A stretch of DNA of 64,000 nt from Phytophthora quininea (Eukaryota > Oomycota > Peronosporomycetes > Peronosporales > Peronosporaceae). Shown here piece by piece: positions 1-64,000 of the stretch. Every line of letters begins with the position of its first letter. The stretch's first letter is position 1. The stretch is from assembly GCA_011947345.1 (NCBI GenBank), contig JAAVTG010000302.1, positions 2,501 to 66,500 of the forward strand, written 5' to 3'. The notes beneath the pieces were generated by a model that saw only the letters and a list, made by a program, of their open reading frames with translations, had not been told where the DNA came from and searched no databases. Both the position numbers and the translations under genes were made by a program.

Positions 1-65
1 GAATTCGAACGGCCAGTTCTCGTTCCCTGCGCCGTGGCGGATGATTCAGTGCACCATGTCGGGGA

Positions 66-1365
66 ATGCAGCTCCTGCTATTCACCCAGCTGTGGCTGTC
101 AGAGTGGACGGTGGAGGAAACGTCGGACGGCTCGGTGCTAAGACACAACTTCGTCAACCACAAGGTGAATGAAGTGACTGTGGACGGCACGTTCAGCATT
201 CGTTTGGTCATCGGTCTGCAGACATTGGCGCTGGTCGTGACGGCGTACTTGACGAGTGCTCGCGGCTGGTACAAAATCCACTGCGCATTCGTGTCGCCCT
301 GGTCCAAAACGATGAATGCGACGACGTCGTGCACAATTGCAAAGGTGGCGCGCAGCAGCTACAACTTTGTGCTGGCCGCGCAGATGATCTTGGCGATGAT
401 GCAATGGCGTAAGGAGTTGACGATCGATCTGCTCGTGGGGGCCGACACAAACCAAGCTGTACTGCGTGCGTTTGGATGCGGGACATTGGTGGTTGTGCTC
501 TCCATCAACATTGTGTTTGCTCGCGCTGGCGATCTCAAGATGCAAGAGATGGAGCCCAGCTTCGCACACGTCGTCGGCTTCATCACATCAGTCGTTCTGT
601 TTTTGATCAGCCGGGCCAAGTCGGTGGCCACTTCAACTCGAGCATTGCTCGCGAATGGGATGCACTCTGTCTCGGCAAATGAAGTGACCCAATACTCGGG
701 CTGTCGCGGGTCGTCCGTGTGTGCGATGCAGGTGTCCTTGCAGCTCTACGTCGTGGTCCTAATCGTCGTGATTGTTGCGACGACATTCGTCGGGCTGTCG
801 ATCCACGCCACGCTGCAGGCCTCTCTCCGAACGGGGACAAAAGTCGGGGCCAGCACCAACAGCGATGAATCCCAGCGACATTCAGTCACCACCAGCCCGC
901 TGTCGAGACCTCGTGAGCGAGCTCGATCTCATTCGTCCCTGAACACGTTCACGAGGTTCCTCGACGATCGATCACGGAGTACTGCGCTGTACGACTGCAG
1001 CACGGAGATTTACGTCCAAGGTACGGGAGATATTGTGCTGTCGACGCGCTCCCAGATCGAAGCGTGTGGGTTTGTGGTAGGGACAACGAATCCTCTTCCG
1101 GTATCGAGATCTCCCGCTCTTTCTGGTTGCACGAATGCTGCCGATTCAAGTGCTCAACTTCTTCAACATCACCGTCACGACGTATCAACTCCTCCCCACT
1201 GGGAACATGCTCAATGGCCGTGAAATCGTGTTCGTAGCGGACCAAGTTATCCATACGCATTGGTCGAGACTGAAAAGCGCACGGCTGGACTGGTTGCAAG
1301 GATATTACGGAGGAGAAGGCAGCGACTCACTCTACCCAACTTCAACGCACGAGCCGATCAACTAA
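66..1365 (+). CDS. Oomycete multi-pass membrane protein, 5' truncated and frameshifted
   Basis: The first reading frame (385 codons, to 1223) holds several hydrophobic segments, at about residues 45-65, 140-155, 165-180 and 225-245, separated by short loops. From 1135 a second frame continues with a soluble tail to the stop at 1365. The switch between frames near 1100 looks like a small indel. In the first frame a stop lies just upstream of the ATG at 66, and the family normally has more N-terminal sequence, so the 5' part is either outside the window or damaged. It resembles large families of uncharacterised membrane proteins in Phytophthora; no enzymatic motif is visible. Family assignment is from memory of that general pattern and is moderate to weak. 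Confidence 0.45.
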
Positions 1366-1471
1366 AGTTTTCTTGTCTGATCAGCGTCGTATCGTCGTGG
1401 CACGCGATACAAGATGCCGTCGTGTCCGATTTAAAATACAAGGAAGAACTTCACTTTTAAGTTTGCCCGCA

Positions 1472-2185
1472 ATGAGCATCAAGTATTTCTTCGTCGCCTG
1501 CTGTATCATCGTCGACTGCGCGATCTCCATCGGCCACGACGAAGTGCAGCCGATCGCTCAGCCGGAGCCAGTCACCGTCTCCGAAAAAGCTGCCGTCAAG
1601 TTCAAGCCCAGTCTTCTCATCCGCAATGGCTGCGAGCCGTACCCTGCTGTCAACGCTCTCGGAGAGATCAGCGGCGGACTGAAAGGAAGTGGCGGAACTG
1701 ACGGATGTGAGCGCCCTCCTTAGGGTCTCAAGTATACGGTCGATCGAGTTGGTTTAACGATGTCTGGGCCATCATGTACGCGTGGTATTTCCCGAAAGGA
1801 TTCCGTGGCGAATTCCCGTCGAGACGCCACGACTGGGCAAGTGCAGTCGTGTGGATCGACAACCCTGCACTGGAAACCCCCACGATTCTGGGGCTGTCGA
1901 TGGCCAGATCCGATACCGAATTCAGGACGAAAGCGCCAGCTCCAGAGTGGGCGATCGTGAACGACACCACCTCGAAAATCTACCGAGAACTGTCGTCGTA
2001 CTTTGGAGACCCCAAAATGAACTGCGACACGGCAATGGGGAGTTCAAGACCTCGTCATGTGGGACCAACTGAGCGAAGCAGCTCGGAATGCATTAACCAG
2101 CGCAGATTTCGGCGATGCAAAGGTCCCGTTCATCGACAGCGAGTTCACCAGCAGACTCGAAGATGCGTGGCCGTTGGAGTCGTGA
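1472..2185 (+). pseudogene. NLP (NPP1-like necrosis-inducing) gene, frame broken
   Basis: A secreted NPP1/NLP-family protein by resemblance: an N-terminal hydrophobic stretch at residues 4-17 is a likely signal peptide, followed by the C-x-(S/P)-YPAVNA region and the AIMYAWYFPK block. NLPs act outside the plant cell on its membrane. The frame shifts near 1715-1723, at a CCC run, and again near 2030-2045. The C-terminal part then runs in a third register to a stop at 2183-2185. The family heptapeptide GHRHDWE is also altered here: the first Gly, first His and last Glu are Ser, Arg and Ala. Altered motif plus two frame breaks favour a non-functional copy, though the breaks alone might be base-calling errors. 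Confidence 0.72.
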
Positions 2186-2377
2186 AAGGCTGAAGCAGAT
2201 CACCTTTTCATTGCTAGCTCTTCAAAACAGACTATTCATTTTACATATTCTAATCCTATACAAAAATATGTATAGCCGCTGGCTCTGGCCCGTGAATTAT
2301 TCGTTTTATAGCCTCAATTACTATTCGATATTCGCTTGGCCTCTCATCGTTCCCCACCACAACTTGTGTCAATCAAA

Positions 2378-4055
2378 ATGCGGTCACTCCTAACTCGCCG
2401 ACTCCGTCTTCGACCCCATGGCCAGACCGCGTTAATGTCCACAAATGGCGACACTAGGCCCCCTAAAATCGCTCTGACTGCCGCCGAGGACAACCTCTTC
2501 TCGTTCCTCGAGTACATCCAGAAGCTCTACACCCCCGACCCAACTCCGCGTGGCCGGCGGTTGGGTCCGAGACAAACTACAGGTGCCGAAAGCCAAGACA
2601 TCGACATCGCACTGGACAATATTCGAGGCAAGAGATTCGCTCGGTATGTCAACAAGTTCCAGAAGGAACGTAACTTGCCGGCCAGCTCGGTGGGGGTCGT
2701 CAAGGCCAACTCGGACAAGTCCAAGCACTTAGAAGTGGCGACTGTGACGATTGAAGGCTCTACCATTGATCTGGTACATCTTCGGGCGGAGGAATATTCC
2801 GACGGCAGTCGCGTCCCCGAAGTGACGTTTGCAACTCCAGAAGACGATGCCTCCAGAAGAGACTTGACCATCAACGCCATGTTCTTTAATCTCCATACGA
2901 GACAAGTGGAGGATTTCACAGGCAACGGCATTCAGGATCTAGAGGACGGAGTCATTCGAACGCCATTGGAACCGGTACAGACTTTTCTGGACGACCCGTT
3001 GCGAGTCTTACGGGCCTTGAGGTTCGCTTGTGAGTTCGGCTTCCAGTTGGACACGGATCTGGTCGACGCGGTGATGACGGAGAGGAGAATTGTCGGAGCC
3101 ATGAGGCGCAAAGTGAGTCGCGAACGGATCGGCATCGAAGTTAGGAAAATGCTGTCGGGAAAGACCCAGCGAGAGCGTTCAAGATGTTGGCGGACTTTGA
3201 TCTCTTAGAGCTAGTGTTTAATGATGCGCCTGGCCGCTTGGGCGAAGGAGAGCACGTTGATGTGGCGGGGAATGACTTCCAGTACGTGCCTCGCGAGTGG
3301 ACTGAGCCGATTCAACAGCGCGCGTTCCGCTTCCTGAGCTACCTACAGCAGAGTCGCCTCGCCATTGCCAACTGCCAGATCGGCAACGTGGAAGCTACGG
3401 CTGCGATCTTCACGCCGCTGATCCTGTCGACGCTGCCTGTGATTACCCCTGACAACGACCCGAATTTAAGTCCTCCGTCTGGTGACCCAGGGATGGCTTT
3501 CGGAGGCATTGCGGAGAAAGACATTATTGAGCGCACTTGGATTTCTACACCGTCGAGAAACTCTCCTCAAGACTTTAGACACCGTCGAGGTCGTCGAGAT
3601 GCTCAAAGTGCACGTCAAGTGGCCCAAACCTGCTGGCAAGAAAGTTGCGTTGGTCCTTGAAGCGATTCTGACGTATCCTGAAGTGCAGCAGAACACACAG
3701 GACACTGAGCGTACCGGCGTTAAGCACTGGCTGCAGCGTGGATGACTCAATATAAGGACGTTGTGGCCCCAGCACTGACGATTCTGACCGCTGACCGCAA
3801 TTCGGAGGCTGCGAGTGATGATGAAGCACAGGAAGACATGCTGAGAGCTCATCTGAATCTGGCAGCTTCGTACAACACTGACGCGCAGAGCCGGCGAGTG
3901 GACGGCAAGGTCGTGCAGACGAAGCTCGGACGTGACGCAAAGCAGAACATTGCGAGGGCACTGCGAGTGCTGCAGGTGTGGGAAATGGTTCATCCGGTGG
4001 AAGCGAAGACGAAGAGTTGGCGTTTTTGGATCGATTAGCGCCACAGCTGAGCTGA
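2378..4055 (+). CDS. CCA-adding tRNA nucleotidyltransferase, frame interrupted
   Basis: Adds or repairs the 3' CCA of tRNAs; the Arg-rich N-terminus (residues 1-12) fits a mitochondrial or dual-targeted form. The class II nucleotidyltransferase core is clear: GGWVRDK near 2553, DIDIALD near 2598, the RRDLTINAMF signature near 2857, and FLDDPLRVLRALRFA near 2985. The helical C-terminal half continues in other registers to a stop at about 4053-4055. GGWVRDK lies in a different frame from DIDIALD, and one extra G near 2592 would reconnect that junction. Further breaks occur near 3180, 3540, 3741 and 4000, several next to short base runs, so sequence error is more likely than decay. Symbol omitted because naming varies. 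Confidence 0.8.
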
Positions 4056-4499
4056 GTCGCGTTAGCAAACTGAATAGTCTTTGCAATTTGCTCGCTCAAC
4101 CTCTGCTTGTGGTTCATCAAGGCCAGGAGGAAATTGCTCTCCATTCGAAGTATGGTCGTCAGAGTGTCAGCCCTGAGTAGATATCGATGCCCAAATGGAA
4201 AAGCATTGTGACGATGGAAATGAGCAGCTTTTCTCGGTGCGATTCAGGTGTATTACACGGTGTCGGACTCGACCTATCCTGCTCAACATGAAGAAGCCAT
4301 GCACGGCCTTTTGCATGGCATCAAGTGTCGCCATGGACCATGAGCAGCTTCTCGCAGTTGCGACGGTATCAGTTGGAAGAGTCCCAGTGGGGTGAAGAGT
4401 AGTTCGGAGGTGCTTTACGCAGGCAAAGTCTGGCTTTACTCAAACTGTCGAAGGGGACCAAGCTCAGGACATTTGCTTTGGCTAGACTTTGACGTCGCG

Positions 4500-5830
4500 G
4501 GCAACGTCAAAGGAAAATGCAGGTCTGCGACGACGCTATGGGCGCTTCTGGAGCTTATTCGAGAAGGTCTTCTTCTCAGCCTGCCCAGGAGCAGCGAGGA
4601 AGACGTTCAAGTGGTAGACGGCACTGCACTTGGCGGTGTGGCGCGGTCATGTCCAAGCTGTGGAGCTCCTCGCGAACGAGGGAGCAGACATCGAACGACA
4701 GGACCAGGTAGGCTGCCACAACAGCAAAACCCACCAGACCAGGGACTACCTAACTCGACACATTGCAGACCGGCATGACGGCGCTGCAGATTGACGTCAT
4801 GCGCATCTGTCTGCAGACAATGAGACCGACGACGCTGCGTCGATCGCAGCGCATCAACGTCCGATCTCAGTCGAGGTGAGCCGTCACGGTACTAGAGGAA
4901 CCCGTGATTGCCGTTCAGAAGGATTTGGTTATTGTAGCTGGCCCTGTCCAAGCGGACACAGGAGCGAGATCGATCTTCGTACCGAGCCATGAACACGAGA
5001 GTGCTAGAGCTGCTGCTCGACAACGGCGCATGTGTGAAGCAGGCGAACGAGGTACGAGATACTGGAGATCGAAACTGGTCTTGGAACGGGGCTCAGCAAA
5101 GGTTCGACTTGTTTGGGTCTTGCTTAGACTGGAGACACACCGCTGCTGCACGCCGTCGAGTTTGGAGTCATTAAGCACGTGGCCCATGGAGCCGACGTCC
5201 ACGCTCAAGACCGAGCTGGACGCAGCCCCATGGACATCGCCGGCGAGTATGGGTTCGTAGACATCGTGAATGCGCTCGCGGACAAGTGCCCGGAGTTGGT
5301 CACCAGTGTCGGAAGGCCTTATGTGCCCTCAAATTCTCGATTCGCGGCAGCGAATTAAGGGGGCTCTTGTTGTGGCATTTAGTTTGGAGGCCGCTTGCTG
5401 TGCACCGCGGCCGAGTGCGACGCCCAAGCGTGCGCACTGTTCCTCCTCGACCAAGGCGTCTCCCTCGACTGGAAAGATGGCAACGGTGACAATGTGATGC
5501 AAGTCGCTTGCTCCCGCGGTCGCTCGGAGATTCTGCAGCTCTTATTACGGCACAACATCTCAAGCAATGGCAAGCCTGTCGATGTTGGTGAGATTTTGCA
5601 GGTGCGGCAGCTCTAAAGCATCGTCTCATCAACATGGACGAGCTCAGCAACTGCTTGCACGTTATCCGGGTATGCTTTGACGAATTGGTGTTGCGTTGGG
5701 TGGATCTAATAACTTCTCCCTCTAGAACTATCATTTCCCAGTGTTTGTGAAGGTGCCGGCGCACTTAACATTCATGGAAGTGCTGATCCGGGCCAGCGCC
5801 AAGTTCGACTTCCCCACCAAGCAGAGTCAC
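4500..5830 (+). CDS. Ankyrin-repeat protein, multi-exon, frame unclear
   Basis: Several ankyrin-type helices are readable in different frames: a TALHLAVWRGH-like repeat near 4620-4700, one with TRVLELLLDNGA near 4990-5040, one ending in GYFGFVDI-like helices near 5140-5290, and one with ALFLLDQGVSLDW near 5395-5560. Between them are plausible short introns, for example GTAGGC...TTGCAG after 4707. A later exon starts with MDELSNCLHVIR at 5634 and is spliced across GTATGC...CTCTAG (about 5670-5726). The 3' end is not certain; a helical reading frame near 5930-6213 could be a further exon. Ankyrin repeats mediate protein contacts. Exon borders are approximate. It could be the 5' part of the TIR gene downstream, but a relic NLP lies between them on the other strand. 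Confidence 0.55.
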
Positions 5831-6449
5831 GACTCGGTAGCGCTTTGGTGGTGTCATTTTGTTTGCCGTGGAACTCGAGCTCACAACTCGTTATGAGTTG
5901 GCAAGTTGTCCCGCTTCTAGTTTCTTGGCTAATACATGCCGCACCAACGGGAGTGGGGTCGTTACTTTTGGATCTCGTGAGCTCGGGTTGTATTCATGAT
6001 GCCGTGAGTCTCTTGCCAGCTTCGTTGCTGCTCGAAAGGCTCATCAGTCGTTGCGGATCTTCGTTACAACAGCTCGGCCATGTTGTCTTGGCCCTCACGT
6101 GGGAGGAATATGTCCACGAGGCGCTTCTATTAGTGCAACTGCTGCTTTTCACGCCGAAGTCGTCAGATACCAAGCAGGAAAGGCTCGCAACGGTTTCATG
6201 GGATGACTTGTGATCGATTTTCGCCTGTGTAAGCCCTTGTCGTCTTGGAGCTGTGGATGCAGCAGTTTGACACCAATTTGGTGACGCGAACTCTGCTGAT
6301 TGATGCACTGAGCTGCTAATGTCTGTCTGGTAGCGATGCGCCAGGTTTGTATCGGTTTGCTCTCCGTTTTCACTGCCCACTACGCGAAAGTAAATGCACG
6401 GTGGATTTTACAACTGAAAGTGTCCGCCATGCTTTGATTCTGCATCGAG
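5831..6449. other. Unassigned stretch
   Basis: A plus-strand frame ending at 6213 reads as a helical, leucine-rich peptide and might be a 3' exon of the ankyrin gene. Nothing else here has a recognisable motif, and no promoter or terminator signal stands out. Confidence 0.4.
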
Positions 6450-6850
6450 CTACAGTGGGTAAGCCTTCTCGAGTCTTTCGGTGAACTCGTCATCACTGAA
6501 GGAGACTTTGGCTCGGCCAAAATCCGTGCTGCTCGAGCTGCATCCGGAAGTCGTTCCCACATAATAAGATCCTAAAATTCCCTCCCATGAGGGTGGAGTC
6601 CATGAAGGGTTGTCCCTGTCAAGAAGCCCTTGGGGAAGTACCAGGCGTACATGATGGCCCAGACGTCTTGGTGCCAAGCTGCTCATCTGGAAACTTGAGA
6701 CCCCCGCACAGCGTCCGTGCAGCCGTCCGTCTAACTTGTCGGCTGAGTCCGCCACTGGTTTCACCCGCGGCGTTCACAGCCGGGTATGAGACGCAGCCGT
6801 CTCTGATGGACAGCATTGTTTTGAGCTTGATCTGGTTGAGGAGTAGGCTG
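6450..6850 (-). pseudogene. NLP relic with internal deletion
   Basis: Read on the minus strand, the segment starts with the NLP pattern of a Cys followed by YPAVNA and a Gly-rich turn (about 6770-6816). It passes through the tyrosine/proline block before the heptapeptide and then jumps, near 6560-6590, to the typical NLP C-terminus (FGRAKV...DEFTERLEKA) ending at 6450. The central part that would hold the GHRHDWE motif and metal-site residues is missing, and the pieces lie in more than one frame. The signal peptide region is not recognisable. It is therefore a deletion relic, not a coding gene. It lies antisense between the ankyrin and TIR genes. Confidence 0.75.
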
Positions 6851-7299
6851 CACCTTGTCGTGGTAACGTCGGCTGAAAGAAGAGCGACGCTATCGGCAAG
6901 GAAGAGCGTTCGGAAGGCCTTGGTATGGTGAACACCTCGGTCTTGTTGGGTTGATTGTCAAGTGAACTCCAGTTGCTTCCCAGAGCTCGAGCCGTCCCCA
7001 TTCCTAAAGCAAACCTCTCCATTCCTGCCTGCGTGCGATGGAGACTCCTGGAATTCACCACGGACATGGCACCTTTTGTCGGGCATCATCTACTGCAACG
7101 GATATAAGAACATACCCGTGATTTCAGTTCAGACCATGAGGTAGCAGTTTACGGGGCCAAATTGTTTATGAAGACCCACAGAAGACACGATGACGGGACT
7201 GCAATCTGTAGTTTTGTCAGGCTGTGATGTACTTACCGTTGTCCAACTCTTCCCCTTCTCTGAAGTGATTGTCCGGTATTTCTGCATCGCAGAAGAGAC

Positions 7300-9607
7300 A
7301 TGCCGTTGAACATGAACCACCTCGAGCCCAAATCGGGTCTTATCAACAGCAACTTCTTGTCGGTAAATTTGGGGAGTTTAATGGCGCGGAGTTGCCTTCC
7401 ACTTGCAAAAAGCAATGGGGGTGCTGCTTCGACCAGTGTGGACGGCGATGGTGATAAACTCCGCGCGATATTGGTGTGTCACAGTTCACAAGAAAATGTT
7501 TTGCGGGAGCACTCGCCAGAGCTGGCATTGACCACGAGATCGTGATCATCACGGATTCTTATCCCCACGACCGACAACAACGCGCGAATTTGCTATCCCG
7601 AGTCCACGCGGCGTTTATCGCCGTCGAGTCATCGCTCCAGCAGAGCTCCGAGCTCATCGAAACTGTGTCGTATCTGAAGGACCAGCGCAAGACGGTCATT
7701 TCGGGACCGCTGACGTTTTATTCGATACCGTCAGGAGCTATCGGAGCCATCTGCCTCGCACTCGGTCAGTGGGATCCGCTACTTTTCGCCACTCCAGACC
7801 GGATCGAGCACTGGGCAACGCAGTACGAGCTTCTCCGGAACTCTGAGGACAGTCAAGAAAACGCATTCCAAGTGACAACCGAGAACGAGCTAGCAGCGGA
7901 TGCGAATGCGAATGCTTCTTCACAAATATTCTTCGTCTACTGCAAAGACGACGGTGGGGAATCCGATCAGATCGTCGATCTATTCGCACACAATCGACGT
8001 GTACCTGGTGATGTTTTCTTGTCGGGCGAAGTCTCAATTTGCCAACACGACTTAACAAACGACCTGGCAGCGCTTGGCACCGCGAGTGTAGTCGTGTTTA
8101 TCATCACGGAGGCGTGCACCACCGACGACGACGCGGCAAAGCGTTTTCGACAGCTCTTTGAACTTGCTTTATCCTGGAACAAGCCCCTGCTGCCGATCAA
8201 GGAGCAACGGGCTTCACTTCATGGGTGGCTTGGTTTGGCCATGGCCGGAAGACTTTGGTACCAGGTTGATGCGAACGCTCTTGAGCTTGTTAGCACGCCG
8301 TACGCAGACATCCCAAACTGTCCATGCAAAGTGAAGGACTCGTGTCTGGCCACAGACTTCGTCTTGTGTGCAAATGGCTTGTTGAGTACCCCGCAGAGAA
8401 CGCTTGAGCACTCGCAAATCGCTTCTCGTGAAGGAGCTGCGCTACAAATTTTCAAGGAGAGAGCTCAAGTGCTTGGATTGCCCGTTGATGAAGTCTCATC
8501 GATCTGCTCTCGTGTCGAAGAACTCATTGGTGGGTCTTCTGCGTCCGATCTCCACGACCTGCTCGGAATTGCAACGACTCATGAGGCTGTTGAAGTCGAA
8601 GCTACACAGCCTCAATCTCACCCCGAACCAAAGGGTTTACTCCCCGATGAGGAATCGGAAAGCACTTCCCCCAGCCACTTGCAGATATCCACTACGATGT
8701 CACTCGGACAGGTTTTAAACCTCCACCAGCAGTGCTAGACACGGACGGTCTTCCGGTTGTCGGTTTGCAACTGGATGCCATGTTTTCGTATCAGTGGGGC
8801 TCGCAGCAGAAAGTATTGGATATTCATCAGCAAGGCCAAGTCCACAGCCTTCGTGCGTGGTTCGACGTGTACGGTCACATGCAGGGTAACGTGAACTCGG
8901 CGATGGCTGCCGCAGTGGAAAGCGTGGCGTGTATGGTGGTCTTCCTCACGAAAGCTTACCTCGGGTCTGTGAATTGCCGCCTTGAGTTCGAGTATGCTGC
9001 TCGCTGTAGAAAGCCCATGATCTTCGCGTTTTTGGAGGACCCAGAGACGCTCGAACTACCCGCGTGGGTCGTCGCAGTGGCAGGCACCGACTCGTTCAAC
9101 GTGTATCCGAATTTGATACGCGAATCCTCTGAAAACCAGAGTCAAGTGCTGGCACTAGATATGAACGCTCATCGTGTTCACGGAGTCCCGACGACTGCAG
9201 TATTACTCGGTGCAATCCGACGTCTAGCAGCCTGGCGGTCACAGTCTCCGCTACCGATCGTGTATGATGGCAGTTTGCGGTTGTACGCCACAACGAGTGC
9301 ACTTCATCACGCTCTAACGGGAGCAGAAACCTCAAATGCTGACGATGAAACAGCCAGTCGATCCATGTCAACATTGTGCACTCGATGCGGTGCGCCGTAC
9401 TCTCTCGATGTTCCTGCTAGTCTCGAGGGATGTCGACGACACTCTGGGTACTATCTCGGCGGAAGTTTGATTGCAGGACGGTGGGTGTGCTGCCAGGAAA
9501 CCGACAAGAATGGTCCTGGATGTCAACCGTCTCAACACATGAGCGAAGACCGAACCTGGACGACGGATCCTTCCTACGGCACGCACACGTATGAGCCCAA
9601 CCCGTAG
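7300..9607 (+). CDS. Triple-TIR protein with CHORD-like zinc tail
   Basis: Three TIR-like units follow each other. Unit 1 begins with AILVCHSSQENVL (near 7468), unit 2 with IFFVYCKDDGGESDQI (near 7927) and unit 3 with DAMFSYQWGSQQKV (near 8776). Unit 3 carries the WFDVYG, VVFLTKAYLGS and CRLEFEYA elements of a canonical TIR fold. The C-terminus (9376-9604) has a C-x2-C...C-x2-H...W-x-CC...GC...H pattern reminiscent of CHORD zinc domains. Frame changes near 7505 and near 8690; both junctions reconnect to in-register family-like sequence, so one gene is inferred. TIR domains signal or cleave NAD; CHORD domains bind zinc and chaperones. Unit 1 is the most diverged. The start at 7300 is the first in-frame ATG and is uncertain. 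Confidence 0.7.
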
Positions 9608-12600
9608 GGAGAAGTCTCAGCAGCCCGTAGCAATATATATATTCTTACAATGACCACCAAGATTTATGATCGATAACGTGTGTACTTTGGCCGCTTGGAC
9701 CCTCTCATTGCAAACCGTTCTCGCTCGACCACAAGCCACTAGAGTGTAGTTGTCCTTCACAATGACATTTTGCGTTCAAGCGGAGGCCTGACGAGATCAA
9801 TTCTCCAGACCCACAACTCGATATCAGCAGTGGCTATCTACCCTTTCATGCATGCTGAGGGGCAAGTCGATGATGGTTTAGAGCTTGGCGGGTGGCCCAA
9901 TTCCTCTAGAGGCAGAGCGATAGTGAAATTCGTTTGATTAATTGGTTATTTGGGCTTCACGTGCTGCTATGCTGATGAAAGTCAAGCAAATAATTAATTA
10001 TTCGAACGCGGAGTCCAGACCCGATGTCGAGGGTATTCTGCTTTTCTCTGGAGGTAGAACGATGCCCCAATCGATCAAGGGTGATTACCAACTTGCTGTG
10101 GTTCAGCCGAAATTCTTCAGCATGCCGTAGTAAGAATTTCCAGTGCCGCTTGAAAGAGTCCACTAGGAGCTTTAACTGTAGTGTCCTCAAAGTAAATTTC
10201 GTCACGTAGCCGCGTGAAAGGCGACTACCAGTCGTATCCAGACACACCATAGCAATTGTACTTCCTGCTGCTGAGTTTGCCATGCTTTTGCCACCGTGAC
10301 CAAATGCTGTTCCACAGTACTGCCAGCTTTGGACACAAGAAGAAACAGCGCTCGGCTGTCTCTATCGCCAACTTCAGAGGTAGAGGCTGTGGGGTGGCCA
10401 TCCGAGAGCGAATACTAAATTATTCCAACGGGGATGTTCTTGTTGCGGGCAATGTGGCGCTGGTCGAGCACGATGCGGTCGACTCCGATGATCATACGCT
10501 GCGTTCCAACCCGAATTACGGCGATCTGCAAGAGCTAATACTAGTACTGTGGAGCGAGCTCTCAACGACGCGAGTTTCGACTTAGCAGTGGTGCCATTCA
10601 AAGACAGCGCTATCATGGCAGGCCCGTTGGAAGCGACCAAGCGTGTTAGTGTCTAACTCACCACTAACTCGGTAAAAACGCACAACCTGCACGGCTGCTA
10701 CAATACACAGCGTTCCTGTCATATTCAGGCGCGTCACACGAAGGCGAGTACGTCAGACTCCACCGCATTGATCGCGTTAGGAGCCCCCGCGACATTGCTC
10801 CAAAAGTCGATCCTTCCGATGCCACAATCGCCTGCAATGCGACGGCGTCCCAGCCCTGAAGCACCTTGTGTTGAGCAATTGACACTCTCTCGGACTAAGA
10901 CGAGTCGTCGAGCAAAGATGTCGCCGAACTGCACGCCGCCGCGAGGCTTTCCATTCCGGACGCACTCGTGTCACCGATACATCAAGGCCACGCACGGATC
11001 ATTCCGCCGCGGCAAAAGACCACCAAATTGCCACACAGTCGGAAAACCGTCACTAGGGACAGTTTGCTGGTAATCTCAAGACACGCTGAGAATTTCGTCC
11101 AAGGCGTTGCAAAGCTTCCTGCCCCCATCGAAATGCTTCCTTTGCCAGACTTGCCAACAGGTGGGCAATTGCAACGGCGTGTTTGTCGCTTGTGATCATC
11201 TCGTGTCGATACCTGCATGCGCTTTCTGAAGCAGCTGTGGCGACTTCGTATGGTATGATCGGAGCTAACTTCCACATCTTTCTTGCGTCTCTCGTTGTCC
11301 GAGCAATTGCCGGCCAAGCGAAGCCGTTCCTGGCGGATTTGGCACGAAGGACGATGCCAGACCAAGAGATGTTGAGAGCAAACGAAGCTTTCGTTGAGCA
11401 AACCGCGTAGATAGGCAAATGCCTAGTGGCGGTAGGTAGATGCATCTCGTTCATCTAACCAGCAGAGAGCTTATCACGTGCAGCGTACGGAGTCACTGAG
11501 ACGTCTCTACAGCTTCGTTAGGGTAGGATGGAGCTCAGTGAGCTTTCACATCTCGCAACTGCAGCGGCCGCACCGCCACACACTCGAGTGGAGAAACGAG
11601 ACCCCGCAATGCCCGGCGGATCGGCAGTGCTCATCAAGGAGGGACCTCCTCGACTCGAGCAGGATAGGCCATCTCGGATATCCGGATGTGCAGTGGCATG
11701 GCCGTCGTGGTCGTCGTGCTGCCGGCGCGCTTCAACACGCCGTCACTTTGTCGATCGAGCCCCATCTTCGCGAAAACGCGGGGGTAATGCTCGTTCGAGG
11801 TCGACTGGACGCTCGGCACGGCGCCGTCTGCAGACAATCGCTGCATTGCGACAACCTGCAACGTATTGTAAGGCAATGCAAGTGTCCCTATCAGTAGCGT
11901 TGCTACCGATTGACTCAGCTTCACTCCGAAGCATGTGCTGTTGTTTGTGATCTGCCGTCGCCATGAGCTTGCTCGCTCGTCGCCGCCCTCGAGCCCCTGG
12001 CCGCCCCTTCTTCTTCTTCATCTTTCGACCTCCTCATCGTTGACTCTGCATCGCAGCCTTGCAGAGAAAGTTGGTTGGGGCAGTCCCGCCCCACCACCAC
12101 TGCTCTTTGCGTCGGTGCATGGATGTACTCAGCGGACACGGCTATTTCTCCAGTGGGGCGATCAAAGACCAGCCCCGCGACTGCGAGCCACACGCGGACT
12201 CGTTGCCTAACGCGTGGCAAAAACGCTGTTTGGCGACTTGGTCAGATCGGAACGACTTATGCAATCGTGCACGCCTCGTCGGACCGCGTCCCGGCAGCCC
12301 CCGGAGCTCTTGCCGTTGCTGCGAGGGCTGCAGCGAAACGCAGAGCAATTACCGTCGTCCCGCACCCTACGCCAACCGGACGCTTTGCCCACGGTCTCTC
12401 GTAACGGTGCGGACTGACTGATGCGACGCAATGCCCACCACCAATCAGTCACACCAAGCAGCTCTACAATACTCGGAACGGTGTCGACAATCGAATCAAG
12501 TCGAGCATTGTGCGCGTCGGGCACCGAAGTCTGCGGCGTTCGAGTGTCCGCTGTGCATCTCGTTTAACACGGCGGCTATGCGATTGAACGTCCGCAGCTG

Positions 12601-13649
12601 TCTCTGCAGGGAACTCATGTTGAAGGCGTCGCCGAGCCACACACGGCACCATCTCGAGCACCCGTCTCTCTTTGCCCGACGGCGCGTGTTTCTCGGCCTG
12701 TTGATTGTCGAGGTTTCAATCTCCGCCGTCGCATTTCGGGGAGCAGCCGCGGCGAGCCATGGTCCGCCCCCGCGGGCCACATTGGCAAACACGTGGGCAC
12801 GCAAAGCCCCGACGCGCTGTCAAAAGAGGCCATTACTGCTTTCAGCAAACGCCGAGATCTCGGTCGCTTTTACGGCGAGAGATTTTGGTGGGGACGCCTC
12901 GCCACTTCAACGCACAGCAGTCGCAGGCAGGACAATATCTGTACTGCAGAAGCACTCGCTTGATCCAAAAGTCTTGCTCTTGCTCGATTCATGAAAGACT
13001 CGACTGTAGCAAGTCCCCGAAGACGTCACGCTCAGAGTCCAGCGTAGCGCTAGCTGTCGTTGTTTCAGCGTGGCATCGGCACCACAGTGCCGTTCCGCCG
13101 GCGCTTGATAGAGACTTGCACGTCGAGATCATCTTGGTACGTGAGCCAGGTATCAGCAAAAAGTTCAAACGGAGAGCGGGTGGTCCCTTGTGGCTCTCGG
13201 CGCGCTGCGGGTGACTCGAGAGACTACTGCATGTAGAAGCGCTGTCGCGGGTAAACCCCGGTAATCTCCTGCTCGTTAGGTCGAAGCGATCCTAGCCAAG
13301 CAGCGGCACCGGTGCCCCCAAGCAACGACCTCTGTATCTCTCGGGCAGAAACGTGCACGGCTCGCTCAAGGCGCTGCAATAAACGAGGTTGCGAGCGACA
13401 TCTGCCGTATCGTATTCAAGCTTCTCCATCGGTTCGCCGTGCTACTCACACGCCCCGCGCGCGATGGTCTGCCACCGTATGTCTCGCTTCTTAGCCAAGT
13501 TTGTAGCGCCAAAGCCCTGGACAATAAAGGGGCCGCAGAGCAAGCCCGATTGTTCGTAACGGAGACAACCGACGGCCGAGCTGTGGCTCAAACCATTGTC
13601 ATTTTCGCTCTCGCTTTGCAAAAGCTGCAGCCAGAAAGCCAAACGCCTG
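9608..13649. other. Four-kilobase stretch without a supported gene
   Basis: Both strands contain only short overlapping frames without conserved motifs. Minus-strand peptides near 9960-10400 and 11050-11450 read somewhat protein-like but could not be tied to any family. The part from about 11500 to 13600 is rich in CG and CT-rich tracts and could hold the promoter and leader of the zinc-repeat gene that starts at 13650. No transposon ends or tRNA were seen. Confidence 0.4.
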
Positions 13650-14933
13650 ATGGTCCCGACGGAGCGCAGCACCGCCGAGCAGTTCTCAAGCTTCCTGACA
13701 CAACTCAAAGCGCCGCCATCTGCCGAGGATCCCATGCGCCCCGAGCAGTGGTCGTCGCCCACGAGCATCACCACCAACCCCACGGATGCCACCACCAGCA
13801 CCTCGCAGGCCTTGCCCAGCTTCACGCTGGACCAGCAGGGCTCGCACTACTACCCCACCGACAGCATGGCATCGCGACTGCCCGCGACGGCGTCGCTAGC
13901 CACTCCGACCGGGTACTACACGAACCGTGAGACCGTGACGACGTCCGCGCAATGGAGCAGTGCCCCGATCTACTCTAGCGGCGCGCCGATGCTGCCCACG
14001 GACTTCCAGCAACCGCCGCAGCACCCCGCACTGCACCCGCTTGTGATGCAGCCGATGCCACGCGGCAACGAGGACGACCTTGCAATGGACGCGCAGATGC
14101 TCCGAGAGGTGCTGCAGGAGCTGCCTCAGGGACAAACACCCGTCGCTCAGCCCCGAGGACAGCAAGTGCCCGGTCTGCAGCTTCTGTTTGCTGCGCCAAT
14201 GCACCCCGACATGGCCGCCCCGGCCCCGCAGACTTCGGCCCCAGGCTACTTCGGCAGCGTGCTCATGTCGAACGCCGCGCCTGCAGACATGTTGCTGACC
14301 ATGAGTCAGTCGCCTTCGCCGCTAAGCGCTGCGCCGGTGGCTCCCATCTATCCGTCCGTGCAGGACGCGACGCAACCACGCACCTCGATGGCGGCTGCAA
14401 TGCCGCTGACTGCCGGTCTCGCCGGTGCGTACGACCCCAACGCAGTCGCCGGGGCGATGCTGCCGCCGCCGATTCTACCGAGGAAGAAGCGCACCACTGC
14501 GACGCGAATTTGCAAGGTCGAGGGCTGCACCAAGGGCATCCGGTCGCGCGGACTGTGCAAGGCGCATGGCGGAGGTCGTCGGTGCACGACTCCGGGCTGC
14601 ACTACCAGCGACCAAGGCGGCGGCCACTGCGTTCTTCACGGAGGAGGCCGTCGCTGCCGCATCGAGGGCTGCAAGAAGTCTGCGCAATGGCGCGGCGTGT
14701 GCAAGATGCACGGCGGAGCGCGCCGGTGTCGGTACGGCCAGTGCACCAAGAACGGCCAAGTCAAGCAGGGCTACTGCCGCATGCACCACAACCTACTCAC
14801 GGCGCAGCGTCAGCAGCAAGAGCAGTTGCAGCAGCAACAGCAGCAAATGCAAGCCCCAGTTCCTCAATTGCCTGCGATGGGCGCTGTTGCAGCCCCCGCA
14901 GTGCCCGTCAAGTTCGCGACAGACGCGATTTAA
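13650..14933 (+). CDS. WRKY19-like zinc-repeat protein
   Basis: An uninterrupted reading frame of 427 codons from the ATG at 13650. The first 270 residues are low-complexity, rich in Ser, Thr, Pro, Ala and Met, typical of an activation or disordered region. From about 14500 come tandem units of the form C-x4-C-x7-GLC-x2-HGGGRRC, each giving a CCHC zinc site (four units to about 14790). They are followed by a Gln-rich tail. Such repeats occur in the C-terminal part of plant WRKY19 and are abundant in oomycetes, where they are usually annotated as WRKY19-like; no WRKY DNA-binding motif is present here. A nuclear regulatory role is inference. An ATG at 13596 is also in frame but adds an unusual Cys/Lys stretch. 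Confidence 0.8.
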   Translation: MVPTERSTAEQFSSFLTQLKAPPSAEDPMRPEQWSSPTSITTNPTDATTSTSQALPSFTLDQQGSHYYPTDSMASRLPATASLATPTGYYTNRETVTTSAQWSSAPIYSSGAPMLPTDFQQPPQHPALHPLVMQPMPRGNEDDLAMDAQMLREVLQELPQGQTPVAQPRGQQVPGLQLLFAAPMHPDMAAPAPQTSAPGYFGSVLMSNAAPADMLLTMSQSPSPLSAAPVAPIYPSVQDATQPRTSMAAAMPLTAGLAGAYDPNAVAGAMLPPPILPRKKRTTATRICKVEGCTKGIRSRGLCKAHGGGRRCTTPGCTTSDQGGGHCVLHGGGRRCRIEGCKKSAQWRGVCKMHGGARRCRYGQCTKNGQVKQGYCRMHHNLLTAQRQQQEQLQQQQQQMQAPVPQLPAMGAVAAPAVPVKFATDAI

Positions 14934-15247
14934 AACCCCACCACCGTTCTCGGTCGTACTCGTCTCGCCATCTTCCCCAAGCTTTAGGAAGAAGGTGTAA
15001 TAACCATAATATAGTAAGCTCTTACATCACTTTCGCTGCAGCTCCATTCTCCATTCTCCTGCCGACCCCACCACCGTTGGTGCCAAATTCTTGGCACGAG
15101 ATACTTTCGCTCCATGGAGACGACTACCGAAGCTTTCGCACCAGCATCTGATGGGTCCAGGGTCCAAGACAAGGTCGTTGACGAGCTGCCAGCGTCATAT
15201 CGACCCCCACCTGTTCGTCAAGTACGAGCAAGGCTGCAGACGACCAC

Positions 15248-15988
15248 ATGCCCCCGGTGGAGCAGAAGAGGTCCTCGTCGGCAGGGTTCCGCAAAATGAG
15301 GGAGGCTTTAATGGCCAAAATATTCGAGAGCCATGACAACGTCCCGGTAGAGCAGATGGCCACTGCTCAACCTTGTCACACGTGAACTGACTGGGCGAGT
15401 GGTGGTGGTGTTACCCTGTAGGTGGAGGTGGACGCAGCTTCCGGACTCTTCATCGGGACCTATGGCGCCGCCAACAACTTCGAGGCGCTGAAGCGTGCAG
15501 GAATCACGCATATCCTCTGCGTCTCCCCTTCCCTGTTAGCCAAGTGAGGAGAAAACTTTTTCCCAGGAAGACTCTAAGACGCGGCTAACATCCTATCCTG
15601 CCGTGCAGGTTTCCAGAGGAGTTCAAGTATCTACGTTTGGCTGTGGCGGATCAAAATTCGGCGTGTATCTCGGCCAACTTTGATGAAGCTCTGAGCTTTA
15701 TTGACAGGTATAGCTGCCGCTACGTAGTGTATGTTTATCTGCTGACGAAATGCTGTTGCTGGCAGTGCGCTTGAGAGCGGTGGGAAGATACTTGTGCACT
15801 GCTTCATGGGGAGATCTCGGTCGGCGACCATTATCCTCGCCTACTTTATCTCTCGGCAGAAACTCACACTGTCGGAAGCGCTCAAGAAGCTAAGAATTGT
15901 TCGACCGCAAGCTCAGCCGAACTCAGGCTTCTACCAGGAATTGGTTGCCTTCGAAGCTGCGCAGAAGCAGCACAATACTGCTAGCTAA
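15248..15988 (+). CDS. Dual-specificity protein phosphatase, four exons
   Basis: Exons 15248-15346, 15422-15543, 15609-15707 and 15766-15988, with introns of 75, 65 and 58 bp, all GT-AG. The product has a short N-terminal helix, the DUSP start GLFIGTYGAANNFEAL, the aspartate loop VADQNSA, and the active-site loop HCFMGRSRS (near 15799) with catalytic Cys and Arg. It removes phosphate from Tyr and Ser/Thr of protein substrates, commonly MAP kinases. At about 180 residues it is a small atypical DUSP. The start at 15248 is chosen because it keeps frame with exon 2 through the GTAGAG donor; the ATG at 15296 is an alternative. An upstream ATG at 15114 is in another frame. Confidence 0.82.
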
Positions 15989-16032
15989 AAGTCGCTTCAA
16001 GCTACGTGTTCATTAAATCACGATGGACCGTC

Positions 16033-17130
16033 CTATTTGCTGCATCGCGGGTCGCTGTCGACACCAAAGTCCTTGCACACTTCCCGGCCGAGCGCGTTGA
16101 TGCCTTCGACGACCCACAGTCTCGTGTTGGCGAACACAAAGATCTTGCCCGGCGCGAACGCAAAGTTGTTAGACGTCTCGCCCAGGTAGATCTTACCGAT
16201 GAGAACACCTTCCGGGTTGTAGATGTGCACGCCGTCGCCACAACCAGCCCAGACGTTGCCGTCGGTATCCGCGTGCACTCCGTCGGGGAATCCAGTGTCC
16301 ATGTAGGCGAACACGCGCTTGTTGTCGAGTCTTTTGTGGTCGATGATGTCGTAGGCGTAGATGGTGGCCGGGCCGGTGGGGTCTAGTTCAGCCTCCTGAG
16401 CACCGGAATCCGACACGTACAACGTCTTGTAGTCCGGTGAGAACTCGATGCCGTTGGGCTGACGGAAGCCGTCGGCGACAACTTGGACGACTCCTGTCGA
16501 TGGCTCGAAGCGGTAGACTTGTCTCGGGATCTGCGGCTCACTACGAAAGTTCTGGACAAACCCGTACGCCGGGTCTGTGAACCAGAGATCACCGGTCTCG
16601 GGATGTTGGCGCACGTCGTTCAGCGTGCTGAAGTTGCGTCCGTTGAAGCTGATGATCAGCGGCTCGGACTGGTTCGTGTTGACGTCCACCGCGACCAGCC
16701 TCGAGTGCTCAGTGAAGTGGCCTTGATCGCACCAGACCTGCATGGGTGGGGTGGCGGATTGGTCCTCGTTTCCTGGCGGGTAGTACGACGTGCCACCGTT
16801 GGCCAATTCGAGGTCAGGGAACTGCGTGCTGTGGACGGACAGGTCGTCGAGTGAGAGCACGGTGATGTTGATGTTGTCCTGGAGCGACTGGAAGTTGGAC
16901 GAGATGTACAAGCTGTTGTCTTGCTTGTTGTAGACGCCGCCTTCGTGGAATGCCTGCCAGTCCAATTCAGAGACCAAACTCGTCGAGACGTTGGAGCCGA
17001 GCACGTCCGCGAACGAATCGTCGAACGACAGCAGCGCAACGTCGGGGAAGCTGAAGTTGGCATAGACGGAAGCGAGGTAATCGGCGCCGCCGGTCGCCAG
17101 AGCGTGAAGGTCAACGTGAACGAGCGACAT
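16033..17130 (-). CDS. SMP-30/gluconolactonase-family protein
   Basis: A six-bladed beta-propeller of the SMP-30/gluconolactonase/LRE family, 365 residues from the ATG at 17130. Visible signatures are NDVRQHPETGDLWFTDPAYG (near 16580), PNGIEFSPDYKTLYVSDS (near 16430) and DGNVWAGCGDGVHIYNPEG (near 16230), which supply the metal-binding Glu/Asn/Asp residues of the family. Members open lactone rings of sugar acids or similar substrates; the substrate here cannot be told. The frame is open 79 codons further upstream, but that part has no conserved features and no clear signal peptide, so the internal Met is preferred. No intron or break. Faces the NLP gene to its right, 645 bp away. Confidence 0.85.
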   Translation of the reverse strand: MSLVHVDLHALATGGADYLASVYANFSFPDVALLSFDDSFADVLGSNVSTSLVSELDWQAFHEGGVYNKQDNSLYISSNFQSLQDNINITVLSLDDLSVHSTQFPDLELANGGTSYYPPGNEDQSATPPMQVWCDQGHFTEHSRLVAVDVNTNQSEPLIISFNGRNFSTLNDVRQHPETGDLWFTDPAYGFVQNFRSEPQIPRQVYRFEPSTGVVQVVADGFRQPNGIEFSPDYKTLYVSDSGAQEAELDPTGPATIYAYDIIDHKRLDNKRVFAYMDTGFPDGVHADTDGNVWAGCGDGVHIYNPEGVLIGKIYLGETSNNFAFAPGKIFVFANTRLWVVEGINALGREVCKDFGVDSDPRCSK

Positions 17131-17775
17131 CGCAGGGCTTGAATTCTGTGGACTTGGTAGGACACAGGGAAAATGTGGAGTGGGTCCGGTCACTCCCTCC
17201 GAATGATCCAGCTCTGATGTTTTTTTAATCACTTCTACTTCGGGAGACCCATCTGTTGCCTTCAAGTTCATACACGAGCCTTGCCAACAAGCTTTGAGGA
17301 GCCAAAACCAGGCAGAAGTGCACTGTCGACGCAAGGTTACCGGGTACAAGTGCGTAAACTCGACCAATGAATCTGATCTTGATGATGCGGTTGATAAGCT
17401 GGTGCCACCGCATCAAAGTACAGCATCATTCTTCTTCTCCATCTCCATTTCTTGGGATGAATGGAGCTCCGTACCTCCAGTGATTGGGCACTTGCTTTTG
17501 TCGTGTGTGACGTGTATTGCAGATCGGATTCTGAATCTCGTGGTCTCTTCGTTCGTTTGCGCCAAGCTCAAACCAAGAAGACTTCCGCTGGCAGCTAGAT
17601 TATACTACTGCATAAGCCGCGTCGCCACAACGCACAATTTAATGTTTTTTTCTTCTTCTTTCAAGCGACGTGGAAGCCCATTCGTTTGTTTCATTGATCT
17701 TGAATCAAGAGTGATTCACGTTTGTGTTCTGAAGACATTTTGACCGCTCTCTTGAGATGTGAACTGCGCTGTATG
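17131..17775. other. Intergenic stretch between lactonase and NLP
   Basis: Holds the probable promoter and leader of the minus-strand lactonase and the 3' flank of the minus-strand NLP. Short T-rich runs are present; no gene or repeat was recognised. Confidence 0.5.
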
Positions 17776-18484
17776 TCACGGGTTCGACGGCCAAGCCTTC
17801 TCGAGGTTCGCCAGGAACGTGCTGTCTTTGAATGGCACCTCTGCGGGGTCGAAGCTGGTGTTGTTTAGAGCTGGACGCGCTGGCTCAGGGAGTTGGCTCC
17901 ACAAAACCAACTGCTGGACCTCGCCAGCATACATACCAAGACTCGCTGAGTCTTGTCACCTACTAGGTGACCAGTGGCACCTTCCCTCCAGCAAGGTAGT
18001 CGTCCAGAGCAGTATATTTCCGGTATCCATTCTCTGACGACGTCGAAATCGCCAAGATAATCGCGTCGCCATCGAGTGCAGGGTTATTGATCCACACGAC
18101 GATGTTCTCCCAGTCGTGGCGATGGCCTTCGCCCGAACGAGCCGAGTCTTTGGGGAAGTACCATGCGTACATGATGGCCCACCAGTTATTGAACCAAGCC
18201 GAGCGGGCGTACACTTGCGAGGTCGCCCCAAAGCCTCTGCAACCTGAATTGGTGGGCCCTGTGGGTTTCAAACCGCCACTTGTTTGTCCTTCAGCATTCA
18301 CTGCAGGGTAGGAGTGACACCCGCTGATGATGTTGAGTTGGGGCTTGAACCGAACAGCAGCAATCTCCGAGATGGTCTTGGCCTCACTTTGGAAGATCGC
18401 CTTCACATCATCATGACGAACGGTGTCTGCTTGAACTGCGGCGAAGGTGGCAACAAGTGCAACAAGAAAGCCATGAAGGTTCAT
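17776..18484 (-). pseudogene. NLP gene with intact heptapeptide but broken 3' part
   Basis: Starting at 18484, the first 19 residues form a signal peptide (hydrophobic core LVALVATF, end AVQA), followed by RFKPQL, the Cys/YPAVNA segment, AIMYAWYFPK and an intact GHRHDWE heptapeptide at residues 120-126. This identifies an NPP1/NLP protein, secreted and acting on plant membranes. The frame meets two stops at about 17971-17976, inside a 17-bp near-palindrome. The family C-terminus (ending EKAWPSNP) follows in another register to a stop at 17776. Without the C-terminal part the fold would be incomplete. Whether the break is real or a read error needs checking. A further in-frame ATG lies 15 codons upstream. 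Confidence 0.85.
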
Positions 18485-18547
18485 TGCGCAAGGAGGTCTT
18501 GGACTTGTGGATGAGCAGGACAATTGCAAAATGGACTTGTACCTCTA

Positions 18548-18555
18548 AGAATGAA
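18548..18555 (-). promoter_or_regulatory. Oomycete initiator (Inr)
   Basis: On the minus strand the octamer TTCATTCT fits the oomycete initiator consensus YTCANTYY and lies 64 bp upstream of the NLP start codon. A CATTTTGCA close behind it is one base from the FPR consensus. Distance and order match known oomycete core promoters. Confidence 0.5.
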
Positions 18556-18663
18556 AGACCGGTATGGCTGTTGCCGTGAATGGTTTCCTATCATCTCTGG
18601 GATCCTGAGGGCAGATGCAAGATGGCGGAGAGGAACTCTATAGTGATGATGCGGTACACACTC

Positions 18664-18671
18664 AGTAGCAT
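18664..18671. repeat. Left target-site duplication of hAT element
   Basis: The octamer AGTAGCAT directly precedes the element end and is repeated exactly at 20845-20852. Confidence 0.85.
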
Positions 18672-18933
18672 CAGTGATCGGAAAAAGTTATTAAAATACA
18701 ATAAATTGAATATTATATTGACGGAATAACGGATTATTGGAAAGTAGAAAAGACCGTACAATTTACAATTGGCCCCGTAATAAGTATATTTACTTTTTAC
18801 CCTTCACGTAAAAAGGATGGCTGGTGTCCTGTGGACAACTACAGACGGCTGGCTGTGGTGCGTCGATCATTTTGTTCTATAGCTCTCGTCTGTGGTTGTT
18901 CATTTCGACTTTCGATCGCTACACTTCAAGCAA

Positions 18934-20445
18934 ATGACAACGTCGCGCGGCATCTGCGAGTATTTCTACACGGACTGCGGTGGGGGAATGTTCTCCTGCA
19001 AGGAATGTGGTAAATCCCGGAAGCAAGCGCCAGGAGCCGGCTACAGCAACCTCGTCAGCCATCTCGCCACCAAGCACCCGGGATACCTGCAAAACTTCGA
19101 GGCCAGCCAGCTAAACGGTGGCGCCACTTTGGAGGCCCACGGCTTCGTGGACCAGAGGACGATGGAGATATACAAGTGGATGGAATGGGTCATCGTGAGG
19201 AACCACTCTCTCAGCGAAGTCGACGACCCCCTCACCCGCTCTCTCGCAAGTGTTGAGCCCGTTTCTTCGAAAACGCTGCAGCGCTACATGCGCCATGTTG
19301 CTGAGCGTGTTGGCGCCAAGATCTCAGCAGCCATGGGAGATTCATTTGGGCTCATGTTCGACGGCTGGTCGTGCGGAACGATCCACTTCGTTGCCATCTA
19401 CGCTGTGTTTGTTCGGGAGGGCGATCTGAGGCAGCCGTTGCTCTCAATCTCTCATGCAGAGCATGGGCAGAGTGCTGATGCCCACATTGCCATGATCGAC
19501 GCTGTGCTATCCGTCTACCACAAGACTACGGAGATGGTTCTCTTCATCGTGAGCGACAATTGCCCAACGAACCAGGCCATAGCGACCCGGCTGGGCGTTC
19601 CACTGGTTGGATGCGCCAGCCATCGGTTTAACCTCGCTGTCGGTCGCTACCTCAAGGACTTCCAAGACCTGATTGATCAAGTTCAAGCTCTCTGTATCCA
19701 GCTACGCCTTCCGAACAACAGTGCTAAGCTGGCACGCTTCACGGATCTCAAGCCGTTGAAGGCTAACGTTACGAGGTGGTCCTCGACTTTCAACATGTTG
19801 TCGCGGTACGTCAAGATACGTGATGCGATCAAGATGGTTGCTGCTGTTGAAGACTTGTTACCGCGTCCGAGCACCCACCGCAAAATTGTCCAGCCTGTCG
19901 AGAAGCTTGCTGATTTGGACAGCGTCTGTGTGCATCTGCAATCGGAGCGGCGAAATCTCGCTGACGTTCGTCTTCTATTCGACGCTGTCATTGCAAAGTA
20001 TCCGTCAACAGCTGACGACCTCAAGCCGACAACCAAGATTATCCACTCTCCTGAATTCGAGAGTGCGATAGTAAAGTTACTGTCAAACCGGTCGCTAAGT
20101 TCGCAGGAAGAAGACGCTGTTGCTGGATTCGCTGTCCTCTCAACGGCTCGTGAGAAGAAAAACGACAAAGAGGATTTCGCTACGGCTACTCTCCGTCAGG
20201 CGAAGCGCCCTCGTCACTCTTCGATCTCCAAGTATCAAGACATACTGTGTATGATTCCACCAACAAGCAATCGTTGCGAGCGCTTGTTTTCACAGTGCAC
20301 GTTAGTCCTGACACCGCTTCGCTCACGCTTACTGCCGGCGAACTTCGAGACCATTGTCTTCCTACGCTGCAACCGAGAGCTGTGGGACTTCACTACGCTC
20401 CTTGGTGGTGAAAGCGCCCCAGTTGAGCCTGTAAATGCTGTCTAG
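18934..20445 (+). CDS. hAT-family transposase
   Basis: 503 residues without interruption. The N-terminus has a BED-type zinc finger (CKECGK near residue 22, then HLATKH). The catalytic RNase H-like part shows the first Asp in LMFDGWSCG, the second in [12 protein letters not shown], and the hAT CxxH motif in [11 protein letters not shown]. The C-terminal hAT dimerisation region reads [20 protein letters not shown]. The expected third acidic residue lies at the start of that C-terminal region, but its exact position was not settled. The protein cuts and joins element ends during cut-and-paste transposition in the nucleus. The start at 18934 is preferred to 18892 because the leading residues add nothing conserved. 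Confidence 0.9.
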
Positions 20446-20649
20446 TGCTAGCCAAAGCAATTTTGGCTGAGAGCCTCCCCGCCTCCAATAAAAATAAAAA
20501 CCGGTTTCAACTCCTGATTCATTATAACAGGTCATATTAAAACACCGATAAAAATCCCTGCTGCATGTCCACTGATGACTGTCAATTTTGCCGTCGCCGG
20601 CCTGTTTGATTGGCGAAAATAAACCCTGCCAGGAACCTGACAGCCACCA

Positions 20650-20740
20650 GCTTCTTGATGGAGTCGGGACTCGAACCCGCGCACAACAGCTTGGATGGGT
20701 CAAGTCTAAACTGCTGCACCGTTCGAACCCACACAATACT
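20650..20740 (-). other. tRNA-like pol III box sequence inside the hAT element
   Basis: On the minus strand GGTTCGAGTCCC matches a tRNA B box, and GGTGCAGCAGTTTAGACT lies at about the A-box distance. The expected acceptor-stem partner of CGACTCC is missing, so this is not a functional tRNA; a tRNA-derived scrap is the likeliest reading. Confidence 0.35.
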
Positions 20741-20844
20741 GACTAATTATTGCAATTTTTATTATTGCTACGCCGCATTCGTCAATGACGAATTACGTTT
20801 TTCTAGAGAACCAATGCAGTTTTTATTTAATTGTCCGAACACTG

Positions 20845-20852
20845 AGTAGCAT
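20845..20852. repeat. Right target-site duplication of hAT element
   Basis: Exact copy of the octamer AGTAGCAT found at 18664-18671, directly abutting the right terminal repeat. Confidence 0.85.
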
Positions 20853-21743
20853 ATAACGTGATGATGCGGGACTTGTGCTTTGACCAGTCAGCGCTGATGA
20901 CGAGCTCTTTTCCAAACTTTTTGTTCGTGGCGCCATCCTTGCTGAAGTCGTACCAAACGCCACGGCGTGGAGGGGTGGGATAGCTCGTTATGTGTTGAAG
21001 CATGCCCAAGACGAGCAACGGCAGCGTGATCTTGACAACGCAATCAAGACCGTGAATTTGGGCGATCTCGTTGATTTCGTTGGTAAACCGGACGCGGGAA
21101 AATATGGCATCGGGTGCTGCACATGCTTGTCGACGACAGCTTCAACCCTGTTGGCTACACCTTTGCATCGCAGTATGTGGCAAACGAAGTGATGAACATC
21201 CTGGTAGCGCAAAACAAAGAGAAGCTCATCGACTTTCTCACCGTATCGACCGACGTGTCTCCCCTCGGTGCCTTACGCGGGACTTTGTTTGAAGCCTATG
21301 CGCATCGGGGCTGTCTCGTGGAGGAAGCTTCCTCACGTGTTGTCTTGGAGGTGCTGGAGATGAACAATCGCTATCGTTGCCTCGTTCAAACGCTGTTATG
21401 TTAAGGAAACTTCCGATTTGGTCGAGATGGATGCCGAGATGGAGGATAACTCTCCGTCTCAAACTTACCCAGCAGTCGACTCTTTCATCCTTTCCAACCT
21501 AATGCTTCAAATGACTGTGGCGGAGCAGCATCCGATCGTACAGAAAGGGTTGCATGATGTCATGACGTTGATGGCGGCGACCGTTGCCAATGTCTCCGAT
21601 CCGAAGCTATATTTCGTTGTTCCACCTGACCGATTCCTGCGCTTGAATATCCAGCCTTTTACTAAAGTGCGCGGCGAAACACTTTCTCAGCCAAGTTACG
21701 CCGATGTCCATCGTGTTACTCAATACGCGCTGGAAATCAGCTG
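20853..21743 (+). pseudogene. Crinkler-like (CRN C-terminal) effector fragment
   Basis: Three consecutive frames carry pieces that read like the C-terminal ATPase/nuclease-type region of oomycete Crinkler effectors: GGIARYVLKHAQDEQRQRDL near 20970, FASQYVANEVMNILV near 21165, GALRGTLFEAYAHRG near 21270, and PAVDSFILSNLMLQMTVAEQ near 21470. CRN proteins are delivered into plant cells and often act in the nucleus. The N-terminal LFLAK region is absent and frame changes occur near 21110 and 21310-21410. The 5' side is cut off by the hAT insertion. Family call rests on resemblance only. Confidence 0.5.
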
Positions 21744-21828
21744 AAGCGGTTGGTGAAAATCCTGGCTCGTAAACTTGCTCTCCGGTTTGACCAGCCAATC
21801 CCAATTTTGTTTTACATGCTTTAAGGAT

Positions 21829-21960
21829 AATATCTCTCGTTCTTATTGTTGTTGTTATTGTTGCGGTTAAAGCGATTACGCCCGAGGCGCGCTGTGCAGC
21901 AACCTCGCCTACAGACCCTACGGCACGCCGAGAACCTGCGGTAGAATATCTCTCGTTCTT
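21829..21960 (-). mobile_element. Short SINE-like insertion with 16-bp duplication
   Basis: The 16-mer AATATCTCTCGTTCTT occurs exactly at 21829-21844 and 21945-21960. The 100 bp between them, read on the minus strand, start with CTACCGCAGGTTCTCGG and end in a simple AAC/AAT tail. A long target duplication plus a simple-repeat tail is the signature of target-primed retroposition, so a short non-autonomous retroposon is inferred. No pol III box was clearly seen. Confidence 0.6.
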
Positions 21961-22084
21961 CTATGATAATATTTTCGTCTTATGAACATTGCATGCGTGA
22001 TTGTTGCTCTCGCGGGAGGAATCGAACAGGTCCTAGAAGGCGAAACAGAGCGACAAGAAAGAAGAGGACGGAGAATGCGGTTCA

Positions 22085-22789
22085 TTGGGAGACGGTGGAG
22101 TCTCACCAGCTCCCTTGGAGAGAGTTCTCTTGTGCCACCGCAATTCGGAGCTGGCGCACTTCAAACTGGTGCGTCGCAAGTCTCTTCAGGAGTCGCTGGT
22201 GCATCCAGAACTGCCGAACTTTGGCCCTTACATGCTGCCGAACGACGTCGGAGAGCACGTGGAATTGGTAGATGCAGATGCTGAAAAGGCCCGCAAAGTG
22301 TTTGGCATGGCGGTCGCCTTGCTTGTCAGTGCGTTCCTGAGCTGCTGCTTGGTGCCGTTCACGAACTGGAAGGACAGATGTCAGCCATCGGATCCTACAG
22401 TCGAAAGCGGCATTGTCGAGACGTGCAACCCTCTCAACTTTGTCTTCTCGCAGTGTCTGGGCGTCTACTTGACCAGTACCATCGCATTTCTGCTCTACTC
22501 GCTCTTCCACCGGTTCGTGTTGAAGCGGTCGATGCCTCGTAGCGTCATGCGCCCGGCCTACATCTGCGGTGTGCTCTGGGGGTTCGGTCTGTGTGGGCAA
22601 CTGTATGCTATTGGTGCACTTGGCTTCGACCAGGCCTTCCCGCTGTGCTCGATCGGTCCGGCCATGGTGTCGATGCTTTGGTCGGCTGTCTACTTCAAGG
22701 AGATCCAAGGCACGCACAACTTCCGCATCCTGGCGCTTGGCACGCTGCTTGTGGTTGTGGGAACGGGACTGCGTATTGTATCGCAGTGA
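22085..22789 (+). CDS. TMEM144-like membrane protein, C-terminal half
   Basis: 234 residues with about five membrane segments: one at residues 73-93, then around 125-145, 160-180, 185-205 and 215-232. The stretch AYICGVLWGFGLCGQLYAIGALGF followed by a FPLCSIGPAMVSMLWSAVYFKEIQG block is typical of the second repeat of TMEM144, a member of the drug/metabolite transporter superfamily thought to carry sugars or related solutes. Full-length members have about ten segments, so the N-terminal half is missing. The leading residues up to about 40 do not look like family sequence, suggesting truncation, or an upstream exon lost next to the SINE-like insert. Confidence 0.65.
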   Translation: MGDGGVSPAPLERVLLCHRNSELAHFKLVRRKSLQESLVHPELPNFGPYMLPNDVGEHVELVDADAEKARKVFGMAVALLVSAFLSCCLVPFTNWKDRCQPSDPTVESGIVETCNPLNFVFSQCLGVYLTSTIAFLLYSLFHRFVLKRSMPRSVMRPAYICGVLWGFGLCGQLYAIGALGFDQAFPLCSIGPAMVSMLWSAVYFKEIQGTHNFRILALGTLLVVVGTGLRIVSQ

Positions 22790-22957
22790 GAGGTCAAGTC
22801 AGGCTGGGTATTGTTCTGTTCGTGTACAGGCGACGTTGCCGTGTTTCTTTCCTTGCAAAATAAAGGCAACTATGGGACCAACACTCTGAGCTTCAACTTT
22901 TCTGTGATTGGTCAAAATTTATTTATTCTATTGCTCATAATTCAAATTCAAACGAGC

Positions 22958-23492
22958 ATGTCAAGTGTAGTAGAGGCCAAGACGACTTCTTCGCCGCCGC
23001 CTGCCGTCGACAGCGACTCGGACGATGGTTTCCAGGACCGTCTGAGTGGTAGCGACGACGAGGAGACGCTCATGGACCAAGAAACGGTCGCGCTCGAGCG
23101 CCGCATGAAGACAGTACGTTTGAATCCTACCCGTCCAGTCATTTTTAGAACACTTCTAAATGTCAAACTAGGTGGGCATTCGAGACGGCCTCGAATTGGG
23201 CAAGGAGGACACTTTGCAGCAAGGCTTCGACCAAGGTTTCTCCATTGGAGCGGCCAGAAGTTTCCAGTTTGGGGTGCTTCGAGGGGCTTTGAGCACAGCC
23301 TTGGCTTGTGGACTCTTGGAGGTCCATTCTGAGCAGGTGCAATTGTGTATGACCCAGTTGCGCGCACTGGAGATGGACACTCACTTGTCAGAGGACGACA
23401 AAGTGGACACTTTGACGCAGCAACATGCTGCCACCGTAAAACTGGCACAGGAACTGCTGCAGAGCATCGGAATGACGTTATCGACCACGTAG
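22958..23492 (+). CDS. YAE1: YAE1-family protein, two exons
   Basis: Exon 1 runs 22958-23113 and exon 2 23172-23492, separated by a 58-bp GTACGT...ACTAG intron. The joined product has 158 residues. An acidic, Ser-rich N-terminus leads into the Yae1 motif GIRDGLELGKEDTLQQGFDQ and GFSIGAARS, the deca-GX3 type pattern of the family. Yae1 with Lto1 acts as an adaptor that delivers iron-sulfur clusters to Rli1/ABCE1 in the cytosol. Length fits. No partner gene is nearby. No frame problem. Confidence 0.85.
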
Positions 23493-23551
23493 ACCTAGAA
23501 GGACCAATACAAGTCACCTCGATCTTTAGTTGCAGCGCTCTGGCGCTGGTG

Positions 23552-24484
23552 TCAATGTATCGGGGACACTGGTGAGATATCGACAGTGGGTGTGATCACC
23601 TCTAGGCGAGGCAGCGATTTCATGCGCAGTGGAGCAGTATGGGGACGAGCAGCACGCACAGCAGCAGCGCCCGCTCCAGCTCCAGATCCGATGGAAGGGA
23701 TCTCGATCGCTTGACACTTGCCAACCAGCCCCACTTTCTCAAGGAGTGAGTTGTCCGTGTCGAAAGGATTTCCATTACTTTCCTCAGATGCCGACGATAC
23801 AGGAAAAGCGAGCAAAGAAGCACCGCTAGCGCTCGATATCATGGTGGAGTTGGCTTTTGGAATGCAGAAGCCACTCCGATAGACGAAATCGCCAGTCCCT
23901 GGGGCATTGTGCATCGAGTCGCCACCACTCTTTGGTCGTGTCAGTGCAGGCCCTCCGGAGCGTCCACGCATTGTCGTTTTAGTGTCGATGCGAGATCGCA
24001 TAGTTGCTGAGTTGGGTCGAGTCCCTGTGGAATCCTGCTGGATATTAGAACGGCTTCGTTGCTGCTCAGATGTAGATTCCTCTTCCCGAGGAGGTGGATT
24101 CTGAGCTCGATGCCGCACCGGTGCCATGTCTGCGTCTTCTGGTTGAGGGTCGTTGGAGTCAAGAGGACGATCACAGGCGATGTAAGTGCCAAATTCACTG
24201 TCACGCCGATCTTTGGCTTGCCTGTGTTAGGAAGAGATTGCGCGAGCAGCAGTTTTTGCTATGCGGAAGCTCTCGAGTACATGTTGCGGCGGCATTTCAA
24301 TGACCACCTGCCCGCTCACTAGATCGGCAGCCTGAGACCGCTTGGCAGTCAGCAAATATTTATTCTGCTCGATAGATACGCCAGAGCCCAGAAACTGGAT
24401 GCCAAGTTCGCCTTCACGTCGTCCTTCGTAACACACTCCGTCCATAGAGCTGGCCTTGCGCCCGAAGACATCCGAGCTGTTCAC
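23552..24484 (-). CDS. Unknown protein, probably two exons
   Basis: Two minus-strand frames in the same register: 24484-24227 (85 codons, opening with SDVFGRK and containing IQFLGSGVSIEQNKYLL) and 24127-23552 (191 codons, Ser/Pro/Arg-rich with SATMRSRIDTKT). The 100 bp between them contain stops and are probably an intron or a frame error. I recognise no domain. The second half looks disordered and basic, as in many regulatory or cytoskeletal proteins. Exon borders are not resolved. Confidence 0.4.
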
Positions 24485-24540
24485 AAGCGACTGCGAACCA
24501 GGTCATTTTGTCCTCCATGTGCTCGGTGCTCTCTAGCTGT

Positions 24541-25041
24541 CGACCTCTGAATTGAGCTGGTGTGACGATGGGAGTCTGTATTCGCTCTTCACGTCTTGTG
24601 CCGTCGATGCGGCATCGGCGATAGCGTCTTGGGGCCTGATTGCCACTCTCTTGCCTCCATCAGCTTGTTTAACTCCAAAACCTAAGCGCCGATTTCTTGG
24701 TTTTGCTGAACGCAGCCTTCATCTATCGGCGAAAACTAGTAGCGAGAAAATAAAACATGCACACACAACGCCGCATTGCGCATGTATGTGTTCGTACATT
24801 GAGCATGTTTTGTGAGCTGAGAGACCGCTCTTTCAAGCTCAGCTGACAGTCGATTTCTCCTTAGCAGTTCGGGGGTCACCTTCTTCACAAGTCATCGGCT
24901 GTCCTCCTGCAATTTCTTAGCGAAATCACCGAGTTGTGTCCCCCAAAGCGAAGCTAAGTTCGCGGCATTCTGCGCAGCGGAAAAAATGACGGATATCGAC
25001 TAAGAGTTCTGGCACTTGGAGAGAAGCATTGTTATACGGGC
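24541..25041. other. Intergenic, nothing recognised
   Basis: No conserved reading frame, repeat or transposon end was seen on either strand. Confidence 0.5.
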
Positions 25042-25591
25042 ATGTCCAAGACAACCAACATAACCCAGACGCCCACATTAGGCCGCAGACTGCTCCAATC
25101 GAGACCTCCGATTATCATCAACGGTATCGAAATTCCAGCAGAGAAAGTGACGGTCAATGATTCACGACACACGCCGCTCTGGGAAGCTGTCCGTGCGAGT
25201 CAAGTCTCCATTGCAGCAGGTTCCGTGCCTAGAGGTGTCATCTACGGCTCATTTCAAACCTTCCGGCTTCTTCTGTGCCAAGACACGACTTACTACATTG
25301 TAGATGCATCCGTCACTTTGGAACTATTTACCGGCTCAACGAAATGCCGAACTTGGTTCGAGCAAATAGGTTTCAACCGGACGGTTCACATGGTTGTCGA
25401 CGACAATTTCCACCTCGTTGCTTTCAAGTTTACGTCGACGGACGTTCGTCGCAACTAAAGTCATGAAGAGGCTGCGACTTTTACGAAGCGAAGCGGGATT
25501 TCTGGATTTCCTCAGCAGGGAAGTTAACTGTTTGCTCCTACGATCGATCCACGCAGCGCTCGAGCACGACTGTATTGAACAAGCCTCGTGA
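25042..25591 (+). CDS. Unknown small protein, frameshifted
   Basis: The first frame (25042-25458) gives 138 residues, including the hydrophilic start IIINGIEIPAEKVTVNDS and the later FEQIGFNRTVHMVVDDN. The natural-looking continuation (KVMKRLRLLRSEAGFLDFL, ending at 25591) lies in the +1 register from about 25440. I do not recognise the family; no signal peptide or membrane segment is apparent. Confidence 0.4.
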
Positions 25592-25746
25592 ACAATTCCG
25601 ACGATCGCCGCTGCGAAAGATTGCTGCTCCAAATCGATACTTGTGACCGCCTTGTGCGTTGCTTTGTGCTCTCCTTTCATCGACTAGTGCAATGCAAAAC
25701 CTCCTGCTTCACTGCCATCGTTCAAATTGCACACTTGCACTTGTGC

Positions 25747-25862
25747 CACGTGCGTTTGAAAACCATGTGTTTCCAGCTCCACGTCACCTTCCAGTCGGTA
25801 TACAATTTCCAAGTGTATCAATCGGTCGCAGTAGCACACTCCCGCCACCGCCGGGCCACGTG
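25747..25862. promoter_or_regulatory. Two CACGTG palindromes upstream of calreticulin
   Basis: CCACGTG occurs at 25746-25752 and 25856-25862, about 200 and 80 bp before the calreticulin start. CCACG half-sites and CACGTG cores bind bZIP/bHLH factors, including ER-stress regulators in other eukaryotes, so a role in ER-stress control is possible but unproven here. Confidence 0.3.
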
Positions 25863-25889
25863 TCAACGCTCTCCGCTTCAACTCTGCGG

Positions 25890-25897
25890 CTCATTCT
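25890..25897 (+). promoter_or_regulatory. Oomycete initiator (Inr) of calreticulin
   Basis: CTCATTCT fits YTCANTYY and lies 46 bp before the ATG at 25943, the usual spacing in oomycetes. Confidence 0.55.
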
Positions 25898-25942
25898 CGA
25901 TTCCGCTCCTCAGGGCTCAAGCACCGACACGTTCCATACCCA

Positions 25943-27237
25943 ATGCTGACCAAGTTGGTTGTCGCGCTGGCCGCTGTGGCCGCCACAGTGGCCCAGGCCG
26001 AGACCATTTTCCGCGAGACCTTCGACGACGCCGACTGGGAGAGCCGCTGGGTGGCGTCCACGTGGAAGCCCGCGGCCGAGGTGGGCCAGTTCGCCCACGT
26101 CTCGGGCAAACACTACGCCAGCGAGGCCGACAAGGCCATCAAGACGAGCGAGGACGCGCGCTTCTACGCGCTGACGGCCAAGTTCGCCAAGCCCGTCAAC
26201 AACAAGGGCAAGGACCTGTACCTGTCGTACTTGGTGCAGCACGAGCAGAAGCTCGACTGCGGCGGCGCCTACATCAAGCTGCTGCCCGAGGACGTGGACC
26301 AGCAGAACTTTGGCGGCGAGTCGCCGTACAACGTCATGTTTGGCCCCGACATCTGCGGCAGCACCAAGAAGACCCACGCCATCCTCAACTACGCGCGCCC
26401 GGGCGCCGAGGCCGTCAACATGGACCACAAGGACACGATCCGCGCCGAGTCGGACACGGACGCGCACTTGTACTCGTTCGTCCTGAAGAAAGACAACACG
26501 TACGACGTGCGTATTGACGGGAAGAGCGTCAAGAGCGGAGAGCTGACCAGTGGCTGGCCCTTCCAGCCGGAGAAGCAGATCAAAGACCCCGACCAATCCA
26601 AACCCAAAGACTGGGTGGACGCCAAGCAGATCCCCGACCCGGAGGACAAGAAGCCCGAGGGCTGGGACGACACCCCAAGACCATCCCGGACCCGAACGCT
26701 GAGAAGCCCGAGGACTGGGACGATGAGGACGATGGCGAGTGGGAGCCAGCCATGATTGAGAACCCGGACTACAAGGGCGAGTGGAAGCCCAAGATGATCG
26801 ACAACCCGGACTACAAGGGCGAGTGGGTGCACCCGCTGGTGGACAACCCAGAGTACTTTGAGGACGACCACCTGTACAACGTGGCCAAGAACGTTGGCGC
26901 CATCGGCTTTGAGCTGTGGCAGGTCAAGAGCGGCACGTTGTTCGATGACATTCTCGTCACGGACAGTGAGGACGATTTTAAGGCACACGAGGAAGAGGTG
27001 CTGGCCAAGACGGAGGCCATGAAGGAGAAGAAGCAGCAGATCCAGGACGAGGAGAAGGGCAAGAAGGAGGCCGAGGCCAAGGCCAAGGAGGCCGAGAAGG
27101 AGACGGAGAAGGACGAGGACGAGGTCGACGAGGAGGTGGAGAAGGACGAGACCAAGCAGGACGAGGACGAGGAGGAAGAGACCAAGGAAGAAGCCAAGGA
27201 CGAGAAGACCGAAAAGGCCGAGAAGGACGAGCTCTAA
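25943..27237 (+). CDS. Calreticulin
   Basis: ER lumenal lectin chaperone and calcium store. A signal peptide (residues 1-19, ending AQA) is followed by the lectin domain, with FRETFDDADWESRW, GGAYIKLLP and YNVMFGPDICGSTKKTH, and then the proline-rich P-domain repeats (IPDPEDKKPEGWDD near 26630, IENPDYKGEW near 26754). The acidic C-terminus ends in KDEL for ER retention. The frame slips by one base at the CCCC near 26673; one more C joins the two parts perfectly, so a base-calling error is very likely. Codons are strongly GC-biased, as expected for high expression. Length (about 430) is normal. Ends in KDEL rather than a membrane segment, hence not calnexin. Confidence 0.93.
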
Positions 27238-27496
27238 GCTCGACGCCGCTCCCATACTTTTTAATGCCTTTTTTGTTTCGCTCACGCGGGCAACAATACA
27301 CGTAGAGTTGGTCACAGTGAAAGTACTTGTATGCTTTACCAGTAATTGCTGCCAGAGAGCAGTCCTGCATCGTAGCCCACCAGATAGACCAGGCCTGGTT
27401 GAGCAGTTCTCGTTTTCCAGCGCCACAGCAGACATCCGAGATTTTGTCAAGTGACTGGCCTGGTACTTGAAAGTCAGCTTGATGACGAGCTCTTCA
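27238..27496. other. 3' flank of calreticulin with short repeat
   Basis: Contains the calreticulin 3' untranslated region. A segment near 27470-27495 (GGTACTTGAAAGTCAGC then GATGACGAGCTCTT) is repeated at about 27653-27688, on the other side of the NLP scrap. Confidence 0.45.
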
Positions 27497-27640
27497 GCAT
27501 TCACTGCATGACACCTGCTGGTGATGTTGAGTTGGGACTTGAACAATCTCCGAGGTCTCACTTTGGAAGATCGCCTTCGCATCATCATGACTGATGGTCT
27601 CCGCTTGAACTGCAGCGAAACATGGTGGATAAGAACTCTG
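27497..27640 (-). pseudogene. NLP first-part scrap
   Basis: On the minus strand this 140-bp stretch matches the NLP at 18300-18440 from the end of the signal peptide through the Cys/AVNA segment, with deletions. It keeps the order of AVQA-like cleavage region, HDDAKAIFQSET and CHAVNAE. Nothing downstream of it resembles the rest of an NLP. It adjoins a Crinkler-like scrap at 27641-27710, as does the larger locus at 18-21 kb. Confidence 0.7.
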
Positions 27641-27710
27641 AGGTGATGGTGCGGTACTTGTAAGTCAGCGCTGATGACGAGCTCTTTCCTAACTTTTTTC
27701 ATCCTTGCAG
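27641..27710 (-). pseudogene. Crinkler-like scrap next to the NLP scrap
   Basis: The segment resembles 20855-20940, sharing the block GCGCTGATGACGAGCTCTT and its flanks on the same relative side of the NLP sequence. It is too short to code for anything. Its presence shows that a piece of the 18-21 kb locus, without the hAT element, was copied here. Confidence 0.55.
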
Positions 27711-27973
27711 AATTGGAGGAGTGAAACATTTGGTGTCTATCACTTTCAAACGCTTGGTTGCTTATTTGTTTGCTGTCGAGATCTTGAAACCACCGCAAGC
27801 GTGTCAAGATATTTTGGAGTGGTGAGACTTTGCCAACCAAAATGAGACCGTGCGGTGGTTGACGCAGTTGAGCGCCATCGTTTAATTCCGCCCAGGTGGG
27901 CCCATCAACAGCTTTCGGCAACTTCCTAATGATCTTGAAACGGATCTCTTGTGAATTCAGGCAGTCAACCGAG

Positions 27974-27981
27974 TTCATTCT
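27974..27981 (+). promoter_or_regulatory. Oomycete initiator (Inr) of acyltransferase gene
   Basis: TTCATTCT fits YTCANTYY and lies 76 bp before the ATG at 28050. Confidence 0.5.
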
Positions 27982-28049
27982 CCGATTCGCACTACACCGT
28001 CCAAGTCACACATTCCAAACAAACCTGGAAATCATTGCAATCGAACAAA

Positions 28050-29408
28050 ATGTCGCCTCGCCACGATGCGTGTGAAGAAACCCAAGGGTCTTGGGCGAAC
28101 AACTGCACCTCCTCTTCAGATGACATCCCGTTGTGTGTCCAAGAAGTCTCCGACGCGCCGCAATTCGTTGAACCGGAAAAGAAAGTGTCCAAGCCGGCCA
28201 AACCCGCAGCAGCCCCAGCGAAGGTCCTGTTCCTCGACGGTGTGCGTGGTCTGGCCGCTCTGCTGGTCGTGGCTCAGCACTCCCGCGAATACTTGCACGA
28301 CCTCGACCTTGGAGCTTGTGCAGTCGACTCCTTCTTCGTGCTGTCGTCATTCCTACTCACGATGCTTTTCATGAAGAAGAGCATTTGGCTGCTAGCTCAA
28401 GACGCGAGTTACAGGAAGTGGGGGTTCGTATTGGCCGACTATTTCTCCAAGCGCTTCTTCCGGGTGTACCCGTTGTTCGCTTTGGTCGTGATTCTGCTGT
28501 GGATGTTGCCGTTCGAAGACAAGCAGCGCTACTTCTTGGTGAAACAACCCAGGGATTTCGATCTATTCAAGACGCTCACGTTCGGGTTTCGCCACCGTCA
28601 CTTCGTCTTCTGGACGTTGCCGCTCGAGATCTCCTACTACTTCTGCATTCCGGTCTTCGTGGTGGGCATCTTGAAAATGCATCGCCACTGGTGGGTGCCG
28701 TTGATCCCGTTGTACATGTGGGTCGTCAATGCGGGCATGACTGAGCGACGATCCAGTCACTCGCCGCTTCGACCTCACTTCCCGACTTTCCTGGCGGGCT
28801 CTATGGCTGCTGTTCTGTTCGTGAAGACCGACAACTGGATTAAAGCCACCGGATTCGAGTTCAAAAACTGGCACAAGGTCGCTGTTCGAGCGGTTGAGTG
28901 CGTGGCGATTGCGTTGGTTCTCAGCGTGTGCTTTCGCAGGAACGCAACCCCCACCGGCCCAACCGAGCCGACTATGTTCTTCCATTACGTTCACAACCCT
29001 CACGGCAAAGACGAAGGAGGCTTTGCCTTCATCAGCGTGCCTGTGACTATGGTGATTGTGATCGAGATGCTGCTGCCATCTTGCGTCTCGACAATGTTCG
29101 AGTGGAGCGTGTTCCGATACTGGGGCAAGATCAGCTTCTCCGTCTACTTGCTGCACAGCTTCGTGCTGTTCGGCCACATCTTCAGCCACCAGCCCGAGCT
29201 GTTCTACGAGCGCTTGTTCGGCCGTTTTGCTCTCGTCCTCGCACTCGCCACAGCTTCCTACCACTTGGTCGAGTACCCGTCCCAGCTACTTGCCCAGCGC
29301 ATCACCAAAGCTCTAGTCGAACAAGAAGCAAAGCCAGCAGCAACCGTCACGCTCCCGTTCGCTATCAACTCGAAGCGATTTTGCCAGAGAGCCACCCAAA
29401 TTGCATAG
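28050..29408 (+). CDS. Acyltransferase-3 family membrane protein
   Basis: 452 residues, one uninterrupted exon. After about 55 soluble residues comes the family start FLDGVRGLAALLVVAQHSREY with the conserved Arg-Gly and His. The acyl-acceptor region DSFFVLSSFLLTMLFM and the segment YFSKRFFRVYPLFALVV follow. About ten membrane segments are predicted by eye, ending with FRYWGKISFSVYLLHSFVLFGH, the typical last part of the OafA/NolL fold. Such proteins move acyl groups onto sugars, lipids or sterol-like compounds across membranes; the substrate is not evident. An in-frame ATG 33 codons earlier overlaps the promoter, so 28050 is preferred. Confidence 0.85.
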   Translation: MSPRHDACEETQGSWANNCTSSSDDIPLCVQEVSDAPQFVEPEKKVSKPAKPAAAPAKVLFLDGVRGLAALLVVAQHSREYLHDLDLGACAVDSFFVLSSFLLTMLFMKKSIWLLAQDASYRKWGFVLADYFSKRFFRVYPLFALVVILLWMLPFEDKQRYFLVKQPRDFDLFKTLTFGFRHRHFVFWTLPLEISYYFCIPVFVVGILKMHRHWWVPLIPLYMWVVNAGMTERRSSHSPLRPHFPTFLAGSMAAVLFVKTDNWIKATGFEFKNWHKVAVRAVECVAIALVLSVCFRRNATPTGPTEPTMFFHYVHNPHGKDEGGFAFISVPVTMVIVIEMLLPSCVSTMFEWSVFRYWGKISFSVYLLHSFVLFGHIFSHQPELFYERLFGRFALVLALATASYHLVEYPSQLLAQRITKALVEQEAKPAATVTLPFAINSKRFCQRATQIA

Positions 29409-29608
29409 ACGAGTACTACTAAATAATTTGCGCTTGAATTCTTGACACCTCCAGTCTTCATTCTTGTGTCGATTGGATGCCCTTGTGCCCAAATGACATG
29501 ACGCCGAAAAAGTATCACGCTCGAGCACTATCAATACCGAAAGCTGGAGACTCGGTCAGCACCGTCGCATGAGGATAAATAAGGACGAAAGAGCTGCCGA
29601 CTCTTCCA

Positions 29609-30097
29609 TTGTTTTGTTGGCCATGCGAAGCGCTCGAGAGATCCGGCGTCCAGGTACCTGGTGGCAGACCGGATAAAGACGATCTCGACTTGACTTCGGC
29701 AGAAGGCGAGATGGTATTGTCCAAAGATGAATTCGAGATGCTGCACGCTTTCCACCGGTTCGTTCCGCTTCCAGCACTCTCTTCCGGCATTCTTCGGGTC
29801 CTCTGTGAAGACGATCTGCAAGTCCCAGAAGCGTCAAGCGACGGTATTGAAGACGTTGGGAGTGAAGAGACTACCGTTTCCACTCTGACCGATCGAGGCC
29901 ATTTAACCAGCGTAAACGCTGGAGCGCTTCGTCCACCACGACGAACGAGCAACCTGAAAAAGAAACCCCACTTCCAGATCAATCTTGCAGACCAAACTCA
30001 AAGAACCAGGCAACACCAGCAGCCGGATCAATCACAACGCAACTCGTCCAGGTCTCGACCAAACTCTGACAGATCCGAGCGTCCTGAGAACAGTTAG
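29609..30097 (+). CDS. Hypothetical protein
   Basis: A 162-codon frame, rich in Asp, Glu, Ser and later Arg and Gln, with a middle segment KDEFEMLHAFHRFVPLPALSS that reads like genuine protein. No domain, signal or membrane segment is recognised, and the minus strand is also partly open here, so coding status is uncertain. Confidence 0.3.
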   Translation: MFCWPCEALERSGVQVPGGRPDKDDLDLTSAEGEMVLSKDEFEMLHAFHRFVPLPALSSGILRVLCEDDLQVPEASSDGIEDVGSEETTVSTLTDRGHLTSVNAGALRPPRRTSNLKKKPHFQINLADQTQRTRQHQQPDQSQRNSSRSRPNSDRSERPENS

Positions 30098-30184
30098 AAA
30101 CCCATCCATGCAGACAAAATACTCACTATACCACCACGAGTCAATTTTTCTTTACCGTCTTGTAGTCCGCTGCCTCTGCTCTCT

Positions 30185-30829
30185 TTACAGCTCGTCCGAT
30201 CGCGCCACGTCCTCCTCTTCAACCGTCTCCACTTCTTCTTCAACGACTTCCACGGGAGTCAGCTTCCCTCGATAAACTCCGTAATCGAGTCCTCATCCCA
30301 ATGCGCCACGCTATCGTAAAAAAAAACTATAAACCAAACTCCTGACATAATCAAACGAACCAGCAGCCTACCTGACTTCCTCCATTTTCTCCCCTCTTCA
30401 TTGAAAAACTGCAGCACTGGCAGTCTCGAGTGGACGTCCTTCACCTCCAACCTCTCAATGTGCGGAGCTCTCTGCTCCACGAACGAGGCCACTCGAGGGT
30501 AGCGCTTGAGCTTAAGGTTGCTCACCCCAGCACCACCGACGAGTAGCGACGGTTGGCGTCCTCCTCCAGTTTCTTGTGGAAGTCCGAGCAGCACTCGCCG
30601 CACTCTTTTGCCAGCGACTTGATCGCCGAGAGCTTCTTCTTGTTCGCTTTCTCCACCTCGGAGGTTAAAAGGAGGTCAGCTCGTCGCAGATCTTGCAGTC
30701 CAGTGCGTCTGCGTCGAAGCCGAGGGTAGAGCAGCGCTCCAGGCGCTCCGCAGCCTTGGTGTCTTGATCAGGAACCTCCTGCGCAGCCACACAGGCCGCC
30801 AGCACCACCACGTAGCACAGCATCTTCAT
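30185..30829 (-). CDS. Selenoprotein F (Sep15)-like ER protein lacking the Sec motif
   Basis: Starts with a signal peptide (residues 1-16, MKMLCYVVVLAACVAA). A Cys-rich segment follows with CSTLGFDADALDCKIC and then CGECC, matching the Sep15 region that binds the glucosyltransferase UGGT. The thioredoxin-like part follows (KRYPRVASFVEQRAPHIERL, near 30500). The protein ends in SDEL, an ER-retention signal. A GT-AG intron lies near 30315-30373. The frame breaks at TTTT (about 30674) and at runs of G near 30550, 30400 and 30258; an added base at each restores the family alignment. Where Sep15 has Cys-Gly-Sec, the aligned residues are Ser-Asn-Leu, so no redox centre is visible. Confidence 0.72.
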
Positions 30830-30918
30830 GTTGTTTGATCCAGTAAATATTAGGCTAATTCTTCACCCCTAATCTTTAGCCGCACAAAATATCTTCGTGT
30901 CGTCGTCGTTAGTCGATA

Positions 30919-32310
30919 ATGCTGCGCCGTGTCTTCCCTCGCTCTGCATGGCGCTCCTCCTCGGCGCTCTTCCACTCCAGCTCGGGGTCTCTACGTACCC
31001 GTGCGGCGGAGAGTTCGCAGGCGTCCTATGGCAAGTCGCCGAGTGACTCGACGCTGCCTCAGCTGAGCGTTCGCAACGCCGCCAGATCTCAGGGCCACGT
31101 GGACGTGTTGCTGCCTCTGCCTGGCGTTAAGGGCCTCAGCCACCTGCAGATCTTGGACGCCGGGGCCAGTGTCAAAGACCTGCTGGACGCAGTCTCGCGG
31201 CGCGACGCCACGATCAAGACCGTGGACATCACCACCCCGAAGGCACCAAACTGGCGCGCACTGTGCGGCTGGGGAGCTCACGTCCATGCCCTTTGTCTAC
31301 GGCTGAACCAAATCAACGTGCTGATTGAGAGCGACGAGTCTGCTATGGATGACCGGAAGGCCCAAGAGGAGAGTGTGGCCTTCGCGACGGTCAAAGCCGA
31401 GCTGGAAAAGGATGCGCGACTCATTGTAATATTATTTTGTTTTGGTAGGTTTTAGTTTAGGTAGGGGTATTGATGGGGTTTCTATTTGTTTTGTTTTAGT
31501 TGCCGCTTGAGGAGTACTACCGGATGTGCCACAATGCCGGCGCGGAGCGAGCAGTGGCGACCAAGTGGTTAAGAGAACTGCAACGTCGGAATTTGGTCGT
31601 GCACTTTGACCGGTCCAAGAACCCGCAGCTGGAGAACGCCATTATTTTGCGGCCTTACGTAGGTGTTTCTTTTTTCCTTTGCTTGTGGGAAGTTGATGAG
31701 TTAATGCTAACATTGTTGTTGTTTGTATATTGACAGAGCTTGGAGAGTGTGCTGACGTTGCAGAACTCGTTAGACTCGGAGCTGTACAACATCAAACACG
31801 ACCGCAAGGTGAAGGAGAGGCAGCTGGATGAATTGAATAGCTCGCTTAAGAAATTGCAAGCTGTGGAGAATGAGGTGCACCAGGCTGCGCATCGCCTGCC
31901 CAACGCTCAAAAGTGGGTCGCACTTACGGGTCTCACCAGCTTCTACGGCGCGCTCATGTACTGCGTCTGGGACGTTTACTCCTGGGACGTCATGGAGCCC
32001 ATCACGTACTTCATCGGCTTCACTGCAGTGCTGGGCAATTCGTTCTACTACACTATCACCAAGAAGGTAAGAGTTTAATTACTATACAGTATCCTAAATT
32101 ATTTTTTACTAACCAATATTTATTTCTCAGGACCCGACATACAGCAACATGTTTCAGAAGCGGTTCGCGGCTCGTGTGGAGTTGCTGAGCAAGCAGCGTA
32201 AGCACAACCCGGCCGAGTTGGAGGAGCTCAGAGCTCGCATTGTCGACGTCGAAAACGACATTGCGTTGCTGGCCCAGTTGGAGAAAGCGGAGGCGAGTCC
32301 CGCCCACTGA
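30919..32310 (+). CDS. MCU: Mitochondrial calcium uniporter (MCU), four exons
   Basis: Exons 30919-31425, 31500-31658, 31737-32066 and 32131-32310, with GT-AG introns of 74, 78 and 64 bp, give 391 residues without a stop. The Arg/Ser-rich N-terminus (MLRRVFPRSAWRSSS) is a mitochondrial presequence. After a soluble domain and a coiled coil (ERQLDELNSSLKKLQAVENE) come two membrane helices joined by the pore loop with WDVMEP, the equivalent of the WDIMEP calcium filter of the family. It forms the inner-membrane channel that takes Ca2+ into the matrix. The Ile-to-Val change in the filter is conservative. A second coiled coil forms the C-terminus. Confidence 0.93.
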
Positions 32311-32464
32311 AGTCGCCACAAAAGATATTCCAAAGTCAAGATGGACGGTTTACCCAGGGAAGCTGTCGTGTCCATCTAGAAGAATTGTCCCCATGGACAA
32401 TTTTAAGTGTTCTACATAATTTCAACCAATAAAATCGCCGTATCTAGACATTCTATAAAAACGG

Positions 32465-32472
32465 CTCACTTT
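32465..32472 (+). promoter_or_regulatory. Oomycete initiator (Inr) of V-ATPase G
   Basis: CTCACTTT fits YTCANTYY and lies 47 bp before the ATG at 32519. Confidence 0.5.
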
Positions 32473-32518
32473 ACAAATAAGATCCAAAATCTGCTAAGTA
32501 AAAAGGCGGAGCAGCAAG

Positions 32519-33067
32519 ATGGCGGCGAACCAGAGCATCAAGGAGCTGATGGCGGCCGAGACCAAGGCGTCCAAGGTCATCAGCGAGGCCAGACAAGGTA
32601 TCCCCTGATAGAAATCGGCTTATATTGTTATAAACTAACTTATGACTGTATACTTTATGAAACTAGAGCGTGGAGAGCGCTTGAAGCAGGCCAAGCTGGA
32701 GGCGGAGGCGGAGATCACTGCCTACCGCAAGCAGATGGAGCGCACGTTCCAGATGAACGGCAACACGGACGTAGGGTGCATCTTTTAGAAGATTCCCTGA
32801 AATATTATTTAACAATATTCTATTGCAGCTTATGGGAGACGACCCGACGATTCTGGAGGAGGACACCCAACGCGACATCAAAAAGATGCAGTACGTGACT
32901 ATTTATTTATCTTTTGATCAGATAAGGATGTTAAACCATCAATTGTTTATTGTTTTATTTGTTTTAGGGCGGACTTCCAAGCCAACAAGCAGTCGGTCAT
33001 TACGATGATGGGCCAGCACGCTGTGCGCGTGCAGCTGCGTGTGCCGGAGGCGCGCAAAACTACCTAA
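32519..33067 (+). CDS. V-type ATPase subunit G, four exons
   Basis: Exons 32519-32597, 32667-32770, 32829-32890 and 32968-33067, with introns of 69, 58 and 77 bp, join to 114 residues. The start SIKELMAAETKASKVISEAR and the following Lys/Glu-rich helix are diagnostic of subunit G, which with subunit E forms the peripheral stalk of the vacuolar proton pump. Length and helical character match the family exactly. All splice sites are GT-AG and the joined frame is open. Exons this short would be missed without splicing. Confidence 0.93.
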
Positions 33068-33345
33068 GTGGGAAACTGATGGATTCGTGCAGATGGAGTT
33101 GAGACTTTGGGAAACGAAGGTGGAGGGCCTCTTTATTGGACTTGAATCGCAAGATTCTTTTTTTTTCTTTCTTTTGTTTGGAATGCTGCTTGCTAGCTGT
33201 GGGTGTCGTTGTTGTGTGGGACTTTTTTTAAGAGTACGATGCTGTATGGCTAAACTTTTCTTTGCTTGTAAAGCTCGTGACTTTGGGTCCGAAAAGAAGT
33301 TTTCTGGACGGGATTACTTCATGGTAGATACTTTATTGTTTATCA
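33068..33345. other. Intergenic
   Basis: T-rich 3' flank of the V-ATPase gene; no other feature seen. Confidence 0.4.
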
Positions 33346-33923
33346 CTAGATGACTGACTCAACACAATCTGCTTGTGGCAGGCCTCTTTGGCGCTGCTCG
33401 TCTTTTGGGTGCTTCGCTAGCGGGTGTTCGTAGTTGCGCGAGAGCACTTCGGCGCGGTGCTTGTTGAGGTTACAGATCGCCGCTCGACTGACGTGGTATT
33501 CCTTGGCAAGAGCCGACTGCTTTTCTCCTTGAGCGATCCGCATTAAGATTTGTCGACGGTCGATCTCTCGCAGGTACCGAGAACTCTTCGCTCGTGGGCC
33601 ACTGCGCTCGCAAACAGGTTCTGGGGTCGAGCATCTTCAGCAGAGCTCATGGAGCGCTTCCGCTGCGAATCTGGTGGGGAAACGTCGCCTGCAGCAAACT
33701 GCAACGGCGTCCACCACCCTGCTAATAGTTCCGAGTTCGTTTGGGTCGGGTAAGTTGCTGCTGTTGGAGTGGTGATGCTGCGGTTCTGCATTGCGTTGAT
33801 GCGTCGGAGTAGAGTAGCCATGCCAGGTAGTTTGGTGGCATGGCTTTGAGTCGGACTTGATGTTTCCACGTGCGGTCGGTGGCGATGGCTTTCGTATCGG
33901 ACAAATGGTTTGCAGGGGTGCAA
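33346..33923 (-). CDS. Stand-alone HTH protein (paralogue of the HTH-UPRT gene)
   Basis: Read on the minus strand, the C-terminal part holds a helix-turn-helix of psq/homeodomain-like type: RYLREIDRRQILMRIAQGEK, then SALAKEYHVSRAAICNLNKH. It is followed by LAKHPKDEQRQRG and a stop at 33346. The same block, with a few changes, sits in the gene at 34876-36883, so these are paralogues. Upstream the frame changes near 33590 into a Ser/Pro/Gln-rich region whose start is unclear; similar sequence may extend to about 34100. The UPRT-like domain of the neighbour is absent. A DNA-binding role is inferred from the motif. Confidence 0.55.
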
Positions 33924-34198
33924 GAAGATTTGGAAATCGTTGGGGGCTCGCCTTGGGGAGCCGAGACAACATTCGGGTGGTCACTCGGAGCCATCGTGGA
34001 GTTCGAAAGCGGTCGGAACGGGAAATGTGGCTTTGATCCTTGACAGCGGGTGGAGAAAAAGGAAGAGAAAGCTCGCAAGGCAATGTCACTGCCCAAGAAA
34101 AGACAAGAAGCCGTTTCCGTCCAGCGTTTTTCGTCTGCGTTCCGAGGTTGTGGAATCTGTCAGTCATACGAAGCGATTGGGGAGGTTTCGAGGGTGAT

Positions 34199-34875
34199 TA
34201 CGGAACGAAGTCTTGAATTAACGAGGATCAGCAACAAATAAAGTTTACTCAGAAGCGAGACGAAAGAAGTTCCTGTAGAGGTTAAAAGGGTACAAAGGGA
34301 TTCTCTGGCTGTGAAGATATGATTAAGGTGAAAGGGCCAACGCTTGCGTTGTCGGAAGACAATGGGGTCCTCCTTTCATGGACTGCGGCAAGATCCACGA
34401 CACAGCGGCCAAGGAATCGGTGCGACATGGACTAAATCGCATGTGAAACGCTAAAAGATGAAACTACCTGCCCCTGTCAACGTCAGATCAGCGTTGGACG
34501 CAAGTCTCATTCTCGCCGCAATCATAGTGCCCACTAATTTTAGTGGTGTAGTTGTCATGGTTGCGCGTGTCTGTGCCTTACGGATTGACCGCACCGGTGC
34601 CGTATTCGAGTGGCAACGTTCATCTTGATTTCTCCTGACGGTGGAAACCATACTCTGGCCCGGAACACTATTGTCAGGCTCGTTATTGCCTCGCGTCAGC
34701 AGATTGCAAAATTTGCTGGGAAGTTTCGCGTCAATACATAGAAACCGCGTAGCGGATTAACGCGGGAAGCTGCAGGTGATAGTAGTTGGAGTAACGATGC
34801 GCTCGCGTTGAAATGGAATTCGATCTTATGAGCGATGCCAAGGTCACGTGGAACATGAAATTGATCTGAAGTTAG
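34199..34875. other. Intergenic, nothing recognised
   Basis: Only short frames without motifs; separates the two HTH paralogues. Confidence 0.45.
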
Positions 34876-36883
34876 TCAACACATTCTCGCAAGTCGACTC
34901 GCGAGCATTCCCAGTCGCGAGTTCGTACTCGTAGAGTCACCGTCGACGACATATCCACCATGCGCCATTTGGTCAATGACGTCTTCACTTTCGACGTGAG
35001 CGGCTGCGATTTTCAAACTTGGGTGAGCTCGCTGCAGCTCGTCTATCGTGAGTTCCGACACAGCCAGAGTAACGAGACACAGCAGCTCTTCCTCTGCGCC
35101 TCGATCAAGCAGTTCTTGGATACTTTTGCCACTCGCATGGCTCCTGCCGCATCGGTGAAGGCGTAAAACAAGCACACGTTGTATGATTCTACGACCGGTG
35201 GCAACTCCAGCACCGCGGAGGGACACTGGTTCGCACTGATGGTGATGTATCCCGTCGGTAGCTCTGGCTCAAGCTCCTGGAAAATGGAGAGCATTGGGCA
35301 TCCCCTGGAGCGACAGCCACGCCACACGACGTCGTAAATGTTTTGGAGGCACAAGCATGTGCCTTTGAATGCGACCAAGCCAACGCTTCCTCGACAACCA
35401 GCGTCATGAGACGGTCGCAGTACCGTCGGAATGCAGTATCGGTTGTTTCGCTGCTCAAGAGGAGAGGCATCAGCCGTTCCGCGGACAGCGACGCCACCAA
35501 TTGCACTGCCGACTGATAAATATTTTTACGACGTGTCGTGGCAGCTCCCACAACGATGTCGGTGGTCGGCTCAGGTTCCACTTCCTCTGTATCGACACCG
35601 CTACCAATCTCTTGCTTGAGTCGTGTTTTCTTAGGATGCTTCGCCAGCGGGTCTTCATTTTGTCGAGCCAACACCAGATCGCGATGTTTGTTGAGGTTGC
35701 AAATTGCTGCGCGGGTGACTTGAAACTCTTTGGCTAGAGCAGACTGCTTCTCTCCGCGGTCTAGCCTCGCCAAAATTATGCGTCGATCGATTTCACGTAG
35801 ATAACGCGAGTTTTTCTTGCTTGGACTGCTATCCAATTGCAAAACAGCAGTCGACGGTGGCGAGGATCGAATGGAGGACACTGAGGACCGAGGTGCAAAT
35901 GCAGTCCTCTCGATCCAACTTTGATCCGTCAGGGTACGGCCTCGGAGACCTGTTCTATCAGCACAAGTGTCCACCATCATGTGCACGGCTTGTGACCGGG
36001 CTTTAGACGCTGCAAGGCGTCGACGCGGGCTTGTGCGACGTCGACGATGATTTATCCGAGTTCCTTCAAAATGAAAAGCAATGTCAGTATCGTCCCAGGC
36101 TGACATGGCCAGCCCGACGGGTTCTTGTAGCGCTGTTCTGGCGGATGCCACTGCGTACGGAGTCCAACGCGTTGAACGATAGCTGGGGAGGCATCAAAGC
36201 GCCCGGACTCGACGGATGGAGGGCTCGCGAAAGCTGCCAGTCCCCACGGTGGCACATCACGTTGTGAAATGATCCCAACAGAAGACGATAGCAGAGCCGT
36301 GGACGCGATACTCGAAACTTGTGGGCGTGCTTGTGTTGGTGACCTTGGCTCCGACCGATGCTGCCGTCGTTCCGGACTTGTGAGGTCGATCACACCGTCC
36401 TGGTTGGTCGAAGATATGAGAGATGCCACACCAGGTAACATCGCGTGTGGGACAGAACTTCTGCGCTGGGATCGCGACAGCAGACCGATGCGTGTGCCTG
36501 ATCTCCTGAAGTCTTCAAAGCATGGCGTTCGTTCGAATCCGCTTGGATCGCTGCGAAGTCTCGGGAGAGATGGTGGCAGCAAGCTTTGGAGATTTTCTTC
36601 GGTGTGGCGGTCTCGAGGGAACATTGCCACTTGACACGCTCGAAGGCGGTGACTTGAAAAATGCAGTGCAACTTGACTCTGCTGTTGTCGTCAAGAGAGC
36701 ACTTGCCGAGACGATCGGTCTGGTGGAAGTCAGGAGATGGCTTGATTCAGAGCGTGGCGATTCTCCACTGGCAGCAGTTCGTTCCAGACGTGGTTTCGGA
36801 GGTCCGAACTTGATGTCGGCAAGTGTTGTGATGCTTTGCAAGTAACGCATCAATTCGAGCCATTGCGAATTCCTAGTGCCCAT
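34876..36883 (-). CDS. HTH protein fused to a degenerate UPRT-like domain
   Basis: The N-terminal half is Ser/Pro-rich and disordered; near 36380-36400 it contains GVIDLT, a SUMO-interaction-type motif. An HTH (SALAKEFQVTRAAICNLNKH) lies at about 35650-35815. The C-terminal part (about 34880-35480) resembles uracil phosphoribosyltransferase: RRYCDRLMTLVVEEAL, then GCPMLSIFQELEPELPTGYI, the loop FTDAAGAMRVA where active enzymes have a D-x3-ATG PRPP loop, and GYVVDGDSTSTNSR where uracil binds. Key catalytic residues are thus changed. Frame changes occur near 36500, 36100, 35365 and 35180. A sensor or scaffold role, as in a regulator, is inference. Confidence 0.6.
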
Positions 36884-37780
36884 TGAATCATTGCTGTACT
36901 ACACACAACTTGGTGGTCGCCTTCTGTTGATGGACCCCACGCATTAGTCGTCGGAATAAATACAACTGATTCCGAAGAGAAGATAGCGGTCGGCTTCAGC
37001 ACGGCAAGGGGCAACGCGAAAATAATCAGCGAAGCCAGGCCGAGGTGAAGAATTTTAAGACAGCGAACTCCACCCTGTTCATCAGCGTCAACGCCCCACG
37101 TGTAACGTTAAACACTGCGTTTGCTGCTGGTTAGAGAAGATGGTTGCGTCGTGGTGGCCAGAACTTTGCCCAGGCTGTTAAAAGTTATTGGGACACTGCA
37201 CCTCCGGAACACAGTTCGGGTCCATTTGGCTGACAGTCCTGCAGCAGAATTCACGGCGACGACAAAAGGCACGCGCCTGCCAAACGAGTCAGGAATGAAA
37301 TCACTCTTGCTGCCGTCATTTACGCGTCGACTCCTCTGGCGATATGTGAACTCCAAAGGCCTAAAACTCTTGCACCAACATTAAGTGTCGAGACCAACGG
37401 ATGGCTCATTTGGCACGTGCCTTGAGCTGCTGCTGGCCACCCGTGTAAATCGGACTGCTGAAACTGTCTGTACTCGAACCATGGCATCGACGGCCGCTCT
37501 CAAGCGAGGCAATCGTCTGAAGTCCGACAATTTTCTAGGAAGTGCAAGTGAGGTCTGAAATCAACCAGCTGCTTTAGCCTCTCCGCGGTTGATTATGACA
37601 CTTTCGAGCGATGTTTTAAAGGGTCGTCGATCTGGAAGAGATGAATGAGCCCCAGCGGCCTACAAGATCCCGTGTGAACAAATAAAGATAAGTCGGTAAG
37701 TACTGCTAAACTGGGAAGTCTGGGATCATGTCGATGATCCCCGTCGATTATCTCGGCAGAGTTCGATTGGCGTCGGTGGC
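36884..37780. other. Intergenic, nothing recognised
   Basis: Short frames on both strands without motifs; the right end probably contains the promoter of the phosphatase gene. Confidence 0.45.
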
Positions 37781-39591
37781 GTGATGCCATCGCTTTTGGG
37801 CTTGCGGTGGGAACGCTATGACCCTTCAACGTCAAGACCATCGCAAGGTTGGGCCAACGACGACCCTGGGGATGAACCCGAGTTGGTGTTCGACGAGGAC
37901 GAGAACAGCAATGGTGAGGGTCGAACTAGTGACGATATAGCCGACGTAAATATTGAAGAAGTGATCGACGACGAGATTGGGCGGTTGAATGACCAGTATG
38001 CTCGTCGGATACGATGGTCGGGCTTCACTGAAGAGATCCCAAGGGAAAGCGACGAACCTGAAGAACTCCTGGATGCCGACGTCGACACAGCCCCAGAACT
38101 GACCGAAGTCGCAGAAAATGTTGTCGAGGACGGCAGTGCTGGTCCAAACGAGCAGACTGACGAGGAAGATTTCGACGACGATGTGCTGTTTGCACTGACC
38201 CCGGAGACGTGTCCTGGGTCTTCATCCTCACAACGTCCGCTGCCGCTAAAGACCAAGCTGCGGGTTTTCGTTGGGACGTGGAACATGGCGGCGGAAGACC
38301 CGTTTGCAATCCGAAGACGCGGTCAGTACATCGGCGACGACCTCGCAGCGCAAGCTCTACGTGACTTCCTTCCTCTTGGCTACGACATCTACGTGCTTGG
38401 AACACAAGAAAAAGTCACCAAGCACTTACATACTGCCGTGTTAGCGAGGTTGCAGCAAGCGAATTCAGAGTCGCAGTCGCAAACGTACAAGCGTTTGCAG
38501 CTGACCCCGAAGCGACAAGTGGTAAGTCCCCGTGGAGATCGGCAGGCTTCGGAGCTTGGTACTTCGTGGGGTTTGTCGAGCATTTATAGCGACAGTCCGA
38601 GGTCTCCCAATGGCGATCAAGATCACCAAGAAGAGGACCCCGCTTCACCTCGTATGCGGTTCTTGAACCTTCAGACGAAGCCCCAGAGTCCTGGTGGAGC
38701 AGGCTGCGTGAACATGAAGAGATCAAAGGACACGGTGACCACGCATTGATCCGAAGGAAGTCAACAGGACTGTCAGTCTATTATGCAAGCCACTTGCAAG
38801 GACGAGTGGAGGTAGTTGCCACTGGTTCGCATAAGTTCACCGGGTCCAAAGGAGGCATAGCGGTCACACTGCGTTTTGCAGGAGATCCACAAACATTGAC
38901 CTTCGTCAATTGCCACCTCGAGGCAAATCGTCTCGAGCGACGACGACGACAACTCGAAAAGCTCAACCGCGAACTCCCTCGCGCCTTATCCAAGCGCGAC
39001 AACCAGACGGAGTCGCGACTTGCAACCTGCAGCGACCATGTCGTTTGGATGGGCGATTTTAACTATCGCATCCAAGCGCTTGACGGCGACGATGTGTTGT
39101 ATCTGCTGAGTGCTGGGCGTCTTCAGGAACTGCACGATCAATACGACAGCATGGCCGAGGACTTGGAGAACGTGCCGGGTCTGCTAGCTTTCCGTGAACC
39201 AGTCAAATGGCCGACGTTCTATCCGACGTACAAGAAGAACGCAAGTCGTTCACGACTGCCTTTGAGCGGATCGACAACTTCCGCCGGACGAAACACTCGA
39301 TGGGCAGAGCACGTGTACCAGACCAACTACCGCGAACCGTTTTATAAAGGAGGTCGACTTCGCCAGCGTGTGCCGGGATGGTGCGATCGCATCTTGTACT
39401 GCTCGCGTCCGCAGACTCCGTGGCAAGATTGTCTCCAGGTAGAGCAAGTTACGTGCTCAGATGCCAGTCGAGGAGTTAGCAGCTTCAGTCACGATGCCGT
39501 GCGGGACAACTACCGCTCGCTGAACGATGAACTCCGAGGAAGCGACCACAGCCCGGTGTCTTGCACCTTCCTTTGGTCTGTGCAAGCGTAG
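37781..39591 (+). CDS. Inositol polyphosphate 5-phosphatase
   Basis: About 150 acidic N-terminal residues precede the IPPc catalytic domain. Its motifs are in order: KLRVFVGTWNMAAEDPF (near 38255), TFVNCHLEANRL (near 38900), WMGDFNYRIQA (near 39045), PGWCDRILYCSR (near 39373) and GSDHSPVSCTF (near 39541). These provide the Mg2+ site and the WCDRIL/SDHxPV catalytic pair. It removes the 5-phosphate of phosphoinositides or soluble inositol phosphates at membranes. The frame changes once near 38670-38740, between the first and second motif blocks. The domain has a long insert near residues 215-300, Ser-rich and probably disordered. Otherwise complete. Confidence 0.88.
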
Positions 39592-39734
39592 TCTAAATTA
39601 CAACCACGAATTTGCTCACAACAGCCAGAAGCTTTTCCTTGTTGTCACATGGGAGGCGGCGATGGTTTTCATGGCAGTTGGGCCTGTTCACCCCGCGCAA
39701 ATTCTCCGCATTTGTTCTTTTGCTTTAGGGAGAA

Positions 39735-40319
39735 ATGGTCAGCGACACGGATTCCGAAGGTCCCGCCTACAATCTTCGCTCGAGAACTGTGAAAGAGCGC
39801 CGTCGTCGGGAGTGTGAAAATGTTGGCGAAGACAAGAACCGAGGTACAGCATCCGCCACCTGCACCGAAGACACCGTTATAGAAAGTGAAGAGTGTCGTG
39901 ACACCCCAGACTGGCAAGCTGAAGCGCTGCGATCGATCGAGAGGGGGCAGAGAAGCATCCGCGTCCAGCTGACGAATATGAAGCGGAGCCAAGCCAACCG
40001 TGCGATTGCCGAACAAGCTTCCGATCCGGAAGTGTTCGCGAACACCCGACTGCACCGTTACGTGAAGGAGGATGAAGGACTCGGTGTCGGACTGCCAGGA
40101 CGACGGCGGCTGATGGGTAGCCAACTTCCGAGGGTTTTGGTGGGGCAGGAGATCCCGTCGCCGCCGTTCCCGAGCACACTGCAGGAAATCGACGGCATGG
40201 ACCATGGAGATATCCATGAGCTGGCGACTCTGCTCCACAGAGACTTTGGGATCGTCCAGACCGACAACTTGTCGGCTCGTCGGCTGAAACTGCGCAATTT
40301 CTTTCGGTTCGGCGCGTAG
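39735..40319 (+). CDS. Lineage-specific protein with IPSPP domain
   Basis: 194 residues, open throughout. A charged N-terminus with NLRSRTVKERRRR (nuclear signal-like) leads to a coiled region and a C-terminal block VGQEIPSPPFPSTL followed by HELATLLHRDFGI. The same block occurs in the minus-strand fragment at 54889-55225. I do not recognise it as a named domain; the recurrence suggests an oomycete-specific family, possibly of mobile origin. A small acidic start (MVSDTDSEGPA) is typical of nuclear proteins. Confidence 0.5.
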   Translation: MVSDTDSEGPAYNLRSRTVKERRRRECENVGEDKNRGTASATCTEDTVIESEECRDTPDWQAEALRSIERGQRSIRVQLTNMKRSQANRAIAEQASDPEVFANTRLHRYVKEDEGLGVGLPGRRRLMGSQLPRVLVGQEIPSPPFPSTLQEIDGMDHGDIHELATLLHRDFGIVQTDNLSARRLKLRNFFRFGA

Positions 40320-41141
40320 GGAGGAGGAGGAGGAAACAGTGTTAACGAGTGGAGAAATGCGTGTTAGTGTTGAAGGCCACGAAGATACTGTTGCTCGAGA
40401 TGGCTACATTTCTGAACTCTATAGAGTCTGGCGGCAGCTGATGCAACGAACGCCATGGATGGCCATTCGACCCCCTTGGAAGGAGTCGCCTCCAGCGACA
40501 ATTTGCCAAGTGCAGCGGATGGATTGGCGTAGCGGAGGAATGGCAGAGTTGTCTGCGAAAAAAGACCCGCAAAAAGGAGGCGATTGCGGAACCATCAACA
40601 CCACAGACAGCTTCGTGTAGGTGAATTTCCGAGAGAAGGGCCAGCTGCCTCTGTTGGACTCTGTGGGTCTCGTAGTGGACAACATCAAGTTTGAGATCCG
40701 CCCGCCAATCTGTCCGTCAGGGCTGAATGCGTTGGCTTCATAGACTGCAATTACAGCACCGAGTAGTCATGCTAGTACCAGGTCGTGTAGCCTCCCATCA
40801 GTGGTGGCACAGGGGCACAGGGGGCAACTTGCCTTTAACTCACCTTGTTTTGGCACTTTAGTATATCGTCCTTTTTCTATGCCTTTCGAAATCCAGTCAG
40901 CTTCCTATCTTGCCGTTTGTATGCGCACCAACATATCTTGGTGTTTGTATTGTCTATTCCACCAATCACCGCGCGCCTTCCTTTTCCACCGTTCCCTCGC
41001 TTTCACTTCTCCTGTGGTGGCGTCGTGCGCAGGCTCAGGCTTTAGGCTCCCGGCGGTCGACTCCATACAGCGCAGACAGCAGCAGCAGCAGCCTTCTCCT
41101 CTCCCTCTTCGCCGTCGCCTTCCACAGACACTCAGGCCACC
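40320..41141. other. Intergenic and promoter of the tetraspan gene
   Basis: A 93-codon frame at 40339-40620 lacks motifs. The part from 40840 to 41141 is CT-rich and probably holds the promoter and leader of the next gene. Confidence 0.4.
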
Positions 41142-42335
41142 ATGATTATGAAAAACACCATTCTCAGTACGTCTACATGCTGTTTGACCGTTTATTGAAT
41201 GGCCTCTAACGCTCTTTGCAGCGGTGTTTCTGTCGCTCGTGTCGGTGGGGACGGCCTTCTACGCCATGGTGTACCCCGCCTGGTTCCAGCAGCACTACCG
41301 TCGCGACGGGAACAACGTGTACCAGGGCTACGGCCTCTTCGCCTTCTACTCGACGGCCTCCCTGGAGTCACCTTTCTACGCGTCCGCCACCGTCCTCCAG
41401 TACTCGGACTTTTGTGTGGACAACTACACGACCCCCAACTACATGCTGGGCGACGGCGCCGAGTTCCATGAGGTTCTATGCGGCAAACGGATGAAGTCGG
41501 TGCAGGCTACGACGTGCACAGGCGCCGCCATCTCGGTGGTGGGGCTGCTCACTGCGATCGGCGCCGTGTATAACCCCTCGGCAGGGTACATGGAGCGCGT
41601 CGTCTCCTTCTGTACCCTCGTTGGCTGTACGTACATGATTTTTTTATTTTCTCTGCGTACATATGTGGAAATTCATACTTTTTATTGTGTTTTTGCAGCA
41701 TTGCTTCTGGCCGTGTCGTTGGTAATCTGGGGCGCCCTATTGCAGCAGACGTTGTACGAGATTGACACCATCAACTCGGCCTACACGACCTGTAAGGCGG
41801 ATATGACCAAGTGGCACTGCTGGTTCTATGGCTACAGCTTCTGGGTCTGCTTAGCGTCGGTCATTGTGCTCTCTGTAACCGGGTACTTGAGCTCCGCTGG
41901 TCGGGCCGAGAAGATTCGCTACTTCAGAAAGGAGTACGAGCGAGATCTGGCCGTCGCCATGCAGCAGAGCGTGGAGGCGGACGCACATGGCTACGGCCCG
42001 CACAACACTCAATTTGTACGCACAGAGTCGGCCGCCGGCTTTAGCGTGCAGGCCGCACAGCAGGCGTACGGACAGGCTCCAACCCGGGATACAACCCGAA
42101 TGCGGGGCAGCCGTACACGACGCCGCAGAACATGCAGCCGTACTCAAATGTGTACGGACAGAGCTCGGCACCGAAGCCCACTGGGTACCAGCAACAGGTT
42201 GGCAATGTGCCCCTCTCGGCTCCGTCCGCGAGTAGGTCCAACAGCCAAGAGAGCGACGCAGTGTACCCCAGCTATAACGAACAGCGCAGAAACCACACAT
42301 TGCTGGGTCGGCAACCTAGCGGAGGTGTGGTCTAA
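41142..42335 (+). CDS. Four-segment membrane protein, three exons
   Basis: Exons 41142-41166, 41222-41626 and 41699-42335, with introns of 55 and 72 bp (GTACGT donors). Hydrophobic segments lie at the very start (FLSLVSVGTAFYAMVYPAWF), around 41530-41580, 41600-41740 and 41840-41890, with an extracellular-type loop containing paired Cys after the first. This claudin/amastin-like layout suggests a small tetraspan membrane protein. The C-terminal 120 residues are cytosolic and rich in Gln, Tyr, Pro and Asn. They change frame once near 42090, after which the tail (QPYSNVYGQSSAPKPTGYQQ) ends at 42335. The exact family is not known to me. Confidence 0.65.
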
Positions 42336-42831
42336 ACTCAAAGAGCCTGCAATCTGGAGCGAACCTGCTTGTACAGAATTTTGGGGTTGATGAAGGATGC
42401 TACGGAGGACGTGAAGACTGCGGGCTGTTTTGATTTTGTATGTGTTGGGCATCTGTTTGGCGACAAGAAGGAGTGGACATGTGACGCAGCATTGGGCACC
42501 ACGCGCGGAAGCTCAGCAACGGTTTTAAGTACTCAGTAGAATATACTACAAAGAACAGGAAAATGTGCTTGGGTTCTTGCAGTGCAGATACCAAGAGACA
42601 CCTTCCAGCTGGGGGTAGGAAGACAAGGTGACGAAGATCGACCAGCGAAAATCAAAGCTCAATTTTCTTGTTTGACGGCAACAATGAGACCGTCGTCAAC
42701 CAACTACATTGAAAAGTTTGAGACGACGTTCGTTTTGGTTGTCTGTGAGTGAAGAAAGCGAGTTTAGTGATGTTAACGCCGTGGAAAGCGATGTCACGAT
42801 GGACAGTCGTATGTCGGTGGCGGAGGAAAAC

Positions 42832-42839
42832 GGCACATG
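42832..42839. repeat. Left target-site duplication of Merlin element
   Basis: GGCACATG directly before the element end, repeated exactly at 44349-44356. Confidence 0.88.
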
Positions 42840-44348
42840 GGCTCTCCCGGGGCAGAGCCCCCACTTTCCAAATGCGCCACTTGGCGCCGGACGCAATTTT
42901 GTTGTGAGACTCAACCCACACGCGGAGCCCGTCAAACTGTGCTGCAGGACCTGTCGTGCTCATTTCGCGGCGGCGCCCGGGCAGAGCCCCCATTTTCGCG
43001 CCCTTTTAAAGCACGCAAGCACGGTGACTGACTAGATCTTTGTATAGTACCCCGGCAGAGCCCCCATTTGCTCGCTTCTAGCATTAGCTCAGTCTACAAA
43101 ACGCGCGCAACTCCGGCCGTCCATAAGCCCCCATGGATCGGCATGCCGCTCATCACTATGCACCTGCCGAGGACGACACCACCTTCTCCTTCGCCAATAT
43201 CGCCCGCGTCAGCTACGACAAGGACCTGTGTCTCCGGTGGTGCATGGACGTGGGGCTCCTCGAACGGACGCTGCTGTGCCCCGCCTGCCAAGAGCCCATG
43301 CGCCTGTACTTAGGCTCGAAACGGTGGAGGTGCACGAAGCGCAAGGCGCACGAGGATGGGAAGCAGAGGGAGCTCACTGTCTACGCTAATTCCTTTTTCT
43401 ACAAGATGAAGCTGACAGCAGGCGAAGCAGTTCTCCTGCTCTATGCATGGAGCATGCGGTTACCGCAGGCTAAGGCCGGCGAGATGGCGGGGTTGGACCT
43501 TCCGCTGTATCGGACTGGTACAAATACTGCAGATCCGTGTGTTCACAAGAGCTGGTATCCAGAAACTGTCAGGTACAAATGCTATTTTCCTTCGTTTTGA
43601 GCTTACCTAACACTTTTTATTGCTTTTTGACTTTGGTAGATTGGTGGGGAAGGACACGTGGTAGAAATAGATGAAGCAAGTCTTGCCAAAAAAGGAAATA
43701 CAACCGCGGTCGCGTCTACCAGGATTACTGGTTGTTCGGCGGCGTCGACCGGACGACCGGACAATGGTTTGGTCGGATCGTGTTCGACAAGAGAACCAAG
43801 GCAACATTGCTACCTGTGATTAAGGAATTCATTCGACCTCGGTACGCTTTTATTCTTTTTGTTGTCTGCTAATTCTAACAGTACTTGCTATCAGCTCTAC
43901 CATAATGTCAGACATGTACGCGTCTTATGTCTGCGAGCGTGGCGGCAAGTTGCACACGCTCGAGAATAACCGGTACCTCTCCAGCATGAAGTACAAGCAC
44001 AAATGGGTGAACCACACTCTCAACTTTGTGGACCCCGTGTCTGGTGCCCACACCAACACTATCGAGGGGCTCTGGGAAGTGCACATCAAACGCCACATAA
44101 AGTGTATGCGAGGCATGACTAAGAAGGATCTCGACGCCTACATCGACGAGTACATGTGGAGGTCATGGTTCTTTCCTCCCAAGGCGTCAGGAGCTGAGTA
44201 CATGAACGGGCTAGTGCAAGCTATCATCCGTCAGCAAAGTTAATTCCAAATACATGAAAGTTTGTTATTTTATGTATGCCACTCCATTTTGCTGCGTCCG
44301 GCGCCAAGTGGCGCATTTGGAAAGTGGGGGCTCTGCCCCGGGAGAGCC
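42840..44348 (+). mobile_element. Complete Merlin DNA transposon
   Basis: A 1509-bp element with terminal inverted repeats of about 56 bp that appear identical (start GGCTCTCCCGGGGCAGAGCC, passing through a second palindrome near GCGCCACTTGGCGC). Exact 8-bp duplications GGCACATG border it. The transposase belongs to the ISXO2/IS1016-type DDE group that defines Merlin. The sequence GGCAGAGCCCCCA recurs inside at about 42980 and 43054, forming subterminal repeats. The right end lies 74 bp beyond the stop of the AA17 gene, so it inserted into that gene's 3' flank. Confidence 0.9.
43133..44243 (+). CDS. Merlin (ISXO2-like) transposase
   Basis: An N-terminal zinc ribbon (CPACQEPMRLYL, then RCTKRK) is followed by the DDE domain: VVEIDEASLAKK with the first Asp (near 43660), YWLFGGVDRTTGQWFGRI (near 43730), STIMSDMYASYV with the second Asp (near 43905), then VNHTLNFVDPVSGAHTNTIEG with the conserved His/Asn and Glu, ending at 44243. 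Introns are placed near 43573-43639 and at 43842-43894. At an AAAAAA run near 43687 the frame slips by one base, which one more A would mend. The protein moves the element by cut-and-paste. Whether it is still active depends on that run. Confidence 0.85.
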
Positions 44349-44356
44349 GGCACATG
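44349..44356. repeat. Right target-site duplication of Merlin element
   Basis: Exact copy of GGCACATG at 42832-42839. Confidence 0.88.
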
Positions 44357-44421
44357 TTGTCGTATCTCGAAAACACAAAACTCTTCGGCTGCCATACTCT
44401 TTGGTGGCATCTCCAGCCCGT

Positions 44422-45379
44422 TTACGATGCATTGCGGAGACGACGAGCCGGCATCTTGCACTTGGTATTCGCCGCAGGAGCCTCCGTCGCGGGAGTTTGA
44501 TTTTCCTGGTTGTTCTGGGTGTCCGTGGACGGTGGTTGGGTCGCAGCCGGAGCGTCGGTCGAATCGGTGGCCTCGTTGCCGGTCGATGAAGACTCGGGTG
44601 ATTCATTCGACTGGTTCTTGGTGGAAGGGACCTCGGTAGTTTGTCGTCGTTGCCCTTGTCTCCTGTCGACGACGACTGCACCTGCGTCGACGATCCATCG
44701 CCCTTTAGAGGCACGCAGTTGACTGCACCAACTGTTAGCTTCGAGCTTACTGGAATAACACGACTGAAAAGCTCACCGTAGGCTTGCCAGCCAGCGTTCT
44801 TGAAGCCGAGCCAGTAGAACGTGAACATGCAGTTTCCCTTGCACGACGAATAGTCCACCGGGATCTCGGACATCCCTTCCGATCCGACGCTTGGGAACTC
44901 GTCCTCGCAATCGTCGCTGTGGAGAACCATCTTGTCATCGATGTAGACCTCACAGGGGCCCTGTAAGTAGACAACGCATGAGAACTCGCGGTCTCTGATG
45001 GTGGCCCCAACGTACCACTGCTATTCCGTGTGCGTGAATTCTCCTCCCCGACCGCCACGCCAAATGGCTTTCCCGTCGGAAGGAATGGGCTGCGTCTCGC
45101 CGTTCTCGACCGTGTTGCCGCACTTCTTGTCTTTGACCATGTCGAGAATGACGTCCTTCACCGACATGCCCTGCTCCTTAGCTATGGTCTTGAACTTGCC
45201 AACTTGGTCTCCTCCACTCCCGATATCCCAGTAGTTGTCAATCATCGTGATCCACCCTTGGTGGGGCCGCCACCGCCTTCCCAGGACGGTTTGGGCTGGT
45301 AAAGCCAGCCATGGGCGGCAACTGGAGAGGTATAAACCACTAAGCCAATGGCCGACGACAACAGGATTCCTGGAAGCAT
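44422..45379 (-). CDS. AA17-type lytic polysaccharide monooxygenase
   Basis: A signal peptide (residues 1-22, ending SPVAA) is cleaved just before HGWLYQPKPSW, exposing the N-terminal His needed for the copper brace. The second brace His is probably that in GEFTHT (near 45030). The catalytic module continues with GPCEVYIDDKMVLHSDDCE and CMFTFYWLGFKNAGWQAY, then a 54-bp GT-AG intron (44723-44776) and a Thr/Ser/Pro/Asn-rich tail ending at 44422. AA17 enzymes of oomycetes cleave pectin oxidatively during infection. The frame breaks near 45247 at GGG and near 44650. A TAG near 45020 begins a segment ending TTACAG that may be an intron with a damaged donor. Confidence 0.75.
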
Positions 45380-45605
45380 CGTTTCCGGCGAGCTCTCAGT
45401 GTACTTGGCAGACTGCAAATTGCGGAGTGGAAACGAAGTCCTCGCCAAACATCAAACGGACAGCACCTCGGCGACACTTGAAGCGGGCAGCAAGTTTGAA
45501 TATCTGTGACGTGTGAAACAACTTTAAAAGCAATCGCAAAGGGATGGATGATACAAAAGCGACGCGGTTATTCTGCCCTTCCTTCCTCTTCCTTCTGATA
45601 TTCAT

Positions 45606-48600
45606 CTAAGACGAGGTCGAACCTGCCGTGCCCTGGGCCACCTGCAGGTTGCCCTCGTAGTAGACCTGCCACAGCTGCACGAATACCACAATGTACACCA
45701 CCAGTAGCGAGCCGAACACATTGGCCGTGAACGTTGCGGCGGTGTGATCCCATCCGCAGTACTCGGTGATACTCATCTTGACCATGGGGTAGAACTGGCT
45801 CATGACGAAGAAGCCGAAGAACATGGCGGACACGTAGTTCCACGGGTTGGTGGCGTTCTCGTACTGGAAGAACCGGATCAAAGCCACGAGCTGGCTGACC
45901 AGCAGCGTGAAGAAGAACAAAACGTTCGGGATCTCCGTCCACGACGTCTTCTGACCGGCACCTGTGTTGGCCCACGACTTGTCCTTGCCCGTAATACGGG
46001 CCTGTAGAGCTTCTACAATAGCCATCATCGTGATGAACGAGAAGGAGAACCACGTCTGCTGGGCACGCCACACGTCGTTGTTATCGACGGCGCGGTTGGC
46101 CAGCAAGTTCAGCACCCAACGACAGAACGTCACGGGCAAGAAAGAGTACAAGAACTTGGTGCCCTTGGCGTAGATGGGAGCGTCACCCGTGCACAAGTAG
46201 TAGATAGCGATCACCACATAGCACAGAGCAGGGATCGAACCGAACGGGTACAGCACCGAGTCGTAGAAGAAGATCTTACGCGGGAACGCGAGCGACGGCT
46301 TCGGGTCCGGGGCGGGCACACGCGGCGGACGCCAGTCCGGGTCCACTTCGCTCTCATTCTTCATGAGCAGAATCTGCACAGCACCCTTGGCCCAACGTTT
46401 CTTCTGACCCATAGCAGCAGCCACCGTCTCGGGCACGGCACCTTCACAGAGACGGATGCGGTCTTTAGCATCGCCCTCGAAGTCCTTACGGAAGTAGACA
46501 GAGTCCCAGCCAGCCGTATGCAGCACATTACCCGTGTAGGCATCTTCTGTCTGAGTACCGTACTGAATGCCACCGATGGAGTCGAAGGATTGACGACGGA
46601 AGACGGCATTTGTACCGGCGAAAGCTGCCGAGTCGAAGCCATCACGACCACACTGCACAGCGTCGAAGAAGATGGTGTTCTTGTGTCCACAAGGGTCGCC
46701 CATGACGGTGATCTGCGGCGTGTCCTCGAAGTACTGAGGCGTCTGTACATACGAGACCTGGTTCCAGGAAATGTCGTCGCTGTATTGGCGACCTCCGCCG
46801 TCGACGGCCTCGCCCTCCGAGAAGAAGAAGGGCAGCACAGCCAGAAGGAACTTCGGGTGCGGCTTCATATCGTTATCCAGAATCAGGAGGTATTTGCCGT
46901 CGGCGCCTTCGTTAAACATGGCGTTGTTGATGTTACCGGCCTTGGAGTGGTGCGTCTCAGGCTTCATACGGCCAACAAACGTCACACGCGGAATGCCACG
47001 GTCACGGTAGTCGTAGTCGTCTGATAGAGAACCGACAGCACAGTCACGACGCTGCACGCCCTTGGATCCTTCCTTACGGAGTTCACGAACGGAACTGTGT
47101 TGACGACGCCATGACTTTAGACTGGCGTCGTCCTGCACAGGCCCCACAACACGCTCGTGCATGAGGCGAGCAAGTTCTCCTCGCAGATCCCCAGCGATCT
47201 CAATCACCTTGGTGTTGACCGTCACCTTGAAGTGGTTGTTGGCGTCCCAAGTGGACTTGGTATAGCCATCATCAAGGATGAAAATGTGCAGCAGCTCCGG
47301 AGGGTACTGCATGGCCAGACAGTTCTTAAGCGTCTGCATCGAGTCCGTCACCGGTTCCATGTAGTGACACAAGAAGATGTCGACGGTCGGCCACTGCTCC
47401 TTCGGGATAGGCGGCTTGAAGTCGTTCATGTAACGAGCGCCGCGACGGATCGGGCGCCACATACTGAAGTTGAACAGTAGACCCAGGAAGTAGTTGAGGA
47501 ACTCACTGAAGATCATCATCGCGTACATGAGCCACGAGCCAAACGGCACGTTCTTGATGCAGTATCCCTCGCCGGTGCTGGAGTCGAAGTTCTTGGTCGA
47601 GCTGTAGCAGTTGGTAGTGACACTGCTGGACAGCTCACTGCACGGCAATGTAGGGGCTGAGTGACTGCAGAAGTACTCTTGCGGGTACATGGTGGTCAAG
47701 TAGTACAACCAGAAGATACCCGTCGCAGCCGTGCCAAAGTAAAAGATGTGGAAGATGCCAGTACCCGACATCTTGTACTTGCGGATGTTGGGCGTCTCCA
47801 CGGGCTCAGCAGCTCGGTTGGCGATCGAGTACGTGCTCATAGCGAACGAGCGGAATGACGGCTCGTAGTAGTTGCGAACACCGGCGATCGAGTCGCCGTA
47901 CTGGCTCATTTTGCCGTCGGGGCCCTGAGAGTCCATGAAGCGGATGCTGCGGCCATTGTCCTTCATGCTTACGCCTCCTTCCTTGGCGTGTTTGGGGTCC
48001 ACGAACGACGTGGTGCTCAGATACGTGCGATGCGGCACTTGTTGCCAGCGGTCAGGCACTTGGCTCTTGCTGTTCATCGAGACACTCGGCATCTGCGCTT
48101 GCGAGATGCTGACGTCCGGCTCAGCGTCTTCCGAGGGCATGGCCTCGCCACACTCCGTGCAGAAGGCGGTCCCACTAGGCACCGTAGCAAAACAGTTCTC
48201 ACACACGAGACGAACTCGCTCCTGGGGAACTTGAGCCGACAGCGTGGCGCCGGTAGGAAGTTCCGGGATCTGCTCTTCGATGGGGCCAAGTTGAGCGTGA
48301 GCGCCCACGCGGTTGTAGCAGCCAATGCCCCAGCGCATAGCGAGCTGGTTGAGGCAGCCGACGACAGCCACAGCCGCCCAGATAATGAACATGAGCGTCT
48401 GCGCTCCGGAGTCCATGCCCTTGAGTGCCGCCTTGCCGCCGTCCTGGATCGACATGTAGGCGACGTCGGACAGCACCGCCGTGGAATCCACGAGACGGGA
48501 GACGCCGTCCGACACCAGCCAGCCGCCAGTGATGGCCGAAAAGAAAATGTATTTGAAGCGGTGGTTCTCGAGCTCCGACGTCTTGGAGCTGGAGCAGCAG

Positions 48601-49081
48601 ACCAGCTCGAAGATAATCATGAAGGCGACGACGAACTCCTGTCTGGCCAGTTGGTTGCTGGCCGGGAAGAGGTTCACGCCGTCGTAGGCGTCGATGAGCA
48701 GCAGGTAGCACCCGATGATGCCGCCCGTCAGCAGGATGAGGATGTACGGCCCGAAGACAGTCATGAAGCCGATCAGCAACGCAAGCACGAAGCCCGCGCC
48801 ACCACCGGCGGCTACCGCGATCCACTCGTTCGTGTTGGATAGCGACACGATGGCGGTGAAGGCCACGACGAAGCCCCTGAAGGAGTATGAATCAAAGTTA
48901 GAACCGACGTCGGGCTATTCGAACGGGTAGTCGCGCCTACGTACATGGCGAACGCGGACAGGAACTGGGTGGTCACGAAGAGCGAGCGCGCCCCGAGCGA
49001 GAGCGACGACCAGCCGCCGCAAGACAGCGAGACGCCGCCCAGGATGCCCACCACGGAGGCGATGATGCCCGCAGCAGTCAT
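45606..49081 (-). CDS. CesA3: Cellulose synthase, CesA3 type
   Basis: Exon 1 is 49081-48945 and exon 2 48876-45606; the 68-bp intron has a GTACGT donor. The product is about 1135 residues. Several membrane helices precede a cytosolic GT2 domain with ILDDGY, DNDMKPHP (DxD), TEDAYTG (TED) and QKKRWAKG (QxxRW); further helices follow. It polymerises cellulose from UDP-glucose at the plasma membrane. The N-terminus has no PH domain and shows a Cys pair cluster (CENCFATVPSGTAFCTECGE). Oomycete CesA1, 2 and 4 carry PH domains and CesA3 does not, so CesA3 is the best match. CesA3 is known as the target of carboxylic acid amide fungicides; a Gly in the last helix (about residue 1101) may be the resistance position. 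Confidence 0.92.
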
Positions 49082-49482
49082 GGTCGAGGGAGGTTGGCGA
49101 ATGGACTCAGAGAAGCAGGTCGATGCACGGACTGACTAGCTTCTCCCAAGTGCTTCCGAGCATACAAAACCGGAAATGAGGCCTGTCAGCGAGGCCCCGG
49201 GTGCAAACTTATCCACTTGCGGATGCCGAAAGAATGTGAAGAATCCAATCGGCTGCTTCCCTGCCGACCCGATCCACTGTCCACCGTCGACGCCAATGCT
49301 CGCCATACATGTAGAGCCCGGGCCCACCCAATTTTACGGCACTCCCGTGCGTGCGGTTCCGGCACATCGATGCTGGTCAATGCACCGCGACATGACCGAC
49401 GTCCAAATTTCTTTTGCCGACGGGCACCACGGCGCTCAGTCTGCATTTTGCCTTGGGCGCTCGGTGGAATTTCTCCCGGTCC
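49082..49482. promoter_or_regulatory. Shared intergenic promoter region
   Basis: About 400 bp separate the divergently transcribed CesA3 and the secreted membrane protein, so both promoters must lie here. Confidence 0.6.
49435..49452 (+). promoter_or_regulatory. Oomycete Inr plus FPR core promoter
   Basis: CTCAGTCT (49435-49442) fits the Inr consensus YTCANTYY. CATTTTGCC (49444-49452) fits the FPR consensus CAWTTTNYY directly behind it. The ATG follows 48 bp after the Inr start. This is the clearest core promoter in the window. Confidence 0.7.
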
Positions 49483-50565
49483 ATGATGCCCGCGCCACGA
49501 GCAGTGCTGTGTCTGCTGCTGGTCGCGTTCGTCTGCAGCGCCGAGGCCAAGAACTACTTTAACCAGTCGGCCGGGTATGTGATCGAGATCTCGACGGATG
49601 ACTGGAGCAACTACGACTCGGAAGGCGGCTGCGTCACCTGTCCGTACACGTGCATCGCCCCCACCACCAGCTACGACGGTACCACCATCAACTCGAGCAA
49701 CACGACCCAGACGGCGTCGCTGCCGAGTATCTACACGGAGGTGCAGAGCAACGGCTGCTGCTACTCCAGCACGTCCAGCACGCAGCCGTCGTGCTCGACC
49801 GAGGCGAGTCCGTCGACCGCCGAGAACTGCGGCTTCTTGTACGGCCCCACGCTCAAGTGGCGTATCAACAATGCGCTCAAGCCGCTGAGTGACTCGATGA
49901 CGGCGATCCTGTTCGCGTCCACCGACTGCGAGAGTTTCTGGGCCGTCGGCAAGCAGGCCATCCGCTACACGAGCAACACCAAGGCCGTCAAAGGCTCCAA
50001 GATGATCCAGCACGGCTGCTACGGAGACCCGAACGGCGTCCCCATCGTGCTGAGCGGCTGCTTGACGTCGATGCTCACCTACTCCAAGACCAAGACGTAC
50101 ACATGGAAGAACTTGGCCGAGAAATGCCAGGGACTCGCAGGTCGCTGCGTCATCACCAACGCCGTGTGGGAGGAGCACTTGGAATGTTGTACCTCTCGAA
50201 CCGGTCTAGCATCGGACTGGGACACGACCTACTCGACCTACACCAAGACAGCGTCCACCTCGACCACGTTGAGCGGCCCTGCCATCACGGGCATTGTCAT
50301 TGGCGGCGTGGCGCTGCTCATGTGCCTCATCCACTTTGGCGCCAAGGTGCGCGAACGCGCTCGCCAGACGGCTTTGATGCGTGAGCAGGAGGCTACCGAC
50401 GACTACGACGAGATCATGACGCCGCTCACGGGCGCTCAGAGCCAACAACCCGTGGCATTGCAACGTCCCATCGGCCCTGCATCTCTAGAAGTCTCGCTTC
50501 ACGAAGGCGACCAGATCTACCGCAAGAAGGAGGACGAGCTGCTCTTCGAGGGCGACATGTATTGA
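49483..50565 (+). CDS. Secreted type I membrane protein of unknown function
   Basis: A signal peptide (residues 1-23, ending AEA) is followed by about 240 extracellular residues with many Cys (CVTCPYTC, GCCYSS, CGFLYGP, LECCTSRTG) and N-glycosylation sites. A single membrane helix follows (GPAITGIVIGGVALLMCLIHF, near residue 275), then a cytosolic tail of about 70 residues with acidic and tyrosine motifs. The topology is that of a surface receptor or wall-associated protein. I do not recognise the ectodomain. Position next to CesA3 may be chance. The second ATG at 49486 would serve equally. Confidence 0.7.
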   Translation: MMPAPRAVLCLLLVAFVCSAEAKNYFNQSAGYVIEISTDDWSNYDSEGGCVTCPYTCIAPTTSYDGTTINSSNTTQTASLPSIYTEVQSNGCCYSSTSSTQPSCSTEASPSTAENCGFLYGPTLKWRINNALKPLSDSMTAILFASTDCESFWAVGKQAIRYTSNTKAVKGSKMIQHGCYGDPNGVPIVLSGCLTSMLTYSKTKTYTWKNLAEKCQGLAGRCVITNAVWEEHLECCTSRTGLASDWDTTYSTYTKTASTSTTLSGPAITGIVIGGVALLMCLIHFGAKVRERARQTALMREQEATDDYDEIMTPLTGAQSQQPVALQRPIGPASLEVSLHEGDQIYRKKEDELLFEGDMY

Positions 50566-50714
50566 AAATTAATACCGATCCTGCTGCTTTCCTTTATTGT
50601 TTTGGTGGAGTTGCCGGACCGGCGGCCAGCAATGCCTGCAGACGACGCTGCGAGACGACCTGCTTCCTTGAGGTTACCCGATGGATGGCCTGGCTGGGTA
50701 AAATGGATCGGGGA

Positions 50715-52771
50715 TCACTGGTGAGTCGACCGTGGTTGGCGTCTTAGTCTTTCTGGCCGTGTGGGGTCACCTCGTAGCTGCCGCATGATGATACTGAGAA
50801 TGTTTTTGGTCGCATTCACGTCCCGGTCGACGGTCAAGCCGCAGCCTCCATTCTTCGTCAAGCAGTGCAGGACCTTGTGCACCTTCACGACTTTTTCTTT
50901 TTGGTTGCGGAAGACGCGCTTAGTGGTCTGGTTGGTCATCTTCGCCGCGCATGCACAGTCAAAGTGCATGCAGCTGGTTCTGAACTTGTCGACTACGACG
51001 ACTTCACATCGAGCTGCGAGACGGCGGGCTAATATTTTGACAGGGCCGGCCGGACAGTTCTTGATGTGGGAGTTGCAAGCAGCACCGCTATCACCGCATC
51101 CAATGATCGTCTTTTTGTTGTTTGGTGCCATCTCATTGATGGCACGGTTGATCTGACGGGTCTTCTGAGTGTATCGGTGAAACTTAAGCTTTCTGAAGAT
51201 CTGGCTGTAGCAAAGGTTAGTATCTTGCCTCCATGCTCAAAGAAAAACTTGATGTGCCCCATGAAGACCGATAGACTCGCCGTTTTCTTGGTCAGCGTGG
51301 CTTGAAGGAGGTCGCGCACTTCGGTGTCTTTGGCAATCTCGTTCCTGGAGCGGCAATTCGACCGCATAAACCCGCTGGCAATACAGTATGCAGTCGTGCG
51401 AACGTGTGAAAGCGCACTGACTTCCCGAGGTTGTTCATAGCTGTGATAAAGTCTGTTCGGCCCAAATCAATCCCTCACACAACGTCGTAGTCGGTGAGCT
51501 TGCCCTTCGGTGTCTTGGAGAGCCTGGGTCCCAGGACGTCCGACGTAGTGGCGTAGGCTGCCACGTCGCCGCTCGATCGCCGTTTCTTGGCTCGTTTCTT
51601 CTTGCCTCTGGTAGGGCGGCTTAGTCGAATGCTGACGCCGTATACATCTGTCGAGATCTCCTCGCGAATGCCCTCTTCTCCTCCTTCTCCACTGCGTCGA
51701 TTTGGAAGAAACGATGCCACCACAGGTCGCTGAGCTCTTTCCACTGAGACTCATTCTTCCTGTGCAAACTCTCCCCCAGAGTTCATATCTTGTAGCCAAG
51801 CTCCACCGTCATGGCCAGGTCGGCGTGGGGGCTCCATTTCAGAAGCCCTCGGAATGCACTCGAGTCCATGGTGAAGTAGCCTCGAAGCCCTTTTTGGACG
51901 GCAGCAACCCGTAGACACGAAGCTCATCAACTTTGTCGTTGTCGGCGTTCTGGATGTTGGTAGCCTTAATCTCCTTCAGGAATCCATACATCACCGGCAC
52001 CAAGTCATGCGGTTTCCAGCTTCCTTTGCCGCTAGGAGCTCGCGTAGTCTTGGCACGCAGACTCTGGACCACGGGATCCTTCCCAGTGTAGTCGGCTGCA
52101 AACACCGCATCGAACGAAGTATGACCTTCCTCTTTGTTGAGTACAAGCGTCTCCAGAGTATGTCGTCGCAGTCGCTTGGCGAAGTTCGCCACCACGCTAT
52201 TATGAGTGTTGGTCGCCGTCGCGATGGCAGGTTCCGAATGCTATCCAGTATTAAAATGGGTTACGTTGATTGAAGCCGTGGCACCACGTAGCTGCATGAA
52301 GTCAAAGCCAGCCATCTCCAGCTCTGCGTTGAGCTTGTTTGGTGGCTGCCCGTAGAAGTTTTTGGTCGAAAGCCAGGTCTGAAAGGTCGCTTCTGCGAAG
52401 CGAGGAGACTGTCGGGTGCCAGCACGACCTTGCTCCAGCTGGAATCACTGCTACAGGGATAACTTGGTCCTGGCGCGGTTGGTGACCAGGCTGAGGCACG
52501 TCTGGGAGAACTCCTTGGCCATGACGCCAAGCACCTTCCCGCCCTCCAACTGCCGCAGAACATAAAAGCTTGCAAGCAGGTAGGCTTCGGCGACGGCCTG
52601 GTTAACGTCGAAGAGAACTTCATCCCACGCCAGTGTCCGAGCTTCCTTGCAGCAGAACTGGTGCATGGTCTTCTTGTTGACAAAGAAGTCGAGGGCCTTG
52701 TTACGGTGCAGCCGCTCAGCGACGCCTGGACGAGAATGACGAGCGGAAGATCGATCGACGTCTTGCTCCAT
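50715..52771 (-). pseudogene. Fanzor (eukaryotic TnpB-like) nuclease, decaying
   Basis: From the start at 52771, the N-terminal frame (RNKALDFFVNKKTMHQFC) is followed by DQKLLRAATK, VVANFAKRLRRHTLETLVL (near 52190) and WHRFFQIDAVEK, in several registers. The RuvC core is diagnostic: GIDLGRTDFITAM (near 51440-51478), VVVDKFRTSC (near 50985-51010), and the zinc ribbon ending GGCGLTVDRDVNATKNIL (near 50810-50860). Fanzors are RNA-guided DNA nucleases carried by eukaryotic transposons. Here a TGA precedes GIDL directly, frames change many times, and the residue expected as Glu before FRTS is Lys. The copy is probably dead. No guide RNA or element ends were found. Confidence 0.82.
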
Positions 52772-53386
52772 TCTTGCGCCTTGCTTGCTGGTGTGACGGC
52801 GAATTCAGATATTGAGCTGAGTCGATCTCCTGAAGTAGAATACTACTGTAGCGAGGAGAGCAGGCAGTGCTGCAAGGAAGTTGCACCTTGCGTGTTTTTG
52901 GAAAAATCAAAAGTGAGGAAGGGAAGCTCTCCTTGCACTCCTACTAAACTACTGTAATCCAACACTGCGCAACCAGTCCTGCTCAGATGGCTTTACTCCG
53001 GCACGACTACAAGCGTTGACTTGCAGCTTGGTCGCTTGGTCGCACTACCAATGCTAAATGTTCCTCTCCAGAGCATGTACTAGTAAACCTTCCTCTCCCG
53101 AGCATTAGCCGGTGATCTAGGTCATATCCGAAAATTTTCATGCCCTGCTGTATTCTGAACGCTTCGCTTCGGTCTGTTCAACAGCAAATCGGTCTGGCAA
53201 CGCAGTTGCCACCTTGCATAATCAAGGTGCACGGGCTGTGCTACGGCGTCATGATAGATTTGTACGCCATCTTGAAGACCTTGCTTGTCAAGAGCGCCGC
53301 AGCGTAGATCTTCAATCACGTCTTTTGATTGGTTAAAATCCGAGTGTTGCACTTGGGGATACAAATTTTAAGTCACCCTTCTTTGA
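52772..53386. other. Intergenic between Fanzor and zinc-finger gene
   Basis: Contains two near copies of TTCCTCTCC followed by GAGCAT, near 53058 and 53090. No other structure was recognised; it should hold the 5' side of the element that carried the Fanzor, but no terminal repeat was found. Confidence 0.4.
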
Positions 53387-54736
53387 GTGATGGCGGGGAA
53401 GCGCAAGCAGCCAGCCGAGAGAAGCGCGCCGCCTGCGGTCGAGTGCGCGTTCTGCGGCAAGTCGTTCAAGCCCCGCGGGCTAAAGCGGCACCAGAGCCAC
53501 TGCGCCAACAAGAAGCGCACTCTCACGCACAAAACCTGCTTCGAGAGAGTCGACTTCAATGTACTGACCAACATTCTGAGCTTCCTCACCAACCAGTCCA
53601 AGGTAAAGCTGCAATCCGTGACGGGGGCCCTCTATGCGGGCAGCGACCCCTTCGTCAGCTCCATCTGCTGCTCCTCGTGCGAGAACGACGAGCTGGCAGT
53701 CGCCAACGGCCTCTGCTGCGCCTGCAATAAAGAAGAGGACCCCAATTTCAGAGAGACCATCACCACAACTGACGCCAGGAAACTCTACGGCATCCAGGAC
53801 ATTTACGGAGTCCGCCACGACACCTACACGGTACGTCACCGAGGCTTCTACTGCCTCTTCAAATACAACGACCTGAACCGCATTGCGATCTCGCGGTTCG
53901 GGTCGAAGGAGAAATGGCTCAAAATGCTGTCCAAGAAGGTCGCTCGGCGACGCAAACTTAACGATACAAAGAGCAGGAAGGAGGAGGAACATCAGGCGTT
54001 CCTCTCGACGTTCCCTGAAGACTTCGTGGAGTATTTAACCACAAAAACCACGAAACGCGGCAGTGAGAACTTGACAAGCCGAGAGGTACAAATGGATGGT
54101 CGACGCGCTGGCGGAGAGAGAACTCCCGCAGCAGATTCATGGTCGTTCCGCCGTGGCGTACATTATGAACGGCTTCGGACAAGTCAATGAAATCGCAGAC
54201 TCGATCGTGAGAGAAGATCGAGAGAAAAAGACGCTCAGCAAAGGGAGGAGGAGGTTCGCCAGTATATGAAAACACTTCCGAAACAGTTCGTGAATTACTT
54301 AGGGTACTATAGCGCTGGCAAGTCGAAGGACACTGTCAAACAGCAGTACGAGCGCTACAAGCTAATAGTCGCTGCTCTGGAAGAACGCGGCGTCCAGCTC
54401 CGAAGTGACAGCGTGCTGTGTCGACAATTCATCATCCAAGGTCAAGGTGAGGTTGACGACATCGCGGATACGATAGAAGAGATGAAATTCTGGTTTGCAT
54501 ACACGTCGTACGCCAGCGACTGTAAAGGTGTTCGACCAGAAAGGCGCCACAGATACTACGACGAGTACTCGGACGACTCGGACGACTGGGTGCCTGAAGC
54601 AACACTGCGACAACGTCGTGAGCAAGTGAAGAACCGCATTCGTGACAGATATCTTCAAAACCCACAAGGATTGACACTACCGCGCAAGTGGCAACGCATG
54701 CTTCCTTCCACAAGTCCAGGATCCCCTACGTTTTAG
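53387..54736 (+). CDS. Zinc-finger / F-box-like / XPA-like protein
   Basis: The N-terminus has a C2HC finger (ECAFCGKSFKPRGLKRHQSHC, within residues 19-39). An F-box-like helix pair follows (FNVLTNILSFLTNQSKVKLQ), then a region with four CxxC pairs (CCSSCEND, CCACNKEE). Next is an XPA C-terminal-like part: TITTTDARKLYGIQDIYG, then ISRFGSKEKWLKMLSKKV, with basic residues for DNA contact. The frame changes near 54080 and again near 54250; the final part (54266-54736) is acidic and helical. XPA domains bind damaged or branched DNA; F-boxes recruit ubiquitin ligases. Combined function unknown. Confidence 0.55.
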
Positions 54737-54888
54737 TAAAGATTGGACGATGGTAATGTTGTCGCGTGGAAAGTGAATTGTTGGGAGGCGAATTGATGAA
54801 AGACTGCATAGTATTTTCTGGAGGCACTGGGAATCATGTGCATTTTCTAGATTACCTTGTTACCGTTGTGGTGCGCAACCAACCCTGA

Positions 54889-55225
54889 TTAATCCTCGAA
54901 ATGAGTGCGGACTTTGTCTCGACGTACTTCGATTCCATCGGCCGGGTCGATGCCAAAGTCCTCGTGCATCAGCCTCGCTAAGTAGTTGATATCCGCGGGG
55001 CTTATATTGTTATTCGCCTCGATCGTAGCTGGGAGCGGTGGCGACGGAATGGCTTGTCCCACGGGAACATCCAAATGACGCCGCGTGAGAACTGGCTCAC
55101 CTGGGAGAGGATCGCCCAAGCCTCGGCGCGTTTCTCGTTAAGGGTGGAATCCGCGTAGTCGTGGCCACCTTGGTGTGTCTTGAAGATGGCATGCTCTTCG
55201 ATGTAGGGAGGTAATGGGTTTATCA
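54889..55225 (-). pseudogene. IPSPP-domain fragment, paralogue of the 39.7 kb gene
   Basis: The minus-strand frame ending at 54889 contains VGQAIPSPPLPATI followed by YLARLMHEDFGI, matching the C-terminal block of the protein at 39735-40319. Upstream the readable peptide (LPPYIEEHAIFKTHQGGHDY) lies in another frame. No start is evident, so it is a fragment. Confidence 0.5.
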
Positions 55226-55317
55226 GCTTCTCAAGGTTATGATTGAAGGTTCCTGACTCGCACGAGAACTTTCAATCCGACTTCAAAAAGCAATCTGTAT
55301 ATCCTTCTAAGCATCTG

Positions 55318-57731
55318 TTAGCGAAACTCGCTGAAAACTCGCCCCATCCACGACTTGCTTTTATCGGCGTCACCGCCGTCGTTGACGATATCAGTGGTGC
55401 TTGTGCTCTTTGAGTCGATCGCTTCGTCCTTCGCTTCATCTTGCGACTTGCGGTCCCGCCAGTTCGGCTTGTTGCCTCCACTCTGGTTCCGGTTGCTGTT
55501 TCGATTAATGAATCGCTGGAGCCCACCTTGTCTCCTATTCCCTCCGTCACGCTGTACATACCGCTGTCCGTTCGGAACACCACTCGTCCACCGAGTCTTC
55601 CTCTCTTCGCGATTGTATGTCGTATTGATCAGACCCTGCTCCACCAGCTCCAGCACGCGCTCTTTGAATTCCAACGCGAGATCCTTCTCTACAAAAGTAT
55701 CCTCGAAGCGGAACGACAGCCACAGATACAAGTCAATGATCTTGGCCTTGATCTCAACATCTCCCAGAGCTTCCGCCGTTCGTGGAGCGTATTTGGGCAG
55801 GTAAATGTCGAGCTTGACACTCTGTCCAGTGGAGTGCGCACGAGCGTATTCAAGGAAAACCTTACGAGCTAATGGGTTACGGAGACTCACGGGAGACATA
55901 CAGAACGTGAATCGATCCGACAGTGTGAGTTCTGTGTCACGTAGCAGTGTAGCCGCATCCTTCATATCCTGGTGGTTGCACATGAAGTAGTCACCGTCTA
56001 GACGCGCTAACATGACGTACTTGTCCACGAGATCGGCCAAGTCAGAGATGCCAGGGAGCTGTTTGGCGAACTCTTCCATCTGATCTGAGGATGGGAACAG
56101 TCCCGCAGACGTTAATGGGATTGGAACTTCTTCATTCGACTCCTTGAGGTATTCCAGGTCCTCTTCCAGCAGACAAGTCGCAGTGCCAGAGTCATAATCA
56201 CTTCCGGAGCGTCCTGCTCGACCAGCGATCTGCTTCGCTAGAGCGGGAGGGATATCGATCATGCCACCTTTGCCCCCGAGTATTTCTTCACTGTAGCGAA
56301 CACGATTCGGCGGATATTCAAGTTCAGCCCCATACCGATGGCGTCAGAGGCGACGAGAATGTTAAAGTCGTTGTTGCGGTCGTTAAACAGTCGAGCCTGT
56401 TGCGAGCGCGTCTCTGGGGGCAGCTGGCCGTAGATAATGCAGCACTTTTGTCCAGTCTTCACCTCGATATCACGTTTGATCTGGAAAATGTCACGACGAG
56501 AGAACGCCACGACACAGTCGCCTGGCCGGATATGTTGGTACGACTTCAAGTGCGTCGTCTCAATCTCTAATGGTGACCGACGTTCATACGACCGCAGCTC
56601 AAAGTCGTCTCCAGTCGTCTCAGCGAACTTCTTAACCAGCGGCAAAGCCTCTCCAGAGCCACAGACGTGAATCTCATTCGCCTGCAGCCCAAACAGCGCG
56701 CGCGTCCAGGCCCAACCGCGCTGCGGATCGCCAATCAGCTGAATCTCATCAATCACAGCGACATCCCATGGACGGTTGATGTTCGCCATCTCGACAGTAC
56801 ATGCTACGTGAGTGGAGTACGGCACGATCTTCTTCTCCTGTCCAGTCACCAGTGAAGTGTATAGTCCGTCCGCATTCAAGCGCTCGAAAATCTCCAGCGC
56901 TAGCAGACGCAGGGTCCGCAATAGATACCACCGTCGTCTCCAGCCTGTTTTAATCTCTCTAACGCCTGATGTGTCTTACCGCTATTCGTCGGTCCTTCGT
57001 GGTAAATAATCTTCCTCTTCATGGCCGTCGCGTAGGGATACATCTCGTGGGGCAATCTCAAGTCCGTCAGCTGCTGCAGCGACAGCATATTGTCGCTGTC
57101 TTCGTCCGTCGATAAGAAATTGTTCATCTTGGCGAAGTTGAGAAAGAACGGGTAGAAGATGAACGAGTTGTGCTTCTTGACGTCGTCCAGATCCTACAAA
57201 ACAACAGCAGTTAGTGTTTTCGTTTCAAACATCTCCAATAAAGCATTAATCGCACTCTTCCAAAGGCCAGGAGCTCCTCTTGATCGTCGAAATACTTGTG
57301 CGGTTCCATCAGAAAGTTTTGCGGAAAGTGGACGCCGCCAGCGCCCATTCCGAAGGGTTCATGCCAGCCTCCACCACCAGTTCCTTGGCCTCGTAATTCC
57401 TCGGGAAGGTGCGCATCCGCCGGTTGATTCGCTTGGCTAGATCTGACGGCCACTTGACACGTTGCAGCTCTTTGGAGGGCGCTGCGTCGGCCTTAACAGC
57501 CGCAGAAGCAGTCGAGTATGCGCGTAAACGTATACCATTGTGTATATCTGACTTTCCCTTCGGGTACTGGGCGGTGGACGATAAAACTTGAACGGTTGGA
57601 AGCGCAAGACGCGCAGCTTCACGCAGATGTGCACGGTGCTGCAGCGTCGCCGCTCTGGGCAGCGAACGCAGCGGCAACGCACGAGCCAAGCGAAGCATGG
57701 CCAACTGACGCTCTCGAACTGCGATGGCCAC
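55318..57731 (-). CDS. SUPV3L1: SUV3-like mitochondrial RNA helicase
   Basis: A Ser/Arg/Leu-rich N-terminus is a mitochondrial presequence. A 62-bp intron (57194-57255) follows exon 1. The helicase core has [18 protein letters not shown] (Walker A), [20 protein letters not shown] (DEIQ box), [29 protein letters not shown], and the [11 protein letters not shown] motif VI. The C-terminus is basic, with a Gly/Arg/Asn-rich tail. It unwinds RNA in the mitochondrial degradosome. The frame slips at CCC near 56915, GGGGG near 56270 and a C/T run near 57315; one extra base at each site restores perfectly conserved sequence. The gene is thus probably intact in reality. Confidence 0.92.
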
Positions 57732-57758
57732 AGAATTTAAGCTAATGGTGTAATCATT

Positions 57759-58400
57759 CTAAGAATGGGTACACATGTTATAGTTGCCTTTCCAGCAGAA
57801 AAATTGGAAGTATTTTAAGTAAGAAATCGCATCCCAGGCAAGCAGTAGCACCCACGGCAACCTGAATCGCTGGATCGGTGGAAAATTGTCGGGTGCTAAT
57901 ACTTTCTCCATCAAGTTGAAAGCCTTTCTTGGCTCACGAATGACAAGCCAGTTGATAATGATCCACAAACAACAGCTATCCGTCGAGACCCAACAAAGGC
58001 TACAGTTCTCGTTCTGATCAGTGAGTAGCGCCATGACGGGACAGTTCGAAGTACATGTATAATCGAGTGCAATATAAGCTGAGCCACCGCCTGGTGCACG
58101 TGGAATTCTTCAACTTTTTCTTCACTTCGATGACCATTTTGGCAGACTCTTCCCTCGTGCTTCAAGACGCAATGCCGCTTCTCCCTGATAATACCGTCAG
58201 GGTACCTGATCATTTCTTCGACCGTCGTGAGGGCTGGTAAAACGTTCACAATGAGCAGACCGAGCTCCGCACTGGGCGACATGTCGAGTTTTCTCCTCAG
58301 CCAGGAGTAAAATTCGGCCTCATCCACATAAACGTCGAGATGCGTCCTGGTAAGCTCCTGATGTAGCAGTAGAACACCACAACTTTAGGCTCGCAAACCG
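57759..58400 (-). pseudogene. Crinkler-like remnant, minus-strand copy
   Basis: Pieces in three frames read VDEAEFYSWLRRKLDMSP, then PDGIIREKRHCVLKHEG, then VHQAVAQLILHSI, and finally MALLTDQNENCSLCWVS with RKAFNLMEKVLAP. The order and the LLTD...W motif resemble the middle part of oomycete Crinkler effectors. Frame changes and no start mark it as a remnant. It diverges from a related plus-strand copy at 58540-59733. Confidence 0.4.
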
Positions 58401-58539
58401 TTCGGGTGTAAATCCACATGATCCGGAGCTTCTGCCGTGATTGCATACACCATTTTGAACCAGACATTTCGCCACGGAACCTGAACAATCAGTGCGGTCT
58501 CCTTATCCTGACCACAACCACCGATATTTTTTTTTCAAA

Positions 58540-59733
58540 GCTAACGCAGTACCGCAACACAGTGCGTCTCGGCTTGAGTAACCTCGCAAATCGTCCAGAA
58601 GGGGCTCGTCGGGATGACTGCGCGCATACTGTCCAGCCACAGCTTCTCGGAGGTCGTCCATGGCTGAGTCGACGCCGACTCGCTGCGAGTGGAATACCGT
58701 TCGAGTATACTAAGACGTACCAGGTTTTCATAACTTTGGATAATGAAGACTCGGAAGCCAAGAGCGATCAGTGAGAAATCTCACACTTTGGTCGATTCCC
58801 GATGCTCAGTTGCTACAAGTCTGACTCGATGTTGATGTAGATATGACCGACTTGGTCATGGAAGTTAAATACAGTCACCCCGACGAACTCGGTCTGAGCG
58901 GTCTGCGTGTTCATATGAGCGCCGAGTCACTGAAATGCGGAGGTACTCCTTTGAATATCAAAGAACTGCTCGCTCATTGTGGTCGGTCCGTAAAATCTGC
59001 TCTTATTGTACGCGTTCCTTGGCAAAGACAGTGGTGTGCGGAAACCCGGAGGAATGGCCAGAAAAGCTGGCTGTGATGGTCTTACTCAAACCGTTTGCGA
59101 GTTCCGAGGCGCTGTTTTCCGTCTTTTGAAGAAAACAATTACCGTGTCGCAATCTGGGCCACCTCAAAGTCTTTTGAACGAAGCAAACGATCGAAGAAGA
59201 AGCTGGACGATATGGCCGAATATTGCGCTCGGCCGGACACCGAACGAGGCGAAGCTGTCAACATTTTGCTGGGCATTTCGCAGTCCAATGTTGAAAGGCG
59301 GATCGCTGCTCTAGAAAAAGTCGATAAACAAGCTGACTTGTGGTGTGCAATGCGATTACCGAGATCTTGCATTAGTCTGTTTGGAGGCGCCGATGCGACC
59401 ATGGGCAGAATCACGGGCGACGAAGAAGTGTCCAAATTGATGCATCAGCTATAGAAGGTGATCGAAGTGAAATGAAATCTTGAAAACGTTCATGTTGGTG
59501 AGGCTGTAGTCGAGTTGATCGCACTCGATTTAAGATCGAAGCAACCCGTGGCAGCTCTGCTCACGGACTTGAATGAGAGCTGGAACTTTTATTGGGTTTC
59601 GAATGAAAGCAGCGGTGAGAAAGCCGTGGTCGGCTCGCTCCCCATTCGCTTTCAAATTGATGAAGAAGCTACTATCGCCCGACGATTTCTTCCCGACGAC
59701 CCGCTTCAAATTAACGTCGGTTCAACCGCGTGA
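58540..59733 (+). pseudogene. Crinkler-like remnant, plus-strand copy
   Basis: Readable pieces are DELGLSGLRVHMSAESLKCG, then KSALIVRVPWQ (near 58990), a region with FEENNYRVAIWATSKSFERS (near 59125) ending at 59454, and PVAALLTDLNESWNFYWVS (near 59548) to 59733. The last piece matches the minus-strand copy. The ALIVxVP signature is common after the N-terminal part of Crinklers. At least three frame changes. No signal peptide seen. Confidence 0.4.
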
Positions 59734-59811
59734 GACAGAGCTTTGAGATTAAATTAGATGGTTCTACTGCTTGAAATTGCAGCTCCCCGACACCGACACT
59801 GTCATTGCAGC

Positions 59812-61648
59812 ATGCCGAACAGAGTTCACGTCAAGTCTTCAGCCAGTCGTCCACTCTCACCGCTCAAACAGAAACTCTTTCGTGCTTGGCATCGAAGTCA
59901 AATTGGTCACCGAAGCGAGTACTCCGTGGAGCGATTACTGGCATTCCGAGATTACCATGAGCGCACATCGACAGCCCGAGCCATTGCAGTTTGCATGTTG
60001 ACGCCGATCCCTGCCCTTTCAGTCACTATTGCCATCGATTCCATTCCGCTGGAGTCGCCATCGCTCGGGTGGAAAGCCAACTACGCGTTTTGGCTGCGAC
60101 TTTTTGCGGCGTTAATTACCGTCTCTGTGGGTTTCGTACTTGAGCTTCGAGAAGTGGTGGTGGAGAGAGCGATTTCATGCACTGGAAGCGTGTTGATCAC
60201 ATTATGTGCAGCGGTGTTTTACGTGTCTTCAACTATGCTCGCAGCAGCATTATGGGAGTTCCCAGTCCCGGGTGGATATGTGTTAATGGTTGCACCGTAC
60301 GTCTTATTTTTCGCAGTTGCTACGGTGTTGGTGATCGGTCCTCGAGTAGTGATGGAGACGCCATTGCTACGGCAACAACTCACGTCTCATTTCTTAATCG
60401 TCACCTCGCACGGAGTTGTGGGCATCGCGTACCCTCTCTTCAGCGCTGCTTTCAACCGACTCTCGGGGATCGAGCAAACCGCTCTGTTGATGCTGTTGCC
60501 CTTCATCAAAACTGGCACCAAACAGATCGTTGCCAAAGCGGCCGACAAGCTCCATGAATTCGTCGGCCCAGTCGTCGTCTTTTCCGTCGACGCTTTCAAT
60601 GTTTACTACACGGTCATCTGCATGCAAGCAGCGACTTCGACGCTCACGACCATCCTCATCATGGTTTCGGATAGCTTCCACGCTGTGATCGCTGTTCGAG
60701 ATATCTTCCGGCACGCAAAAATCGGGAAATCTCGACACGAATCTTGTCTGTCTGGATTGTCGGGATCGGTTAACTATCTTAATGACCTGCCAGCGATGCT
60801 TCAGCAGATTTTCGAGGCCCCACGACACGCAGACAACGCATTCGCATCTCGGCTCCATTTCCATTGCCACTATCACAAGAGAGTTCAGCTTGCATGAAGG
60901 AGTTGGCACGGCTAGCTAGCAGCGCGAAAATCGCCAGTCTCAGTCGGATATCAAACGGCCATGGTCTGATAATTGGTGAGAAAGTAGATGCAGCAAACAA
61001 TGCTTTCCCAAGCGTAGCCACGGTCAAGCATCACCAAATTGCTCCAACTAGCCCAGTCACGAAACGCGGTCCACCACAACCAGAGAAGGGCATCATCGGT
61101 AGACCACTGCTCGTGTCTTCCTTAACTTTGAAGCGGCAGGTGGCAATGTTGACAAACCAAGCCGCTGAGCGAGTCGTGTGGGACGCATTGAAAGCTCTTT
61201 TCCATGCCGAGTATTTCGTGATGTCTGAGTATCTGGAATTCATATTGCCCATGGTCTACGCCATCTACCTTGCAGTCATCTACCATCTACCGGTGGCAGC
61301 ATACTACCCTAGCACAAAGTCAATGACGCTGTACAAATTCGAGTCAACTTTGGTGAGTATCATCATCTTCGCCTTGATCGAGTTCGTTTCGTTCCTGGGT
61401 CTGCTGGCTCTGCTGCGTCGGAAGTTCGGGTTTTCGCCATTGCACCAGCTCGCGTTTGTCCTGGAGACTCAAAGCCGAACTCTTCAGGGACATCTTATGG
61501 TCTGGAACATTTACATTCTTCACCTCAACCTCATCCATGTCGGTAAGTTGACCAAACATCGTCACACCACTCGTGTTCAAACTAATTCGACTTCTATGCT
61601 TGTGAAGGTGCCGCCATGTTCATCCAGCCAGACCATCCCGCCACTTAA
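59812..61648 (+). CDS. Oomycete multi-pass membrane protein, two exons
   Basis: The N-terminus SEYSVERLLAFRDYHERTST is the recurrent start of a large Phytophthora membrane-protein family. Helices are seen at about residues 55-70, 90-110, 120-145, 160-180, 200-215, 250-270 and 280-300. After a frame change near 60885, two further helices (MVYAIYLAVIYHLPVAAYY and LVSIIIFALIEFVSFLGLL) precede GFSPLHQLAFVLETQ, which is also family-typical. A 65-bp intron (61543-61607) leads to a short last exon with stop at 61648. Function unknown; possibly a transporter or sensor. Convergent with UTP25 to the right. Confidence 0.65.
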
Positions 61649-61708
61649 AATCGAAAGCCTTTTGCGTTCACGTGCATCAATGTGTATCCAGTCAATATCT
61701 CTATGTCT

Positions 61709-64000
61709 CTAGCAGAAGAGGAAGGTGGGTTTGGCTGCTTTGGCCTGACACATGCGCTCAGCTCGTTTGTTCCCTACAATACGTTGCATCCGCAGCAGAT
61801 CCAGTCTGGTGAACAGCGCAATGGAGGATTTACCGTCCGTGCTGTCTGCGAGACTACCATCCTGACCGGAGTGACTATCCCCACTGGGCAGCAGGTTCAT
61901 CATCTCAGCGTAGAAGTCGCCCATGACGGGAAGTCCGTACCAGATGAGTTGGTGAACGCCGCGGATCTGCAGTTGGTGGTAGAAGTGGAATCGCTCCGTG
62001 TACAGCATGACGTGGCAGTGGCCATGGAAGAAACTCGTGCGTGCTCGAGACACCTGCTTGGAGGTAGTGTACTCGCAGCACTGTACGCTTCGGATGAGCT
62101 TCTTGTTCATCGTCTCGTTGAACAAGTTGCGTACACGCACATAGTCAAAGTACGACGGAATGAAGATCAGTACATGCTTGCGTGGGTGGTCTAGCAGAGG
62201 CTCGAACACGTGCTTCTTAAAGTAAGCGAAGCGCAGCTCCACTTCGTCCTTGGCTGTGAGGCGCCCGGAGTGGTCCAAGTCTGCACGCTGGAAGATCTGC
62301 TTGACCTGCGGCACTACACGGGAGATCGACGCTGATCCATCGGCAGCATCGTATCGCCGTACGTACTTGACTACGCCAGCAATATTGCGGCACGTTTTAC
62401 TAACGAGGGCATTCAAAGCCGGCTCGACCCCATGGGCGAACACCACCGTCTGTCTGAAGTACGAAGCCAGGAAGGCCAAGTTCCACTCGCGTACGCGAGC
62501 AAAGTCTGCGTTAGGCGCCTCCTTTGGCTGCATGTTTGTTGCTCGTAAAACTGTTCGCAAATGCTCCAAGTTTTGCATCGCCATCAAACTGGCCGAGTCT
62601 ACGATACACACTTCGATGGTGGAGAGGAAATCGCTCGATAGCGTCATGTCTTTCGGGTCGTCCACCTCATCGAGCACTGCAATTTCGTCTCCAAGTTGCT
62701 GACGGAGACCAAGAGGCGACGCGATGATGATGTCGGCGTGGTGGTACTCGCTGTAGAAGCGAACTGCCTTGCGAGAGAAGGACATTCCTAACTGAAAGCA
62801 ATCGTCGTTGTTTCCTTCCGCAAACACTCGCTGCCACTCCTTCGAGTTGGTGTCTTTGTGTGCGTTTTCCTCTTCGTCGTCCTCGTCTTTTGCGCTTCCA
62901 AACTCGCTAAAGAAGCGGTCCTTATTGTGGAAGGTATTGACCGACTCTGGCAACAGCTCCAGCAGGTGGTTCACAAAAGCCACGGCAGCACTTCGCAGAG
63001 GAAGCAGCACAAGGACGCTGGCACGACAGAAGCCCTGATCTCGGTACTCCTTTTCCTCCTCGTCCTGCGGAGGGTCAGACTCGCGCTTCTTGATACGCTC
63101 GTTATTTCTCACAACCGTATCGCGAGCCTTCAGCACGTGGTTCAGCACGTGCATGGCGCTCAGCTGCCGAAGTGTCGCCGTGTTCTCGTACGTCTGGCCG
63201 GCGAAAAAGACGTCCGTGTACGCAGCCATTTGCTGTGACAGCGTGTGCTCCACCGATCCCTTAGGGAACGCCGAATCTGCATCCAGTCCACGCTGTTTCC
63301 AAGTCGCTAGCAATCGAGAACGCACGTGCTTCTTCTTCACCAGCGCGGCATCCGGCAGCGTGACAACACCCGCGACCCCCTTCAGCTCTTCTTCTGCACC
63401 ACTACGATACGACACGTCGTACTTCTCCTCCTCCAGTCCTGGCAATTTCACCGCAGAAAACTTCCTCACCTGCGCATCAAATTTCTTGGCATCCTGCTCG
63501 GTAAATGAACTAAGCAAATAGCGTCGACGGTACGGGTCTTCCTGGTCTTCCTGGTCCTCCACTTCTTCTACAACCTCGTCTTCTTCTTCCATCTCTTCAT
63601 CTACAACCTGGTCCTCTTCTTTATCGTTGTCTTCTTCTTGCTCGTCTTCCTGTGGAATTTCATTGCCGTCTTCATCCACTACAACTTCTTCATACTCTTC
63701 CCCGTCTTCTTCCTCTTCCTCCTCCTCCTCCTCTTCTGCTGGTTTGAACGTCTTTACAAACTCTGCAAAGACCTTATTCTCCTGTACATCTAATTCTTCT
63801 TCATCGCTGCTGCTTTCCTCCTCCTGGTCTTGTGGCTGTTGTTGTTGGTCCTCTTCTTCCTCTTCTGACTCTTGACCGTCCTTGTACATGGCATTTGCAG
63901 TGCGTTCTCTCGTCAGCTGCAGCTGCTCTCTCTGCCAGCTCTTCTTGTCCTCGACCGACGCGAAAAACTTGCGGCTTTTGGCCCGCTCCGCCAGTTTCCG
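61709..64000 (-). CDS. UTP25: U3 snoRNP protein UTP25, 5' end outside window
   Basis: The frame is open from the window edge to the stop at 61709, at least 763 residues; the first ATG inside (63889) lies within an already coding region, so the start is probably beyond 64000. A long acidic Glu/Asp/Gln stretch is followed by the Utp25 domain, with ADIIIASPLGLRQQLGD (near 62710), VCIVDSASLMAMQNLEHL (near 62580), KHVLIFIPSYFDYVRVRN (near 62140), MLYTERFHFYHQLQIRG and HQLIWYGLP (near 61940). This DEAD-helicase-like protein without catalytic motifs works in the nucleolus in 18S rRNA maturation. The intact frame over 2.3 kb contrasts with neighbours. Confidence 0.92.
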   Translation of the reverse strand, partial: RKLAERAKSRKFFASVEDKKSWQREQLQLTRERTANAMYKDGQESEEEEEDQQQQPQDQEEESSSDEEELDVQENKVFAEFVKTFKPAEEEEEEEEEEDGEEYEEVVVDEDGNEIPQEDEQEEDNDKEEDQVVDEEMEEEDEVVEEVEDQEDQEDPYRRRYLLSSFTEQDAKKFDAQVRKFSAVKLPGLEEEKYDVSYRSGAEEELKGVAGVVTLPDAALVKKKHVRSRLLATWKQRGLDADSAFPKGSVEHTLSQQMAAYTDVFFAGQTYENTATLRQLSAMHVLNHVLKARDTVVRNNERIKKRESDPPQDEEEKEYRDQGFCRASVLVLLPLRSAAVAFVNHLLELLPESVNTFHNKDRFFSEFGSAKDEDDEEENAHKDTNSKEWQRVFAEGNNDDCFQLGMSFSRKAVRFYSEYHHADIIIASPLGLRQQLGDEIAVLDEVDDPKDMTLSSDFLSTIEVCIVDSASLMAMQNLEHLRTVLRATNMQPKEAPNADFARVREWNLAFLASYFRQTVVFAHGVEPALNALVSKTCRNIAGVVKYVRRYDAADGSASISRVVPQVKQIFQRADLDHSGRLTAKDEVELRFAYFKKHVFEPLLDHPRKHVLIFIPSYFDYVRVRNLFNETMNKKLIRSVQCCEYTTSKQVSRARTSFFHGHCHVMLYTERFHFYHQLQIRGVHQLIWYGLPVMGDFYAEMMNLLPSGDSHSGQDGSLADSTDGKSSIALFTRLDLLRMQRIVGNKRAERMCQAKAAKPTFLFC

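Follow-up and report, generated by a model that had tools for sequence, protein, structure and literature searches.

How Fanzor elements move, and what benefit their nuclease brings in eukaryotes, are open questions in the field that junctions between such elements and their host DNA address; where filled and unfilled alleles lie in one genome, target choice and repair can be read from those junctions. We analysed a stretch of 64,000 nucleotides of the Phytophthora quininea assembly (87 Mb, 993 contigs; G000:C267:2501-66500), hereafter the window, for which a Fanzor nuclease gene had been predicted on the minus strand. Oomycete Fanzor1 is already known and has been in print since 2013, when copies were listed for P. 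sojae (4), P. capsici (2), P. ramorum (1), Pythium ultimum and Albugo laibachii (Bao and Jurka, PMC3627910). The question raised by this locus is what remains of the gene and how the element came to lie where it does.

Identity and state of the window element

The three protein blocks behind the original prediction, GIDLGRTDFITAM, DKFRTSC and DRDVNATKNIL, were all found on the minus strand, the first (RuvC-I) starting at 51474 and the other two inside the open stretch 50718-51236. They are present beyond chance, but they do not belong to one reading frame: RuvC-I lies in one frame, the zinc ribbon and RuvC-III in another and the N-terminal pieces in a third, with stops between. The predicted ends of the gene were exact on the minus strand (ATG at 52771, stop of the last frame at 50715-50717); the limits 50715-52771 hold for the gene but not for the insert that carries it, which spans 50564-53124. 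The parts of the element are as follows.

50564..53124, no strand: whole inserted segment, 2561 bp against the unfilled allele on contig C736 (L078); 15 bp of target missing, ends uncertain by 1-2 bases
50564..50714, minus: noncoding stretch at the 3' end, a candidate guide-RNA scaffold (omega RNA), from its low pairwise difference
50715..51236, minus: C-terminal Fanzor1 piece with the displaced RuvC-II glutamate site, zinc ribbon, RuvC-III and stop
50820..50822, minus: codon of the RuvC-III Asp (DRDVNATKN), Asp retained, from the 17-copy alignment
50985..50987, minus: codon of the displaced RuvC-II glutamate (Ealt), Lys in the window copy, from the 17-copy alignment
51295..51474, minus: RuvC-I piece, catalytic Asp kept, DLG where relatives have DPG
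51478..51750, minus: piece upstream of RuvC-I, in the frame of RuvC-I and separated from it by a stop
51624..51923, minus: two middle pieces, 51786-51923 and 51624-51782, which share their frame with the C-terminal piece
51842..52240, minus: piece of the N-terminal half, from frame reading and matches to relatives
52244..52444, minus: piece of the N-terminal half, from frame reading and matches to relatives
52454..52771, minus: N-terminal piece, from the first ATG (52771)
52810..53124, no strand: 5' extra part, from BLAST against the 5' extras of other copies

Taken alone, the pieces were informative to different degrees. The stretch 50718-51236 matched Pfam PF07282 (Cas12f1-like zinc ribbon) with E 2.3e-4 and 21.7 bits, below the curated cut-off of 26.3, and by itself matched no solved structure; the remaining eight of the nine window pieces gave no Pfam match at E <= 1, and a single family copy of 342 aa (L034) did not reach the Fanzor structures. 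We then turned to relatives. A search with 372 aa of open sequence from the sister copy L042 retrieved 21 proteins from a database of 5.8 billion, from Phytophthora and Nothophytophthora where the organism was given, and most of the full-length relatives carry DPG in RuvC-I, GFGD,.EFRTS (with the Glu), the zinc ribbon and RD.NAS. One full-length relative, P0009, matched three ordered minus-strand pieces of the window (E 1.2e-22, 3.8e-16 and 1.6e-13) and, as a single sequence, the Spizellomyces Fanzor1 structure 8gkh (E 2.6e-5). A profile of 17 rows (A1), made of 15 of the 21 relatives and two window-family pieces, matched the Fanzor1 proteins of Spizellomyces (8gkh, E 8.4e-39), Parasitella (9cf0, E 3e-29) and Guillardia (9cer, E 9.9e-23), and its next match after the solved Fanzor1 proteins was a TnpB-like protein (E 1.7e-4). 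By sequence similarity the window element belongs to Fanzor1 and not to another RuvC family, and the predicted family assignment stands.

The Fanzor fingerprint combines DPG in RuvC-I, which is near exclusive to Fanzors, with a displaced RuvC-II glutamate six residues before the zinc finger (PMC10711439). The window copy has neither, reading DLG at the first position (the Pro codon is present in 11 of 17 family copies and absent in 6) and Lys at the second, a position assigned by spacing at which 12 of the 17 copies have Glu and 5 have Lys; moreover, its first zinc pair is HxxC, not CxxC. It retains the RuvC-I and RuvC-III Asp. With its three frames interrupted by stops and its Lys at the displaced glutamate, what had been called a nuclease gene is, in the window copy, a broken relic.

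Copies, decay and past selection

The expectation that relatives occur elsewhere in this genome was borne out, with at least 41 rows of DNA matches to the element (window included), 97 rows of protein-level matches for the wider family and at least 15 distinct insertion sites for the DNA family; that any of them is intact was not, as no complete uninterrupted gene was present among the fetched stretches. A full open frame is missing from all 17 aligned copies, that of the window among them, and the longest open stretch with a RuvC-III motif among them is 372 aa. The best relatives seen are two copies of a sister subfamily, on C830 and C527, in which the RuvC half is open. Open frames of 725-740 aa on C551 were rejected as candidates for a complete gene, the two copies read being broken into several frames; that region (G000:C551:91000-104000) holds, in 13 kb, three Fanzor1 copies that belong to another subfamily. 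The copies on C896/C752 (near-identical to each other) and C571, which have the 3' part only, were considered as carriers of some other coding part and discarded; C571 has just the element end in common with the other two. The same genome also holds further Fanzor/TnpB-like families with DPG (L002, L003, L011, L012 and others); zinc-ribbon matches number 93 rows genome-wide, and L002 has an open frame of 543 aa.

The frame is lost just before RuvC-I in 11 of the 17 copies, for which the tree requires at least two changes; in the sister subfamily, C669 and C561 have likewise lost the frame there, and C830 and C527 read through. Differences between copies with this loss still fall mainly at third codon positions. 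A programmed frameshift at this place was weighed as an explanation and not adopted; no slippery site was visible by eye, and some of the breaks are possibly assembly errors. Homopolymers look shortened in this assembly: across 331 kb of window and loci (partly overlapping), G/C runs of length 5 occurred 182 times, runs of length 6 three times and longer runs never. With runs of six or more nearly absent, some frame breaks may be assembly errors, and single breaks are not to be trusted without reads. Word counts in the window gave no clear sign of systematic base loss at GGATCC, which is the rarest among its four neighbours (16 against 25-43), as are likewise GGTACC (14) and GGAACC (19).

Pairwise differences among the 17 copies at codon positions 1, 2 and 3 were 11.3, 9.2 and 20.9% in the N-terminal half and 8.4, 8.2 and 15.3% in the C-terminal half, position 3 thus differing 1.8-2.0 times as often, while changes private to one copy (at sites where all others agree) were flatter, at 1.55, 1.37 and 2.07%. 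The position-3 excess among copies, together with the flatter private changes, indicates past selection on the protein in this lineage and decay of the copies once they have landed. The window copy has 15 private coding changes, 6, 7 and 2 at positions 1, 2 and 3, and its decay without selection is supported.

Pairwise differences amount to 8.0% in the noncoding sequence at the 3' end (50600-50714), a level like that of codon positions 1 and 2, and to 14.0% in the short 5' noncoding stretch (52775-52809). Conservation of the 3' end is as expected if it holds the scaffold of a guide RNA. The consensus fold of sixteen 3' ends scored -25.5, against a mean of -10.8 (sd 3.6, lowest -19.7) in 100 column shuffles, and the opposite strand scored -28.1, the fold being not specific to one strand; covariation among the 16 sequences was negligible. 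The 3' end of the gene probably encoded a guide RNA, and by homology to tested Fanzors the once-intact lineage would have had RNA-guided RuvC endonuclease activity.

The insertion site and its unfilled counterparts

The 3' end of the element abuts, tail-to-tail, a gene read from the opposite strand:

49483..50565, plus: host gene, 360 aa, conserved in oomycetes, with its natural C-terminus; stop codon made of T (host) and GA (element)

The host gene has 51 homologs, the best from P. nicotianae (89%); the C-terminus EGDMY, which the host gene shares, ends 22 of the 27 homologs whose ends were inspected, and variants of it end the other 5. A copy of the host gene 99% identical to it lies on C736 and lacks the element. 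This allele is 97.8% identical to the window over 2066 bp, up to 50563, and the match starts again at 53125. At the junction it has TAT TAG plus 13 bases ahead of the right-hand match, where the window reads TAT T followed by GAAAATTAAT; 15 bp of target, counted from the A of TAG, have been lost. The first bases of the element complete a TGA in place of the natural TAG, and the host protein is therefore unchanged. After a right-flank match of 97 bp, C736 carries about 0.5 kb of further extra DNA.

Two other filled sites could be compared with unfilled counterparts. In the second pair (L035/L036 against C521) the stop is TAG and about 31 bp were lost; a small difference lies just upstream in L035, and the last residues of the host protein are unlike those of the unfilled copy. 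In the third (L039 against C727 and C728) the stop TAA is kept and 26 bp were lost. Counterparts were sought for six of the 15 sites and found for these three (window, L036, L039), and not for L060, L053 and L032; C777/C778 was rejected as the unfilled site of L037, the region being too rearranged.

The right ends at the three pairs are unlike one another. In the window, BLAST matched the 5' extra part (52810-53124) to none of the 5' extras of L036, L037, L039 and L041; bases 2-225 of this part show 75% similarity to C829/C830, where the element used as query had matched just the start of this stretch and nothing else.

These junctions bear on the reading of the locus as a cut-and-paste element. 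The sequence TATTGA is present on both sides of 50566-52809, and a 6-bp target duplication flanking that segment was our first reading of its ends. This was refuted by the unfilled allele, which sets the right end at 53124, not 52809, and no such duplication exists at the other two sites with unfilled counterparts. More generally, target duplication was absent from all three pairs, the terminal inverted repeats and target duplication by which a cut-and-paste element is recognised were both lacking there, and neither transposase nor inverted repeats were seen in the stretches read. We regard this explanation as very improbable. Words repeated on both sides at L041 (11 bases) and L038 (6 bases) are possible target duplications.

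The neighbours named in the original prediction, a CesA-neighbouring gene on one side and a zinc-finger-like ORF on the other, agree with the ORF list, the names being given by eye. With regard to the effector-rich setting that the prediction named, a single ORF was noticed, at 17963-18484 (minus), whose motif looks NLP-like (necrosis-inducing-like). Elsewhere in the window, 18934-20445 (plus) holds an ORF of 503 aa presumably resembling a BED-finger hAT-type transposase. The host gene has two additional copies at 84% (C246, C681); the assembly looks as if it contained haplotypes together with either a second, diverged set of genes or old duplicates.

Insertion sites at gene ends

To count how often the family lies at gene ends, we used the 15 sites with a readable 3' end (L031, L032, L033, L034, L035, L037, L038, L039, L041, L044, L045, L050, L058, L060 and C571), merging allelic and duplicated copies and placing junctions by hand; copies with no clean left end of their own (e.g. 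L042, L043, L048, L049, L052, L057, L059) and the left-end matches C893/C894 and C3 were left out. A site was counted when an ORF of at least 79 codons with a coding score of at least 12, trained on six window ORFs with the host gene among them, ended 0-5 nt before the junction. The test was confined to ORFs that run towards the junction, which makes the tail-to-tail orientation one of its premises.

Five of the 15 sites satisfied this rule (L031 -2, L032 -5, L035 0, L039 -3, L060 -4). A sixth, L050, was recognised by eye only: a natural-looking end lies 5 nt before the junction if an assembly slip is supposed, the coding score belonging to another frame whose stop is inside the element. The remaining nine sites showed no recognisable gene end. 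Four stops were verified as natural, in the window by homologs and allele, at L035 and L039 by the unfilled counterparts and at L060, whose host is mannosyltransferase-like, by homologs (in the 21 inspected of 120 listed, the end falls at nearly the same position, with minor differences). The rule is satisfied at 0.089% of 121,238 window positions (both strands, insert excluded), and against this background the probability of at least three of 15 is 3.2e-7 and of at least five of 15 is 1.7e-12, values to be read in the light of a rule, thresholds and junction positions that were all fixed after the pattern had been seen. In a cruder first look, ORFs of at least 250 codons ended near 1.15% of 4000 random positions.

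A simpler origin of the pattern would be that the element follows a simple T-rich target motif and has no special recognition of gene ends: in a G+C-rich genome, TTA-type words would be scarce in coding sequence and cluster at stops, and insertions within genes would be lost. The flanks of the 3' end are indeed T-rich (TTACT, TTAAT, TATT and similar, with junctions placed by hand), and the nine sites away from gene ends fit this origin. However, of the 12,631 window positions where a T-rich word stands at the junction, just 0.25% (0.245%) lay at a strong stop, giving probabilities of 6.6e-6 for at least three and 2.6e-10 for at least five of 15. We see in this explanation a possibility to be taken seriously, with the balance nevertheless against it.

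The one-sided ends raise a second possibility, that the carrier is a Helitron-type rolling-circle element with its fixed terminus at 50564 after a T, the other end varying through failure to stop, and the Fanzor gene a passenger on the opposite strand. Target deletions of 15-31 bp are unusual for Helitrons and count against it. The fixed end is preceded by T at 14 of the 15 sites (by hand placement), the other end is variable and made of foreign DNA, and Fanzor1 has been described within Helitrons with one-ended copies in Chlamydomonas (PMC3627910). On balance this explanation seems to us somewhat unlikely.

Homing would account for the stop sites differently. The guide would be the antisense of the last codons of the host gene, the unfilled allele would be cut and then repaired from the filled copy, and stop sites would be kept since there the guide matches conserved coding sequence without harm. 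The guide RNA of S. punctatus extends 14-15 nt beyond the conserved 3' end and there enters variable sequence (PMC10432273), and the flank in our element is the antisense of conserved C-terminal codons; unfilled counterparts at three of the six sites searched are likewise consistent with homing. Against this, unfilled alleles persist, the nuclease is broken in the copies seen, the opposite flanks of the three unfilled sites show no common motif by eye, and first entry into unrelated genes is left unexplained. We consider homing unlikely as an account of these sites. We give no more credence to its extension, a Fanzor1 lineage specialised on stops, which would enter by its guide-RNA end, swap the stop codon and thereby gain an antisense guide to the conserved last codons. 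Were it true, the nuclease could find unfilled alleles, even in related species, throughout the existence of the gene and at no cost to the host, and if the guide truly reads conserved C-terminal codons this would be a natural RNA-guided homing system.

The reading that we prefer, and hold to be probable as a whole, is that the window contains a dead Fanzor1 copy in a host stop codon, that it arrived by one-ended insertion and has sisters at other stops, and that T-rich preference, mobilisation in trans and decay complete its history. By homology to tested Fanzors, the living lineage would have encoded one protein, an RNA-guided RuvC endonuclease, and the DNA immediately past the element would have supplied the guide part of its RNA. 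As the unfilled allele shows, the window copy landed in the stop codon of the conserved 360-aa gene and substituted its own TGA. Insertion was one-ended in the three copies with unfilled counterparts, the 3' end of the gene being joined to the target at the stop and the 5' end carrying unrelated DNA, at the expense of 15-31 bp of target, and at least three other family members lie at natural stops of unrelated genes. We infer a preference for short T-rich targets of the TTA type near gene ends and mobilisation by machinery supplied in trans; after insertion, the window copy appears to have decayed without selection. The stop-codon sites suggest a route by which a transposon can settle harmlessly in gene-dense DNA.

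Compared with the Fanzor1 elements of Bao and Jurka (PMC3627910), the window copy shares the protein family and the transposon-borne state, whereas it is broken and has DLG and Lys in place of DPG and the displaced Glu; the main text of that paper nowhere uses the term "stop codon". With SpuFz1 (8gkh, PMC10432273) the family has in common the RuvC layout (in relatives), a one-ORF element of about 2.1 kb and a conserved noncoding 3' end, but the loci of SpuFz1 are bounded on both sides by well-conserved inverted repeats, and the window family has one conserved end. In CRe-1, CRe-2 and CRe-3 of Chlamydomonas and MCi-2 of Mucor, as here, the 3' end is conserved and the 5' end truncated or different between copies; in those families, however, many sites carry target duplications, which in CRe mostly follow TTTT (PMC3627910), unlike the small target deletions (three sites) and stop-codon sites of the window family. 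A limited search of open-licence literature (titles and abstract starts) showed, among the papers listed, no pairing of Fanzor with stop-codon insertion, and within that search the insertion plan looks new. Homing endonuclease genes and inteins likewise occupy harmless positions in conserved sequence of useful genes; the window family differs from them in that neither intron nor intein splicing is involved, the end of the element itself supplying the new stop.
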